The translations under genes and the position numbers were made by a program. From Candidatus Omnitrophota bacterium (GTDB taxonomy: Bacteria; Omnitrophota; Gorgyraeia; 2-01-FULL-45-10), in the NCBI GenBank assembly GCA_016935115.1, contig JAFGRN010000014.1, positions 1-41,856 on the forward strand: DNA of 41,856 nt, read 5' to 3'. Of this stretch, positions 1 through 41,856 are shown one piece after another (the stretch's first letter is position 1; the number at the start of each line of letters is the position of its first letter). Below the pieces are notes generated by a model that was not told where the DNA came from, made no database searches, and worked only from the letters and a program-made list of their open reading frames with translations.

Positions 1-438
1 GTGATCACAAAAGAGTCGGATAGTTTCAGGGAGGGTAAGGCAAGTATATTAAGGGAAGGCAAGGACCTGGCGATATTTGCCTGCGGCCAGATGGTCTATG
101 AATCCATACTGGCCTGCGATGAGCTCGCCAAAGAGGGCATAAAGGCCCGGCTCGTCAACCTCCATACCATTAAGCCCATCGACAGGGATGCCATCATAAG
201 CGCCGCGTATGAAACCGGCGCGATCGTTACCGTCGAGGAGCATACTGTCATGGGTGGGTTCGGTTCGGCCATAGCGGAGATCGCGGCGCAAGACAGGCCC
301 GTTCCGATAAAGATGGTAGGCATACGGAACAGGTTCGGAGTCTCGGGCGAGCCAGATGAATTGTTTGAATATTTCGGCCTTAAGCCAAAGAATATAGTCC
401 TTGCGGCCAGGGAAGCCCTGCAGATGAAGAAGGGTTAA
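1..438 (+). CDS. transketolase C-terminal subunit/domain (5' partial)
   Basis: This is the C-terminal part of a transketolase-like enzyme, carrying the nucleotide-binding C-terminal domain that closes transketolase, DXS and E1 dehydrogenases. Visible landmarks are the 'DLAIFACGQMVYESI' strand-turn, 'ARLVNLHTIKPID' and the 'EEHTVMGGFGSAIAE' segment, all typical of this domain. The open frame runs to the first base of the window, so GTG at base 1 is probably an internal Val codon and the gene starts upstream. Many bacteria split transketolase into N and C subunits, so this may be the C subunit of such a pair. It is followed 16 nt later by ispE. Confidence 0.85.
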   Translation: MITKESDSFREGKASILREGKDLAIFACGQMVYESILACDELAKEGIKARLVNLHTIKPIDRDAIISAAYETGAIVTVEEHTVMGGFGSAIAEIAAQDRPVPIKMVGIRNRFGVSGEPDELFEYFGLKPKNIVLAAREALQMKKG

Positions 439-454
439 ATAAGAATCTGGTATT

Positions 455-1318
455 ATGAGTTCCATCGAATTGACAGCGCCGGCCAAAGTAAATCTCGTCC
501 TTAAGGTATTTAACAAGCGTAAAGACGGATATCACAATCTCCTGACCCTCTTCGAGCGCATCTCTCTCTCCGATCTCGTAACCGTTTCCATGGCGCCTTC
601 GGGAATATCGATCACCTGCGACAGGGCTGTCGTAAAAAGAGCGAAGGATAATATAGCTTACAAAGCGGCCGAACTTATCCTGAAAACTGCCCGGGTGGGC
701 GCGGGAGTCAGGATCGATATCAGAAAGCGAATTCCCGTAGCCGCAGGGCTGGGCGGAGGTAGTTCCGATGCCGCGGCAACCCTTATAGGCATTAACAGGC
801 TGTTTAATATTAATATGGGCAAAGCCGGATTAATGCGCCTTGGCGCAAAATTGGGGGCTGATGTCCCTTTCTTTATATTTGATACACCATTTGCGGTGGG
901 TAGGGGTATAGGGGACAGGCTAAAAAAAGCGGATTTAAGGGTAAAATTATATCATCTTCTCATATATCCGGGCTTTAAAGTGGCTACAAAAGACGTATAT
1001 AAGGCGCTGGATTTAGGCTTGACAATGAGGCGGGGCGGTGATAAAATTACACTCCCTAAGGATTGGAGCGGCTTCGAAGGGATCGTTCACAACGACTTAG
1101 AGGATATAATTATAATTAAAAGGCCGGTCATCGGCAAAGTGATACAATGCTTGGTCTCTTCACTCGGCAGGAAGGCTATGGTTTCAGGAAGCGGACCGAG
1201 CGTATTTTGTCTTTACAGGACACGAAGGGAGGCGGTACGGGCCAGGGATAAGTTATTTAGCAGTGTGCCCGCCCGGTTAAGGCGAAACTGGCAGGTATTC
1301 ATCGTCGAGACGGTTTAG
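455..1318 (+). CDS. ispE: 4-diphosphocytidyl-2-C-methyl-D-erythritol kinase
   Basis: IspE is the GHMP-family kinase that phosphorylates CDP-methylerythritol in the non-mevalonate isoprenoid pathway. The N-terminus 'APAKVNLVLKV' holds the conserved Lys. The GHMP ATP-binding loop 'PVAAGLGGGSSDAAATL' lies at about residues 94-110, and 'LGADVPFF' supplies the catalytic Asp region. 'VSGSGPSVFCL' is the C-terminal GHMP motif. The length of 287 aa is normal. In Bacillus subtilis ispE also lies just upstream of spoVG, glmU (gcaD), prs, ctc and pth (spoVC), so the context supports the call. No strong Shine-Dalgarno site is visible before the ATG. Confidence 0.95.
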   Translation: MSSIELTAPAKVNLVLKVFNKRKDGYHNLLTLFERISLSDLVTVSMAPSGISITCDRAVVKRAKDNIAYKAAELILKTARVGAGVRIDIRKRIPVAAGLGGGSSDAAATLIGINRLFNINMGKAGLMRLGAKLGADVPFFIFDTPFAVGRGIGDRLKKADLRVKLYHLLIYPGFKVATKDVYKALDLGLTMRRGGDKITLPKDWSGFEGIVHNDLEDIIIIKRPVIGKVIQCLVSSLGRKAMVSGSGPSVFCLYRTRREAVRARDKLFSSVPARLRRNWQVFIVETV

Positions 1319-1330
1319 GAGGAGCGCGCA

Positions 1331-1822
1331 ATGGATATTACGGAAGTAAAGATCTTTTTAAAAGAGGGGCAGGACAAGAAGCTGAAGGCGTATGCGACCA
1401 TCACCTTCGATAACATGTTCGTGGTAAGGAACGTGAAAGTTATCGAGGGCACAAAAGGTTTGTTTGTCGCAATGCCGTCGAGAAAACTTAAAGAGCCGTG
1501 TCCGAAATGCAACTTCAGGAATTCGGTGAGGTCCAAATACTGCAATAACTGCGGCGCGGCGCTGCCGATGACCGAGCATAAGGCTCCCCCCGCGGGCGCG
1601 GAAGGCGCGGCGAGAGAGTCCGAACATAAAGACATAGCGCACCCTATAACGGCGGAGTGCAGGGACTATATACAGAAGAAAGTGCTGGAAGCCTATGATA
1701 AAGAGAAGAAACATACATCTGTCCCATCCTCGCCGTCATCGGCATCGTCTTCCGGAACGCATTCATCCCGTGGACAGGCAAAGCCCGCCATTACAATGGA
1801 AGACGAGGACATAGAGCTGTAG
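1331..1822 (+). CDS. spoVG: SpoVG family protein with inserted zinc ribbon
   Basis: The protein is SpoVG-like at both ends: residues 1-50 ('MDITEVKIFL' through 'KGLFVAMPS') and 101-123 ('DIAHPITAECRDYIQKK'). SpoVG is a small site-specific DNA/RNA-binding regulator, normally about 85-100 aa. Here the short loop between 'MPS' and 'DIAHPI' carries an insertion of about 45 residues with 'CPKC' (C57, C60) and 'CNNC' (C71, C74), spaced like a zinc ribbon. An Ala/Gly-rich linker follows it. The C-terminal 40 residues are Ser/Pro-rich and probably disordered. At 163 aa it is about 1.7 times the usual length. The gene starts 12 nt after ispE with a GGAGGAG site. Confidence 0.88.
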   Translation: MDITEVKIFLKEGQDKKLKAYATITFDNMFVVRNVKVIEGTKGLFVAMPSRKLKEPCPKCNFRNSVRSKYCNNCGAALPMTEHKAPPAGAEGAARESEHKDIAHPITAECRDYIQKKVLEAYDKEKKHTSVPSSPSSASSSGTHSSRGQAKPAITMEDEDIEL

Positions 1823-1852
1823 TTCGGGCGAACCGTAAGCCATTAACTATAT

Positions 1853-1926
1853 TGCCCGGTGGTGTAATGGTAGCACATCAGATTTTGGATCTGAGTGTTC
1901 AGGTTCGAATCCTGGCCGGGCAGCCA
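1853..1926 (+). tRNA. tRNA-Gln (anticodon TTG), CCA encoded
   Basis: The acceptor arms TGCCCGG and CCGGGCA pair over 7 bp, followed by discriminator G and an encoded CCA. The anticodon stem TCAGA/TCTGA encloses loop TTTTGGA, which places TTG at positions 34-36. The T arm contains the invariant GTTCGAATC. The 71-nt body plus CCA is a normal length. It sits in sense orientation between spoVG and glmU, so it is probably processed from the operon transcript. Confidence 0.95.
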
Positions 1927-1954
1927 GTAGCTTGAGCAAGAGAAGTCAGGGATT

Positions 1955-2026
1955 CGAAGCTTGTGAGCGCCGAGCGAATAGCGAGGAAAAGCGCTATGCG
2001 CGGTAGCCAGGCTGTATGAAGCTTCG
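1955..2026 (+). repeat. small inverted-repeat element upstream of glmU (R1)
   Basis: A perfect 8-bp inverted repeat CGAAGCTT (1955-1962) / AAGCTTCG (2019-2026) brackets 56 nt. The interior contains a smaller GCGC/GCGC pairing. The segment GTGAGCGCCGAGCGAA (1963-1978) matches 15 of 16 bases of GTGAGCGGCGAGCGAA in the large repeat at 35588-35603, so this may be a decayed relative of the class B elements. It occupies the tRNA-glmU spacer and ends just before the glmU ribosome-binding site, so it could also be an RNA leader. Confidence 0.45.
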
Positions 2027-2044
2027 TAGGAATGAGAGGTTGAG

Positions 2045-3346
2045 TTGAAAGATATAGTTGCTATAGTACTGGCCGCGGGGCGCGGAACGAGGATGAATTC
2101 GGATATTCCGAAGGTCCTTCACCGCATATTCGGTAAGCCGATAATCTCCTATGTGCTGGGCTCTTTGAGGGAATCGGGCGTGGCCGATATCATAACTGTG
2201 GCGGGGTTCGGCAGTGATAAACTGCGCGAAACGGTAGATACCAGGATCGTTATCCAGAAGAAACTTCTCGGTTCAGGAGACGCGGTCGCCTCGGCGACAG
2301 GCGCCCTCGGGAAATACGAAGGCGATGTGGTCGTAATCTGCGGAGATACTCCGCTCGTCAGCGCTAATACTATACGTGAATTGATCGCCAAACACAGGGC
2401 GTCGGGGGCGAGCGCCACGCTCACAACGGCGGTGCTTAAGGATCCGATGGAATACGGCAGGATCGTGAGAAGCGAGGACGGCAGGATCACGAAGATCGTC
2501 GAAGAGATAAAGGCTGAGCTGCACGAGAAGGCGATAAATGAAGTCAATGTCGGGACATACTGTTTTAAATCGAGAGACTTATTTGACGCGCTCGGCCAGG
2601 TTAAGCGCGACCCGAAAAAGGGAGAGTCCTTCCTGACCGATACGGTTGAAATACTGCGCCGGGCAGGCAAGTCGGTGGAGTCGATATCGATCAAGGACGC
2701 TGACGAAATGATAGGGATAAATTCCCGCAAGGATCTTGCCCGGGCGGCCTCCATCCTGAAGAATAGGATTCTTGATGAGCTGATGTTGAGCGGTGTAACG
2801 ATAGAGGATCCTGCCACTACTACGGTATACCCTGATGCCAGAATAGGCCGTGACACGGTGATCCGTCCCAACACGTTTATAGGCCCGGATGTGGAGATAG
2901 GCAAGGCCTGCAGTATCGGGCCTTTCGCCAGGATCACGGGGAATGTGCGCGTAGGCAATGAAGTCATAATAGGGAACTTTGTCGAGCTGGTGAGGACCGT
3001 GATAGACGACGGATGCAGGGTAAAGCACCATACATATCTCGGGGACACGACGCTCGGCAGGAAAGTCAATATAGGAGCCGGCACTATAACGGCAAACTAT
3101 GATGGCAAGAACAAAAATAAGACGGTAATAGAAGACGGCGCTTTTATAGGAGTGGGCTCGGTATTGATAGCTCCGATAAGGATCGGAAAGGCTGCTACAG
3201 TCGGAGCCGGCTGTGTGGTATTGAGGGGCAATGATGTGCCTTCGGGCAAAACGGTCGTCGGAGTACCGGCGAGGATTCTTGAAAAACGCACGGGTAAGGG
3301 GAGAAGGAGAACGGATGAAAAACGGCCTGTTAATATTCAGCGGTAA
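2045..3346 (+). CDS. glmU: bifunctional GlcNAc-1-P uridyltransferase / GlcN-1-P acetyltransferase
   Basis: GlmU makes UDP-GlcNAc, the precursor of both peptidoglycan and lipid A. The N-terminal pyrophosphorylase domain opens with the nucleotide-binding loop 'LAAGRGTRMNSDIPKVLH' and includes 'CGDTPLV' and 'NEVNVGTYCF'. From about residue 255 a left-handed beta-helix of hexapeptide repeats follows, with 'VKHHTYLGDTTLG' and 'NIGAGTITANYDGKNK' forming the acetyltransferase site. The 433 aa length is slightly short of the usual 450-460. The start is TTG at 2045, preceded by AGGAATGAGAGG. No ATG fits the conserved N-terminus. The 3' end overlaps prs by 32 nt. Confidence 0.95.
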   Translation: MKDIVAIVLAAGRGTRMNSDIPKVLHRIFGKPIISYVLGSLRESGVADIITVAGFGSDKLRETVDTRIVIQKKLLGSGDAVASATGALGKYEGDVVVICGDTPLVSANTIRELIAKHRASGASATLTTAVLKDPMEYGRIVRSEDGRITKIVEEIKAELHEKAINEVNVGTYCFKSRDLFDALGQVKRDPKKGESFLTDTVEILRRAGKSVESISIKDADEMIGINSRKDLARAASILKNRILDELMLSGVTIEDPATTTVYPDARIGRDTVIRPNTFIGPDVEIGKACSIGPFARITGNVRVGNEVIIGNFVELVRTVIDDGCRVKHHTYLGDTTLGRKVNIGAGTITANYDGKNKNKTVIEDGAFIGVGSVLIAPIRIGKAATVGAGCVVLRGNDVPSGKTVVGVPARILEKRTGKGRRRTDEKRPVNIQR

Positions 3347-4256
3347 TTCCAATAAACGGCTTGCGGAAGACATCTGTAAGTTCCTGAAGGTTGAATTGGG
3401 CGACGCGTCGGTCGACAAATTTTCCGACGATGAAATACGGGTAAAGATAAACGAGAATGTGCGCGGTCACGATGTATTTGTAGTACAGTCCACATCCCAG
3501 CCCTGCAATGACAATTTAATGGAATTATTGATCATGATCGACGCCTTAAAACGCGCTTCTGCCCAGAGGATCACGGCGGTCCTGCCGTATTTCGGATATG
3601 CCAGGCAGGACAGGAAAGACCAGCCGCGCGTTCCAATAACAGCGAAGCTTGTCGCCAATGTGCTATCTGTCGCCGGAGCGGACAGGGTCCTCACCGTAGA
3701 CCTGCATGCGGGCCAGATACAGGGATTTTTTGATATTCCACTGGATCACCTCTACGCCTTTACGATATTCGCCGAATACATAAAAGACCTGGGGATCGAT
3801 AAGAACCTGGTTATCGTTACTCCGGATGTCGGCGGCATAAAGACCGCCAGGGCTTATGCAAAGAAGATGAACTGCCACCTGGCCATTGTCGATAAGAGGC
3901 GAATAGACGATAAGCAAGCTGAAGCCATGCATATAATGGGGGATGTCGCGGGCAAGAATGTTGTCATAGTGGATGACATGGTAGCCACGGCCGGTTCGCT
4001 TGTCGAAGCCGTTACCGCGCTTAAGAAAGCGGGAGCGCTGGAAGTATATGCGACGATAACCCATCCTGTTCTCTGCGGCCCGGCTATAGAACGGCTGAAG
4101 AAAGCCAATATAAAAGAACTCGTTGTAACGGATACAATACCGATTCCGAAGGAGAATATGATTCCCCGGATAAAGGTCCTGTCAGTAGCTTCCCTGCTGG
4201 GAGAAGCGATAATGAGGATCCATACAGAAAAATCCATCAGCGTGCTGTTCGATTAG
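3315..4256 (+). CDS. prs: ribose-phosphate pyrophosphokinase
   Basis: Prs makes PRPP from ribose-5-phosphate and ATP for nucleotide, His and Trp synthesis. The frame shows 'FSDDEIRVKINENVRG', the ATP-binding flexible loop region 'PYFGYARQDRK' (91-101), the metal-binding 'DLHAGQIQGFFD' (129-140) and the PRPP loop 'VVIVDDMVATAGS' (216-228). I start at ATG 3315 rather than the longer ORF at 3231, because 'MKNGLLIFSGNSNKRLAEDI' matches the family start and AAGGAGA lies just upstream. This gives 313 aa, the standard length. It is translationally overlapped with glmU. Confidence 0.96.
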   Translation: MKNGLLIFSGNSNKRLAEDICKFLKVELGDASVDKFSDDEIRVKINENVRGHDVFVVQSTSQPCNDNLMELLIMIDALKRASAQRITAVLPYFGYARQDRKDQPRVPITAKLVANVLSVAGADRVLTVDLHAGQIQGFFDIPLDHLYAFTIFAEYIKDLGIDKNLVIVTPDVGGIKTARAYAKKMNCHLAIVDKRRIDDKQAEAMHIMGDVAGKNVVIVDDMVATAGSLVEAVTALKKAGALEVYATITHPVLCGPAIERLKKANIKELVVTDTIPIPKENMIPRIKVLSVASLLGEAIMRIHTEKSISVLFD

Positions 4257-4275
4257 AGAAGGAGAGTGTAGCGAT

Positions 4276-5007
4276 ATGGAAAAAGTGGTACTTAAAGCCC
4301 AGGTTCGCACTGAAACCGGCAAGAGGGTTGCCAAGGACCTGAGGGCGAAAGGATTGATTCCCGCTAATGTCTATAAAGGCGGCTCAGGCGCGGTGAGCCT
4401 TCAGCTGGCTTCCGGCGAGCTGATTAATGCGCTTGAAACAAAGGCTGGAGAGAACGTACTGATAACACTCAAGATATCCGGCGGAAAGTCCGTCATAAAG
4501 GATAAGACCGTGCTGATCAAGGAGATCCAGAGGGAGCCGATAAGGGATGGTATACTTCATGTGGATTTTAACGAGATATCCCTTACTGAGATGCTAAAAG
4601 TCAATGTGCCGCTCTCATCCAAAGGAGAGCCTGTCGGAGTGAAGATGGATGGCGGGGTACTGGAGCATATCATGTGGGAGATAGAAGTCGAGTGTCTGCC
4701 TACGGATATACCCGAAAAACTGGAGGTCGATGTCTCCGGCCTGAAGATCGGGGAGTCGTTGCATGTCAAGGATATCGCCGTGCCGTCCGGCGTTAAGATT
4801 ATCAACGATCCTGAGCTTATTATAATGAGTGTGAAGGCTCCTAAAGTCGAGGTTCCAAAAGAAGAGGTTCCTGCCGAAGGCGCGGCCGAACCTGAGCTCA
4901 TAAGGAAGAAGAAGGAAGAGGAAGCCGCCGAAGGCGCCGAAGAGGCTCCAAAAGAAGCTCCAAAAGAAAAGGAAGCCCCTAAGGATAAAGAGGCCAAGAA
5001 GGGATAG
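4276..5007 (+). CDS. rplY: 50S ribosomal protein L25/TL5/Ctc with acidic-basic tail
   Basis: L25 binds 5S rRNA. The N-terminal 5S-binding domain (about 1-95) contains 'RTETGKRVAKDLRAKGLIPANVYKG' features. The C-terminal TL5 beta domain (about 98-190) contains 'VNVPLSSKGEPVGVKMDGGVLEH' and 'EIEVECLPTDIPEKLEVDVS'. About 50 residues of low-complexity Lys/Glu/Ala/Pro tail follow and are probably disordered. Between prs and pth it matches the B. subtilis ctc position. The TAG stop overlaps the GTG start of pth. Confidence 0.94.
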   Translation: MEKVVLKAQVRTETGKRVAKDLRAKGLIPANVYKGGSGAVSLQLASGELINALETKAGENVLITLKISGGKSVIKDKTVLIKEIQREPIRDGILHVDFNEISLTEMLKVNVPLSSKGEPVGVKMDGGVLEHIMWEIEVECLPTDIPEKLEVDVSGLKIGESLHVKDIAVPSGVKIINDPELIIMSVKAPKVEVPKEEVPAEGAAEPELIRKKKEEEAAEGAEEAPKEAPKEKEAPKDKEAKKG

Positions 5008-5588
5008 TGTTGAAGTTTATCATAGGCCTTGGCAATCCCGAGCCGGAATATAAGGGTACGAAACATAACATAGGCTTTGCTGTAGTGAATGCCCTCGCCG
5101 GGGATTACGGCATAAAGATAAAGGAGAAGTTCCATTTCTCCCTTGCAGGGCACGGCAGGATTGAAGGCAAGGAAGTGACGCTGGTGCTTCCGCAGACTTT
5201 CATGAACCTATCGGGCAATGCCGTGGGAGAGATAATGCGCCGGGGGGCAAAGAAGCTCGAAGATATACTGGTCATACATGATGACGTGAATCTCGAGCTG
5301 GGGCGCATCAGGCTGAGGAAGAGCGGTTCATCCGGCGGGCATAAAGGGATCGAATCGATAATACATACGTTGAAAGACGGCTCTTTCCCGCGGCTTAAGG
5401 TAGGGATAGCTACCGAGGTCCATAAAGGGGACATTACAGGATATGTCCTTAGCCCCTTTAGGAGAAAAGAGCTGCGCAATGCCGCGCACGCAGTGGAGTT
5501 AGCGAAAGAATCGGTAATAACGCTCTTGACAGATGGCATGGATGCCGCGATGAACAGGTATAATAAAAGGAAAGTGGGAACCTCATAA
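5007..5588 (+). CDS. pth: peptidyl-tRNA hydrolase
   Basis: Pth recycles peptidyl-tRNA released by ribosome drop-off. The start region 'KFIIGLGNPEPEYKGTKHNIGF' contains the substrate-binding Asn and the catalytic His of 'KHNIGF'. 'PQTFMNLSGNAV', 'ILVIHDDVNLELGRIRLRKSGSSGGHKGI' and 'RLKVGI' are the other family signatures. The length of about 193 aa is normal. Either GTG 5007 or the adjacent TTG 5010 could start it. The family usually begins with M-K, which slightly favours TTG. It closes the first housekeeping operon, and an 85-nt gap precedes rpsF. Confidence 0.95.
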   Translation: MLKFIIGLGNPEPEYKGTKHNIGFAVVNALAGDYGIKIKEKFHFSLAGHGRIEGKEVTLVLPQTFMNLSGNAVGEIMRRGAKKLEDILVIHDDVNLELGRIRLRKSGSSGGHKGIESIIHTLKDGSFPRLKVGIATEVHKGDITGYVLSPFRRKELRNAAHAVELAKESVITLLTDGMDAAMNRYNKRKVGTS

Positions 5589-5673
5589 TACATAGTTTTA
5601 ACCTTTGATTTATTAAATGTGGTGTGGTAGTCTAGGTGCTAAATAATTAATAAGCGGAGGAAGAGAGAAGAGG

Positions 5674-5955
5674 ATGAATAATTACGAAGGGGTTTTTATA
5701 ATAAGGCCGGAGATCAAAGAAGAGGACGTAAAGAATATTTTCAAGACCATAAATGATATGGTGTCTAAAAACGGCGGCAATATTAAGAAAGAGGAGCCAT
5801 GGGGTAAAAGGCCGCTCTCCTATCCGGTCAATAAGCTGAAAGAGGCGTATTATTATAAGCTCGATTTTGAAGCGCCTTCTTCCGCTGTGGCGAAAGTCGA
5901 AGCCGCATGCAAGCTCAATGCCGATATAGCAAGGATAATGATAACCAGGAGATAA
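5674..5955 (+). CDS. rpsF: 30S ribosomal protein S6
   Basis: S6 is a small ribosomal subunit protein that pairs with S18. Signatures are 'NNYEGVFIIRPEIKEEDV', 'WGKRPLSYPVNKLKEAYYYKLDF' and 'ARIMITRR'. It is 93 aa, normal length, with a rich GGAGGAAG site upstream. It begins the conserved rpsF-ssb-rpsR-rplI-dnaB run. The 85-nt upstream gap holds a weak promoter candidate (TTGATT at 5605, TAGTCT at 5628), too poor to annotate. Confidence 0.95.
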   Translation: MNNYEGVFIIRPEIKEEDVKNIFKTINDMVSKNGGNIKKEEPWGKRPLSYPVNKLKEAYYYKLDFEAPSSAVAKVEAACKLNADIARIMITRR

Positions 5956-5959
5956 GCGG

Positions 5960-6439
5960 ATGGCAAGCCTTAACAGAGTATTGCTTATAGGAAATCTCAC
6001 CAGAGATCCGGAACTCAGATATATACCGAGCGGCTCGGCTGTCGCTACCTTTACTATAGCCGTTAACCGTGTCTATACGACGCCTGCGGGCGAGAAGAAG
6101 GAGCAGGTGTCTTTCATACGTATCGTTGTCTGGGGGCGCAGGGCCGAGGTCTGTGGGGAATATCTATCTAAGGGAAGCCCGGTCTTTGTGGAAGGCCGTC
6201 TGCAATCGCGCGACTGGCAGACCCAGGACGGGCAGAAGCGCAATACAGTCGAAGTAATAGCCGATAATGTGCAATTTTTAAGAAGCGGCGACAGGAAAAG
6301 CCCGGCCGTCGCGGGAAAACAGCCCTCCCAACAGGAGGAGATAGGCACAATAGACCTGAACGAGGAATCTGCCGCATCGCCGGTAGATAACAGTGCCGGC
6401 GCGGGAGCCGGGGTTGCCGACGAGGAAGTTCCGTTTTAA
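5960..6439 (+). CDS. ssb: single-stranded DNA-binding protein
   Basis: SSB coats single-stranded DNA in replication and repair. The OB fold covers about residues 1-110 with 'LNRVLLIGNLTRDPELRYIPSG' at the start, 'SFIRIVVWGRRAEVCGEYLSKGSPVFVEGRLQ' and 'WQTQDGQKR'. A variable linker follows, ending in the acidic tail 'DEEVPF' that recruits partner proteins. The 159 aa length is typical. It starts 4 nt after rpsF. Confidence 0.96.
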   Translation: MASLNRVLLIGNLTRDPELRYIPSGSAVATFTIAVNRVYTTPAGEKKEQVSFIRIVVWGRRAEVCGEYLSKGSPVFVEGRLQSRDWQTQDGQKRNTVEVIADNVQFLRSGDRKSPAVAGKQPSQQEEIGTIDLNEESAASPVDNSAGAGAGVADEEVPF

Positions 6440-6461
6440 CATGGATAATAAGGAGAAATGA

Positions 6462-6740
6462 ATGTTTAAACCGTTTAACAAGCCTGAAAAAAAGAAACCG
6501 ATAAAAAAAACCGGCGAAAGGAAGAAGAAGGTCTTTAAAAAAAGGCCTTGCCGTTTCTGTATAGACAAGGTTAAGGCTATAGACTATCTGGAGTATCAGA
6601 AATTTTCCAGGTTCCTGACCGAGCGCGGCAAGATAGTTCCGTCCAGGATATCCGGAAATTGCGCGAAACATCAACGGTTGCTCGCCAGAGCGGTCAAAAA
6701 AGCGCGGGTGCTGGCGCTATTACCATTCGTATCGGAGTAA
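6462..6740 (+). CDS. rpsR: 30S ribosomal protein S18 (zinc-binding form)
   Basis: S18 binds S6 on the small subunit. 'CRFC' (about residues 30-33) and 'CAKH' (about 67-70) make the zinc-binding C+ version of the protein. 'IDYLEYQKFSRFLTERGKIVPSRISG' is the conserved core. The N-terminal 28 residues are very Lys-rich. AAGGAG lies 6 nt before ATG 6462. It follows ssb by 22 nt and precedes rplI by 4 nt. Confidence 0.95.
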   Translation: MFKPFNKPEKKKPIKKTGERKKKVFKKRPCRFCIDKVKAIDYLEYQKFSRFLTERGKIVPSRISGNCAKHQRLLARAVKKARVLALLPFVSE

Positions 6741-6744
6741 AGAG

Positions 6745-7188
6745 ATGAAACTTATATTGACACAGGATATAGACAGGCTGGGAAAGGCCGGCGACGTTGT
6801 TGATGTGGCGGAAGGTTACGCGCGTAATTTTCTACTGCCTAACAGTAAGGCGAAGGCCGCGACGGCCGGTAATATGAAGCTGCTGGAAGCCAGGCGGAAG
6901 AAGGAAGCCTCCGACGAGGCTAGGAAAGTCGAAGCTGCCAGGGCCCTTGCTAACAGGATCGGCAATCTTTCCATAACCATAGCGGTTCAGGCCGGTGAAG
7001 AAGAGAAACTCTTCGGATCGGTTACGAGCGAAGCGGTTTCGGAGAGGCTGAAAGAAGAAGGGATAGAGATAGACAAGAAAGATATATTGTTGGAAGAGCC
7101 CATAAAAAAACTGGGCGTCTATCAGATCTCGGCTAAGGTACATCCGGAAGTGAAAGCTACTTTAAGGGTCTGGATAGTAAAGAAATAA
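6745..7188 (+). CDS. rplI: 50S ribosomal protein L9
   Basis: L9 is a two-domain large-subunit protein. The N-terminal RNA-binding domain shows 'MKLILTQDIDRLGKAGDVVDVAEGYARNFLLP' with the signature 'GYARNFLLP'. A long helix with many Lys/Glu/Ala leads to the C-terminal domain ('KLFGSVTSEAV', 'LEEPIKKLGVYQI'). At 147 aa the length is typical. Confidence 0.96.
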   Translation: MKLILTQDIDRLGKAGDVVDVAEGYARNFLLPNSKAKAATAGNMKLLEARRKKEASDEARKVEAARALANRIGNLSITIAVQAGEEEKLFGSVTSEAVSERLKEEGIEIDKKDILLEEPIKKLGVYQISAKVHPEVKATLRVWIVKK

Positions 7189-7194
7189 GGCAAG

Positions 7195-8565
7195 ATGGCT
7201 AACCAAGAGATTATCGAAAAGATACCGCCTCAGAGTATTGACGCGGAGATGGCTGTGCTCGGCGCGATGCTTCTCGACAGGGAGGTGATACCGCAAGCGA
7301 TAGAGATGCTGATCGCGGATTCTTTTTATAAAGAGGCTAACAGGAAAGTTTTTTCGGCCATCATCAAGATTTTCGACGAAAACAGAGGCGTTGACCTCAT
7401 AACCGTTATAGAGGAGCTTAAAAGCACAAACTCCCTCGAGGCGGCAGGGGGGCCGGATTATATTACAGGCCTGGCTTCGAGCGTGCCCACCGCGGCAAAT
7501 TTCATACACTATGCCAGGATCGTGAGGGAGAAGATGATCCTGCGTAACCTAATCAGCACGGCCACCTCCATAGTCACGGAATGCTATGACACCTCAAAGG
7601 GCGTCGACAGCCTGGTCGATAAAGCCGAGCAGATGATATTCGAAGTAGCGTCGAGGAAGGTCGACAGGAAGCTTACGCCCCTCAAGGATATCATAAAAAA
7701 TTCCATCGAAACTATAGATAACCTGTATCAGCGCAAGGAGAATGTAACCGGCATATCCACGGGATTCAGGGAGCTTGATATCAAGACGGCGGGATTCCAG
7801 CAGTCGGATCTGATAGTGGTGGCGGCCCGTCCGTCGATGGGAAAGAGCGCGCTTGCGTCATGTATCACGGAACATGCGGCCGTTATTGATAAGGTACCGG
7901 TGGCATTCTTCAGCCTTGAAATGTCGAAAGAACAGCTGGTACAGAGGATGCTATGCTCGCATGCGCGCGTGGACGCGCATAAGGTAAGGACAGGCTTCCT
8001 CTCGCAGGCGGACTGGCCAAAACTTGTGAGCGCGGCTGGGAAATTGTCCGAAGCGCCTATCTATATCGACGACACGCCGGGCATATCGGTGCTGGAATTG
8101 CGCGCCAAGGCGCGCCGCATGAAAGCGCAGTTTGACGTGAAGCTTATAGTCCTGGATTATCTTCAGCTTATGCAGGGGCCCTCCGGAGCGGATTCCAGGC
8201 AGCAGGAGATATCCGAGATATCAAGGTCGCTTAAGGCGCTCGCAAGGGAACTGAATGTCCCGATAATCGCTATAAGCCAGCTTTCAAGGGCGGTAGAGCA
8301 GAGGACGGACCACCGTCCGCAGCTCTCGGACCTGAGGGAATCCGGCGCGATAGAACAGGACGCGGATGTTGTTATACTCCTGCTGAGAGAGTGGTACTAT
8401 AATCCCACAGAAGAGAATAAGGGCCGCGCGGAGATAATTGTGGCTAAACAGAGGAATGGCCCAACAGGAAGTTTTGAACTGGCGTTTTTGGGAGAATATA
8501 TGAGATTTGAGAACCTTGTTTCGCGCACAGAAGAGTTTATGGACGCGGAAATGGAGAAGGTATGA
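7195..8565 (+). CDS. dnaB: replicative DNA helicase
   Basis: DnaB is the hexameric fork helicase. The N-terminal domain begins 'KIPPQSIDAEMAVLGAMLLD'. The RecA-like domain has Walker A 'RPSMGKSA' at about residues 212-219, 'FFSLEMSKEQLVQRML', Walker B 'LIVLDYLQLMQG' and 'SQLSRAVEQR' near the C-terminus, followed by 'DLRESGAIEQDADVV'. At 456 aa it is standard, with no intein. The TGA stop overlaps the bamA ATG (ATGA). Confidence 0.97.
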   Translation: MANQEIIEKIPPQSIDAEMAVLGAMLLDREVIPQAIEMLIADSFYKEANRKVFSAIIKIFDENRGVDLITVIEELKSTNSLEAAGGPDYITGLASSVPTAANFIHYARIVREKMILRNLISTATSIVTECYDTSKGVDSLVDKAEQMIFEVASRKVDRKLTPLKDIIKNSIETIDNLYQRKENVTGISTGFRELDIKTAGFQQSDLIVVAARPSMGKSALASCITEHAAVIDKVPVAFFSLEMSKEQLVQRMLCSHARVDAHKVRTGFLSQADWPKLVSAAGKLSEAPIYIDDTPGISVLELRAKARRMKAQFDVKLIVLDYLQLMQGPSGADSRQQEISEISRSLKALARELNVPIIAISQLSRAVEQRTDHRPQLSDLRESGAIEQDADVVILLLREWYYNPTEENKGRAEIIVAKQRNGPTGSFELAFLGEYMRFENLVSRTEEFMDAEMEKV

Positions 8566-10877
8566 CATTGAAAAAGATCACGATCCTTCTAGCGGTCTCC
8601 GCGGTTGCCGCTATCTCCATTCCATGTTTTATCCAGGCCCAGCAGGGCGGTAATGACGGCAGGATTGTTACCGCCGTAAAGGCGGAAAATAACAGGGCCA
8701 TCAGCAGCGACTCCATACTCTCCAAGATAAGGACGAAAGCAGGTGATACATTCAGTCAGGATGCCATAAATGAGGATCTCAAGCGGCTTTACGCGACAGA
8801 CTATTTTATGGATGTCTCCGTAGATGTCAGGGATGAAGCAGGTGGAGTGGCCGTGGTATTTATAGTGGAAGAGAAATCAGTAGTCGAAGATATCGCCTTT
8901 AAGGGCAATGTTTCCATAAGGGCGCCGAAGCTGAAAGAATTGATGAAGACGAAGGCTAACGAGATGCTCAACCTGGCCATCCTCGCTCAGGATGTTTCGG
9001 ACATAAAAGAATTCTATTCGAAGAAAGGGTATCCATTTACCGAAGTGAAGTACGAGATAAACGTCGATAAAGATACCAATAAGGCCGTCGTTATCATAGT
9101 GATTGACGAGAAGACAAAAGTAAAAGTTACGAACATAACGATAACCGGAAACAAGGCGATAAAGACGGGCGAGTTAAAAAAGATACTGTCCACAAAAACA
9201 GCATGGTGGTTTAATCCCGGCGTTTTTAAGGATGAAGTCCTCCAGGAGGATATGGACAGGATCAGGTCCATGTACGACGATATAGGATATCTCGACGTTG
9301 AAGTGACGCCGGACCTGCAATACAGCGAAGACGGAGGGGCTCTTAAGATAGAGATCAAGATAAATGAAGGTAAGCAGTATAAGGTAGGCGACGTAGTGCT
9401 CAAGGGGAATCTTGTGCTTTCGGAAAAAGACATATTAAAGAAGATAACCCTGAAGAAGGGCATGCCATTCTCCAACAGGGCGCTCAGGCAGGACTCTGCG
9501 GAAGTGAGGCAGTTATATCAGAATTACGGGTACATGAATGTGGTCCTGGATGTTGAGAGAAACTTGAACCAGTCTACCGGCGATATAGATATAGTATTCA
9601 ACATCGACGCCAAAGAACCCGTATATGTCGGCAGGATAGATATACGCGGGAATATGAAGACAAAGGAACTGGTAGTAAGGAGAGAACTCAGGATCTATCC
9701 GGGAGAGAAGTTTAACGGCGACAAGATAAAGCGGTCCAAAGAGCGCCTCTATAATCTTGGCTTTTTCGAGAATATATCTTTTGACACGGAACCCACGGAG
9801 ACCCCGGATATACAGAACCTGATAGTTACTGTCAAGGAGACGAAGACCGGCGAATTTTCCTTCGGCGGCGGATACAGTTCGGTGGATATGCTTATAGGAT
9901 TTGTCGAGATAACCCAGAGGAATTTTGATATATTGAATTTTCCGACATTTGTCGGCGGCGGGCAGAATCTCTCGATAAAAGCGGAACTTGGCATGACGCG
10001 CAGTAACTATAATATAGGATGGACCGATCCGTGGATATTCGGCTGGCCATACTCTTTCGGGTTTGACCTTTACAGGACGGCTCATGACAGGAAGAACGCG
10101 ATTGGCTGGGCCTATGATGAGTCCAGGATGGGCGGTGACGCGCGTATAGGTAAAGAATTTACTGATGAATTCAGGGGGCTATTGTTATACAGGCTGGAGG
10201 AGATCAAAATATCGAACCTTGCCGAGGGAGCGTCCCAGGACCTTTCCAGGGAAGTCGGTTCAAATCTGATATCGAGCCTTACACTGGATCTTACCTATGA
10301 TACAAGAGACAATATATATACCCCATCCAGGGGTGTTGTCGCGAACGGATCGATAGAAGGCGCGGGAGGTATATTCCTCGGAGATAAGGACTTTATAAAA
10401 GGGACAGGCACACTGGTGTATTACCATACGTTTTTCGGAAAGATATTGCTTGAACTGAAAGGCCGTGGCGGAATGGCCGGGGCTTACAGCAGCACGGATG
10501 AAGTCCCCATATATGAAAGATTCTTTGCCGGAGGCGCAAATACCATACGCGGCTATAAAGAGAGAAGGGTCGGCCCCAGGGATGCCGGCTCCAACCAGCC
10601 CATAGGAGGCGATGCCATAGCCATAGGAAACGCGGAAGTCACATTTCCTATTTTTGAGAAGATTATAAAGGGCGCGGTTTTTTACGATATAGGTAATGCA
10701 TGGAGAGATGCCAGTGATTTCATTGTAGGGGGAAATTATAAATACGGGGCCGGTGTAGGCGTCAGGATAAAAACTCCTATAGGCCCGGTAAAAGTCGACT
10801 ACGGTTATCCGCTTATAGGTAATTACGATGATGACAGGACGGGAGAGTTCTATTTCAGCATGAGCAGGGGATTTTAA
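8562..10877 (+). CDS. bamA: outer membrane protein assembly factor BamA
   Basis: BamA inserts beta-barrel proteins into the outer membrane. A signal peptide (about 1-26, 'ITILLAVSAVAAISIPCFIQAQ') is followed by POTRA repeats to about residue 420, with recurrent 'I.G......EL......G..F' patterns. The 16-strand barrel follows. 'TLDLTYDTRDNIYTPSRG' and 'RFFAGGANTIRGYKER' are Omp85 signatures, the latter being the lid-loop VRGF/Y region. The protein ends in 'SMSRGF', a C-terminal Phe as expected for outer-membrane sorting. At 771 aa it is normal. It is coupled to dnaB, which is less usual than a position beside lipid A genes alone. Confidence 0.95.
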   Translation: MTLKKITILLAVSAVAAISIPCFIQAQQGGNDGRIVTAVKAENNRAISSDSILSKIRTKAGDTFSQDAINEDLKRLYATDYFMDVSVDVRDEAGGVAVVFIVEEKSVVEDIAFKGNVSIRAPKLKELMKTKANEMLNLAILAQDVSDIKEFYSKKGYPFTEVKYEINVDKDTNKAVVIIVIDEKTKVKVTNITITGNKAIKTGELKKILSTKTAWWFNPGVFKDEVLQEDMDRIRSMYDDIGYLDVEVTPDLQYSEDGGALKIEIKINEGKQYKVGDVVLKGNLVLSEKDILKKITLKKGMPFSNRALRQDSAEVRQLYQNYGYMNVVLDVERNLNQSTGDIDIVFNIDAKEPVYVGRIDIRGNMKTKELVVRRELRIYPGEKFNGDKIKRSKERLYNLGFFENISFDTEPTETPDIQNLIVTVKETKTGEFSFGGGYSSVDMLIGFVEITQRNFDILNFPTFVGGGQNLSIKAELGMTRSNYNIGWTDPWIFGWPYSFGFDLYRTAHDRKNAIGWAYDESRMGGDARIGKEFTDEFRGLLLYRLEEIKISNLAEGASQDLSREVGSNLISSLTLDLTYDTRDNIYTPSRGVVANGSIEGAGGIFLGDKDFIKGTGTLVYYHTFFGKILLELKGRGGMAGAYSSTDEVPIYERFFAGGANTIRGYKERRVGPRDAGSNQPIGGDAIAIGNAEVTFPIFEKIIKGAVFYDIGNAWRDASDFIVGGNYKYGAGVGVRIKTPIGPVKVDYGYPLIGNYDDDRTGEFYFSMSRGF

Positions 10878-10892
10878 CCAAGGAGGAGTGCG

Positions 10893-11396
10893 ATGAAGAA
10901 GTCGGTTGTGTTATTGACGGCAGTGATATTTGTCGCGGGCATGTTCTTGGGGGTATCGCAGGTTTCCGCGAAAGAATACAAGATAGGTTATGTGGATCTG
11001 GCCAAGGTCTTCGATGATTTTAAGAAGACGAAGGAGTCAGAGAAGGAGCTGGAAACAAAAGGCAAGGCCAAAGAGGCCGAGCGCAACAAGATGGTCGACG
11101 AGCTGAGGAAGCTTAAAGACGAGCAGGCCCTTCTTTCCGAGAAAGCCAAAGCTGAGAAGCAAACCATAATAGATAATAAGATAAAGGCGCTTCAGGATTT
11201 TGACAGAAAGACCAGGGATGATCTTATGAAAGAGAGGAATGATATACTTTCCGCGATCCTCAAAGATATAGAGAAAGTGGTTACCGAATATTCCAAAGCC
11301 AATGGCTATGACATCATCCTTAATTCGCGCATGCTTCTTTATGCCGACGAAACGTATGATCTCACCAAAGAGATATTGGCAAGACTCAACAAGTAG
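10893..11396 (+). CDS. periplasmic chaperone Skp/OmpH family
   Basis: This is a small periplasmic chaperone that holds unfolded outer-membrane proteins for BamA. It has a signal peptide (about 1-26) and then 'YKIGYVDLAKVFDDFKKTKESEKELE', the family opening. A long charged coiled-coil stretch (about 45-120) forms the tentacles, and 'NGYDIILNSRMLLYADETYDLT' closes the body domain. The length of 167 aa fits. GGAGG precedes the ATG. The gene sits 15 nt after bamA, the usual bamA-skp pairing, and an intrinsic terminator follows. Confidence 0.92.
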   Translation: MKKSVVLLTAVIFVAGMFLGVSQVSAKEYKIGYVDLAKVFDDFKKTKESEKELETKGKAKEAERNKMVDELRKLKDEQALLSEKAKAEKQTIIDNKIKALQDFDRKTRDDLMKERNDILSAILKDIEKVVTEYSKANGYDIILNSRMLLYADETYDLTKEILARLNK

Positions 11397-11406
11397 TGTT
11401 TATAAT
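11376..11406 (+). promoter_or_regulatory. possible promoter ahead of lpxC
   Basis: TTGGCA (11376-11381) and a perfect TATAAT (11401-11406) are 19 nt apart, straddling the end of skp. The spacing is long, so this is tentative. Transcription would begin near 11413, at the first base of the terminator hairpin. The lpxC message would then carry that hairpin at its 5' end. Confidence 0.35.
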
Positions 11407-11411
11407 ACCTG

Positions 11412-11446
11412 CGAAGCCTGCCTTATAAGCAGGCTTCGTGTTTTTT
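11412..11446 (+). terminator. intrinsic terminator after skp
   Basis: A perfect 10-bp stem CGAAGCCTGC / GCAGGCTTCG closes a 7-nt loop, followed by TG and six T residues. This is a textbook Rho-independent terminator for the dnaB-bamA-skp transcript. It lies 14 nt before the lpxC start codon. Confidence 0.9.
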
Positions 11447-11459
11447 AAAGGAAGAGGTA

Positions 11460-12296
11460 ATGAAACAGCGCACGATAAGAAACACGATCCGCATAGAAGG
11501 CGTGGGCCTGCAAACCGGCAATAAGGTTTCGCTTATATTAAAAAGCTCGCCGGAGAATAGCGGCATAAGCTTTATCAGGACGGACCTTGCGGAGAAACCT
11601 TTATTAAATCTGCGCTCGATAGAATTTGGCGCGGGCGGGACGGCTGAGCGCAGGACGACTGTAGGGCTGGGGCCCATGCAGATACAGACCACGGAACATC
11701 TCCTGGCTGCCCTGGCAGGCATTGGCATAGATAATATCGTCATAGAGATGAATAATGTGGAGCTGCCCGGACTTGACGGCAGCGCAAAAGGATTCCTTAA
11801 TTCTATTAAGAAGGCGGGCATAGCTGAACAGAATGAGGAAAAGAAATTTCTGGACCTGAAATCCCCATTGTGGTGTTCTTCAGGGGATTCTTTTCTTGCG
11901 ATATTTCCCGATGAATGTTTCAGTGTTACTTATATGCTGTCGTATCCCGGGATCGGCACGCATCTCTTCAACGCGATGATAGATGAAAAATATTTTGAGA
12001 AAGAGATAGCGCCAGCAAGGACCTTCTGTTCCCAGGCCGAAGCGATGGAGCTTTTGAAGAGAGGGCTCGGCAAAGGCGCAAACTATGATAATACGCTTGT
12101 CATGGGCCCGAACGGCCCGATAAACAATACGCTGAGGTTTACCGATGAGCCGCTCAGGCATAAAGTTCTTGATCTGATGGGGGACCTCTATCTGGCGGGA
12201 AGGCCGGTAAAGGGCCGTGTCATTGCCGTGAAGAGCGGGCATAAATTAAATATGGAGCTTGTGGGCAAGCTAAGGTCGCAAAAGATTTCTCGCTAA
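11460..12296 (+). CDS. lpxC: UDP-3-O-acyl-N-acetylglucosamine deacetylase
   Basis: LpxC is the zinc hydrolase for the committed step of lipid A synthesis. The zinc ligands are visible: H80 in 'TTEHLLAAL', and H234 and D238 in 'RHKVLDLMGDLYL'. The catalytic H261 lies in 'KSGHKLN'. 'ELPGLDGSAKGF' is also conserved. At 278 aa it is slightly short of the 300-305 aa norm but contains all motifs. It is not fused to FabZ, as it is in some phyla. AGGAAGAGG precedes the ATG. Confidence 0.96.
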   Translation: MKQRTIRNTIRIEGVGLQTGNKVSLILKSSPENSGISFIRTDLAEKPLLNLRSIEFGAGGTAERRTTVGLGPMQIQTTEHLLAALAGIGIDNIVIEMNNVELPGLDGSAKGFLNSIKKAGIAEQNEEKKFLDLKSPLWCSSGDSFLAIFPDECFSVTYMLSYPGIGTHLFNAMIDEKYFEKEIAPARTFCSQAEAMELLKRGLGKGANYDNTLVMGPNGPINNTLRFTDEPLRHKVLDLMGDLYLAGRPVKGRVIAVKSGHKLNMELVGKLRSQKISR

Positions 12297-12347
12297 AGCT
12301 CGAGATTGTTATCTTGAGTCAGGCGGGGGATAACAAGGAGATTTGAA

Positions 12348-12818
12348 ATGGGAAATGAAGAACAGGATATAACAGGCAAGGCGCTCGATATAAATACGAT
12401 AATGAAGATACTGCCGCACAGATATCCTTTTCTTCTGGTCGACAGGGTGCTTGAAGTTTCTGAGAATAGGATAGTCGGCATAAAGAACGTTACGATGAAT
12501 GAGCTCTTCTTCCAGGGTCATTTTCCGGGAAAACCCATAATGCCAGGGGTATTGATCCTGGAGGCGATGGCCCAGGCCGGAGGCGTAGGTGCCCTGAGCC
12601 ATAAAGATAATGTGGGCAAGCTTGCGTACTTCCTTTCCATAAATAATGCCAAATTCCGCAAGCCGGTGGTGCCGGGCGATACGCTCAGGATGGAGATAGA
12701 TATTACCAAGAGGAAGACCAGTATTCTCCAGTGCCGCGCGGTCGCCAAGGTCGATGGCGAGGTAGTGACGGAGGCAGAGATGACATTTGCGCTCATAAAA
12801 CCCAATGAGGCCGAGTAA
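12348..12818 (+). CDS. fabZ: 3-hydroxyacyl-ACP dehydratase FabZ
   Basis: FabZ is the hot-dog-fold dehydratase of fatty acid synthesis, which competes with lipid A acylation for 3-hydroxyacyl-ACP. '[15 protein letters not shown]', the catalytic H58 in '[14 protein letters not shown]' and E72 in '[11 protein letters not shown]' are intact. At 156 aa it is normal. AAGGAG lies upstream. The 51-nt gap after lpxC holds a short GTTATC/GATAAC inverted repeat of unknown meaning. Confidence 0.95.
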
Positions 12819-12823
12819 CGGTT

Positions 12824-13627
12824 ATGGCAACGATAGGTCTCGTCGCTGGGTCGGGAAAGCTTCCGGCGATATTTTCGGACTCTGCCAGGCAGCGGGGGGA
12901 TAAGGTAATAGGCATAGGCCTGAAGGGGGTTACCCCTCCGGAGATAGAGAACCATGTTGATAAGTTTATCTGGTTTGAACTGGCGGCATTGCAGAAGATG
13001 ATCTTTGCGGCCGTTTCGAACCGGATAACCAAAATTGTTCTTCTGGGAAAGCTTAGGAAAGACATCTTCTTCAAGAATACGGAAGGATTCGACGAGGATA
13101 CAAGGAAGATCCTGGGCAAACTTACGGATAAAAAGGATTATTCGATGCTCAATAAAGTATCCGAAACTCTCTCGAAGTTCGGCATGGAGGTGCTGGATCC
13201 CACTCCTTATCTGAAGGATTATATGCCGTCTAAAGGCGTCCTTACCAGGCGGCACCCTTCGGAAGATGAGGCAAAGGACCTGGAATATGCCAGGAAGATA
13301 GCTCTGGAGAACGCCGGGCGGGACATAGGACAGGCCGTGGCGGTAAAAAACAGGACGGTCATAGCCATCGAGGCGGTCGAAGGTACAGATGAGATGATAG
13401 CCCGCGCGGGAAGCCTCTCCGGCCGGGGCTTTGTTGTGGCAAAGGTCGCGCGGCCCGAGCAGGACATGCGGTTCGACGTACCGCTCGTCGGGCTCGAGAC
13501 CGTCGAGGCCCTGGTGAAGGCAGGAGCTACGGCGCTTTCCATAGAAGCGGGCAGGACATTCCTCATAGACAGGGAAGAGATAATAAAGCTCGCCGACGAA
13601 AAATCCCTCTCCATAGTCATAGTGTAG
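12824..13627 (+). CDS. lpxI: UDP-2,3-diacylglucosamine pyrophosphatase LpxI
   Basis: LpxI makes lipid X, replacing LpxH in many bacteria. The N-terminal domain starts 'TIGLVAGSGKLPAIFSDSARQRG'. The C-terminal DUF1009 catalytic region contains 'KDYMPSKGVLTRRHPSEDE', 'DIGQAVAVKNRTVIAIEAVEGTDEMI' and 'GLETVEALVKAGATALSIEAGRT', all family signatures. The length of 267 aa is normal. It starts 5 nt after fabZ. The usual lpxD and lpxA neighbours are absent here. Confidence 0.93.
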   Translation: MATIGLVAGSGKLPAIFSDSARQRGDKVIGIGLKGVTPPEIENHVDKFIWFELAALQKMIFAAVSNRITKIVLLGKLRKDIFFKNTEGFDEDTRKILGKLTDKKDYSMLNKVSETLSKFGMEVLDPTPYLKDYMPSKGVLTRRHPSEDEAKDLEYARKIALENAGRDIGQAVAVKNRTVIAIEAVEGTDEMIARAGSLSGRGFVVAKVARPEQDMRFDVPLVGLETVEALVKAGATALSIEAGRTFLIDREEIIKLADEKSLSIVIV

Positions 13628-13638
13628 CTCCTCCGCAG

Positions 13639-13763
13639 TAGCGAAAATATCCCCCGCTCGTACCAGGTATCTTTCGGCATACCTATAAGGGAAAGTGTTA
13701 CAAGGCTCCCCACCCGGGCTGTAAGGGCTGACTACGGATGAGAAGCCGGGGATATTTTTGCTA
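13639..13763. repeat. MITE-like element with 20-bp terminal inverted repeats (R2, class A)
   Basis: TAGCGAAAATATCCCC (13639-13654) faces GGGGATATTTTTGCTA (13748-13763), and pairing extends to 18 of 20 bp. The 125-nt element starts 11 nt after the lpxI stop. Its interior contains an 18-mer CACCCGGGCTGTAAGGGC (13711-13728) that recurs exactly at 35325-35342 and in reverse complement at 35154-35171. It also carries GGTATCTTTCGGCAT, close to the arms of the 35-kb element. No ORF inside is credible. Confidence 0.8.
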
Positions 13764-13843
13764 TGGAAGCAGCTGCCGGGGACAGGTCTGAGAAGGATTT
13801 TGAAAACGTCCCTGATTCTACAGTAGCGAGGAGAGGGAGAGTT

Positions 13844-13852
13844 TGTTATAAT
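13844..13852 (+). promoter_or_regulatory. extended -10 promoter for hypF
   Basis: TGT-TATAAT is a perfect extended -10 with no matching -35. The start site would fall near 13859, only about 3 nt before the ATG at 13862, which has no nearby ribosome-binding site. The message would be leaderless or nearly so. Confidence 0.5.
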
Positions 13853-13861
13853 AGAATCCCT

Positions 13862-14992
13862 ATGAAGACCATAAAGCTGCCGTTTAATGTCCGGAAGGCG
13901 GTACTGGCGTGCGGAGCCGATATGAAGGGCGCTTTTGCCCTTGCGAAAGGCCGTAATGCGTATCTCTTCGAAGGTTTCGGGGACCTGGGCGATCCGGCGA
14001 ATATGTCTAAGTATGAGAGATCCGTCGCTTTATACGAGAAGAAGCTTGGCATAATACCGCGTATCATCGCCTGTGACCACCATCCGGGATACCATTCGAC
14101 CCGCTTCGCGGAGATGCACGGCCTGCGGCTCTTGATCCCGAATCTTTGCGATGTACAGCACCACGAGGCCCATATAGCGGCCGCGATCGCGGATAACGGC
14201 ATAAAGGGCGATGTAATAGGGGTGGCGTTCGACGGTACGGGCCTTGGCTGGGACGGTTGTATATGGGGAGGGGAGTTCTTTACCGGGAACATCAGGAGAT
14301 TAAAGCGCGCGGCGCACCTGGAGTATATTCCAATGCCCGGAGGCGAAATGGCGGTGAAAGAGCCCTGGCGGATGGCGCTTGCCTATCTCTACAGGGCATA
14401 CGGCAGCAGCCTGTTTAAACTTAATATACCTATGGCAAAGAAGCTCAATAAGAAACACCGGCTTATAATGAAGAAGATGCTCCGCGGCGGAATAAACTCG
14501 CCGCTCACATCGAGCGCCGGAAGGCTCTTCGATGCCGCCTCAAGCATAGTGCTATCCAGGGAGAAGACGTCATTCGAAGCCGAGCTGCCGGTGATAATGG
14601 AGAAGATCGCATCCGGCGACCGTGATGAGCATTACAGGTTTGACATTTGTACTGAGCGCGGAATGCGTATCATAGAGGCAGCCGGTATAATGAGAGGCAT
14701 GATCCGTGATATCGAGTCCGGTATAGATAAAGGGGTAATATCCGCCAAATTTCATAATACCGTAGCGCATATAATAACCGCCGTAGCGCTGCTTATAAGG
14801 CAGCGCTACGGAGTGAACAGGGTCGTTTTGAGCGGTGGAGTGTTCCAGAACCATTACCTGACCGGGAGATCTGTGAGCCTTTTACGTAAATCGGATTTCA
14901 GTGTTTATACCAATTCCGGCATCAATACGAATGATTACGGAATACCTATAGGGCAGGTGGCGATCGCGAATGCGAGGGGTGTATGTGCCTAG
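13862..14992 (+). CDS. hypF: HypF-type carbamoyltransferase, C-terminal domain only
   Basis: HypF transfers carbamoyl to HypE as the source of the cyanide ligands in [NiFe] hydrogenases. This 376-aa protein matches only the Kae1-like/HypF C-terminal part: 'DHHPGYHSTRFAEMHG', the metal-binding 'QHHEAHIAAAIADN', 'GVAFDGTGLGWDGCIWGGEF', 'TSSAGRLFDAAS', 'KFHNTVAHI' and 'VVLSGGVFQNHYL'. The acylphosphatase, double zinc-finger and YrdC domains of the usual 750-aa HypF are missing. I chose ATG 13862. The longer ORF begins inside the terminal repeat of R2, and its first 33 residues match nothing in the family. It overlaps hypC by 10 nt. Confidence 0.88.
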   Translation: MKTIKLPFNVRKAVLACGADMKGAFALAKGRNAYLFEGFGDLGDPANMSKYERSVALYEKKLGIIPRIIACDHHPGYHSTRFAEMHGLRLLIPNLCDVQHHEAHIAAAIADNGIKGDVIGVAFDGTGLGWDGCIWGGEFFTGNIRRLKRAAHLEYIPMPGGEMAVKEPWRMALAYLYRAYGSSLFKLNIPMAKKLNKKHRLIMKKMLRGGINSPLTSSAGRLFDAASSIVLSREKTSFEAELPVIMEKIASGDRDEHYRFDICTERGMRIIEAAGIMRGMIRDIESGIDKGVISAKFHNTVAHIITAVALLIRQRYGVNRVVLSGGVFQNHYLTGRSVSLLRKSDFSVYTNSGINTNDYGIPIGQVAIANARGVCA

Positions 14993-15189
14993 CTATCCCA
15001 ATGAAAGTCATAAAGATCGATGGTGATGAATGCCTGGTGGAATCCGGCGGCCTGGAGCGCAGGGCTAATCTGGCGCTTCTTGAGGGTGTGAAGAGAGGCG
15101 ATTATATACTGTTGCATGCCGGCTTTGCGATAGAGAAACTTGATCCCGCAGAGGCCAGGAAGACCCTGCGGCTTATCAATGAATCATGA
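14983..15189 (+). CDS. hypC: hydrogenase maturation chaperone HypC
   Basis: HypC carries the Fe(CN)2CO unit between HypD and the hydrogenase large subunit. The protein begins 'MCLAIPMKV' with the essential Cys2, and contains 'DYILLHAGFAIEKLDPAEA'. The 68 aa length is typical for this OB-like protein. It overlaps the end of hypF. Confidence 0.95.
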   Translation: MCLAIPMKVIKIDGDECLVESGGLERRANLALLEGVKRGDYILLHAGFAIEKLDPAEARKTLRLINES

Positions 15190-15199
15190 GGGGGCAGAT

Positions 15200-16867
15200 A
15201 TGAGAAGATGGATAAATTTTATCATCGTAGTATTATTAATGTTTGGCATAACCTATGCCGCCGCGGCCGCGGCTGACGGAGATCTTCGCTGGGACGATGC
15301 CGCCCAATGGTCGACAAATGCCGATAGCGGCTGTTTTGTAAAGGTGAACGGATTCACCGGCGAAAACGATGACGGCCTTAGGATAGATTATAGACTGAAG
15401 CCCGAAGGCGGATGGGTCGCATTGTCGAAGGTCGTTATAGGCCGAATAGATCAAGATACCCCTGTAAAATTCCTTATTAAGGCATCATCTTCGGATGATA
15501 TAGAGATGAAGTTCGTAGATGTCGATTCATCTATCTTCGGCAAGAAAGTGGCGTTGAATAGATACGGCCGGTGGACCGAAGTGGTGATCTATCCCGGCAA
15601 TACTGATCACTGGTGGGGAGGCGACGACAACCTCGACCAGATAGTGACATTCGAGATCGCCGTATCGGGCAAAGGCTCAGGCAGGATCTTTATAGACGAG
15701 ATCGGGACCGGAAAAACCGGCACGGAGGCCAGTTTTGTGCAGGGAGGCCCGGCACTCGATCCGGACAGGGAGCTTGCAGGGATAGGTTTCAGGCAGCGCC
15801 GCGCCTCGGAGATGATGGCAGAAGACCCGCTTGTCGTCGAATATCTTAAGGTTATGCAGGACCGTTCGTCACCGGACAGGAAGCTTGTGCCGTCGATGGA
15901 AGATAATATGGCACAGACTTTTAATAACAGTATCGTCGCAATGGCATTTATACTGAAAGGCGAACGCGAAAGAGCGGAGCGCATACTTGATTTTTACGCG
16001 AATGCCACGAGAGTAAATAACGATGATCTTTATCTGCAGAACTTCTTCTATAAAGGCCAGCCGCGCGGATTTTACCAGTTTGTATTTCTCAATGACCAGC
16101 CGGGAACCGCAGCATACCACAACTCTGGTGATTCCGACAGGTGGATAGGGGATATGGCATGGCTGCTGATCGCCTACAAGTATTATGAAAAGGAATACGG
16201 TTCGGACAGGTATGGTAAGATCATAGGGCTGATAAAGGACCTCCTTAAATTTTATTATAAAGAAGAAGGCGGCGGCGGTTACATCCAGCACGGCTGGCGC
16301 CGGGGAGACAGTAAGCTTCATGAAGACTATGGCCATCCGGAAGCGAATATAGACTGTTATGCCGCCCTGAAACTTTGCGGCGAGGATGAGTATGCCGGGA
16401 AGATAAAGAAATGGATCGATGAGAATGTCAAGGGCAACAGCCTCGCCCTCGATAATTATACATGGCGCGTTCTTGCCTTCGGCAAAGATTACGAAGGCCT
16501 GCTCAATATACCAGAATACGATTTCAGGTACAGGAAGACGATGGATCATAAAGGCGCCAGGGTGGCGGGATTTTTTCATGGCCCCGATATCGAGATGGAG
16601 AATATCTGGGTTGACGGAACGGGCCATATGGCATGCGCCTTCATGGAGGTGGGGCAGTTGGAGCGCGGTTATTTCTACGCGAATCAGATGGATCCGATCA
16701 TTTTCGACAGGTATTTTTCCGGCAAGCGCACGAGGGCGCTTCCGTATACGCTTAATAAGGCCGGCGGTTATGATTGGGTCGATACGTCGAAAGGCTTTGT
16801 CTCATGCGCCGCCTGGTATATATTTGCCAAGAACAGATTTAATCCCATGACACTGGAGAAGAATTGA
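15200..16867 (+). CDS. secreted glycosidase-like protein (CBM-like plus alpha/alpha toroid), function unknown
   Basis: I do not recognise the family with certainty. A signal peptide (about 1-24, 'FIIVVLLMFGITYAAAAA') is followed by a beta-rich region (about 25-170, 'WVALSKVVIGRID', 'GRIFIDEIGTG') that looks like a carbohydrate-binding jelly roll. The rest (about 190-555) has repeated helical hairpins with 'DRWIGDMAWLLIAYKYY', 'HPEANIDCYAALKLCG' and 'WVDGTGHMACAFMEVGQ', typical of six-hairpin (alpha/alpha) glycosidase-like toroids. Catalytic residues cannot be assigned. The ATG at 15200 lies 10 nt after hypC and gives a clean signal peptide; the longer ORF start does not. Its stop overlaps the hypD TTG, so it is embedded in the maturation operon. 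Confidence 0.7.
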   Translation: MRRWINFIIVVLLMFGITYAAAAAADGDLRWDDAAQWSTNADSGCFVKVNGFTGENDDGLRIDYRLKPEGGWVALSKVVIGRIDQDTPVKFLIKASSSDDIEMKFVDVDSSIFGKKVALNRYGRWTEVVIYPGNTDHWWGGDDNLDQIVTFEIAVSGKGSGRIFIDEIGTGKTGTEASFVQGGPALDPDRELAGIGFRQRRASEMMAEDPLVVEYLKVMQDRSSPDRKLVPSMEDNMAQTFNNSIVAMAFILKGERERAERILDFYANATRVNNDDLYLQNFFYKGQPRGFYQFVFLNDQPGTAAYHNSGDSDRWIGDMAWLLIAYKYYEKEYGSDRYGKIIGLIKDLLKFYYKEEGGGGYIQHGWRRGDSKLHEDYGHPEANIDCYAALKLCGEDEYAGKIKKWIDENVKGNSLALDNYTWRVLAFGKDYEGLLNIPEYDFRYRKTMDHKGARVAGFFHGPDIEMENIWVDGTGHMACAFMEVGQLERGYFYANQMDPIIFDRYFSGKRTRALPYTLNKAGGYDWVDTSKGFVSCAAWYIFAKNRFNPMTLEKN

Positions 16868-17946
16868 AATACATAGACGAGTTTAGAAGAAAACCGCTTA
16901 TTGGGAAGCTCGCCGGAAGAATAAGAGCCGCCGCGGAGAGGGGCCGCTCCCATTCTTTTATGGAGGTCTGCGGTACGCATACCATGGCAATATTCAGGTT
17001 CGGCTTGCGCGAATTATTGCCGCGGAATATAATGCTAACCTCCGGCCCGGGATGCCCCGTCTGTGTCACGCCGGACAGTTATATCGATCACGCCGCGGCA
17101 ATAGCGCGGTTGCCGGGGATTATCATGGCCACTTTCGGAGACATGCTGCGCGTACCGGGCACTCGATTGAGTCTGGAGAAGGAGCGTTCCCGCGGTAGGG
17201 TTATAAAGACAGTCTATTCTACCGACGACGCGCTCAATATCGCCCGGAACAACCCGGGTAAAGAAGTGGTCTTCCTGGGAGTCGGATTCGAGACTACTGT
17301 CCCAACGGTGGCAGCGTCGATAATCACGGCGGCTAAGGAGGGCATTGGAAACTATTCAGTGCTCTCTACACATAAAACTATGCCGGAAGCGCTTAGGGCA
17401 TTGGCAGAAGACAGGAGCATAAGAGTTGACGGGTTTATACTGCCCGGCCATGTCGGCGTGATAACAGGCTCCGCGCCCTATGGGTTCCTTTCAAAGAAAT
17501 TTGGTATAAGATCCGTAATAGCTGGATTTGAACCGACCGATATATTACAGGCGATACTTATGCTTTTAAGGCAGAAGAAGCCCCGCCTGGAAGTGCAGTA
17601 TTCGAGAGCGATACATCCCGGCGGTAATGCCCTTGCCCGCAGAATAACGGGAAGAGTCTTTGAGCCATGCCCGTCCGTATGGCGCGGCATCGGCAAGATC
17701 GAAAAAAGCGGGTTGAGGATAAGAAAAAAATATTCGCGTTTCGATGCGGCGCTTAAATTTGGCGTAAAAGTCGCGCCGGGGCGCGTAAATAAGGACTGTA
17801 TTTGCGGCGAAATCCTTAAGGGCAAGAAGACGCCCTATGAGTGCAGGTTATTCGGCAGGGCCTGCAATCCGGATAATCCCGTGGGCGCATGCATGGTTTC
17901 GGGCGAAGGCACATGCGCCGCGTACTACAGGTTCGGAAAGAGATGA
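16864..17946 (+). CDS. hypD: hydrogenase maturation protein HypD
   Basis: HypD is the [4Fe-4S] protein that, with HypC, assembles Fe(CN)2CO. 'FMEVCGTHTMAIFRFGLRELLP', 'SGPGCPVCVTP', 'VFLGVGFETTVPT', 'LPGHVGVITG' and the C-terminal Cys set ('CICGEI', 'ECRLFGRAC', 'GEGTCAAYY') are all present. The 360 aa length is normal. It starts with TTG, overlapping the stop of the preceding gene by 4 nt. Confidence 0.96.
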   Translation: MKYIDEFRRKPLIGKLAGRIRAAAERGRSHSFMEVCGTHTMAIFRFGLRELLPRNIMLTSGPGCPVCVTPDSYIDHAAAIARLPGIIMATFGDMLRVPGTRLSLEKERSRGRVIKTVYSTDDALNIARNNPGKEVVFLGVGFETTVPTVAASIITAAKEGIGNYSVLSTHKTMPEALRALAEDRSIRVDGFILPGHVGVITGSAPYGFLSKKFGIRSVIAGFEPTDILQAILMLLRQKKPRLEVQYSRAIHPGGNALARRITGRVFEPCPSVWRGIGKIEKSGLRIRKKYSRFDAALKFGVKVAPGRVNKDCICGEILKGKKTPYECRLFGRACNPDNPVGACMVSGEGTCAAYYRFGKR

Positions 17947-18950
17947 AGATGGATACCATAACATTGAGCCATGGCGGCGGCGGAAGAAAGATGCACGAAC
18001 TGATCGATTCGGTCTTCAGGAAAGAATTCGCCGACACGGCTCTCGATGAAAAGAAGGATTCGGCAATAGTGAATCTGGCAGGGAGGCCCATCGCGTTTAC
18101 GACGGATTCCTATGTGGTTAATCCGATATTTTTTCCCGGCGGAGATATCGGCTCCCTCGCTATTTACGGCACCGTGAATGACCTGGCAGTGTGCGGGGCC
18201 AGGCCCCTCTATATTTCGGCGGGCGCCGTTATAGAGGAAGGTTTTCCGAAAAAGGACCTCTTGAGGATAGTCCGTTCCATGGCCAAAGCCGCCGGAAAAT
18301 CGGGTGTGCGCATAGTAACGGGAGATACGAAGGTGGTTGAGCGCGGGGCATGTGACAGGATCTTCATCAATACGAGCGGTATAGGCGAGATCTATTACAG
18401 CGGATTGTCGCAGGCGAAGATAAGGGCCGGCGATTCGTTAATATTAAGCGGCCCGGTCGGCGACCATGCCGTAAGCATTCTGTCGAAAAGGGAGGGGATA
18501 GGTTTTTCTACCGCGATAAAGAGCGATTCGGCGCCGCTAAATGCGCTTATTAGAAAAATTCTCGGGGTATCGAAAAGATTGCGTTTTATGCGCGACCCGA
18601 CCAGAGGCGGCCTTGCTACCACGCTCAATGAGATCGCGTCCGGTTCCCGTTTTTCGATCGCGGTAGACGAAGCGGCCGTTCCGGTGCGGGATGGTGTTCG
18701 CCAGGCATGCGAATTATTGGGGCTGGACCCTTTATATCTTGCCTGCGAAGGCCGTGTGGTATTGGTCGCGGCCCAGGATGACGAGCGGGGGATACTGAAA
18801 GCATTACGCTCCGATAAGTCCGGACGCATGGCTGCAAAGATCGGCAGTATCACGGGCGATTATCCCGGGAAAGTATATCTCAATACGATAGCTGGCGGCA
18901 GGAGGATCCTTGATATGCTTTCCGGGGAACAGCTGCCCAGGATCTGCTGA
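17943..18950 (+). CDS. hypE: hydrogenase maturation protein HypE
   Basis: HypE dehydrates a carbamoylated C-terminal Cys to thiocyanate, giving the cyanide ligands. 'LSHGGGGRKMHELI' near the N-terminus, 'FTTDSYVVNPIFFPGGDIG', 'GTVNDLAVCGA', 'TGDTKVVERG' and 'MRDPTRGGLATTLNEIA' are family signatures. The protein ends exactly in 'LPRIC', the acceptor Cys. I start at ATG 17943 (ATGA overlap with hypD), giving 335 aa. The upstream extension in the ORF track is within hypD. Confidence 0.96.
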   Translation: MKMDTITLSHGGGGRKMHELIDSVFRKEFADTALDEKKDSAIVNLAGRPIAFTTDSYVVNPIFFPGGDIGSLAIYGTVNDLAVCGARPLYISAGAVIEEGFPKKDLLRIVRSMAKAAGKSGVRIVTGDTKVVERGACDRIFINTSGIGEIYYSGLSQAKIRAGDSLILSGPVGDHAVSILSKREGIGFSTAIKSDSAPLNALIRKILGVSKRLRFMRDPTRGGLATTLNEIASGSRFSIAVDEAAVPVRDGVRQACELLGLDPLYLACEGRVVLVAAQDDERGILKALRSDKSGRMAAKIGSITGDYPGKVYLNTIAGGRRILDMLSGEQLPRIC

Positions 18951-19669
18951 TGTACAGAGAGCGCGCCTACAGGAGATGGGTTAATGCAGACGGCCTCGTC
19001 ACATTCGAGGTGATGGAGAAAGAGACGGATCTCGCCATCTCCGCCTCAAGGGACCTGGAGAGGCAGGCTCGTTCGGCACTATTGACCTACCGCAAGGAGA
19101 TTGAAGATTATATAAAACTTGACTGCGCCTTTTTAACATCTCTGGAGCCGTTAAGCGTGAGAGCCGGAGCCCCTCTTATAATAAGGTCGATGGCTGATGC
19201 GGCCGCGAAAGCCGGTGTCGGACCGATGGCGGCTGTCGCCGGTGCGGTCGCCGAATTCGTCGGCAGGGATCTCCTGCAGTTCTCCGGCGAAGTTATAGTC
19301 GAGAACGGCGGCGACATATTTTTAAGGAGCGCGAAGAAGAGAGTGATGGGTATCTATGCAGGCGAGGAGTCGCCGTTTACCGGCAAACTGGCCATAGAAA
19401 CGGGGCCCTCGGAGGACGGCATCGGCGTATGCGCTTCGAGCGGCACGGTCAGCCACTCCTTAAGCTTCGGGAAATCGGACGCTGTAGTGATCATGGCCGA
19501 TGAGGCCGCCCTGGCGGATGCAGTTGCCACGGCATCGGGTAATATGTTAAAATCTTCCATGGATATAGAGAAGGCTATCGATTTTGCCCGGTCTGTAGAA
19601 GGCGTAAACGGAGCCCTTGTCATAATAAAAGATAAGATGGGAAGCTGGGGCGGGATAAAATTAGTGTAA
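18950..19669 (+). CDS. UPF0280 (COG2122, ApbE-superfamily) protein
   Basis: The 239-aa protein matches UPF0280/COG2122: 'YRRWVNADGLVTFEVMEKETDL', 'APLIIRSMADAAAKAGVGPMAAVAGAVAEFVG', 'IVENGGDIFL' and 'GIGVCASSGTVSHSLSFGKSDAVVIMAD'. It is distantly related to ApbE-type FMN transferases. A methanogen homologue (MA1715 of Methanosarcina) has been linked to sulfide assimilation and homocysteine formation, as I recall. It starts at the TGATG overlap with hypE and precedes a NIL-ferredoxin, the same company it keeps in methanogens. Confidence 0.82.
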   Translation: MYRERAYRRWVNADGLVTFEVMEKETDLAISASRDLERQARSALLTYRKEIEDYIKLDCAFLTSLEPLSVRAGAPLIIRSMADAAAKAGVGPMAAVAGAVAEFVGRDLLQFSGEVIVENGGDIFLRSAKKRVMGIYAGEESPFTGKLAIETGPSEDGIGVCASSGTVSHSLSFGKSDAVVIMADEAALADAVATASGNMLKSSMDIEKAIDFARSVEGVNGALVIIKDKMGSWGGIKLV

Positions 19670-19703
19670 AGAGTGAGACGGGGGACAATAAGGGGGTTTA
19701 AAG

Positions 19704-20111
19704 ATGGTATCCAAAAGAATAGTCCTGACATTTCCGCATGACATGGTGGACCAGCCTATAGTCTATAAGCTTGTCAAGGAACACAATCTTGTCTTTAATA
19801 TATTACAGGCCAAGATCACTCCGCGGGAAGAAGGGGTAATGGTGCTGGAATTGAAAGGCAAGAAAGAAGATTATGTCGCGGGCATAAAATACCTGAGGTC
19901 CATAGGCGTGAAGATCCAGCCGATAAGCCGCGATGTGACGAGGGATGAGGAGAAGTGCACCCATTGCGGCGCATGCGTAACAATATGCCCGACAGGAGCG
20001 CTCTATACGGATAAGAAGACGATGAAAGTCATGTTCGATTCCGAAAAGTGTATTGCCTGCGAACTCTGCGTAAAGGCCTGCCCGCCCCGCGCCATGATGG
20101 TGAAATTGTAA
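19704..20111 (+). CDS. NIL domain / 2x[4Fe-4S] ferredoxin protein
   Basis: The N-terminal NIL (ACT-like) domain covers about residues 1-75 ('KRIVLTFPHDMVDQPIVYKLVKEHNL'). Two bacterial ferredoxin motifs follow: 'CTHCGACVTICP' and 'CIACELCVKACP', each binding a [4Fe-4S] cluster. The 135 aa length matches the ferredoxin partner of COG1900 (DUF39) proteins used for homocysteine synthesis from aspartate semialdehyde in methanogens and some anaerobes. The COG1900 gene is not in this window. The gene has AAGGGGG upstream and ends the maturation operon. Confidence 0.85.
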   Translation: MVSKRIVLTFPHDMVDQPIVYKLVKEHNLVFNILQAKITPREEGVMVLELKGKKEDYVAGIKYLRSIGVKIQPISRDVTRDEEKCTHCGACVTICPTGALYTDKKTMKVMFDSEKCIACELCVKACPPRAMMVKL

Positions 20112-20122
20112 CAGATTTCGCC

Positions 20123-20152
20123 TTGACGGAATGGCAATGCTTAGTTTACAAT
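20123..20152 (+). promoter_or_regulatory. sigma70-type promoter of the hydrogenase operon
   Basis: TTGACG (20123-20128) and TACAAT (20147-20152) are 18 nt apart, a good vegetative promoter in the 77-nt gap before the hydrogenase operon. Predicted start is near 20159. The leader contains a perfect 8-bp palindrome TGTTAACA (20168-20175) that could be an operator, and no Shine-Dalgarno site. A second, weaker pair (TTGGCT 20154, TATAAC 20176, 16-nt spacing) would start the message almost at the ATG. Confidence 0.65.
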
Positions 20153-20188
20153 ATTGGCTCCCTTATTTGTTAACATATAACTTATATC

Positions 20189-21235
20189 ATGAAGAATAAC
20201 CTGTACACCATAACCAAGAAAGACCTGTTCGACTTATTCGGGCGCCTTGCCGGAGCCAACAGGGTAGTCGTGCCTTACATTAAGGGCGAGAAGCTCTCTT
20301 TCGACGACTTTGACCCTAAAAAAGAAGATGTGATAGAGCTCGGCGGCGTTAGGCAGAGCCAGCCGGTCAAGTCATTTATAAATCCGGTAAGGGAGAAGAT
20401 AACCGGTTCAGCCCCCCGTGGCAAGCCTCTCGTATTAGCCGGCGTAAAAGCATGCGACCTGTCGAGCCTTTTTGTGCAGGATTCCGTTTTCCTGGGCGGA
20501 GATATCGAAGACCCTTTTTACGCGGAAAACAGGAAGAATACGACTATTATAGCCTCGGATTGCACATATGCCAAAGAGACCTGTTTTTGCGTAGCGATGG
20601 AAGGCGCGCCTTATCCATCCAGGTATTTTGACCTTTCCATATCGGCGATAGATAATTATTTTCTGGTGGAGGTAGGAAGCGAAAAAGGGCAGAAGCTGAT
20701 CGACGGGTATAAGACTTTCTTCAAGTCTCCCTCAGTTCATGCCGAGGACCTGCGCCGCGCCGCCCGCGAAAGGGTTACAGGGCAGGTCCGCGATTTCATA
20801 GCAGGAAGAGGCACACCCGATACCGCCCGGATCAAGGGCATGGTGAGAAAGAACTATGATCTGACGGACTTCTGGAAGGAGATGGCGTCGACCTGTGTGG
20901 AGTGCGGAGCCTGTAATTTGGCCTGTCCCACGTGTCATTGTTTTCTCCTCTTCGACGAGAAAGACCAGGCTGGAGCGAAACGCTTCAGGGTTTGGGACGC
21001 CTGCCTTTACAGCACATTCGCGAAGGTCGCCGGAAATCATAATCCCAGGAAGCATCTGTACGAACGCCTGCGCAACAGGTTCGACAAAAAATTCGATTTC
21101 TTTCCGGAAACGCTCGGCTGTTTCGCTTGCACGGGATGCGGCCGCTGTATAGAGGCGTGCCCCGGGAGCATAGACATAAGAGAAGTATTGAAAGGCCTGG
21201 TATCAGGCAAATGGAAGACACCTCCCCATGAGTGA
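20189..21235 (+). CDS. HydB/AsrA-like 4Fe-4S electron-transfer subunit
   Basis: This Fe-S protein resembles the beta subunit of group 3b sulfhydrogenases (HydB) and AsrA of anaerobic sulfite reductase. 'LVLAGVKACDLSSL' and 'CTYAKETCFCVAM' are N-terminal features, and two ferredoxin-type motifs follow at the C-terminal end, 'CVECGACNLACPTCHCF' and 'CTGCGRCIEACPGSIDI'. The length of 348 aa is typical. It probably relays electrons between the flavoprotein encoded next and the hydrogenase. It is the first gene of the operon, and the next gene overlaps it by 8 nt. Confidence 0.85.
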   Translation: MKNNLYTITKKDLFDLFGRLAGANRVVVPYIKGEKLSFDDFDPKKEDVIELGGVRQSQPVKSFINPVREKITGSAPRGKPLVLAGVKACDLSSLFVQDSVFLGGDIEDPFYAENRKNTTIIASDCTYAKETCFCVAMEGAPYPSRYFDLSISAIDNYFLVEVGSEKGQKLIDGYKTFFKSPSVHAEDLRRAARERVTGQVRDFIAGRGTPDTARIKGMVRKNYDLTDFWKEMASTCVECGACNLACPTCHCFLLFDEKDQAGAKRFRVWDACLYSTFAKVAGNHNPRKHLYERLRNRFDKKFDFFPETLGCFACTGCGRCIEACPGSIDIREVLKGLVSGKWKTPPHE

Positions 21236-22058
21236 TTGTAAAAAGAACCCCTACGCTTTCATAGAAGCCGAAGTGATAAAGGTTACCGATGAGACATCCA
21301 ATATAAAGACGTTGACCTTGAAGCCGCGCGGTGATATTGCCTTCAGGGCGGGCCAGTTCATGGAGGTAACGCTTCCGGGAATAGGCGAAGCGCCGTTCAC
21401 GCCTTCATCAAACCACAACAGCAAAGAAACCCTGGATTTTACCATAATGAGCGCCGGGCGAGTCACGAAGCTTATCCACCAGGCTAAGGCTGGGGATGTG
21501 GTGGGCCTGCGCGGGCCGTACGGCACGCGGTATCCGCTGGAGCAGTTCAAGGGCAGGGAAGTATTCATCGTAGGCGGCGGTGTCGGGCTGGCGCCGCTCA
21601 GGGCGCTTCTTTACGCTCTCTTCAATGACATCGGGGATTATAAGAAGATAATACTGCGTTACGGCGCGAGGTCCCCGGGCGACATTGTCTATAAGAGCGA
21701 GATAGATTCATGGCGCCGCAAGGCCGGCAATGTGGATGTAGGGATAACGTGCGATGTCGGAGATCCGTCATGGAGCGGCCATGTCGGGCTTGTTACCACG
21801 ATCCTCAGTAATGACGGCCTCGATATCGGAAATGCGGTTGCCATAGTCTGCGGGCCCCCGATAATGATGAAATTCGCCACATTCAAGCTGTTGGACCTGG
21901 GCTTCAAGGACAGCCAGATACACCTTTCCATGGAGAAGAACATGTCCTGCGGCATAGGCAAATGCGGCCATTGCAGGATAGGGCCATATTACGCGTGCAA
22001 AGACGGGCCGGTCTTTACTTACGATAAGATAAAGAGCCTGCCGAATATCTGGGATTAG
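21228..22058 (+). CDS. HydG/AsrB-like FAD/NAD(P)H-binding subunit
   Basis: This is a ferredoxin-NADP+ reductase-type flavoprotein like HydG of sulfhydrogenase, AsrB or PyrK. It has an FAD-binding barrel with 'RAGQFMEVTLPGIGEAPFT' and 'GDVVGLRGPYG', an NAD(P)-binding domain with 'VGGGVGLAPLRALLYAL' and 'VCGPPIMMKF', and a C-terminal [2Fe-2S] site 'CGIGKCGHCRIGPYYAC'. At 276 aa it is full length. With the preceding gene it forms a diaphorase pair that would exchange electrons between NAD(P)H and the Fe-S chain. Which pyridine nucleotide is used cannot be read here. Confidence 0.88.
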   Translation: MSDCKKNPYAFIEAEVIKVTDETSNIKTLTLKPRGDIAFRAGQFMEVTLPGIGEAPFTPSSNHNSKETLDFTIMSAGRVTKLIHQAKAGDVVGLRGPYGTRYPLEQFKGREVFIVGGGVGLAPLRALLYALFNDIGDYKKIILRYGARSPGDIVYKSEIDSWRRKAGNVDVGITCDVGDPSWSGHVGLVTTILSNDGLDIGNAVAIVCGPPIMMKFATFKLLDLGFKDSQIHLSMEKNMSCGIGKCGHCRIGPYYACKDGPVFTYDKIKSLPNIWD

Positions 22059-22062
22059 GATC

Positions 22063-22566
22063 ATGAAACGGTTGTTGATAGATCTGGATATATGTTCAAA
22101 GTGCGATGAGTGCGGGATGCTCTGCAGTTATATCCGGCACCCCTCGAATAACGGCATAACATCCCTGCGGGAATTCGGGCATTTCGCCGTAGTCTGCCGC
22201 CGCTGTGACGACGCGCCGTGTGTGGCATCGTGCCCGTGGGAGGCGCTTGAATTGCAGAAAGATACGAACATGCTGAAGAGATACATGATGCGCTGCACAT
22301 CATGCAAATCATGTTCGAGGGCCTGTCCGTTCGGAGTAATATATCCTGAGACTATACCGTTTGTTATAGCGAGATGCGATCACTGCCTTGGCAGGCTTAA
22401 GGGCGACGAGAAGCCAGTCTGCCTGGAATCGTGCGGCCATGGAGGCATAAAGTACGGCGAGTTTTCGGAAAATAAAGAAGAGGGGATATTCGCCGCTTCC
22501 GAAAATCTCCTCGTGAAGACGTCTTACAAGTGGGAGAGGGTGCTCGAGGCTCCAAAGAAAAAGTAA
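22063..22566 (+). CDS. HycB-like poly-[4Fe-4S] ferredoxin subunit
   Basis: The protein has four Cys groups: 'CSKCDECGMLC', 'CRRCDDAPCVASCP', 'CTSCKSCSRACP' and 'CDHCLGRLKGDEKPVCLESC'. This is the pattern of HycB/DMSO reductase-B type electron-transfer subunits with up to four [4Fe-4S] clusters. At 167 aa it is slightly short. It starts 4 nt after the flavoprotein and probably links the diaphorase pair to the membrane hydrogenase. The C-terminal 40 residues have no Cys. Confidence 0.85.
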   Translation: MKRLLIDLDICSKCDECGMLCSYIRHPSNNGITSLREFGHFAVVCRRCDDAPCVASCPWEALELQKDTNMLKRYMMRCTSCKSCSRACPFGVIYPETIPFVIARCDHCLGRLKGDEKPVCLESCGHGGIKYGEFSENKEEGIFAASENLLVKTSYKWERVLEAPKKK

Positions 22567-22576
22567 AAGGAATACG

Positions 22577-23515
22577 ATGAAGTTTCCGGCATATATGTTC
22601 GCGTTTCTGGTCTTCCCCGGGTTTGTCTTCTCGGCTGTAGCGGGACTCATGGCAGGGTGGGTGGACAGGAAGGTCACAGCCCGCCTTCAATGGAGGGTAG
22701 GGCCGCCATGGTACCAGAACTTCTTTGATATATTAAAGCTCTTGCTGTATAAGGAGACCCTTATACCGAGGGGTGTGCCCAAAGCTGTCTTTCTTGGAAT
22801 GCCAGCGCTGGGCCTGGCCGCCGCTACTCTCGTTTCGACGATAGTGCTCATTACGAGCGGCATGCCCAAGATCGGATTTATCGGTGATGTAATAGTAGTG
22901 GTCTACCTGATGCTGATACCGCCGATTACGCTCATGCTCGGCGGTTTTGCCTCCGCGAATTCGCTCGCTTCCCTGGGCGCTTCCCGCGAAATGAAGCTGA
23001 TGCTATCGTACGAACTGCCTTTTATACTGGCGCTGGCCGTGCCTATAATGAAATGCGGTTATGTCATACGGCTGGGTGATATCATCGCCTACCAGCGCCT
23101 TCACGGAGATATTTTCGCGAGCCTGTCCGGAGGGATCTCTTTCTTTGTCATGCTTCTCTGCATACAGGCAAAACTCGGGTTTGTCCCTTTTGATATGCCC
23201 GAAGCCGAGACGGAACTGATGGGCGGGCCCTACATAGAGTATTCCGGCAAAGCCCTCGCGATATTCAAATTGACAAAAGCGGTCATGACAGTCGCGATAC
23301 CGGCATTCATGATAGCGCTCTACCTGGGTGGGATTAAATTAACGCTTGATGGCATCGTGAAAGCCGTGATAAAGTACATTCTTATACTTACGGCGATGAT
23401 AATCATAAAGAATACCAATCCCAGGGTAAGAATAGACCAGGCGGTGAAGTTTTTCTGGGGCATTGTAATGGTTCTGGCGGCAGTATCGCTGGTACTGGCA
23501 TTCATGGGAAGGTAA
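22577..23515 (+). CDS. group 4 hydrogenase membrane subunit (NuoH/HycD-like)
   Basis: This is an integral membrane protein of about eight helices, homologous to NuoH of complex I and HycD/EchB/MbhM. 'GWVDRKVTARLQWRVGPPWYQNFFDILKLLLYKE' is the conserved first cytoplasmic loop ('R.GP...Q...D..KLL.KE'). 'GASREMKLMLSYELPF', 'FDMPEAETELMGGPYIEYSG' and the acidic residues within it form the coupling region next to the small subunit. At 312 aa it is standard. It anchors the hydrogenase module and couples it to ion translocation. Confidence 0.93.
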   Translation: MKFPAYMFAFLVFPGFVFSAVAGLMAGWVDRKVTARLQWRVGPPWYQNFFDILKLLLYKETLIPRGVPKAVFLGMPALGLAAATLVSTIVLITSGMPKIGFIGDVIVVVYLMLIPPITLMLGGFASANSLASLGASREMKLMLSYELPFILALAVPIMKCGYVIRLGDIIAYQRLHGDIFASLSGGISFFVMLLCIQAKLGFVPFDMPEAETELMGGPYIEYSGKALAIFKLTKAVMTVAIPAFMIALYLGGIKLTLDGIVKAVIKYILILTAMIIIKNTNPRVRIDQAVKFFWGIVMVLAAVSLVLAFMGR

Positions 23516-23516
23516 G

Positions 23517-23951
23517 ATGGGACTAAAAGAGATTGTACTGACGAAGTCGATATACGTATTCCACGTCTCGAGCGGAAGCTGTAATAACTGTGATATAGAG
23601 ATAATAGCCGCGCTTACGCCGAGGTTCGACCTCGAGCGTTTCGGGGTGGTCCTGGTCGGCAGTATCAAACACGCGGATGCCATGCTCTGCACCGGCTCAT
23701 CGAACCGCCTGGCGATACCGAGGGTAAAGGCCCTGTATGAACAGATGCCGAAACCCGGCTTTGTCATCGCATACGGCTCATGCGGTGCTTCGAGAGGTTT
23801 ATTCAAGGATAGCTACAATACCTGTGCGCCTCTCGATGAGATAATACCTGTCGATGCCTATATACCGGGATGCCCTCCGAAGCCGGAAGCCACTATAGCA
23901 GCGCTCGCAAAACTTATAGCCAGGGTCAGGGCAAAGAAGGCGGTTAAATGA
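23517..23951 (+). CDS. group 4 [NiFe] hydrogenase small subunit (NuoB-like)
   Basis: This is the small subunit holding the proximal [4Fe-4S] cluster. The ligands are C22 and C25 in 'SGSCNNCDIE', C89 in 'YGSCGASRG' and C119 in 'IPGCPPKPE'. It is short (144 aa), as in Ech/Mbh/Hyc enzymes, and has no medial or distal clusters and no signal peptide, so it is cytoplasmic-facing. It starts 1 nt after the NuoH-like gene and overlaps the NuoC-like gene. Confidence 0.94.
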   Translation: MGLKEIVLTKSIYVFHVSSGSCNNCDIEIIAALTPRFDLERFGVVLVGSIKHADAMLCTGSSNRLAIPRVKALYEQMPKPGFVIAYGSCGASRGLFKDSYNTCAPLDEIIPVDAYIPGCPPKPEATIAALAKLIARVRAKKAVK

Positions 23952-24415
23952 AGATAGATGATATATTGAAGAGATTGACCGATCGTTACGGCGACCGCCT
24001 GCTTAAGGTCGAGAGGAAGTCGCATAAGCGGGCGTACATAGACATATATCCGAAGGAAATAGTCGATGTGGCTGGATATATCTTCAGGGAACTTGGCATG
24101 CGTTTCAATATAGCTAGCGCGGTGGACGAACTTGAGCGGCTGGAGATATTGTACCATTTTTCATACGATCCCTCGGGCATTATCATATCCGTAAGGACGC
24201 TCTTGAATGACAAGGATAATCCGCGCATCGATACGATTACCGGAGTGACGCCCGCGGCATGGTGGATAGAGAGGGAGATACATGAGCTTTTCGGGATACA
24301 CTTTGACGGCAATGAGGACCTGCGGCAGCTCCTTCTGCCGGATGATTGGCCGAAAGGCGTCTATCCGTTGAGAAAGAGTTTTGTGGTGCCGAAGAGAGAT
24401 TCGAGGAAGTCATGA
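23948..24415 (+). CDS. hydrogenase subunit, NuoC/30-kDa-like
   Basis: The 155-aa protein matches the complex I 30-kDa subunit family (NuoC, EchD, MbhK). 'ISVRTLLNDKDNPRIDTITGVTPAAWWIEREIHELFGIHFDGNEDLRQLLLPDDWPKGVYPLRK' contains the family signature, where 'EREIHELFGIHF' is the conserved helix. It scaffolds the large subunit. ATGA overlaps couple it on both sides. Confidence 0.93.
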   Translation: MKIDDILKRLTDRYGDRLLKVERKSHKRAYIDIYPKEIVDVAGYIFRELGMRFNIASAVDELERLEILYHFSYDPSGIIISVRTLLNDKDNPRIDTITGVTPAAWWIEREIHELFGIHFDGNEDLRQLLLPDDWPKGVYPLRKSFVVPKRDSRKS

Positions 24416-25602
24416 GTTCCAACAGATCGACCATACCCATAGGGCCTTACCATCCGCTGCAGGAAGAGCCGGAGTTCTGGAAGCTGATAGTCGAGGGCGA
24501 GAAGGTCGTTGACGTGGACGTAAGGATAGGCTACAACCACCGTGGCATTGAGAAGCTTTCGGAAGCGAAGAGCTTCGACCAGTCGATATTTATCGTCGAG
24601 CGGATATGCGGCATATGTTCATCGAGCCATCCCATAGCCTGCGTTCAGGCCGTCGAGGATATCTGCAATATAGAAGTCCCGGAGAGGGCCCTGTATATCC
24701 GGACTATAACTCAGGAGCTCGAGAGAATACACTCGCACATGTTATGGCTCGGCCTGGCAGGGCACTTTATCGGTTATAATACAGTATTCATGTGGAGCTG
24801 GAAATACCGCGAGCCCATATGCGAGATCATGGAGACAGTAACTGGGAACCGCCAGAACTACGCTATGCATAAGGTGGGCGGAGTAAGGCGCGATATCGAG
24901 AAAGAGCACATACCTTATATATTGACGAAGCTCGACGAATTCTTAAAACAGCTCGATATGCTTAAAGGAGCGGTACTCGACGACCCTGTTATACACGCCC
25001 GCCTTAAGGGAGTGGGCGTGCTTTCCAGGGAAGCTGCGATAAATTACTCGGCAGTCGGGCCGGTCGCCAGGGCTTCAGATTTCGACATAGACGTAAGGCG
25101 CGACCATCCTTACGGCGTATACAGCAGGCTTAAGTGGAACGTGATCACGCAGAAAGAAGGGGACGTATTCGCGAAGGCGGTTGTGAGGATACTCGAGATG
25201 TTTGAATCCGCCAGTATTATAAGGCAGTGTCTTGATAAGATGCCAGATGGGCCTATAGATTCCAGGCCGAAAGATATTGAGCCGGGCGAAGGTATAGGGG
25301 TCATCGAGGCCCCAAGGGGGGAGTGCTTCCACTATATAAAGTGCGACGGCACAAATTCACCCGTCCGCCACAAGGTCAGGGCGCCTACTTATATGAACTT
25401 TCCGACATTCAGGGAGACTGTGATAGGCGGGAGTGTATCGGATGCCACTATAATAATGGCCGCGATAGACCCCTGTTACTGCTGTACGGAAAGAATGATG
25501 ATAGTGGATGGCGATAATAAAGAACTGCTTAAAGCCGGAGACCTCATAAGGCTTTCACAGGAAAAGACACGCAGGATAAAAGAGAGATTCGGGGTAATAT
25601 AA
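24412..25602 (+). CDS. group 4 [NiFe] hydrogenase large (catalytic) subunit
   Basis: This NuoD-like protein has both Ni-binding pairs intact: C66/C69 in 'ERICGICSSSHP' and C355/C358 in 'DPCYCCTER'. It is therefore a true hydrogenase, not a complex I subunit. 'GPYHPLQEEPEFWKL' and 'GYNHRGIEKLSE' mark the N-terminus. After R361 it carries a 35-residue tail (residues 362-396), as expected for a precursor cut behind 'DPCxxCT(D/E)R' by a HycI-type peptidase, and such a peptidase closes the operon. ATG 24412 overlaps the previous stop and gives 396 aa; the longer ORF start is within the NuoC-like gene. The subgroup (4d, 4g or other) cannot be fixed by eye. Confidence 0.95.
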   Translation: MSSNRSTIPIGPYHPLQEEPEFWKLIVEGEKVVDVDVRIGYNHRGIEKLSEAKSFDQSIFIVERICGICSSSHPIACVQAVEDICNIEVPERALYIRTITQELERIHSHMLWLGLAGHFIGYNTVFMWSWKYREPICEIMETVTGNRQNYAMHKVGGVRRDIEKEHIPYILTKLDEFLKQLDMLKGAVLDDPVIHARLKGVGVLSREAAINYSAVGPVARASDFDIDVRRDHPYGVYSRLKWNVITQKEGDVFAKAVVRILEMFESASIIRQCLDKMPDGPIDSRPKDIEPGEGIGVIEAPRGECFHYIKCDGTNSPVRHKVRAPTYMNFPTFRETVIGGSVSDATIIMAAIDPCYCCTERMMIVDGDNKELLKAGDLIRLSQEKTRRIKERFGVI

Positions 25603-25605
25603 AAG

Positions 25606-27408
25606 ATGTTCTCAGATCCGCTTCCGATACTGGTCATGGCGCCTATTGCGGCGGGATTTGCCTGCATAGCCGTGCCAGACGGCATGAAAGGTCTTATTAA
25701 ACTGTTTACGGGTATCGTGACTGCCGCATGCCTTGCCGGGAGCATCTTTGTATTCAGGGAAAAACCTGCCTTCTGGTTCTATGGAGATACGGCGGTCCTG
25801 CTGGCTGACAACCTGTCGGGTTTTATTGCAATAGCTGTTTCGGCATTCGCGTTTCTCATAACGATATATTCCTTCGGTTCCGTAGAGAGGTCATTTGGCA
25901 GGTACTTCGGGTATGTGCTGATGACTCTGGGTGCTTCCATGGGGGTCATATTTGCCAATAATCTCCTGGTCATGCTGGTATTCTGGGGATTCCTGGCGGC
26001 GATGCTCTACCTGCTGGTTAATCTGGAAAATACCAAAGAAGCGGCGCTTGCCGGCCGTAAAGCGCTCATAATAATAGGCGGCACTGATGCTGTGATGATA
26101 TTCGGAATAGGGCTCATATGGATCATGACGGATACTTTTTCCATGGATATGATACGGTTGCCTCTCGACAGCATATTAACTTACACCGCTTACTTTTGCA
26201 TAGTCATAGCGAGCTTCGCGAAAGCGGGGGCGATGCCTTTCCATTCATGGCTTCCGGATGTGGCAGAGAGCGCTTCCGGATCTGTGGCGGCATACCTGCC
26301 GGCCTCGCTCGATAAACTTCTCGGGATATACCTGCTTGCCAGGGTTTCATTCGACCTCTTTATAACGACAGCGGCGTCCAACCTTGTGTTATTGGCCGTG
26401 GGCGCTATTACTATAGTGTTGGCGGTTATGATGGCTCTCGTTCAGCATAATTACAGAAAACTTCTTGGGTATCATGCTGTTTCTCAGGTGGGTTACATGA
26501 TACTGGGTATAGGCAGCGGAACTGTGATAGGTATCGCCGGCGGGCTCTTCCACATGCTCAATAATGCAATATATAAATCATGCCTCTTTCTGACGAGCGG
26601 CGCGGTGGAGAAAAAGGCCGGTACAATGGATCTTGATAAGCTGGGCGGTCTGGCGAAGTTCATGCCGTTTACTTTTCTGGCCTGTGTCATAGCATCATTG
26701 GCCATATCCGGAATACCGCCTTTCAATGGTTTTGTATCAAAATGGATGATATACCAGGGCATAATAGAATCGGCCTCTTCATCAAGGTTGTGGGTGGTAT
26801 GGTTATGCGCGGCTATGTTCGGAAGCGCGCTTACCATAGCGAGTTTTATGAAACTGCTGCATGCCGCGTTCATGGGGAGAAAGTCGGATAATATAAAAGA
26901 GATCCGCGAAGTGGGCCCATCCATGTATATCCCGATGCTTACACTGGCCTTAATATGTATCATTTTCGGCATATTTGCTTTTAGCATACCGCTTCCGCTT
27001 TTTATATTGCCGGCCGTAAGCGGCGTTCCGGCTTTTATAGGGACGTGGGGCGCTGTTCTTGCTACGATACTTATCCTTGTGGGGGCGGCAGCGGGTTTTA
27101 TATTATACAGGTTCTTCGGCAGAAGCGGGTTACGCATTGTAGATAATTTCGTCGGCGGAGAAGCGCCGGAGAAATTATCGCGCGTATCGGGCACCGAATT
27201 CTATGATACTATAAATGATATAAGCCTGATCGGCAGGATCAACAGGGCCGAGTCGGCGGGGAATTTCGACCTTTATAACATAGGAATGAAGGCAGTTAAT
27301 TTTTTTACCATACCCCTGCAGCGCCTGCATAACGGCGTACTGCCTACATACCTTATATGGTGTTTTCTGGGAATGGTGGGAATGTTCCTCTTTTTATTTT
27401 TCAGGTGA
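25606..27408 (+). CDS. NuoL/HyfB/MrpA-N-like ion-translocating subunit with altered TM5
   Basis: This is a 600-aa antiporter-like subunit (complex I subunit 5 family) with about 14-16 helices. The TM7 Lys is present (K206, 'FAKAGAMPFHSWLPD'), as are a TM8 Lys (K237, 'SLDKLLGIYLL') and 'PPFNGFVSKWMIYQG' with the TM12 Lys. The TM5 glutamate that is near-universal in this family ('FWE...') is Gly128 here ('LVMLVFWGFLAAMLY'). The usual 'APTPVSALLHA' loop reads 'ASGSVAAYLPA'. The C-terminus has 'SGTEFYDTI', an amphipathic stretch and a final TM helix, suggesting a lateral-helix arrangement. It supplies the N-terminal part of a split MrpA or an extra pump module. Confidence 0.88.
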   Translation: MFSDPLPILVMAPIAAGFACIAVPDGMKGLIKLFTGIVTAACLAGSIFVFREKPAFWFYGDTAVLLADNLSGFIAIAVSAFAFLITIYSFGSVERSFGRYFGYVLMTLGASMGVIFANNLLVMLVFWGFLAAMLYLLVNLENTKEAALAGRKALIIIGGTDAVMIFGIGLIWIMTDTFSMDMIRLPLDSILTYTAYFCIVIASFAKAGAMPFHSWLPDVAESASGSVAAYLPASLDKLLGIYLLARVSFDLFITTAASNLVLLAVGAITIVLAVMMALVQHNYRKLLGYHAVSQVGYMILGIGSGTVIGIAGGLFHMLNNAIYKSCLFLTSGAVEKKAGTMDLDKLGGLAKFMPFTFLACVIASLAISGIPPFNGFVSKWMIYQGIIESASSSRLWVVWLCAAMFGSALTIASFMKLLHAAFMGRKSDNIKEIREVGPSMYIPMLTLALICIIFGIFAFSIPLPLFILPAVSGVPAFIGTWGAVLATILILVGAAAGFILYRFFGRSGLRIVDNFVGGEAPEKLSRVSGTEFYDTINDISLIGRINRAESAGNFDLYNIGMKAVNFFTIPLQRLHNGVLPTYLIWCFLGMVGMFLFLFFR

Positions 27409-27414
27409 AGATAT

Positions 27415-27945
27415 ATGCTTGAGATAGACCTTTTACTGTTATTTATGATAGCTTCCGCCATTATCGCGGTGCAGGTCAAGGACCTGCTTTCAAGCGTGAT
27501 AGCGGTAGGCGCCGTGGGCATAGGATTATCCATGTCATTCCTTATCATGAAAGCGCCCGACCTGGCCATAATGCAGCTGGTAGTTGAGGTCCTGAGCCTT
27601 ATAATACTTATCCGCGCTACGATAAGGAAAGACCTGCCTTTCAGCGCTTCCGGCAGATGGGCCTTCAATACGTTTTCCATGATACTCTTTCTGGCCGTAT
27701 TCCTCGTATTTGCGTATTTTTCTTTCAGCGATATGCACAGGTTCGGCGCCCCGCTCATGAAAGTATCGCAGGAATATCTGGGAGAGGCCATGGCGAAGAC
27801 AGGGGCACATAATGTCATCGCGGCGATAACGCTTAAATATCGTTCCATCGATACGCTGGGGGAAGTGGCGGCGTTATTTGCCGCTGTTGTAGGGGTACTA
27901 GCTATCGCGCGTAAAGTATCGCGTCCGGGAGGGATCAGGAAATGA
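27415..27945 (+). CDS. MrpA C-terminal part (MbhD + MbhE-like fusion)
   Basis: The 176-aa membrane protein combines the DUF4040/MbhD module ('VKDLLSSVIAVGAVGIGLSMSF', 'APDLAIMQLVVEVLSLIIL') with an MbhE-like module ('NVIAAITLKYRSIDTLGEVAALFAAVVGVLAI'). These are the last domains of MrpA, encoded here as a separate gene after the NuoL-like subunit. The 'DTLGE' motif near the C-terminus is the MbhE hallmark. It overlaps mrpB by 4 nt. Confidence 0.9.
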   Translation: MLEIDLLLLFMIASAIIAVQVKDLLSSVIAVGAVGIGLSMSFLIMKAPDLAIMQLVVEVLSLIILIRATIRKDLPFSASGRWAFNTFSMILFLAVFLVFAYFSFSDMHRFGAPLMKVSQEYLGEAMAKTGAHNVIAAITLKYRSIDTLGEVAALFAAVVGVLAIARKVSRPGGIRK

Positions 27946-28346
27946 GCCGCGCCGGGAACAAAGGCATGACTTTGATAGTCAAGACCGTGACCAGGATCAC
28001 CCTCGGTTTTATACTCCTCTACGGTATTTATATAGCCCTTAACGGTGAGACCGCCCCTGGCGGGGGGTTTGCCGGAGGCGTGATAGTAGCGCTTGCCCTT
28101 GTCCATGTCATGCTGGCTTTCGGCAGGGACGTATCGCTGAAATGGCTGCATGTTGGCGGCCTGCGCGCGGCGGTATCTATAGCGGCCTTGATATTTTTAT
28201 TAGCCGCCTGGCCAAGAGGCCAGAGGATCATATTTGGCAATGATATTATATTGCCGGTCTGCGAGATGGTCATAGTAGGCGCCGGCCTATTCGCGATATT
28301 CGTGGCGCTTGTCCTGGTATCGAAAGCGGATAAGGAAGCGGAATAA
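27942..28346 (+). CDS. mrpB: Na+/H+ antiporter subunit MrpB/MnhB (MbhF-like)
   Basis: This 134-aa, four-helix MnhB-family subunit contains 'LLYGIYIALNGETAPGGGFAGGVIVALALV', the 'G...PGGGFQGG' signature of MrpB. In Mrp and Mbh complexes it sits between the MrpA end and the MrpC/D/F module, where Na+ is thought to cross. It overlaps the MrpA C-terminal gene. Confidence 0.93.
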   Translation: MSRAGNKGMTLIVKTVTRITLGFILLYGIYIALNGETAPGGGFAGGVIVALALVHVMLAFGRDVSLKWLHVGGLRAAVSIAALIFLLAAWPRGQRIIFGNDIILPVCEMVIVGAGLFAIFVALVLVSKADKEAE

Positions 28347-28357
28347 AGGATTAGAAT

Positions 28358-28696
28358 ATGGTGACTTATTTATTGTGCCTGGTGTTATTCTCCGTCGGAC
28401 TGTATTGTGTTGTAAGGAAGAGGAATATTATAAAGATAATAATAGGCATAGGCATAATGGAGTATGCCATCAACCTTTTCTTTATTCTGATAGGCTACCG
28501 CTCCAATGGCCGCGCTCCGATATTCGCCGATGACCAGGCAGTCGTGAACATGGTCGATCCGCTGCCGCAGGCCATGGCGCTTACCGCGATAGTGATAAGC
28601 CTCGCCGTGACCATGATGCTTGTGGCCCTTGCTATCAGGATTTACGAGAAGTACGGCACATTCGATATAACGAAGATAAACAGGCTGAAGGGGTAG
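28358..28696 (+). CDS. mrpC: Na+/H+ antiporter subunit MrpC (NuoK/MbhG-like)
   Basis: The 112-aa protein has three TM helices, homologous to NuoK. 'MEYAINLFFILIGY' carries the buried TM2 Glu position typical of the family, and 'DPLPQAMALTAIVISLAVTMMLVALA' is the MrpC signature. It starts 11 nt after mrpB and precedes mrpD by a few bases. Confidence 0.94.
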   Translation: MVTYLLCLVLFSVGLYCVVRKRNIIKIIIGIGIMEYAINLFFILIGYRSNGRAPIFADDQAVVNMVDPLPQAMALTAIVISLAVTMMLVALAIRIYEKYGTFDITKINRLKG

Positions 28697-28701
28697 GGTT
28701 G

Positions 28702-30192
28702 ATGCATCTTTTTCTTATAATACCGCTTGCCGCCGCTTTCATGATGGCGATTTTAGCCAGAACCGGCGACTGTGTCCGGGACATTATTTCCGGACTTGCG
28801 GCGATATCGCTTGCCGTTTTTTCGGTATTAACACTGATGGCGGCTAATTTCTTTCACAGCGCCGTGATCGTCAAGTCTTTTGCGGGTTTTATGCCGCCGG
28901 CAGGGACGGCATTCGTGGTGGACGGCCTTTCAGCCTTCATGCTGGTGACCGTGAATACAGTCGCGTTATTTGTCGTATTATATTCCGCCGGCTACATGAA
29001 TAAATATACGGATAAGTGGAAGTTCCAGTCATTATTCTTCCTGATGATCTCCGGCATAAACGGTGTCCTGGTAGCTTCGGACATGTTCAATCTGTATGTT
29101 TTCCTGGAGATCGCGGCTATATCGGCGTACTTTCTCGTCGCGTTCGGTACGGAGGCCGAGGAACTCGAAGCGTCGTTCAAATACGCTGTCATGGGCACGG
29201 TTGCGTCAGCTTTTATACTGCTCGGCATAGCGTTTTTGTACAGCCACACGTCTACTCTCAGCCTTGCAGGCATCGCGCAGGCAATTGCCGCCGCGCCTTC
29301 AGCGCGTATTGTGCAGTTTGTCAGCGTGCTTTTCCTTATGGGATTCGCGCTCAAGGCGGCGCTGGTGCCATTCCACGCGTGGCTGGCATATGCGCATTCA
29401 TCCGCTCCCGCGCCTATATCGGCGATGCTCTCAGGGGTACTCATAAAAGTGCTCGGCATATACGCAATAGCCAGAATATTTTTCAGTGTTTTCGGGGCAA
29501 GCGCCGGCATATGCCAGATACTTATAGCTCTGGGCGTCCTGTCCATGATAGCCGGTGGCGTCCTGGCTTTCGGCCAATCTGACATAAAGAGGCTTTTTGC
29601 TTATTCGACCGTGAGCCAGATAGGATACGTGGCCCTGGCGCTCGGAGTGGCTACGCCGCTGGCTTTTTTCGGGGCGGTATTCCACCTCTTCAATCATAGC
29701 ATAGTAAAGTCGCTGCTCTTCCTTAATTCCGGGTCGATAGAACAGATGTTTCGCACAAGAGACCTTAGCAAGATTTCCGGTGTGGTGGCGGGCGCTCCCG
29801 TTACAGGTTATACGAGTATCATGGGGGCCATGTCTATAAGCGGCGTTCCGCCGTTCGGAGGATTCTGGTCGAAACTGATAATCATCTTTGCCTGCTTACA
29901 GGCTGGCCATCCGGTACTCGCGGCGATCGCCGTATTGGTAAGCGTAATGACCATGGCGTATTACTTTGCCGCAATGACTCCGGCGCTGTTCGGCGCAGGG
30001 ATAAACAGTTTTAATGCCGTGAAGAAGGTGCATGGCATCATGAATGTGTCTGTAATGGCGCTAGCGGTTTTAGCTCTGGCTGCGCCGCTGGCGCTTCTGC
30101 CGGAAATGAGGCAGAGGCTGATCGATGGCGCTGTCCAGGCGCTGGTGAACGGCAGTGCCTATGCAGCCACGGTTTTGGGGGCGATCAAATGA
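28702..30192 (+). CDS. mrpD: Na+/H+ antiporter subunit MrpD (MbhH-like)
   Basis: This proton-channel subunit (about 14 helices, 496 aa) has a canonical machinery: E136 in TM5 ('FNLYVFLEIAAISAYFLV'), K218 in TM7 ('FALKAALVPFHAWL'), 'SAPAPISAMLSGVLIKVLGIY' and 'SGVPPFGGFWSKLIII'. It therefore contrasts with the altered NuoL-like paralogue upstream. I start at ATG 28702; TTG 28699 is one codon earlier in the same frame. The stop overlaps mrpE. Confidence 0.94.
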   Translation: MHLFLIIPLAAAFMMAILARTGDCVRDIISGLAAISLAVFSVLTLMAANFFHSAVIVKSFAGFMPPAGTAFVVDGLSAFMLVTVNTVALFVVLYSAGYMNKYTDKWKFQSLFFLMISGINGVLVASDMFNLYVFLEIAAISAYFLVAFGTEAEELEASFKYAVMGTVASAFILLGIAFLYSHTSTLSLAGIAQAIAAAPSARIVQFVSVLFLMGFALKAALVPFHAWLAYAHSSAPAPISAMLSGVLIKVLGIYAIARIFFSVFGASAGICQILIALGVLSMIAGGVLAFGQSDIKRLFAYSTVSQIGYVALALGVATPLAFFGAVFHLFNHSIVKSLLFLNSGSIEQMFRTRDLSKISGVVAGAPVTGYTSIMGAMSISGVPPFGGFWSKLIIIFACLQAGHPVLAAIAVLVSVMTMAYYFAAMTPALFGAGINSFNAVKKVHGIMNVSVMALAVLALAAPLALLPEMRQRLIDGAVQALVNGSAYAATVLGAIK

Positions 30193-30683
30193 TAAAGAAT
30201 GTTATCATGTTCATGATATGGTACATGGTCTGGATATTCCTGTCATGGCCGCCCGAACCAAAAGATATTATTGTGGGAGCGGTTGTTTCGTTGTTTGTGA
30301 TTCTTATGACGGCAGACATGATGGATCGCTGCGACTCGAAAGCGGATATCATCCGGTTGCCTGTGCGTCTCGCATGGTTCGCATGTTACGCGCTTGTCTT
30401 CATATGGGAATGTTTGAAAGCAAATGTCGATGTAGCTTACAGGGTCATACGTCCGGACCTTCCCATAAGGCCGGGCACCATAAAGGTGAAGGTTGATCTG
30501 AAGTCCGACGCGGGCCTGACATTCCTGGCAAATTCCGTTACGCTTACGCCCGGCACTACGACCGTTGACCTGGATGCCGGAAAGGGCTTTCTTTATGTGC
30601 ACATGCTGGTATTGAAGCGGGATGGGCGCTCGATCAAAGCCATAGGCAGATTCCAGAAAATATTAAAGAGGATATTCGAATAA
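30189..30683 (+). CDS. mrpE: Na+/H+ antiporter subunit MrpE
   Basis: The 164-aa MnhE-family protein has two N-terminal TM helices and a soluble C-terminal domain. 'FIWECLKANVDVAYRVIRPDLPIRPGTIKVKVDLKSDAGLTFLANSVTLTPGTTTVDLDAGKGFLYVHML' matches the family core almost throughout. It overlaps mrpD by 4 nt. Confidence 0.94.
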   Translation: MIKNVIMFMIWYMVWIFLSWPPEPKDIIVGAVVSLFVILMTADMMDRCDSKADIIRLPVRLAWFACYALVFIWECLKANVDVAYRVIRPDLPIRPGTIKVKVDLKSDAGLTFLANSVTLTPGTTTVDLDAGKGFLYVHMLVLKRDGRSIKAIGRFQKILKRIFE

Positions 30684-30687
30684 TACC

Positions 30688-31047
30688 ATGAAGAGGATGC
30701 GTTATTTCACAGGCTTGGCCGTAATAATAATAATAGCGGCAGTAATTCTTTATTGCCCGGCCAGATCGATCATAAGATGGCAGTCCGAATTCCTGGGGCG
30801 GGCGTTCCTCTTCCTGCTCCTGTCCGCGTCAATGTGCCTGTACAGGGTGCTGCGCGGCCCGACAGCCCCAGACAGGGCGGTTGCCATAGATATGCTGGGG
30901 ATTCTCATAGTGGGATTCTGCGCCATTCTTTGTATTCCGACGGGAAGGGACTGGTATATTGATATAGGCATAGCCTGGGCGCTGCAGAGTTTTATAGGCA
31001 TAATGGCGCTGGCCAAGTACCTGGAAGGGAAGGATTTTGATGAATGA
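30688..31047 (+). CDS. mrpF: Na+/H+ antiporter subunit MrpF
   Basis: The 119-aa, three-helix protein carries the MnhF signature 'YRVLRGPTAPDRAVAIDMLG'. It has an extra N-terminal TM-like segment of about 30 residues compared with the 85-95 aa norm. It overlaps mrpG by 8 nt. Confidence 0.93.
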   Translation: MKRMRYFTGLAVIIIIAAVILYCPARSIIRWQSEFLGRAFLFLLLSASMCLYRVLRGPTAPDRAVAIDMLGILIVGFCAILCIPTGRDWYIDIGIAWALQSFIGIMALAKYLEGKDFDE

Positions 31048-31375
31048 GACCATAGGAATGGTGCTGGTTGTGACAGGGCTGGTGTTTGATTTTTTCGGAT
31101 GCCTGGGGCTTGTGCGGTTTCCCGATGTGTATAACCGCCTGCAGGCATCGGCTAAATGTATTACGCTCGGCACCTGCGGCATACTCCTGGGGCTTATCTG
31201 TTTTAAGGGGTTCGGCGCCACAAGTGTAAAAGCGTTCCTATGCCTGGTTTTTATAATATTGACCGCTCCCGTATCTGCGCACGCGCTTGCGCGGGCCGCC
31301 TACCGTTCAGGTGTCAAGCCCTGGTCCGGAACAGTCGAGGATGAATATAGTAAAGATATGGATGGCATAAAATGA
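31040..31375 (+). CDS. mrpG: Na+/H+ antiporter subunit MrpG
   Basis: This three-helix MnhG-family protein has 'GLVFDFFGCLGLVRFPDVYNRLQASAKCITLGTCGILLG', the family signature 'G..R.PD.Y.R.H..' with Gln in place of the usual His. I use ATG 31040 (111 aa); TTG 31037 is the alternative. It completes an A-G set of Mrp parts in this operon. It overlaps the following Fe-S gene by 4 nt. Confidence 0.93.
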   Translation: MNETIGMVLVVTGLVFDFFGCLGLVRFPDVYNRLQASAKCITLGTCGILLGLICFKGFGATSVKAFLCLVFIILTAPVSAHALARAAYRSGVKPWSGTVEDEYSKDMDGIK

Positions 31376-31989
31376 GATATCCTAAGCTGAGAGAACTTAA
31401 GGAAGCGGTGATTGCCCTTATAAAGGGGCCGTATACCGAAGCTTATCCGCGTAAGCCGATCCAGAGCCCCAAGAGGTTCCGCGGCAAACCGGAATATTCC
31501 GATGAGGGCTGTATAGGCTGTACCGCCTGCGCCCTGGTATGCCCGGCCAGGGCCATAGAATTCCGCGATACAGTCGAGAACGGTAAAGCGACGAGGAAGA
31601 TGATATTGCATCTGGATGAATGCCATTACTGCGGGCAGTGCAGCGCTCTCTGCACCACGCGCGAAGATACTCCGCCCGGGATCAGGCATACGGCGGAATT
31701 TGATCTTGCGGGCTTCGACCGCGCCTCGATGGTGTCGGCTACGGAGGAGAAAGAGCTCGTGCTTTGCGAGATATGCGGAGATATTATCACCACGAAGGCG
31801 CATCTTGCGTGGATCGCGAAGAAACTCGGGTCGCTGGCATTCTCGAATCCCACGCTCTTCATGTCGAGCCTTAAGGGGATGGGATTTGCCGAAAACGTCC
31901 TCCAGGCAGCCAAAGATTATGTCTTAAGGCCTGACAGGATAAAGATACTCTGCTCCAAATGCAGAAGAAAAGCGACCATTGAGCGATAA
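31372..31989 (+). CDS. hydrogenase Fe-S subunit (NuoI/HycF/HyfH-like)
   Basis: This 2x[4Fe-4S] protein feeds electrons to the small subunit. 'FRGKPEYSDEGCIGCTACALVCPARAIEF' and 'CHYCGQCSALCTT' are the two cluster motifs, the second ending in CTT rather than CP. As in HyfH/HycF, a C-terminal region adds a possible metal site, 'CEICGD' and 'CSKCRRK'. At 205 aa it is normal for HycF types. Its position after mrpG, away from the other core genes, shows that the Mrp genes are inserted within the hydrogenase operon. Confidence 0.9.
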   Translation: MRYPKLRELKEAVIALIKGPYTEAYPRKPIQSPKRFRGKPEYSDEGCIGCTACALVCPARAIEFRDTVENGKATRKMILHLDECHYCGQCSALCTTREDTPPGIRHTAEFDLAGFDRASMVSATEEKELVLCEICGDIITTKAHLAWIAKKLGSLAFSNPTLFMSSLKGMGFAENVLQAAKDYVLRPDRIKILCSKCRRKATIER

Positions 31990-32473
31990 TAGCGTCAGAT
32001 CGGGCGATCTAGCCGCGGAGATAAAGAAGAGGGTAAGGGGCAAGGTCACGATATCCGCCATCGGCAACATAATGAGGGGCGATGACGGCCTCGGCCCGAA
32101 ACTGATAGAGATGCTGAAGGCCCGCAATGTGAAGGCGGGCCTTTTTGATTGCGGAACGGCCCCGGAGAATTATATCTTTCCAATGCTCACGACGCTGTGC
32201 GATACTCTCATCCTCGTGGACGCGGCGGACATGGCCATAGAGCCGGGGCTCGCCAGGGTGCTTAATGTCGATGATATAGCGAATGTCAGCTTCTCCACGC
32301 ACTGCCCGTCGCCGCGGCTCTTCATAGACCTGCTGAAGACTGGAAACGAAAACCTCAATGTCTTCGTCATATCCGTACAACCCAAAGATACCTCTCTCGG
32401 GATCCCATTGAGCGCGGAGGTCCTCAAAGGGCTCGAAACCCTCGCGGACGCGCTCACAGAAGCGCTTGCCTGA
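31979..32473 (+). CDS. hydrogenase maturation endopeptidase (HycI-like, M52)
   Basis: This peptidase removes the C-terminal tail of the large subunit after nickel insertion. 'SAIGNIMRGDDGLGPKLIEML' includes the Ni-sensing Asp of 'GDDG', 'LVDAADMAIEPG' holds the second Asp ligand position, and 'STHCPSPRLF' includes the His position. It is 164 aa. TTG 31979 overlaps the previous gene by 11 nt. A terminator-like hairpin lies within the gene. It is the last gene of the hydrogenase operon. Confidence 0.88.
   Translation: MSDNSVRSGDLAAEIKKRVRGKVTISAIGNIMRGDDGLGPKLIEMLKARNVKAGLFDCGTAPENYIFPMLTTLCDTLILVDAADMAIEPGLARVLNVDDIANVSFSTHCPSPRLFIDLLKTGNENLNVFVISVQPKDTSLGIPLSAEVLKGLETLADALTEALA
32117..32146 (+). 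terminator. terminator-like hairpin inside the peptidase gene
   Basis: AAGGCCCGC (32117-32125) and GCGGGCCTT (32135-32143) form a perfect 9-bp stem around a 9-nt loop, and the stem runs into a five-T stretch ending at 32146. It has the shape of an intrinsic terminator but lies within codons of the peptidase gene. It may reduce read-through into the 3' part of the gene, or be chance. Confidence 0.35.
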
Positions 32474-32475
32474 TA

Positions 32476-32720
32476 GGGATTTTTCAGCTATCAGCTTCAG
32501 GTGGAAGTGACCAAAGCGATCCACCTGGAGCGACTGTCGTAAAAATGCGATACCTATAGGCGATATACCGGGACAAGGAAACTGCTCCATGGCTTATGTG
32601 TATGCAGGTTCATTGGCCATCGCATTTTTACCACAGCGAATTTACATGCCTAATGTAAATTCGCGGCAAGCGAAAGGTGGTCGCTTGGTCACATCTGTAG
32701 GGATGGGACCGAAAAATCCC
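32476..32720. repeat. long palindromic structured element (R3, class B)
   Basis: GGGATTTTTC (32476-32485) faces GAAAAATCCC (32711-32720). Inside are nested arms: GTGACCAAAGCGATCCACCT (ends 32526) against AGGTGGTCGCTTGGTCAC (32675-32692), an exact 13-bp pair GTAAAAATGCGAT (32539-32551) / ATCGCATTTTTAC (32619-32631), and an exact 12-bp hairpin GCGAATTTACAT / ATGTAAATTCGC around GCCTA. The result is a branched fold over the whole 245 nt. Conserved patches CTGGAGCGA, ACCTATAGGCG and ACAGCGAA recur in the 35.5-kb copy. It begins 2 nt after the peptidase stop and fills most of the 300-nt gap before pabB. The 63-aa ORF inside is not credible. Confidence 0.8.
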
Positions 32721-32738
32721 GAAAAGGGACGTTTTAGC

Positions 32739-32767
32739 TTGAATTTACGCGTGATATTATACATAAT
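32739..32767 (+). promoter_or_regulatory. promoter of pabB, predicted leaderless transcript
   Basis: TTGAAT (32739-32744) and CATAAT (32762-32767) are 17 nt apart. The expected start point, about 7 nt after the -10, is the A of the pabB ATG at 32774. No Shine-Dalgarno sequence precedes the ATG, which fits a leaderless message. Confidence 0.6.
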
Positions 32768-32773
32768 TGAAAT

Positions 32774-34171
32774 ATGCTGAGCGCGACTATAGAAGAGATC
32801 AAGGATCCGCCGGAACCGCAGGAGATATTCCGTTCGATGCACGATCGCGCCTGCGGCTTCTTCCTGGATAGCGCATGTGATCCGGAAAAACTGGGGCGCT
32901 ATTCGTTGATGGGATGCGACCCGTTCCTGGTATTCAGGTCCAAGGGTGATGCCATCATGTTGGAACGCCCCGGCCGCCCGACGGAGAAATTGACGGGCAA
33001 TCCTTTCCTTGTATTAAAAAAACTGCTGAAAAAATACCCCGCAAGGCCTGTAAAGGAGATTCCTTTTGCCGGAGGCGCCGTTGGATATTTCTCCTACGAC
33101 CTGAAGAACTTCATAGAGGACCTGCCGGACCGCCCGCCGGATGACCTTAAGATTCCGGATTGCATCCTGGGGTTTTATGATTCGGTCGTTATATACGACA
33201 ACCTTAAGAAGAGGTGTTATATTTCGGACATGGGAATAACCGGAGGGGCTTCGAAGCGTCTGGCGAAACTTATCCGGGCCGCTTCGCGTAAAGGGACAGG
33301 CCCGGAGGATTTTAATCCGCCCAGGAACGTGAGGTCAAATTTCTCGAAACGTTCATATATGGCCGCCGTCGAAAGGGCAAAAGATTATATCCGGAAGGGC
33401 GATATATATCAGGTCAATCTTTCCCAAAGATTTAAAGCCGTTCTCGCCTGCGGGGCATTCGGCCTTTATATGCGGCTGAGGGAATGTTCTCCGGCGCCGT
33501 TTGCTTCATATCTAAATTTCGGACAGGTGAAGATATTAAGCTCATCGCCGGAACGTTTTCTCTTTAAGAGGGGCGGCTATATCGAGACCCGGCCCATAAA
33601 AGGGACCAGGCCGCGCGGCGCCGATAAGGTTTCAGACGCGGCTATGGAAGCGGAACTGAAAGCCAGCCGGAAGGACATGGCCGAGCATATCATGATAGTG
33701 GACCTGGAGCGCAATGACCTGGGCAGAATATGCCGCTACGGCTCCGTCGGAGTGGATGAATCGGCGGTCATAGAGAAGTATGCAAATGTCTTTCATATGG
33801 TTTCAACGGTCTCCGGCACCCTGAAAGACGGAGTCGATCCCGTCGACTGCCTTTTGGCGGCTTTCCCGGGAGGGTCGATAACGGGAGCGCCCAAAATCCG
33901 GTCGATGGAGATTATCGAGGAGCTTGAAAATGTGAAGAGGTCCGTATATACAGGAGCCATAGGGTATATAGGTTTCGATGGCAATATGGATACTTCCATA
34001 GTGATTAGAACCTTACTGGTTAAAGAAAGAGACGCGTATTTCCAGGTGGGCGGGGGCATAGTTGCCGATTCCGATCCCGAAAAAGAGTATGATGAGACCC
34101 TGCATAAAGCCGCCGGGCTCATTGACGCGCTCGGCCTTGAATCGAAGAATAAGGAGCCGATCCCGGCATGA
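32774..34171 (+). CDS. pabB: aminodeoxychorismate synthase component I
   Basis: PabB converts chorismate plus ammonia to aminodeoxychorismate for folate synthesis. The chorismate-binding domain contains 'YIRKGDIYQVNLSQRF', 'SSSPERFL', 'ETRPIKGTRPRG', 'MIVDLERNDLGRIC', 'AFPGGSITGAPK' and 'YTGAIGYIG'. The Lys of 'PIKGT' is the PabB hallmark; TrpE has Ala there. At 465 aa it is normal. It pairs with pabC by a 4-nt overlap. No pabA glutaminase gene is in the window. Confidence 0.92.
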   Translation: MLSATIEEIKDPPEPQEIFRSMHDRACGFFLDSACDPEKLGRYSLMGCDPFLVFRSKGDAIMLERPGRPTEKLTGNPFLVLKKLLKKYPARPVKEIPFAGGAVGYFSYDLKNFIEDLPDRPPDDLKIPDCILGFYDSVVIYDNLKKRCYISDMGITGGASKRLAKLIRAASRKGTGPEDFNPPRNVRSNFSKRSYMAAVERAKDYIRKGDIYQVNLSQRFKAVLACGAFGLYMRLRECSPAPFASYLNFGQVKILSSSPERFLFKRGGYIETRPIKGTRPRGADKVSDAAMEAELKASRKDMAEHIMIVDLERNDLGRICRYGSVGVDESAVIEKYANVFHMVSTVSGTLKDGVDPVDCLLAAFPGGSITGAPKIRSMEIIEELENVKRSVYTGAIGYIGFDGNMDTSIVIRTLLVKERDAYFQVGGGIVADSDPEKEYDETLHKAAGLIDALGLESKNKEPIPA

Positions 34172-35019
34172 ACAAAGTCTGGCTGAATAAGAAGATAATT
34201 GACGCTGAAAGCGCTTGCATACCGATATCGGACAGGGGTTTCATGTACGGTGACGGCGTGTTTGAGACAATGCGTTCTTATTCCGGAATGGTTTTTAAGA
34301 TAGACGCCCATCTTGACAGGTTGTTCAATTCCCTTAAAGTGGCGAAATTTTCCAGTCCTTACGCAAAAGATTATCTGAAGCGGGAAATATACAGGCTGCT
34401 TGACGCCAATCGCCTTAAAGAAGCGTATATCCGCCTAATGATAACCAGGGGCGAGGGGCGATTCGGGATGGAACATAAGGATAGATTTATTCCTAATACC
34501 GTGATAGTCGTAAAAGAGTTCCACAGCTACCCGGCGCGCGTGTACGCTAAGGGTATAACGGCCGGAGTGGTCGATATAAGGCAGAATGAGCTATCACCGG
34601 TTTCGGGGATCAAATCCTTGAACTTCATTAATTACATCCTGGCGAGGTTTGAGGCGAAAGAGAAAGGTTATGACGAGGCCATTCTCGCGAATTCCAGGGG
34701 GCATATTGCCGAGGCGACCACGAGCAATATATTCATGGTGAAGGGAATGGGGCTTATAACACCATCCCCCGATAGCGGTATCCTGCCCGGCATTACAAGG
34801 ATGGTCGTGATGCAGCTGGCCAGGCGCCGCGGGATATTCGTCAAAGAGATGGCCGTTACCAGGCGCGAGCTATATAATTCAGATGAGATATTTCTCACCA
34901 ATTCACTCTCCGAGGTCCTGCCGGTAGTTGCCGTTGACGGGAAGAGGATAGGCCGCGGCGTTCCCGGAGAAACAACCCGGCTCCTTCACAGCCTCTACCG
35001 CAAAGAAACCTCCCGATAG
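34168..35019 (+). CDS. pabC: class IV PLP enzyme, probable aminodeoxychorismate lyase
   Basis: This is a fold-type IV PLP enzyme: 'ISDRGFMYGDGVFETMRSYSG', the PLP lysine in 'SGIKSLNFINYILARFEA', 'DEAILANSRGHIAEATTSNIFMV' and 'TPSPDSGILPGITR'. These motifs are shared by PabC, IlvE and D-amino acid aminotransferase. The direct coupling to pabB makes the lyase that releases p-aminobenzoate the best choice. At 283 aa the length fits. Activity as a branched-chain aminotransferase is not excluded. Confidence 0.8.
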   Translation: MNKVWLNKKIIDAESACIPISDRGFMYGDGVFETMRSYSGMVFKIDAHLDRLFNSLKVAKFSSPYAKDYLKREIYRLLDANRLKEAYIRLMITRGEGRFGMEHKDRFIPNTVIVVKEFHSYPARVYAKGITAGVVDIRQNELSPVSGIKSLNFINYILARFEAKEKGYDEAILANSRGHIAEATTSNIFMVKGMGLITPSPDSGILPGITRMVVMQLARRRGIFVKEMAVTRRELYNSDEIFLTNSLSEVLPVVAVDGKRIGRGVPGETTRLLHSLYRKETSR

Positions 35020-35031
35020 AGATATAATTTG

Positions 35032-35421
35032 TAGCAAAAATATCCCCTGTGCCCCCGCTCCAGTTAAGCCATAATCCAAAGTTATGTTCGCACCGGGTAT
35101 CTTCCGGCACAGGGGGTGAAGTATATTACAAAGCGACCACCTTCCCATAGTCAGCCCTTACAGCCCGGGTGCATCGCGGGGACGTGGAAATTCCCCTGCG
35201 AGGAATTTCCACTCGGAAAGGTCGCTCGCTCTCCCGCCAAATAGGCCGGATGTCAAGCAGAGTATTTTAATATGTATTTGGCGGGATCCATGCCACGCCC
35301 TACGACTTTCGACGCCCCGCTCAACACCCGGGCTGTAAGGGCACTAATGATAAGCTCCAGGTGAGTCGCTTTGTAACACTTTCCCTGTATGCCGGAAGAT
35401 ACCCGTTACTCTCTCCCTGAA
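35032..35421. repeat. giant palindromic element (R4A, class A)
   Basis: This begins TAGCAAAAATATCCCC, identical to the right terminal repeat of R2 read in reverse complement. It contains nested inverted arms: GGGTATCTTCCGGC (35095-35108) / GCCGGAAGATACCC (35391-35404), TTACAAAGCGACCACCT (35126) / AGGTGAGTCGCTTTGTAA (35359), and the exact 18-bp pair GCCCTTACAGCCCGGGTG (35154-35171) / CACCCGGGCTGTAAGGGC (35325-35342). Two further perfect 11-bp hairpins lie inside (35184-35212 and 35233-35285). A 23-nt stretch beginning CCGCTCCAGTTAAGCC recurs exactly at 41705. No credible gene lies in the 712 nt between pabC and the next gene. Confidence 0.82.
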
Positions 35422-35663
35422 GCAAAAATATCGTATGGGGTGTCCCCAAATGGACCGTCCCCTGTTGCGGGGTGGCAGAACTTTTGGCACCTTGCTGGAG
35501 CGAATCTCTAAAATTTCGATACCTATAGGCGCTACAGACTTTATCATCGAAATTTTAGCGACAGCGAACGAGGAAGCCTATTGACGAGTGAGCGGCGAGC
35601 GAAAGCAAGTGCCAAAAGTAAATGCCACCACTGAGGGGATGGGGGCCCGGGGGATATTTTTGC
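35422..35663. repeat. class B structured element inside class A ends (R4B)
   Basis: GCAAAAATATC (35422-35432) faces GATATTTTTGC (35653-35663). Inside are GGTGGCA (35471) / TGCCACC (35623), CTTTTGGCACCTTGCT (35481) / AGCAAGTGCCAAAAG (35604), and an exact 13-bp pair CTAAAATTTCGAT (35508-35520) / ATCGAAATTTTAG (35546-35558). CTGGAGCGA, ACCTATAGGCG and ACAGCGAA occupy the same places as in R3, so the two are homologous. Compared with R3, the 13-bp stem differs at three positions, each compensated on the other arm. Confidence 0.82.
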
Positions 35664-35674
35664 CCTGATAGCAT

Positions 35675-35704
35675 TTGACCTTAATAGCATATATATGATA
35701 CAAT
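35675..35704 (+). promoter_or_regulatory. promoter of the deoxyhypusine-synthase-like/kds operon
   Basis: TTGACC (35675-35680) and TACAAT (35699-35704) are 18 nt apart, the same layout as the hydrogenase promoter. Predicted start is near 35711, giving a leader of about 20 nt with an AAAGGAAA ribosome site before ATG 35732. It begins 11 nt after the end of R4. Confidence 0.65.
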
Positions 35705-35731
35705 AGCGCCCGAATTTCGAAAGGAAAAATT

Positions 35732-36679
35732 ATGCCTCATAAGCCAAGATCGAGGGCGGATCTGAGCAAGATAAGGACTATTCCGCTCAATGCCCGCAAG
35801 TGCAAGGTCTCCATAGGCGATTTTGCCCATTCTGCGAAGAAAGGCGAGAGTTTCAGGAAGTTCTATGATTCCCTTCCCAGGATACTGGCCGCCCAGAGCC
35901 TAAGAGCCGTTTCTGATGCGGTAGTCACCGCATACAGGAAGGGGAAGATGATCATTATAATGATGGGCGCGCACGTCATAAAATGCGGAATCTCGCCTCT
36001 TATTATCGATCTCATGAAGCGGGGCGTCCTGAAGGCCGTGGCATTAAACGGCGCCGGCGTAATTCACGATACCGAAATAGCGATGATCGGGCGCACAAGC
36101 GAGGATGTGGGCGAGGCTATTCTCGACGGGTCATTTGGCATGGCAAAAGAGACGGCGGGATTTATAAATCAGGCCATAAGCGCGGGGTTTAAGAAGGGAA
36201 TCGGCATAGGCGAATCCGTCGGAGGCGCTATCGTCAAAGCGAAGTTGCCTCACAGTAATATGAGCATATTGGCCAATGCTTATAAGCTTAATGTACCTGT
36301 GACCGCGCATGTCGCGATAGGCACCGACATAATACACCAGCATCCTTCGGCGAACGGCGCGGCGATAGGCGAGGGCTCTCTCCTCGACTTCAAGAACTTT
36401 ATCTACAGTGTTTCCAGGCTGGAGGCGGGAGTACTTATCAACCTGGGATCCGCCGTGATATTGCCGGAAGTGTTCCTGAAGGCTATTACGGTGGCGCGCA
36501 ACCTCGGCCATAAAGTCGATACGCTTACCACCGCAAATTTCGATATGATAAGCCAGTACAGGCCGCATCAAAATATACTGTCGAGGCCTACGTCTAAAGG
36601 CGGCAAGGGTATTAATATAATAGGTCACCACGAAATAATGATCCCGCTCCTGTACCGTTCGATAATAGAGAGAATATAA
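35732..36679 (+). CDS. deoxyhypusine synthase-like protein, function unknown
   Basis: The 315-aa protein resembles the deoxyhypusine synthase fold: 'IIIMMGAHVIKCGISPLIIDLMKRG', 'ALNGAGVIHDTEIAM', 'VTAHVAIGTDIIHQHP' and 'LINLGSAVILPEVFLKA'. The catalytic Lys motif of true DHS ('EAVSWGK') is not seen; the corresponding tail reads 'SRPTSKGGKG'. Bacteria lack eIF5A, so the substrate is not hypusine. It starts the operon that continues with heptose and Kdo genes, 1 nt before the next gene, so a link to envelope sugar or polyamine chemistry is possible but unproven. Confidence 0.75.
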   Translation: MPHKPRSRADLSKIRTIPLNARKCKVSIGDFAHSAKKGESFRKFYDSLPRILAAQSLRAVSDAVVTAYRKGKMIIIMMGAHVIKCGISPLIIDLMKRGVLKAVALNGAGVIHDTEIAMIGRTSEDVGEAILDGSFGMAKETAGFINQAISAGFKKGIGIGESVGGAIVKAKLPHSNMSILANAYKLNVPVTAHVAIGTDIIHQHPSANGAAIGEGSLLDFKNFIYSVSRLEAGVLINLGSAVILPEVFLKAITVARNLGHKVDTLTTANFDMISQYRPHQNILSRPTSKGGKGINIIGHHEIMIPLLYRSIIERI

Positions 36680-36680
36680 T

Positions 36681-37682
36681 ATGGCCGCCAGAGGCATTGC
36701 CGATTACAGGAAGGTGCTTTCGAACTTTAAGAAGTCGAAAGTGCTGGTCATAGGCGACCTGATGCTGGACGAGTTCATCTGGGGGGATGTGTCGAGGATC
36801 TCTCCCGAAGCCCCGGTACCCGTTGTCTGGGTGAAGAAGGAGAGTTTCATGCCGGGCGGGGCATCGAATGTCGCCAATAACCTGAGGTCTCTTGGAGCGG
36901 ATGTGCGCGTGGTGGGCGTCATAGGAGATGACGAGCATGGCGCCATCCTGAAGAGCGAATTGGAGCAGAAGGGCATAAACACCTTCGGGATCGTCACAGA
37001 TCCTTCGAGGCCTACAATACTGAAGACGCGTGTTGTGGCGCACCATCAGCAGGTGGTCAGGATCGATAAGGAGAGGAAAGACCGGTTGAGCGATGCCGTG
37101 ATAGCGAAGATGGTCGCCCATGTGAAGAATATTATCAGGGATGTCGATGCGGTCATAATCGAGGACTATGCTAAAAATGTCATAACTCCGGCGCTCCTTA
37201 AACAGGTCCTTCCGCTGGCCAGGCGCAATAATAAGATAATATCGGTCGATCCGAAAGAAGAGCATTTTAAGTATTACAGGAATATCAGCGTGATAACGCC
37301 CAATAACCATGAAGCCGAGCGCGCTGTCGGATTTGCCATCACCGATGATGCGGCTCTCAGGAAAGCAGGTGCCAGGCTGATCGAGAAGCTTAATTGCGGG
37401 ATCGCCCTTATTACATTGGGCGAACACGGCATGGCGGTATTCCGGAAGAATAAACCCATGAAACATATACCGACGGTGGCGCAGGATGTTTTCGATGTCT
37501 CGGGCGCCGGCGATACCGTGATAGCCAGCTATACACTATCTCTGGCGGCGGGGGCGGATCCTATCGTTGCGGCGCACATATCGAACTGCGCGGCCGGCAT
37601 AGTGGTGGGCAAAGTAGGGATAGCCGTGGTTTCGCCGGATGAACTGATGGCAAGGATCGAAGAAGAGGAGGTTTTTTCGTGA
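36681..37682 (+). CDS. D-glycero-beta-D-manno-heptose-7-phosphate kinase
   Basis: This PfkB-family sugar kinase matches the RfaE1/HldE N-terminal domain: 'VLVIGDLMLDEFIWGDVSRISPEAPVPVV', 'FMPGGASNVANNLRSLGADV', 'ITPNNHEAE', 'ITLGEHGMAVF' and the catalytic 'DVSGAGDTVIAS'. It phosphorylates heptose-7-P for LPS core. At 333 aa it lacks the C-terminal nucleotidyltransferase of bifunctional HldE, so a separate adenylyltransferase is expected elsewhere. It overlaps kdsB by 4 nt. Confidence 0.9.
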   Translation: MAARGIADYRKVLSNFKKSKVLVIGDLMLDEFIWGDVSRISPEAPVPVVWVKKESFMPGGASNVANNLRSLGADVRVVGVIGDDEHGAILKSELEQKGINTFGIVTDPSRPTILKTRVVAHHQQVVRIDKERKDRLSDAVIAKMVAHVKNIIRDVDAVIIEDYAKNVITPALLKQVLPLARRNNKIISVDPKEEHFKYYRNISVITPNNHEAERAVGFAITDDAALRKAGARLIEKLNCGIALITLGEHGMAVFRKNKPMKHIPTVAQDVFDVSGAGDTVIASYTLSLAAGADPIVAAHISNCAAGIVVGKVGIAVVSPDELMARIEEEEVFS

Positions 37683-38437
37683 AGGCAATAGGAGTAATAC
37701 CGGCGCGCTGGGGCGCTACGAGGTTCGAGGGGAAAGTGCTTGCCAACCTGCTTGGCAAACCCGTCATCCAGCATGTCTGGGAGAACGCGAAGAAGGCAAA
37801 GACGCTCGACGACCTTCTCGTGGCGTGCGATGATGAGCGGATATTGAAAGTGGTCGAGGATTTCGGCGGCAAGGCGGTCTATACTTCGCCAAGCCAGCCT
37901 TCGGGTACCGACAGGCTGGCTGAAGTAGTCAATGCCATGGATATAGACATTGCCGTCAATATCCAGGGCGACGAACCGCTTATGAAATCGATAATGATAG
38001 ATAACCTCGTCATGGCGCTCCAGGAGGAGAAAGAGGCGCACATGGCGACCATCATAAAGAAGATAGACGACTACGACGAGCTTACCAATTCCAATGTCGT
38101 GAAAGTGGTCATCGACAAGAATGGTTACGCCATCTATTTCTCGCGTTACGCCATTCCTTATAACAGGACGGGTGAGACCGACCCGAAGAAGAGGCCCGTT
38201 TATTATAAGCATATCGGCCTCTACGCTTTTACAAAAGACTTTCTCTTCACTTTCAAAAAACTGCCGAATTCTTCACTCGAGAATGCGGAGAAGCTGGAAC
38301 AGCTGAGGGCCCTGGAGAACGGGTACAAGATCAAGGTCGTGGAAACAAAGTTTGATACCGTGGGAGTGGACAGGCCCGAAGACCTGAAGAAGGCCGAAGA
38401 CGCGCTCCTGAGAGAACGTGAAACACAGGCGCAATGA
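37679..38437 (+). CDS. kdsB: 3-deoxy-manno-octulosonate cytidylyltransferase
   Basis: KdsB activates Kdo as CMP-Kdo. '[32 protein letters not shown]', 'VACDDERI', 'GTDRLAEVV' and '[10 protein letters not shown]' are the family motifs, and '[12 protein letters not shown]' is also typical. At 252 aa it is standard. The GTG start at 37679 overlaps the previous TGA. Confidence 0.95.
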
Positions 38438-39258
38438 TCATGACGAAAGAGATAGGGATAGGAAATGTGAAGATCGGCGGGACGAATCCCATCGTCCTTA
38501 TTGCCGGGCCGTGTGTGATCGAGTCGGAGGCGAGCGCGTTGCGCCATGCCAAAGCCATAAAAGCCGTTGCCAGAAGGGCCGGAATACCGTTCATATTTAA
38601 ATCCAGCTATGATAAGGCTAACCGCACGTCAGTATCATCCTTCAGGGGGCCGGGAATAAAGAAAGGCCTTAAGATCCTCAGGAAGGTGAAGGAAGAGCTT
38701 GGCCTGCCGGTACTCTCCGACGTCCATTCCGCGGGAGAAGTGAAGGAAGCCGCCAGGGTCATTGATATAATACAGATACCCGCATTCCTGTGCCGCCAGA
38801 CCGATATCGTCCTGGCCGCCGCCGGGACGGGGAAAACGGTGAATATAAAGAAGGGCCAGTTTCTCGCTCCTTGGGATATGAGGCATATCGTGAAGAAGAT
38901 AGAGTCCGCCGGCAATAGGAAGATACTGCTTACCGAGAGGGGTGTGAGTTTTGGCTACAATACGCTGGTGAGCGACTTCAGGTCGCTTTTAATAATGAAG
39001 GAACTGGGATATCCGGTCGTCTACGATGCCACGCATTCCGTTCAGGCGCCCGGCGGGATGGGGGATAGGTCCGGCGGCGAGAGGAAGTATATACCGTACC
39101 TGGCCATGGCATCGGTTACGTGCGGAGCCGATGCGCTGTTTATGGAAGTGCATGAAGACCCGGACCGCGCGCCCAGCGACGGGCCTAATATGGTCAGGCT
39201 CGGGGATCTCGAGAAACTGCTTGTGAAGATCGCGAAGATAGAGAGGATAGTCCGATAA
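38434..39258 (+). CDS. kdsA: 3-deoxy-8-phosphooctulonate synthase
   Basis: KdsA condenses PEP with arabinose-5-phosphate to Kdo-8-phosphate. '[11 protein letters not shown]', '[12 protein letters not shown]', '[13 protein letters not shown]', '[14 protein letters not shown]', '[14 protein letters not shown]' and '[13 protein letters not shown]' cover the whole enzyme. At 274 aa it is normal. The Cys in '[22 protein letters not shown]' regions of metal-dependent forms is not obvious (the sequence reads 'TERGVSFG' rather than a Cys-containing version), so a metal-independent enzyme is possible. ATG 38434 overlaps the kdsB stop. Confidence 0.94.
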
Positions 39259-40217
39259 TGCCCAAAGCCATAGCCAGAAGAGTGCTTCAGATAGAACGCG
39301 ACGCGATATCCAGCCTTATACCCAGGATCGACGGCACTTTCGAAAAAGTCGTCAGCCTCATATACAGGACATCCGGCCGTGTCATCGTCACAGGCATGGG
39401 CAAGCCGGGATTTATCGCCCAGAAGATATCGGCTACGCTTTCATCCACAGGCACGCCATCGCTTTATCTCCATCCGGCAGAAGCCCTGCACGGAGACCTT
39501 GGGAGGGTCACTAAGGACGACCTGATCCTCGCGCTTTCGAACAGCGGGGAGACCGAGGAGATAATAAAGTTCCTGCCGATATTAAAGAAGATAGGAGCCA
39601 AACTCGTTTCGATGACGGGCAATTCCCGCTCCACCCTCGCGCGTTTTTCCGATTATGCCATGAATACTTCGGTGAAGAGGGAGGCATGCCCTCTGGGATT
39701 GGCGCCGACGACATCCACTACGGTTATGCTTGCCCTCGGAGATGCGCTGGCGGTTGCCCTTCTGGATAAAAAAGGGTTCAGGGAGAAGGATTTCGCATTC
39801 TATCATCCCGGCGGCATACTGGGCAAGAGGCTGCTTCTTACGGTAGGCGACATCATGAGGAAAGGGAATGATACGCCGGTAGTCAGAGAGACCGCGAAAG
39901 TCAAGCAGGTACTCCTGGCCATAACGAAGTGCCGCGCGGGAAGCGCGAGCGTCGTCGATTCCCGGGGCAGGCTTACGGGCATATTTACGGACGGCGACTT
40001 GAGAAGGCATCTTGAGACCAATCCGAGGCTCATTGAATGCGAAGTCAGGCACGTCATGACTAAGGGCCCGACCGTAATTACGAAAGATAGGCTGGCCGCG
40101 GAGGCTTTTGACATATTGAGATCGAAGAGGATAGACGAGCTTCCCGTGGTCGATGAAAAGAAACGGCCCGTGGGGCTCCTGGATGTACAGGACATACTGA
40201 AAGCGGGGCTTGTATGA
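39258..40217 (+). CDS. kdsD: arabinose-5-phosphate isomerase (KdsD/KpsF)
   Basis: KdsD makes arabinose-5-phosphate from ribulose-5-phosphate for KdsA. A SIS domain (about 30-170) has 'GRVIVTGMGKPGFIAQKISATLSSTGTPSLYLHPAEALHGDLG' and 'ALSNSGETEEII'. Two CBS domains (about 200-319) follow, with 'DGDLRRHLE' and 'IDELPVVDEKKRPVGLLDVQDIL'. The 319 aa length is typical. It overlaps kdsA by 1 nt and kdsC by 4 nt. Confidence 0.95.
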   Translation: MPKAIARRVLQIERDAISSLIPRIDGTFEKVVSLIYRTSGRVIVTGMGKPGFIAQKISATLSSTGTPSLYLHPAEALHGDLGRVTKDDLILALSNSGETEEIIKFLPILKKIGAKLVSMTGNSRSTLARFSDYAMNTSVKREACPLGLAPTTSTTVMLALGDALAVALLDKKGFREKDFAFYHPGGILGKRLLLTVGDIMRKGNDTPVVRETAKVKQVLLAITKCRAGSASVVDSRGRLTGIFTDGDLRRHLETNPRLIECEVRHVMTKGPTVITKDRLAAEAFDILRSKRIDELPVVDEKKRPVGLLDVQDILKAGLV

Positions 40218-40744
40218 TCGGTCAGGATATCCTGGACAGGGTAAGACGAATAAAGCTCCTGATCCTCGATATAGACGGCGTAATGACCGACGGACATATA
40301 ATATATTCCATCTACGGAGACGAGCTTAAGTTCTTCGATGTCCAGGACGGATTCGGCATAACTCTCCTCGCGCGCGCCGGGATAAAAAGCGTTATCATTA
40401 CGGCAAAGAAGTCGCGTATCGTGAAATTGAGGGCGCGTGACATGAAAGTCGCCGGTGTCTATCAGGGATATACTGATAAATTGAAAGCCTTTGAGCACGC
40501 CCTGAGAAAATTCAGGGTCAAGCCGGAAGAGGTATGTTTTATCGGTGATGACCTTATAGACATCCCCGTCTTAAAACGCGCGGGACTGGCCGTCGCGGTG
40601 CCCAATGCGGTTGATGAGGTTAGGGCGAGCGCTCATATAGTCACCTTGAGGGCCGGAGGACATGGCGGCGTGCGCGAACTGTGCGATCTTATCCTTAAAA
40701 CCCAGGAAAAGTGGGACCCAGTCACTGAAAAATATTTCAAATGA
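40214..40744 (+). CDS. kdsC: 3-deoxy-D-manno-octulosonate 8-phosphate phosphatase
   Basis: KdsC is the small HAD phosphatase that releases Kdo. 'LLILDIDGVMTDGHIIYS' carries the catalytic Asp pair, 'VIITAKKSRIVKLRAR' is motif II, and 'CFIGDDLIDIPVLKRAGLAVAVPNAVDEVRA' is motif IV. The C-terminal 'GGHGGVRELCDLIL' is the KdsC-specific tail that reaches the neighbouring active site. At 176 aa it is normal. Confidence 0.95.
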   Translation: MIGQDILDRVRRIKLLILDIDGVMTDGHIIYSIYGDELKFFDVQDGFGITLLARAGIKSVIITAKKSRIVKLRARDMKVAGVYQGYTDKLKAFEHALRKFRVKPEEVCFIGDDLIDIPVLKRAGLAVAVPNAVDEVRASAHIVTLRAGGHGGVRELCDLILKTQEKWDPVTEKYFK

Positions 40745-41670
40745 TCAGAAGAATCCTGCCGGTAGTCCTGCTTATAATAATGGTGTTTATTTCCACTGCC
40801 TTCGCCAGGGAGAGTACATACATAGAGCCGGAGGAGACATGGGATCCTCCATCGCCAGGCCCATTAAATGCCTGGAGCGCGCCTCTCCTCGAGGCAGGAA
40901 CGATGGTGGTCCAGCCGTTATTCTACTATAACCGCGCCCGTGGTATTTTCAATGAAACCGGTTCCTATAAATCATTTGTTGACGGTGAAAAATTCTACCA
41001 GAATATATGGGATCTGGTCCTGTACTATGGCGTTACCGACAAGCTCGAGATAGATTTTGAGGGGTTCTATTACCAGAACTATGCCCAGGCCGGCCCGGAT
41101 ATTAACTGGGATGAGGGCAGGATAGGGGACTCATATATCTATGCGCGCTATTGCCTGATGGAGGAGAAAGATAAGCACTGGATGCCGTGCGTAACGGCCA
41201 TGGCCCAGATGAAATTTCCTACGGGTTCTTACCAGAAATTCGATCCCGACAAGCTCGGTACCGATATGAGCGGGACCGGGTCCTATGATCAGGGTTACGG
41301 CGTGGTATTGACGAAGAGGATAAAGCCTTTCATCCTGCACGCGGATTTCGTATACAATATACCTGTACATGTCATGGTAGACGGGATCAAGACCAATTAC
41401 GCCGACTACATAAACCTCGATTTTGCCGTGGAATATATACTGCCTAAAGGCTTCAGCCTTCTCCTGGAGGCGAACTATTTGCAGCAGGGGGATATGAAGC
41501 TGGACGGCGACCTTGCGCCCGCTTCTGATACGGGATTCCTCCAGCTGGTCCCGGGTATCGGATGGTCCTGTAAGCATATCAGGACCCTCTTCTGTTACCA
41601 GAGGACTATTGCCGGTACCAATACGGACGTTTACGACTCTTTTGCCTGCACCGCCATCCTCGCATTCTGA
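40741..41670 (+). CDS. outer-membrane beta-barrel protein (phenol-degradation MetA/DUF-like)
   Basis: The signal peptide (about 1-23, 'ILPVVLLIIMVFISTAFA') is followed by alternating aromatic beta strands. 'VQPLFYYNRARGIF', 'LVLYYGVTDKLEIDFEGFYYQN' and 'TAMAQMKFPTGSYQKF' resemble the MetA-like barrel family (putative outer-membrane transporters). The C-terminus ends 'TAILAF' with a terminal Phe suited to BamA. The substrate is unknown. It overlaps kdsC by 4 nt, in the place where lptC/lptA often follow kdsC. Confidence 0.75.
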   Translation: MIRRILPVVLLIIMVFISTAFARESTYIEPEETWDPPSPGPLNAWSAPLLEAGTMVVQPLFYYNRARGIFNETGSYKSFVDGEKFYQNIWDLVLYYGVTDKLEIDFEGFYYQNYAQAGPDINWDEGRIGDSYIYARYCLMEEKDKHWMPCVTAMAQMKFPTGSYQKFDPDKLGTDMSGTGSYDQGYGVVLTKRIKPFILHADFVYNIPVHVMVDGIKTNYADYINLDFAVEYILPKGFSLLLEANYLQQGDMKLDGDLAPASDTGFLQLVPGIGWSCKHIRTLFCYQRTIAGTNTDVYDSFACTAILAF

Positions 41671-41681
41671 TCATTTCTCCG

Positions 41682-41856
41682 GCAAAAATATCCTCCGGGC
41701 CCTGCCGCTCCAGTTAAGCCATAATCCTCGTTATGTTCGCACTGAAAATATCTCCCCGCCAAGGCGGGGCCGGTCTTTTGTTCAGGATAAAAAGGGGAAC
41801 CTGCTTAAACTCGGCCACTTGGAAGTGGCCTCATCCTCCTACGCTTTCTACACTTA
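41682..41856. repeat. class A palindromic repeat, runs off the window (R5)
   Basis: GCAAAAATATC at 41682 matches the class A end, 12 nt after the stop of the barrel protein. A 23-nt stretch from 41705 (CCGCTCCAGTTAAGCC...) and GTTATGTTCGCAC (41730-41742) are identical to 35055-35077 and 35081-35093. It also contains CCCCGCC/GGCGGGG (41754-41769) and a palindrome GGCCACTT-GG-AAGTGGCC (41813-41830). The element continues past the end of the window, and no gene is visible. Confidence 0.75.

Follow-up and report, generated by a model that had tools for sequence, protein, structure and literature searches.

What keeps a branched fold at this locus, where two repeat copies differ in sequence and agree in their pairing? 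In the window (the whole stretch of 41,856 nucleotides that was analysed), a first-pass annotation had singled out positions 32,476-35,663 for two repeat copies, R3 and R4B, and left open whether they represent an undescribed structured RNA or mobile DNA recognised by the shape of its hairpins. The 13-bp stems of both copies were found at the sites described, and all three differences between their arms are compensated.

R3 and R4B are distinct elements that lie on one strand of this region, and two genes, encoding a pabB-like chorismate-binding enzyme and a class IV aminotransferase, lie between R3 and the repeat R4 that contains R4B. R3 is a complete element with a shell and a core (32,476-32,720, forward strand), located directly 3' of the TGA stop of a HycI-like hydrogenase-maturation-protease gene and before the pabB-like gene. 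Its outer arms (32,476-32,485, GGGATTTTTC, and 32,711-32,720, GAAAAATCCC) pair with each other. The core (32,520-32,682, forward strand) is a full-length match to the covariance model described below (176.3 bits). It contains the 13-bp stem P4, with its 5' arm at 32,539-32,551 (GTAAAAATGCGAT) and its 3' arm at 32,619-32,631 (ATCGCATTTTTAC), and the hairpin P6 at 32,636-32,664 (GCGAATTTACAT-GCCTA-ATGTAAATTCGC), both on the forward strand. Compared with shuffled sequences R3 gave a folding z of -9.6 as DNA and -7.1 as RNA, and none of 200 shuffles folded as well.

R4 is a compound nested repeat (35,034-35,663, no strand assigned), in which outer arms at 35,034-35,056 and 35,641-35,663 surround R4A and R4B. 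R4A (35,094-35,405, reverse strand) has a core with a stem formed by 35,154-35,181 and 35,315-35,342. R4B has shell arms of its own (35,474-35,628, forward strand; GTGGCAGAACTTTTGGCACCTTGC / GCAAGTGCCAAAAGTAAATGCCAC) and its core (35,490-35,611, forward strand; 81.8 bits with the covariance model) is a short form without the hairpin P5. Stem P4 of R4B lies on the same strand, with the arms at 35,508-35,520 (CTAAAATTTCGAT) and 35,546-35,558 (ATCGAAATTTTAG); its folding z was -5.0 as DNA, again with none of 200 shuffles as good. A degenerate relative of the R4 shell, including part of the R4A arms, is present at 13,639-13,763 (GCGAAAATATCCCC..GGGGATATTTTTGC, no strand assigned).

Both copies are members of an unnamed family of intergenic repeats of approximately 160-250 letters in the Omnitrophota, in which the fold is kept while the sequence changes. 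When R3 was used as a query against its own genome, no fewer than 18 additional copies, complete or fragmentary, were found. Many of these were at contig ends, as expected because repeats break assembly. Among 57 relatives, matches to R3 alone were confined to the window's family. A covariance model was built from 25 cores; with this model, the E-values of which are rough, every one of the 26 genomes in the window's family yielded the element, at 1-25 copies per genome. Outside it, the search of 384 genomes of the phylum, a sample of draft genomes covering part of the phylum, yielded 10 more genomes from six families (f2, f9, f16, f22, f23 and f51; E 1e-23 to 1e-6), and within the class the occurrence outside the window's family was sporadic. 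Eleven named stretches carrying the P6 motif all belong to Candidatus Omnitrophota. The copies are placed between genes, save for a few spurious overlapping ORF calls. No Rfam family matched at either the gathering or a loose threshold, and a search of the literature returned no paper on REP repeats or noncoding RNA in Omnitrophota.

The consensus fold is a three-way junction of a closing stem P3 (CGCCTGGAGC / GCGGAAGGCG; long, with a symmetric GGA/GGA internal loop), the 13-bp stem P4, on which an inner hairpin P5 is optional, and the hairpin P6, to which a pseudoknot is added. The sequence of the outer arms varies wholly between copies; in R3 and R4B their pairing was seen as the first-pass annotation had described it. 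In a MAFFT alignment of 25 sequences double changes were present in 28 of 52 pairs (145 cells, versus 40 in shuffles). When 95 distinct copies were aligned to the model, double compensatory changes were seen in 45 of 50 pairs (847 cells versus 246 shuffled) and 93.2% of the cells were paired, versus 73.3% after shuffling; none of 500 shuffles came up to the observed values. This alignment leans toward the structure because it was fitted to it, which the MAFFT alignment was not, and the changes seen across the 95 sequences cannot be counted as independent events. Sliding the pairing partners along the 95 copies destroyed the covariation, all slid versions being far lower. In some copies tandem G.A mismatches replace A-T pairs in P6, with linked G.A/A.G cells.

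The idea that selection keeps a branched fold, which its authors would have given up if further copies lacked covariation, is thus strongly supported: the further copies do covary, and none of 500 shuffles matched the covariation of either the 25 or the 95 sequences. The proposal of nearly invariant single-stranded patches held in part. Unpaired motifs are near-invariant across families, and in the patch ACCTATAGGCG only GGC is engaged, in the pseudoknot. In the consensus, however, pairing takes in most of ACAGCGAA and some parts of CTGGAGCGA: ACAG pairs with CTGT and GCGAA starts the next hairpin.

The covarying loop-loop pseudoknot itself had been missed in the first-pass annotation. GGC in the internal loop of P4 pairs with GCC in the loop of P6 in nearly every copy, with 99.6% of the cells paired. 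In R3 the two strands (32,559-32,561 and 32,648-32,650) can be extended to 5 bp, TAGGC (32,557-32,561) being able to pair with GCCTA (32,648-32,652). In R4B (35,528-35,530 and 35,576-35,578) an extension to 6 bp is possible, between ATAGGC (35,525-35,530) and GCCTAT (35,576-35,581); all these strands are on the forward strand of the window. Twelve copies (in G018, G021 and G026) have the variant GCC/GGC and three copies (in G011 and G013) have AGC/GCT. Folded copies from other families pair CGCGCC with GGCGCG (L182, L186 and L187) or CAAACGCG with CGCGTTTG (L177). Permutation of the loops among the elements of the distant set gave a P of 0.002, with relatedness left in. On a tree of the f1 copies made without the pseudoknot columns, each of the two variants requires as many as three changes, and a single origin of each is possible. 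No other sign of selection on a folded single strand is as strong as the covariation of the pseudoknot.

The elements are dispersed, are present or absent at orthologous sites, are placed at stop codons and exchange cores and shells. In genomes G001 and G003 the gene upstream of the R3 site ends next to the start of pabB and no element intervenes, whereas in the window R3 is inserted directly after the TGA. Two other sites were followed. After a helicase gene the model matched in G003, G016 and G018 and in none of the other genomes examined; after ilvC the element was found only in G002 and G011 among the genomes examined. At both sites the gene ends were intact. Other repeats or remnants are present after the helicase gene in G001 and G002. 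Among 34 cases of a gene running into a defined element end, 22 have the stop codon of that gene between -3 and +1 relative to the terminal ATTTTT. A tree of the copies showed clustering by genome. Within the own genome of the window, the R3 core is that of L008 (94%) and the R3 shell is that of L010 (94%), while the R4A shell is 94% identical to the shell of copy C18 (L008) around a different core; L017 has a shell and lacks the core. Although empty sites were seen, no target-site duplication was demonstrated, the flanks being too diverged to show one. ATTTTTCG/CGAAAAAT is a common pair of ends in family f1, and no autonomous partner was found.

We consider, with moderate confidence, that the R3/R4B family is a non-autonomous mobile element recognised by its single-stranded shape. 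One strand folds into the closing stem P3, the three-way junction, P4 (with P5 as an option) and P6, and the pairing of the P4 internal loop with the P6 loop locks this fold. The single strand could be exposed during replication or by extrusion, as single-stranded DNA or as a cruciform, and a putative recombinase or transposase would then bind it by shape, as is thought for RAYT on REPIN hairpins; this manner of recognition is inferred. Since only the shape would be bound, the arm sequences would be free to drift as long as they stay complementary. The absence of a linked transposase or recombinase, the lack of a demonstrated target-site duplication and the excess of G.T over A.C were counted against mobile DNA. 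In a little-studied phylum, a fold and a tertiary contact that hold from family to family as the sequence drifts need a partner that reads shape, and the covariance model and the list of copies can be used to look for it. More tentatively, the repeats may be the substrate of an undescribed system, neither Y1 nor TnpB, that reads a pseudoknotted single-stranded DNA three-way junction and inserts at stop codons, with the arms freed from every constraint except complementarity.

The main rival is an undescribed structured RNA, either acting in trans or forming the RNA part of a mobile element, which is present in several copies per genome and whose fold works as RNA. We regard it as possible, but less probable than mobile DNA. 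It would account for the three-way junction, the covarying pseudoknot, the conserved unpaired motifs and the presence of the element in every genome of the window's family, and neither loop-loop pseudoknots nor tandem G.A pairs are any less typical of RNA than of DNA. The composition of the stems is less easily reconciled with it. Among the pair cells of the 95 copies (about 4,060), 3695 were Watson-Crick, 74 G.T, 47 A.C and 248 other (mostly G.A). The stems are therefore nearly pure Watson-Crick, with a G.T share of approximately 2%. In RNase P, taken from 16 genomes of the same set, there were 101 G.T versus 13 A.C cells (G.T 7.4%), and in 32 tRNAs 30 versus 0 (G.T 4.4%). G.T is thus about four times rarer in the repeats than in RNase P, and the G.T:A.C balance differs between the two (Fisher P 1e-6). 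Among changed P4 pairs, compared pairwise at 25-30% divergence, G.T amounted to approximately 3%, versus approximately 28% in RNase P. A DNA hairpin is expected to penalise both mismatches, G.T and A.C; the G.T excess that is left in the repeats (74 versus 47, P 0.018) counts in favour of RNA and hints at the sense strand as the acting one.

An RNA gene is also at odds with the surroundings of the copies. Their orientation to the flanking genes is mixed (40/26/16/13, approximate counts since the ORFs were called by length only), and of 41 cases in which a gene reads in from a single side, 29 are antisense to the element. The sense strand was on the G-poor side at 66 of 101 loci (P 0.003), a bias which may merely mirror gene orientation. 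No promoter or terminator is conserved in the flanks and nothing is conserved outside the arms. This, together with the unfixed orientation, favours a folded DNA strand over an RNA gene. Sites that come and go among close relatives, and the lack of an Rfam match even at the loose threshold, also count against RNA. With the pseudoknot and the G.T excess on one side, and the rare G.T, the unfixed gene orientation, the absence of a conserved promoter or terminator, the polymorphic sites and the clustering by genome on the other, RNA is the less probable reading, and the data argue more for DNA. The choice that the first-pass annotation had left open therefore leans to mobile DNA. Covariation alone does not prove RNA; a check of the G.T:A.C balance and of gene orientation should come first.

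It is unlikely that the repeats are non-mobile cis elements at gene ends, in which a hairpin after the stop codon would protect mRNA 3' ends, insulate transcription or shape DNA topology. The close spacing between stop codon and terminal ATTTTT fits such a role, as do the promoter-like sequences downstream of R3 and of R4, and copies in different genera repeatedly stand next to orthologous genes (helicase, ilvC, ftsW and others). At both genes that were followed, however, most genomes lack the element, so that vertical conservation of a cis element was rejected, and the unpaired motifs and the pseudoknot call for a more specific reader than a simple hairpin does. The T-tract is 5' and the A-tract 3', the reverse of an intrinsic terminator; a scan found no more terminator-like sites than in shuffles, and this candidate was rejected too.

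Least probable is that template switching in palindromes at replication produced the compensated arms as a side effect, with one arm copied onto the other and no function needed. The nearly perfect Watson-Crick stems would be explained in this way, and one report (PMC8794818) documents that template switching homogenises arms and mimics compensatory change. Template switching gives no account, however, of near-invariant unpaired motifs across families or of covariation between short loops of different hairpins, and in the closest copies (<5% divergence) single outnumber double changes by 16 to 1, as in mutation followed by compensation. As the sole cause template switching is largely refuted by the pseudoknot, which a pure artefact leaves unexplained; it may contribute to the perfection of the arms. 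A known RNA family (no Rfam match), a phage origin (the P6-region motif had no match in viral contigs), a RAYT-mobilised REP (no covariance-model match in 31 Y1 genes with 1.5 kb flanks, and no relation between copy number and Y1 number; rho 0.05, P 0.80) and TnpB/omega RNA (TnpB was absent from all 26 genomes) were rejected.

A mobile element recognised by shape can be compared with several known systems. Rfam structured RNAs, including HEARO and omega RNAs, are likewise structured, repeated and sometimes linked to mobile elements, but differ in that the Omnitrophota repeats match none of them and TnpB is absent from the 26 genomes of the window's family. At integron attC sites an enzyme reads a single strand whose fold has stems of variable sequence and unpaired positions that are conserved. 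The repeats have no cassette arrays and a different junction fold, and no GTTRRRY/RYYYAAC boxes were noticed on reading; the resemblance is functional only. MITEs such as RUP, ERIC and Correia are short and non-autonomous, have inverted ends and lie between genes, and their copies normally share the sequence of the terminal repeats. The Omnitrophota repeats are alike in the first four respects, but their arm sequences differ by copy and are conserved as complements only, and neither a parental transposon nor a target duplication was found.

The nearest known kind is REP/REPIN. REPs are approximately 20-60 bp in length and occur in hundreds, whereas the Omnitrophota repeats measure approximately 160-250 bp, contain a three-way junction and a pseudoknot, and occur in tens. 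A link to the Y1 transposase RAYT was looked for and none was found, and the repeats were therefore not filed as REPIN. They nevertheless behave like REPINs: as with REP, REPIN and BIME with RAYT, they are intergenic, palindromic, multi-copy and non-coding, lie at gene ends, are dispersed within genomes and are mosaic. The arms of REPINs carry compensatory changes (PMC3116915), and so do the arms of the Omnitrophota repeats.

A second type of core, the inner folded part of the element, was found in the window at 35094-35405 (minus strand, stem GCCCTTACAGCCCGGGTG...GCGGGGACG) and at loci L015, L267 and L281. In these copies the shells, i.e. the outer arms, are common to the second core type and the first, and the second type appears to have compensated stems of its own. 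Hairpins similar to its stem (GCGGGGACG...CGCCCCGCT) lie 3' of the ilvC stops in two related genomes, G021 and G006. At locus L017 (about 150-210) a shell is present without a core (CTGGAGCGGCAAGCGGAAGG), looking as if it derived from loss of the extruded arms by deletion between GCG repeats.

Promoter-like sequence follows both the complete element R3 (32739-32767) and the compound repeat R4 (35675-35704), immediately ahead of the next gene. Since the genes flanking the R3 site abut directly in relatives without R3, its insertion may have split an operon. For the 315-aa ORF downstream of R4 (35732-36679), Pfam gave no hit at E 0.001; visual inspection suggests a similarity to deoxyhypusine-synthase-like proteins, which we take as a candidate identity only.

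At 13639-13800, where a hypF-like ORF begins, the R4 shell occurs in degenerate form with a GGGGACAGGTCTG repeat after it. Because this ORF contains only the C-terminal HypF domains, hypF may be truncated here. The GGGGACAGGTCTG repeat is of the same kind as that adjoining the Y1 transposase gene at L065. Each of the three Y1 genes in the genome is flanked by repeats of its own (GGGGACAGGTCTGAAGCTAA, TAGGGACAGCGACCATTTTT, AAAAAGGGGTCAGAGTGATTTT), located at L065 1201-1440 and 1930-2000, L066 960-1000 and 2130-2160, and L067 890-910 and 2490-2510, and these are unrelated to R3.
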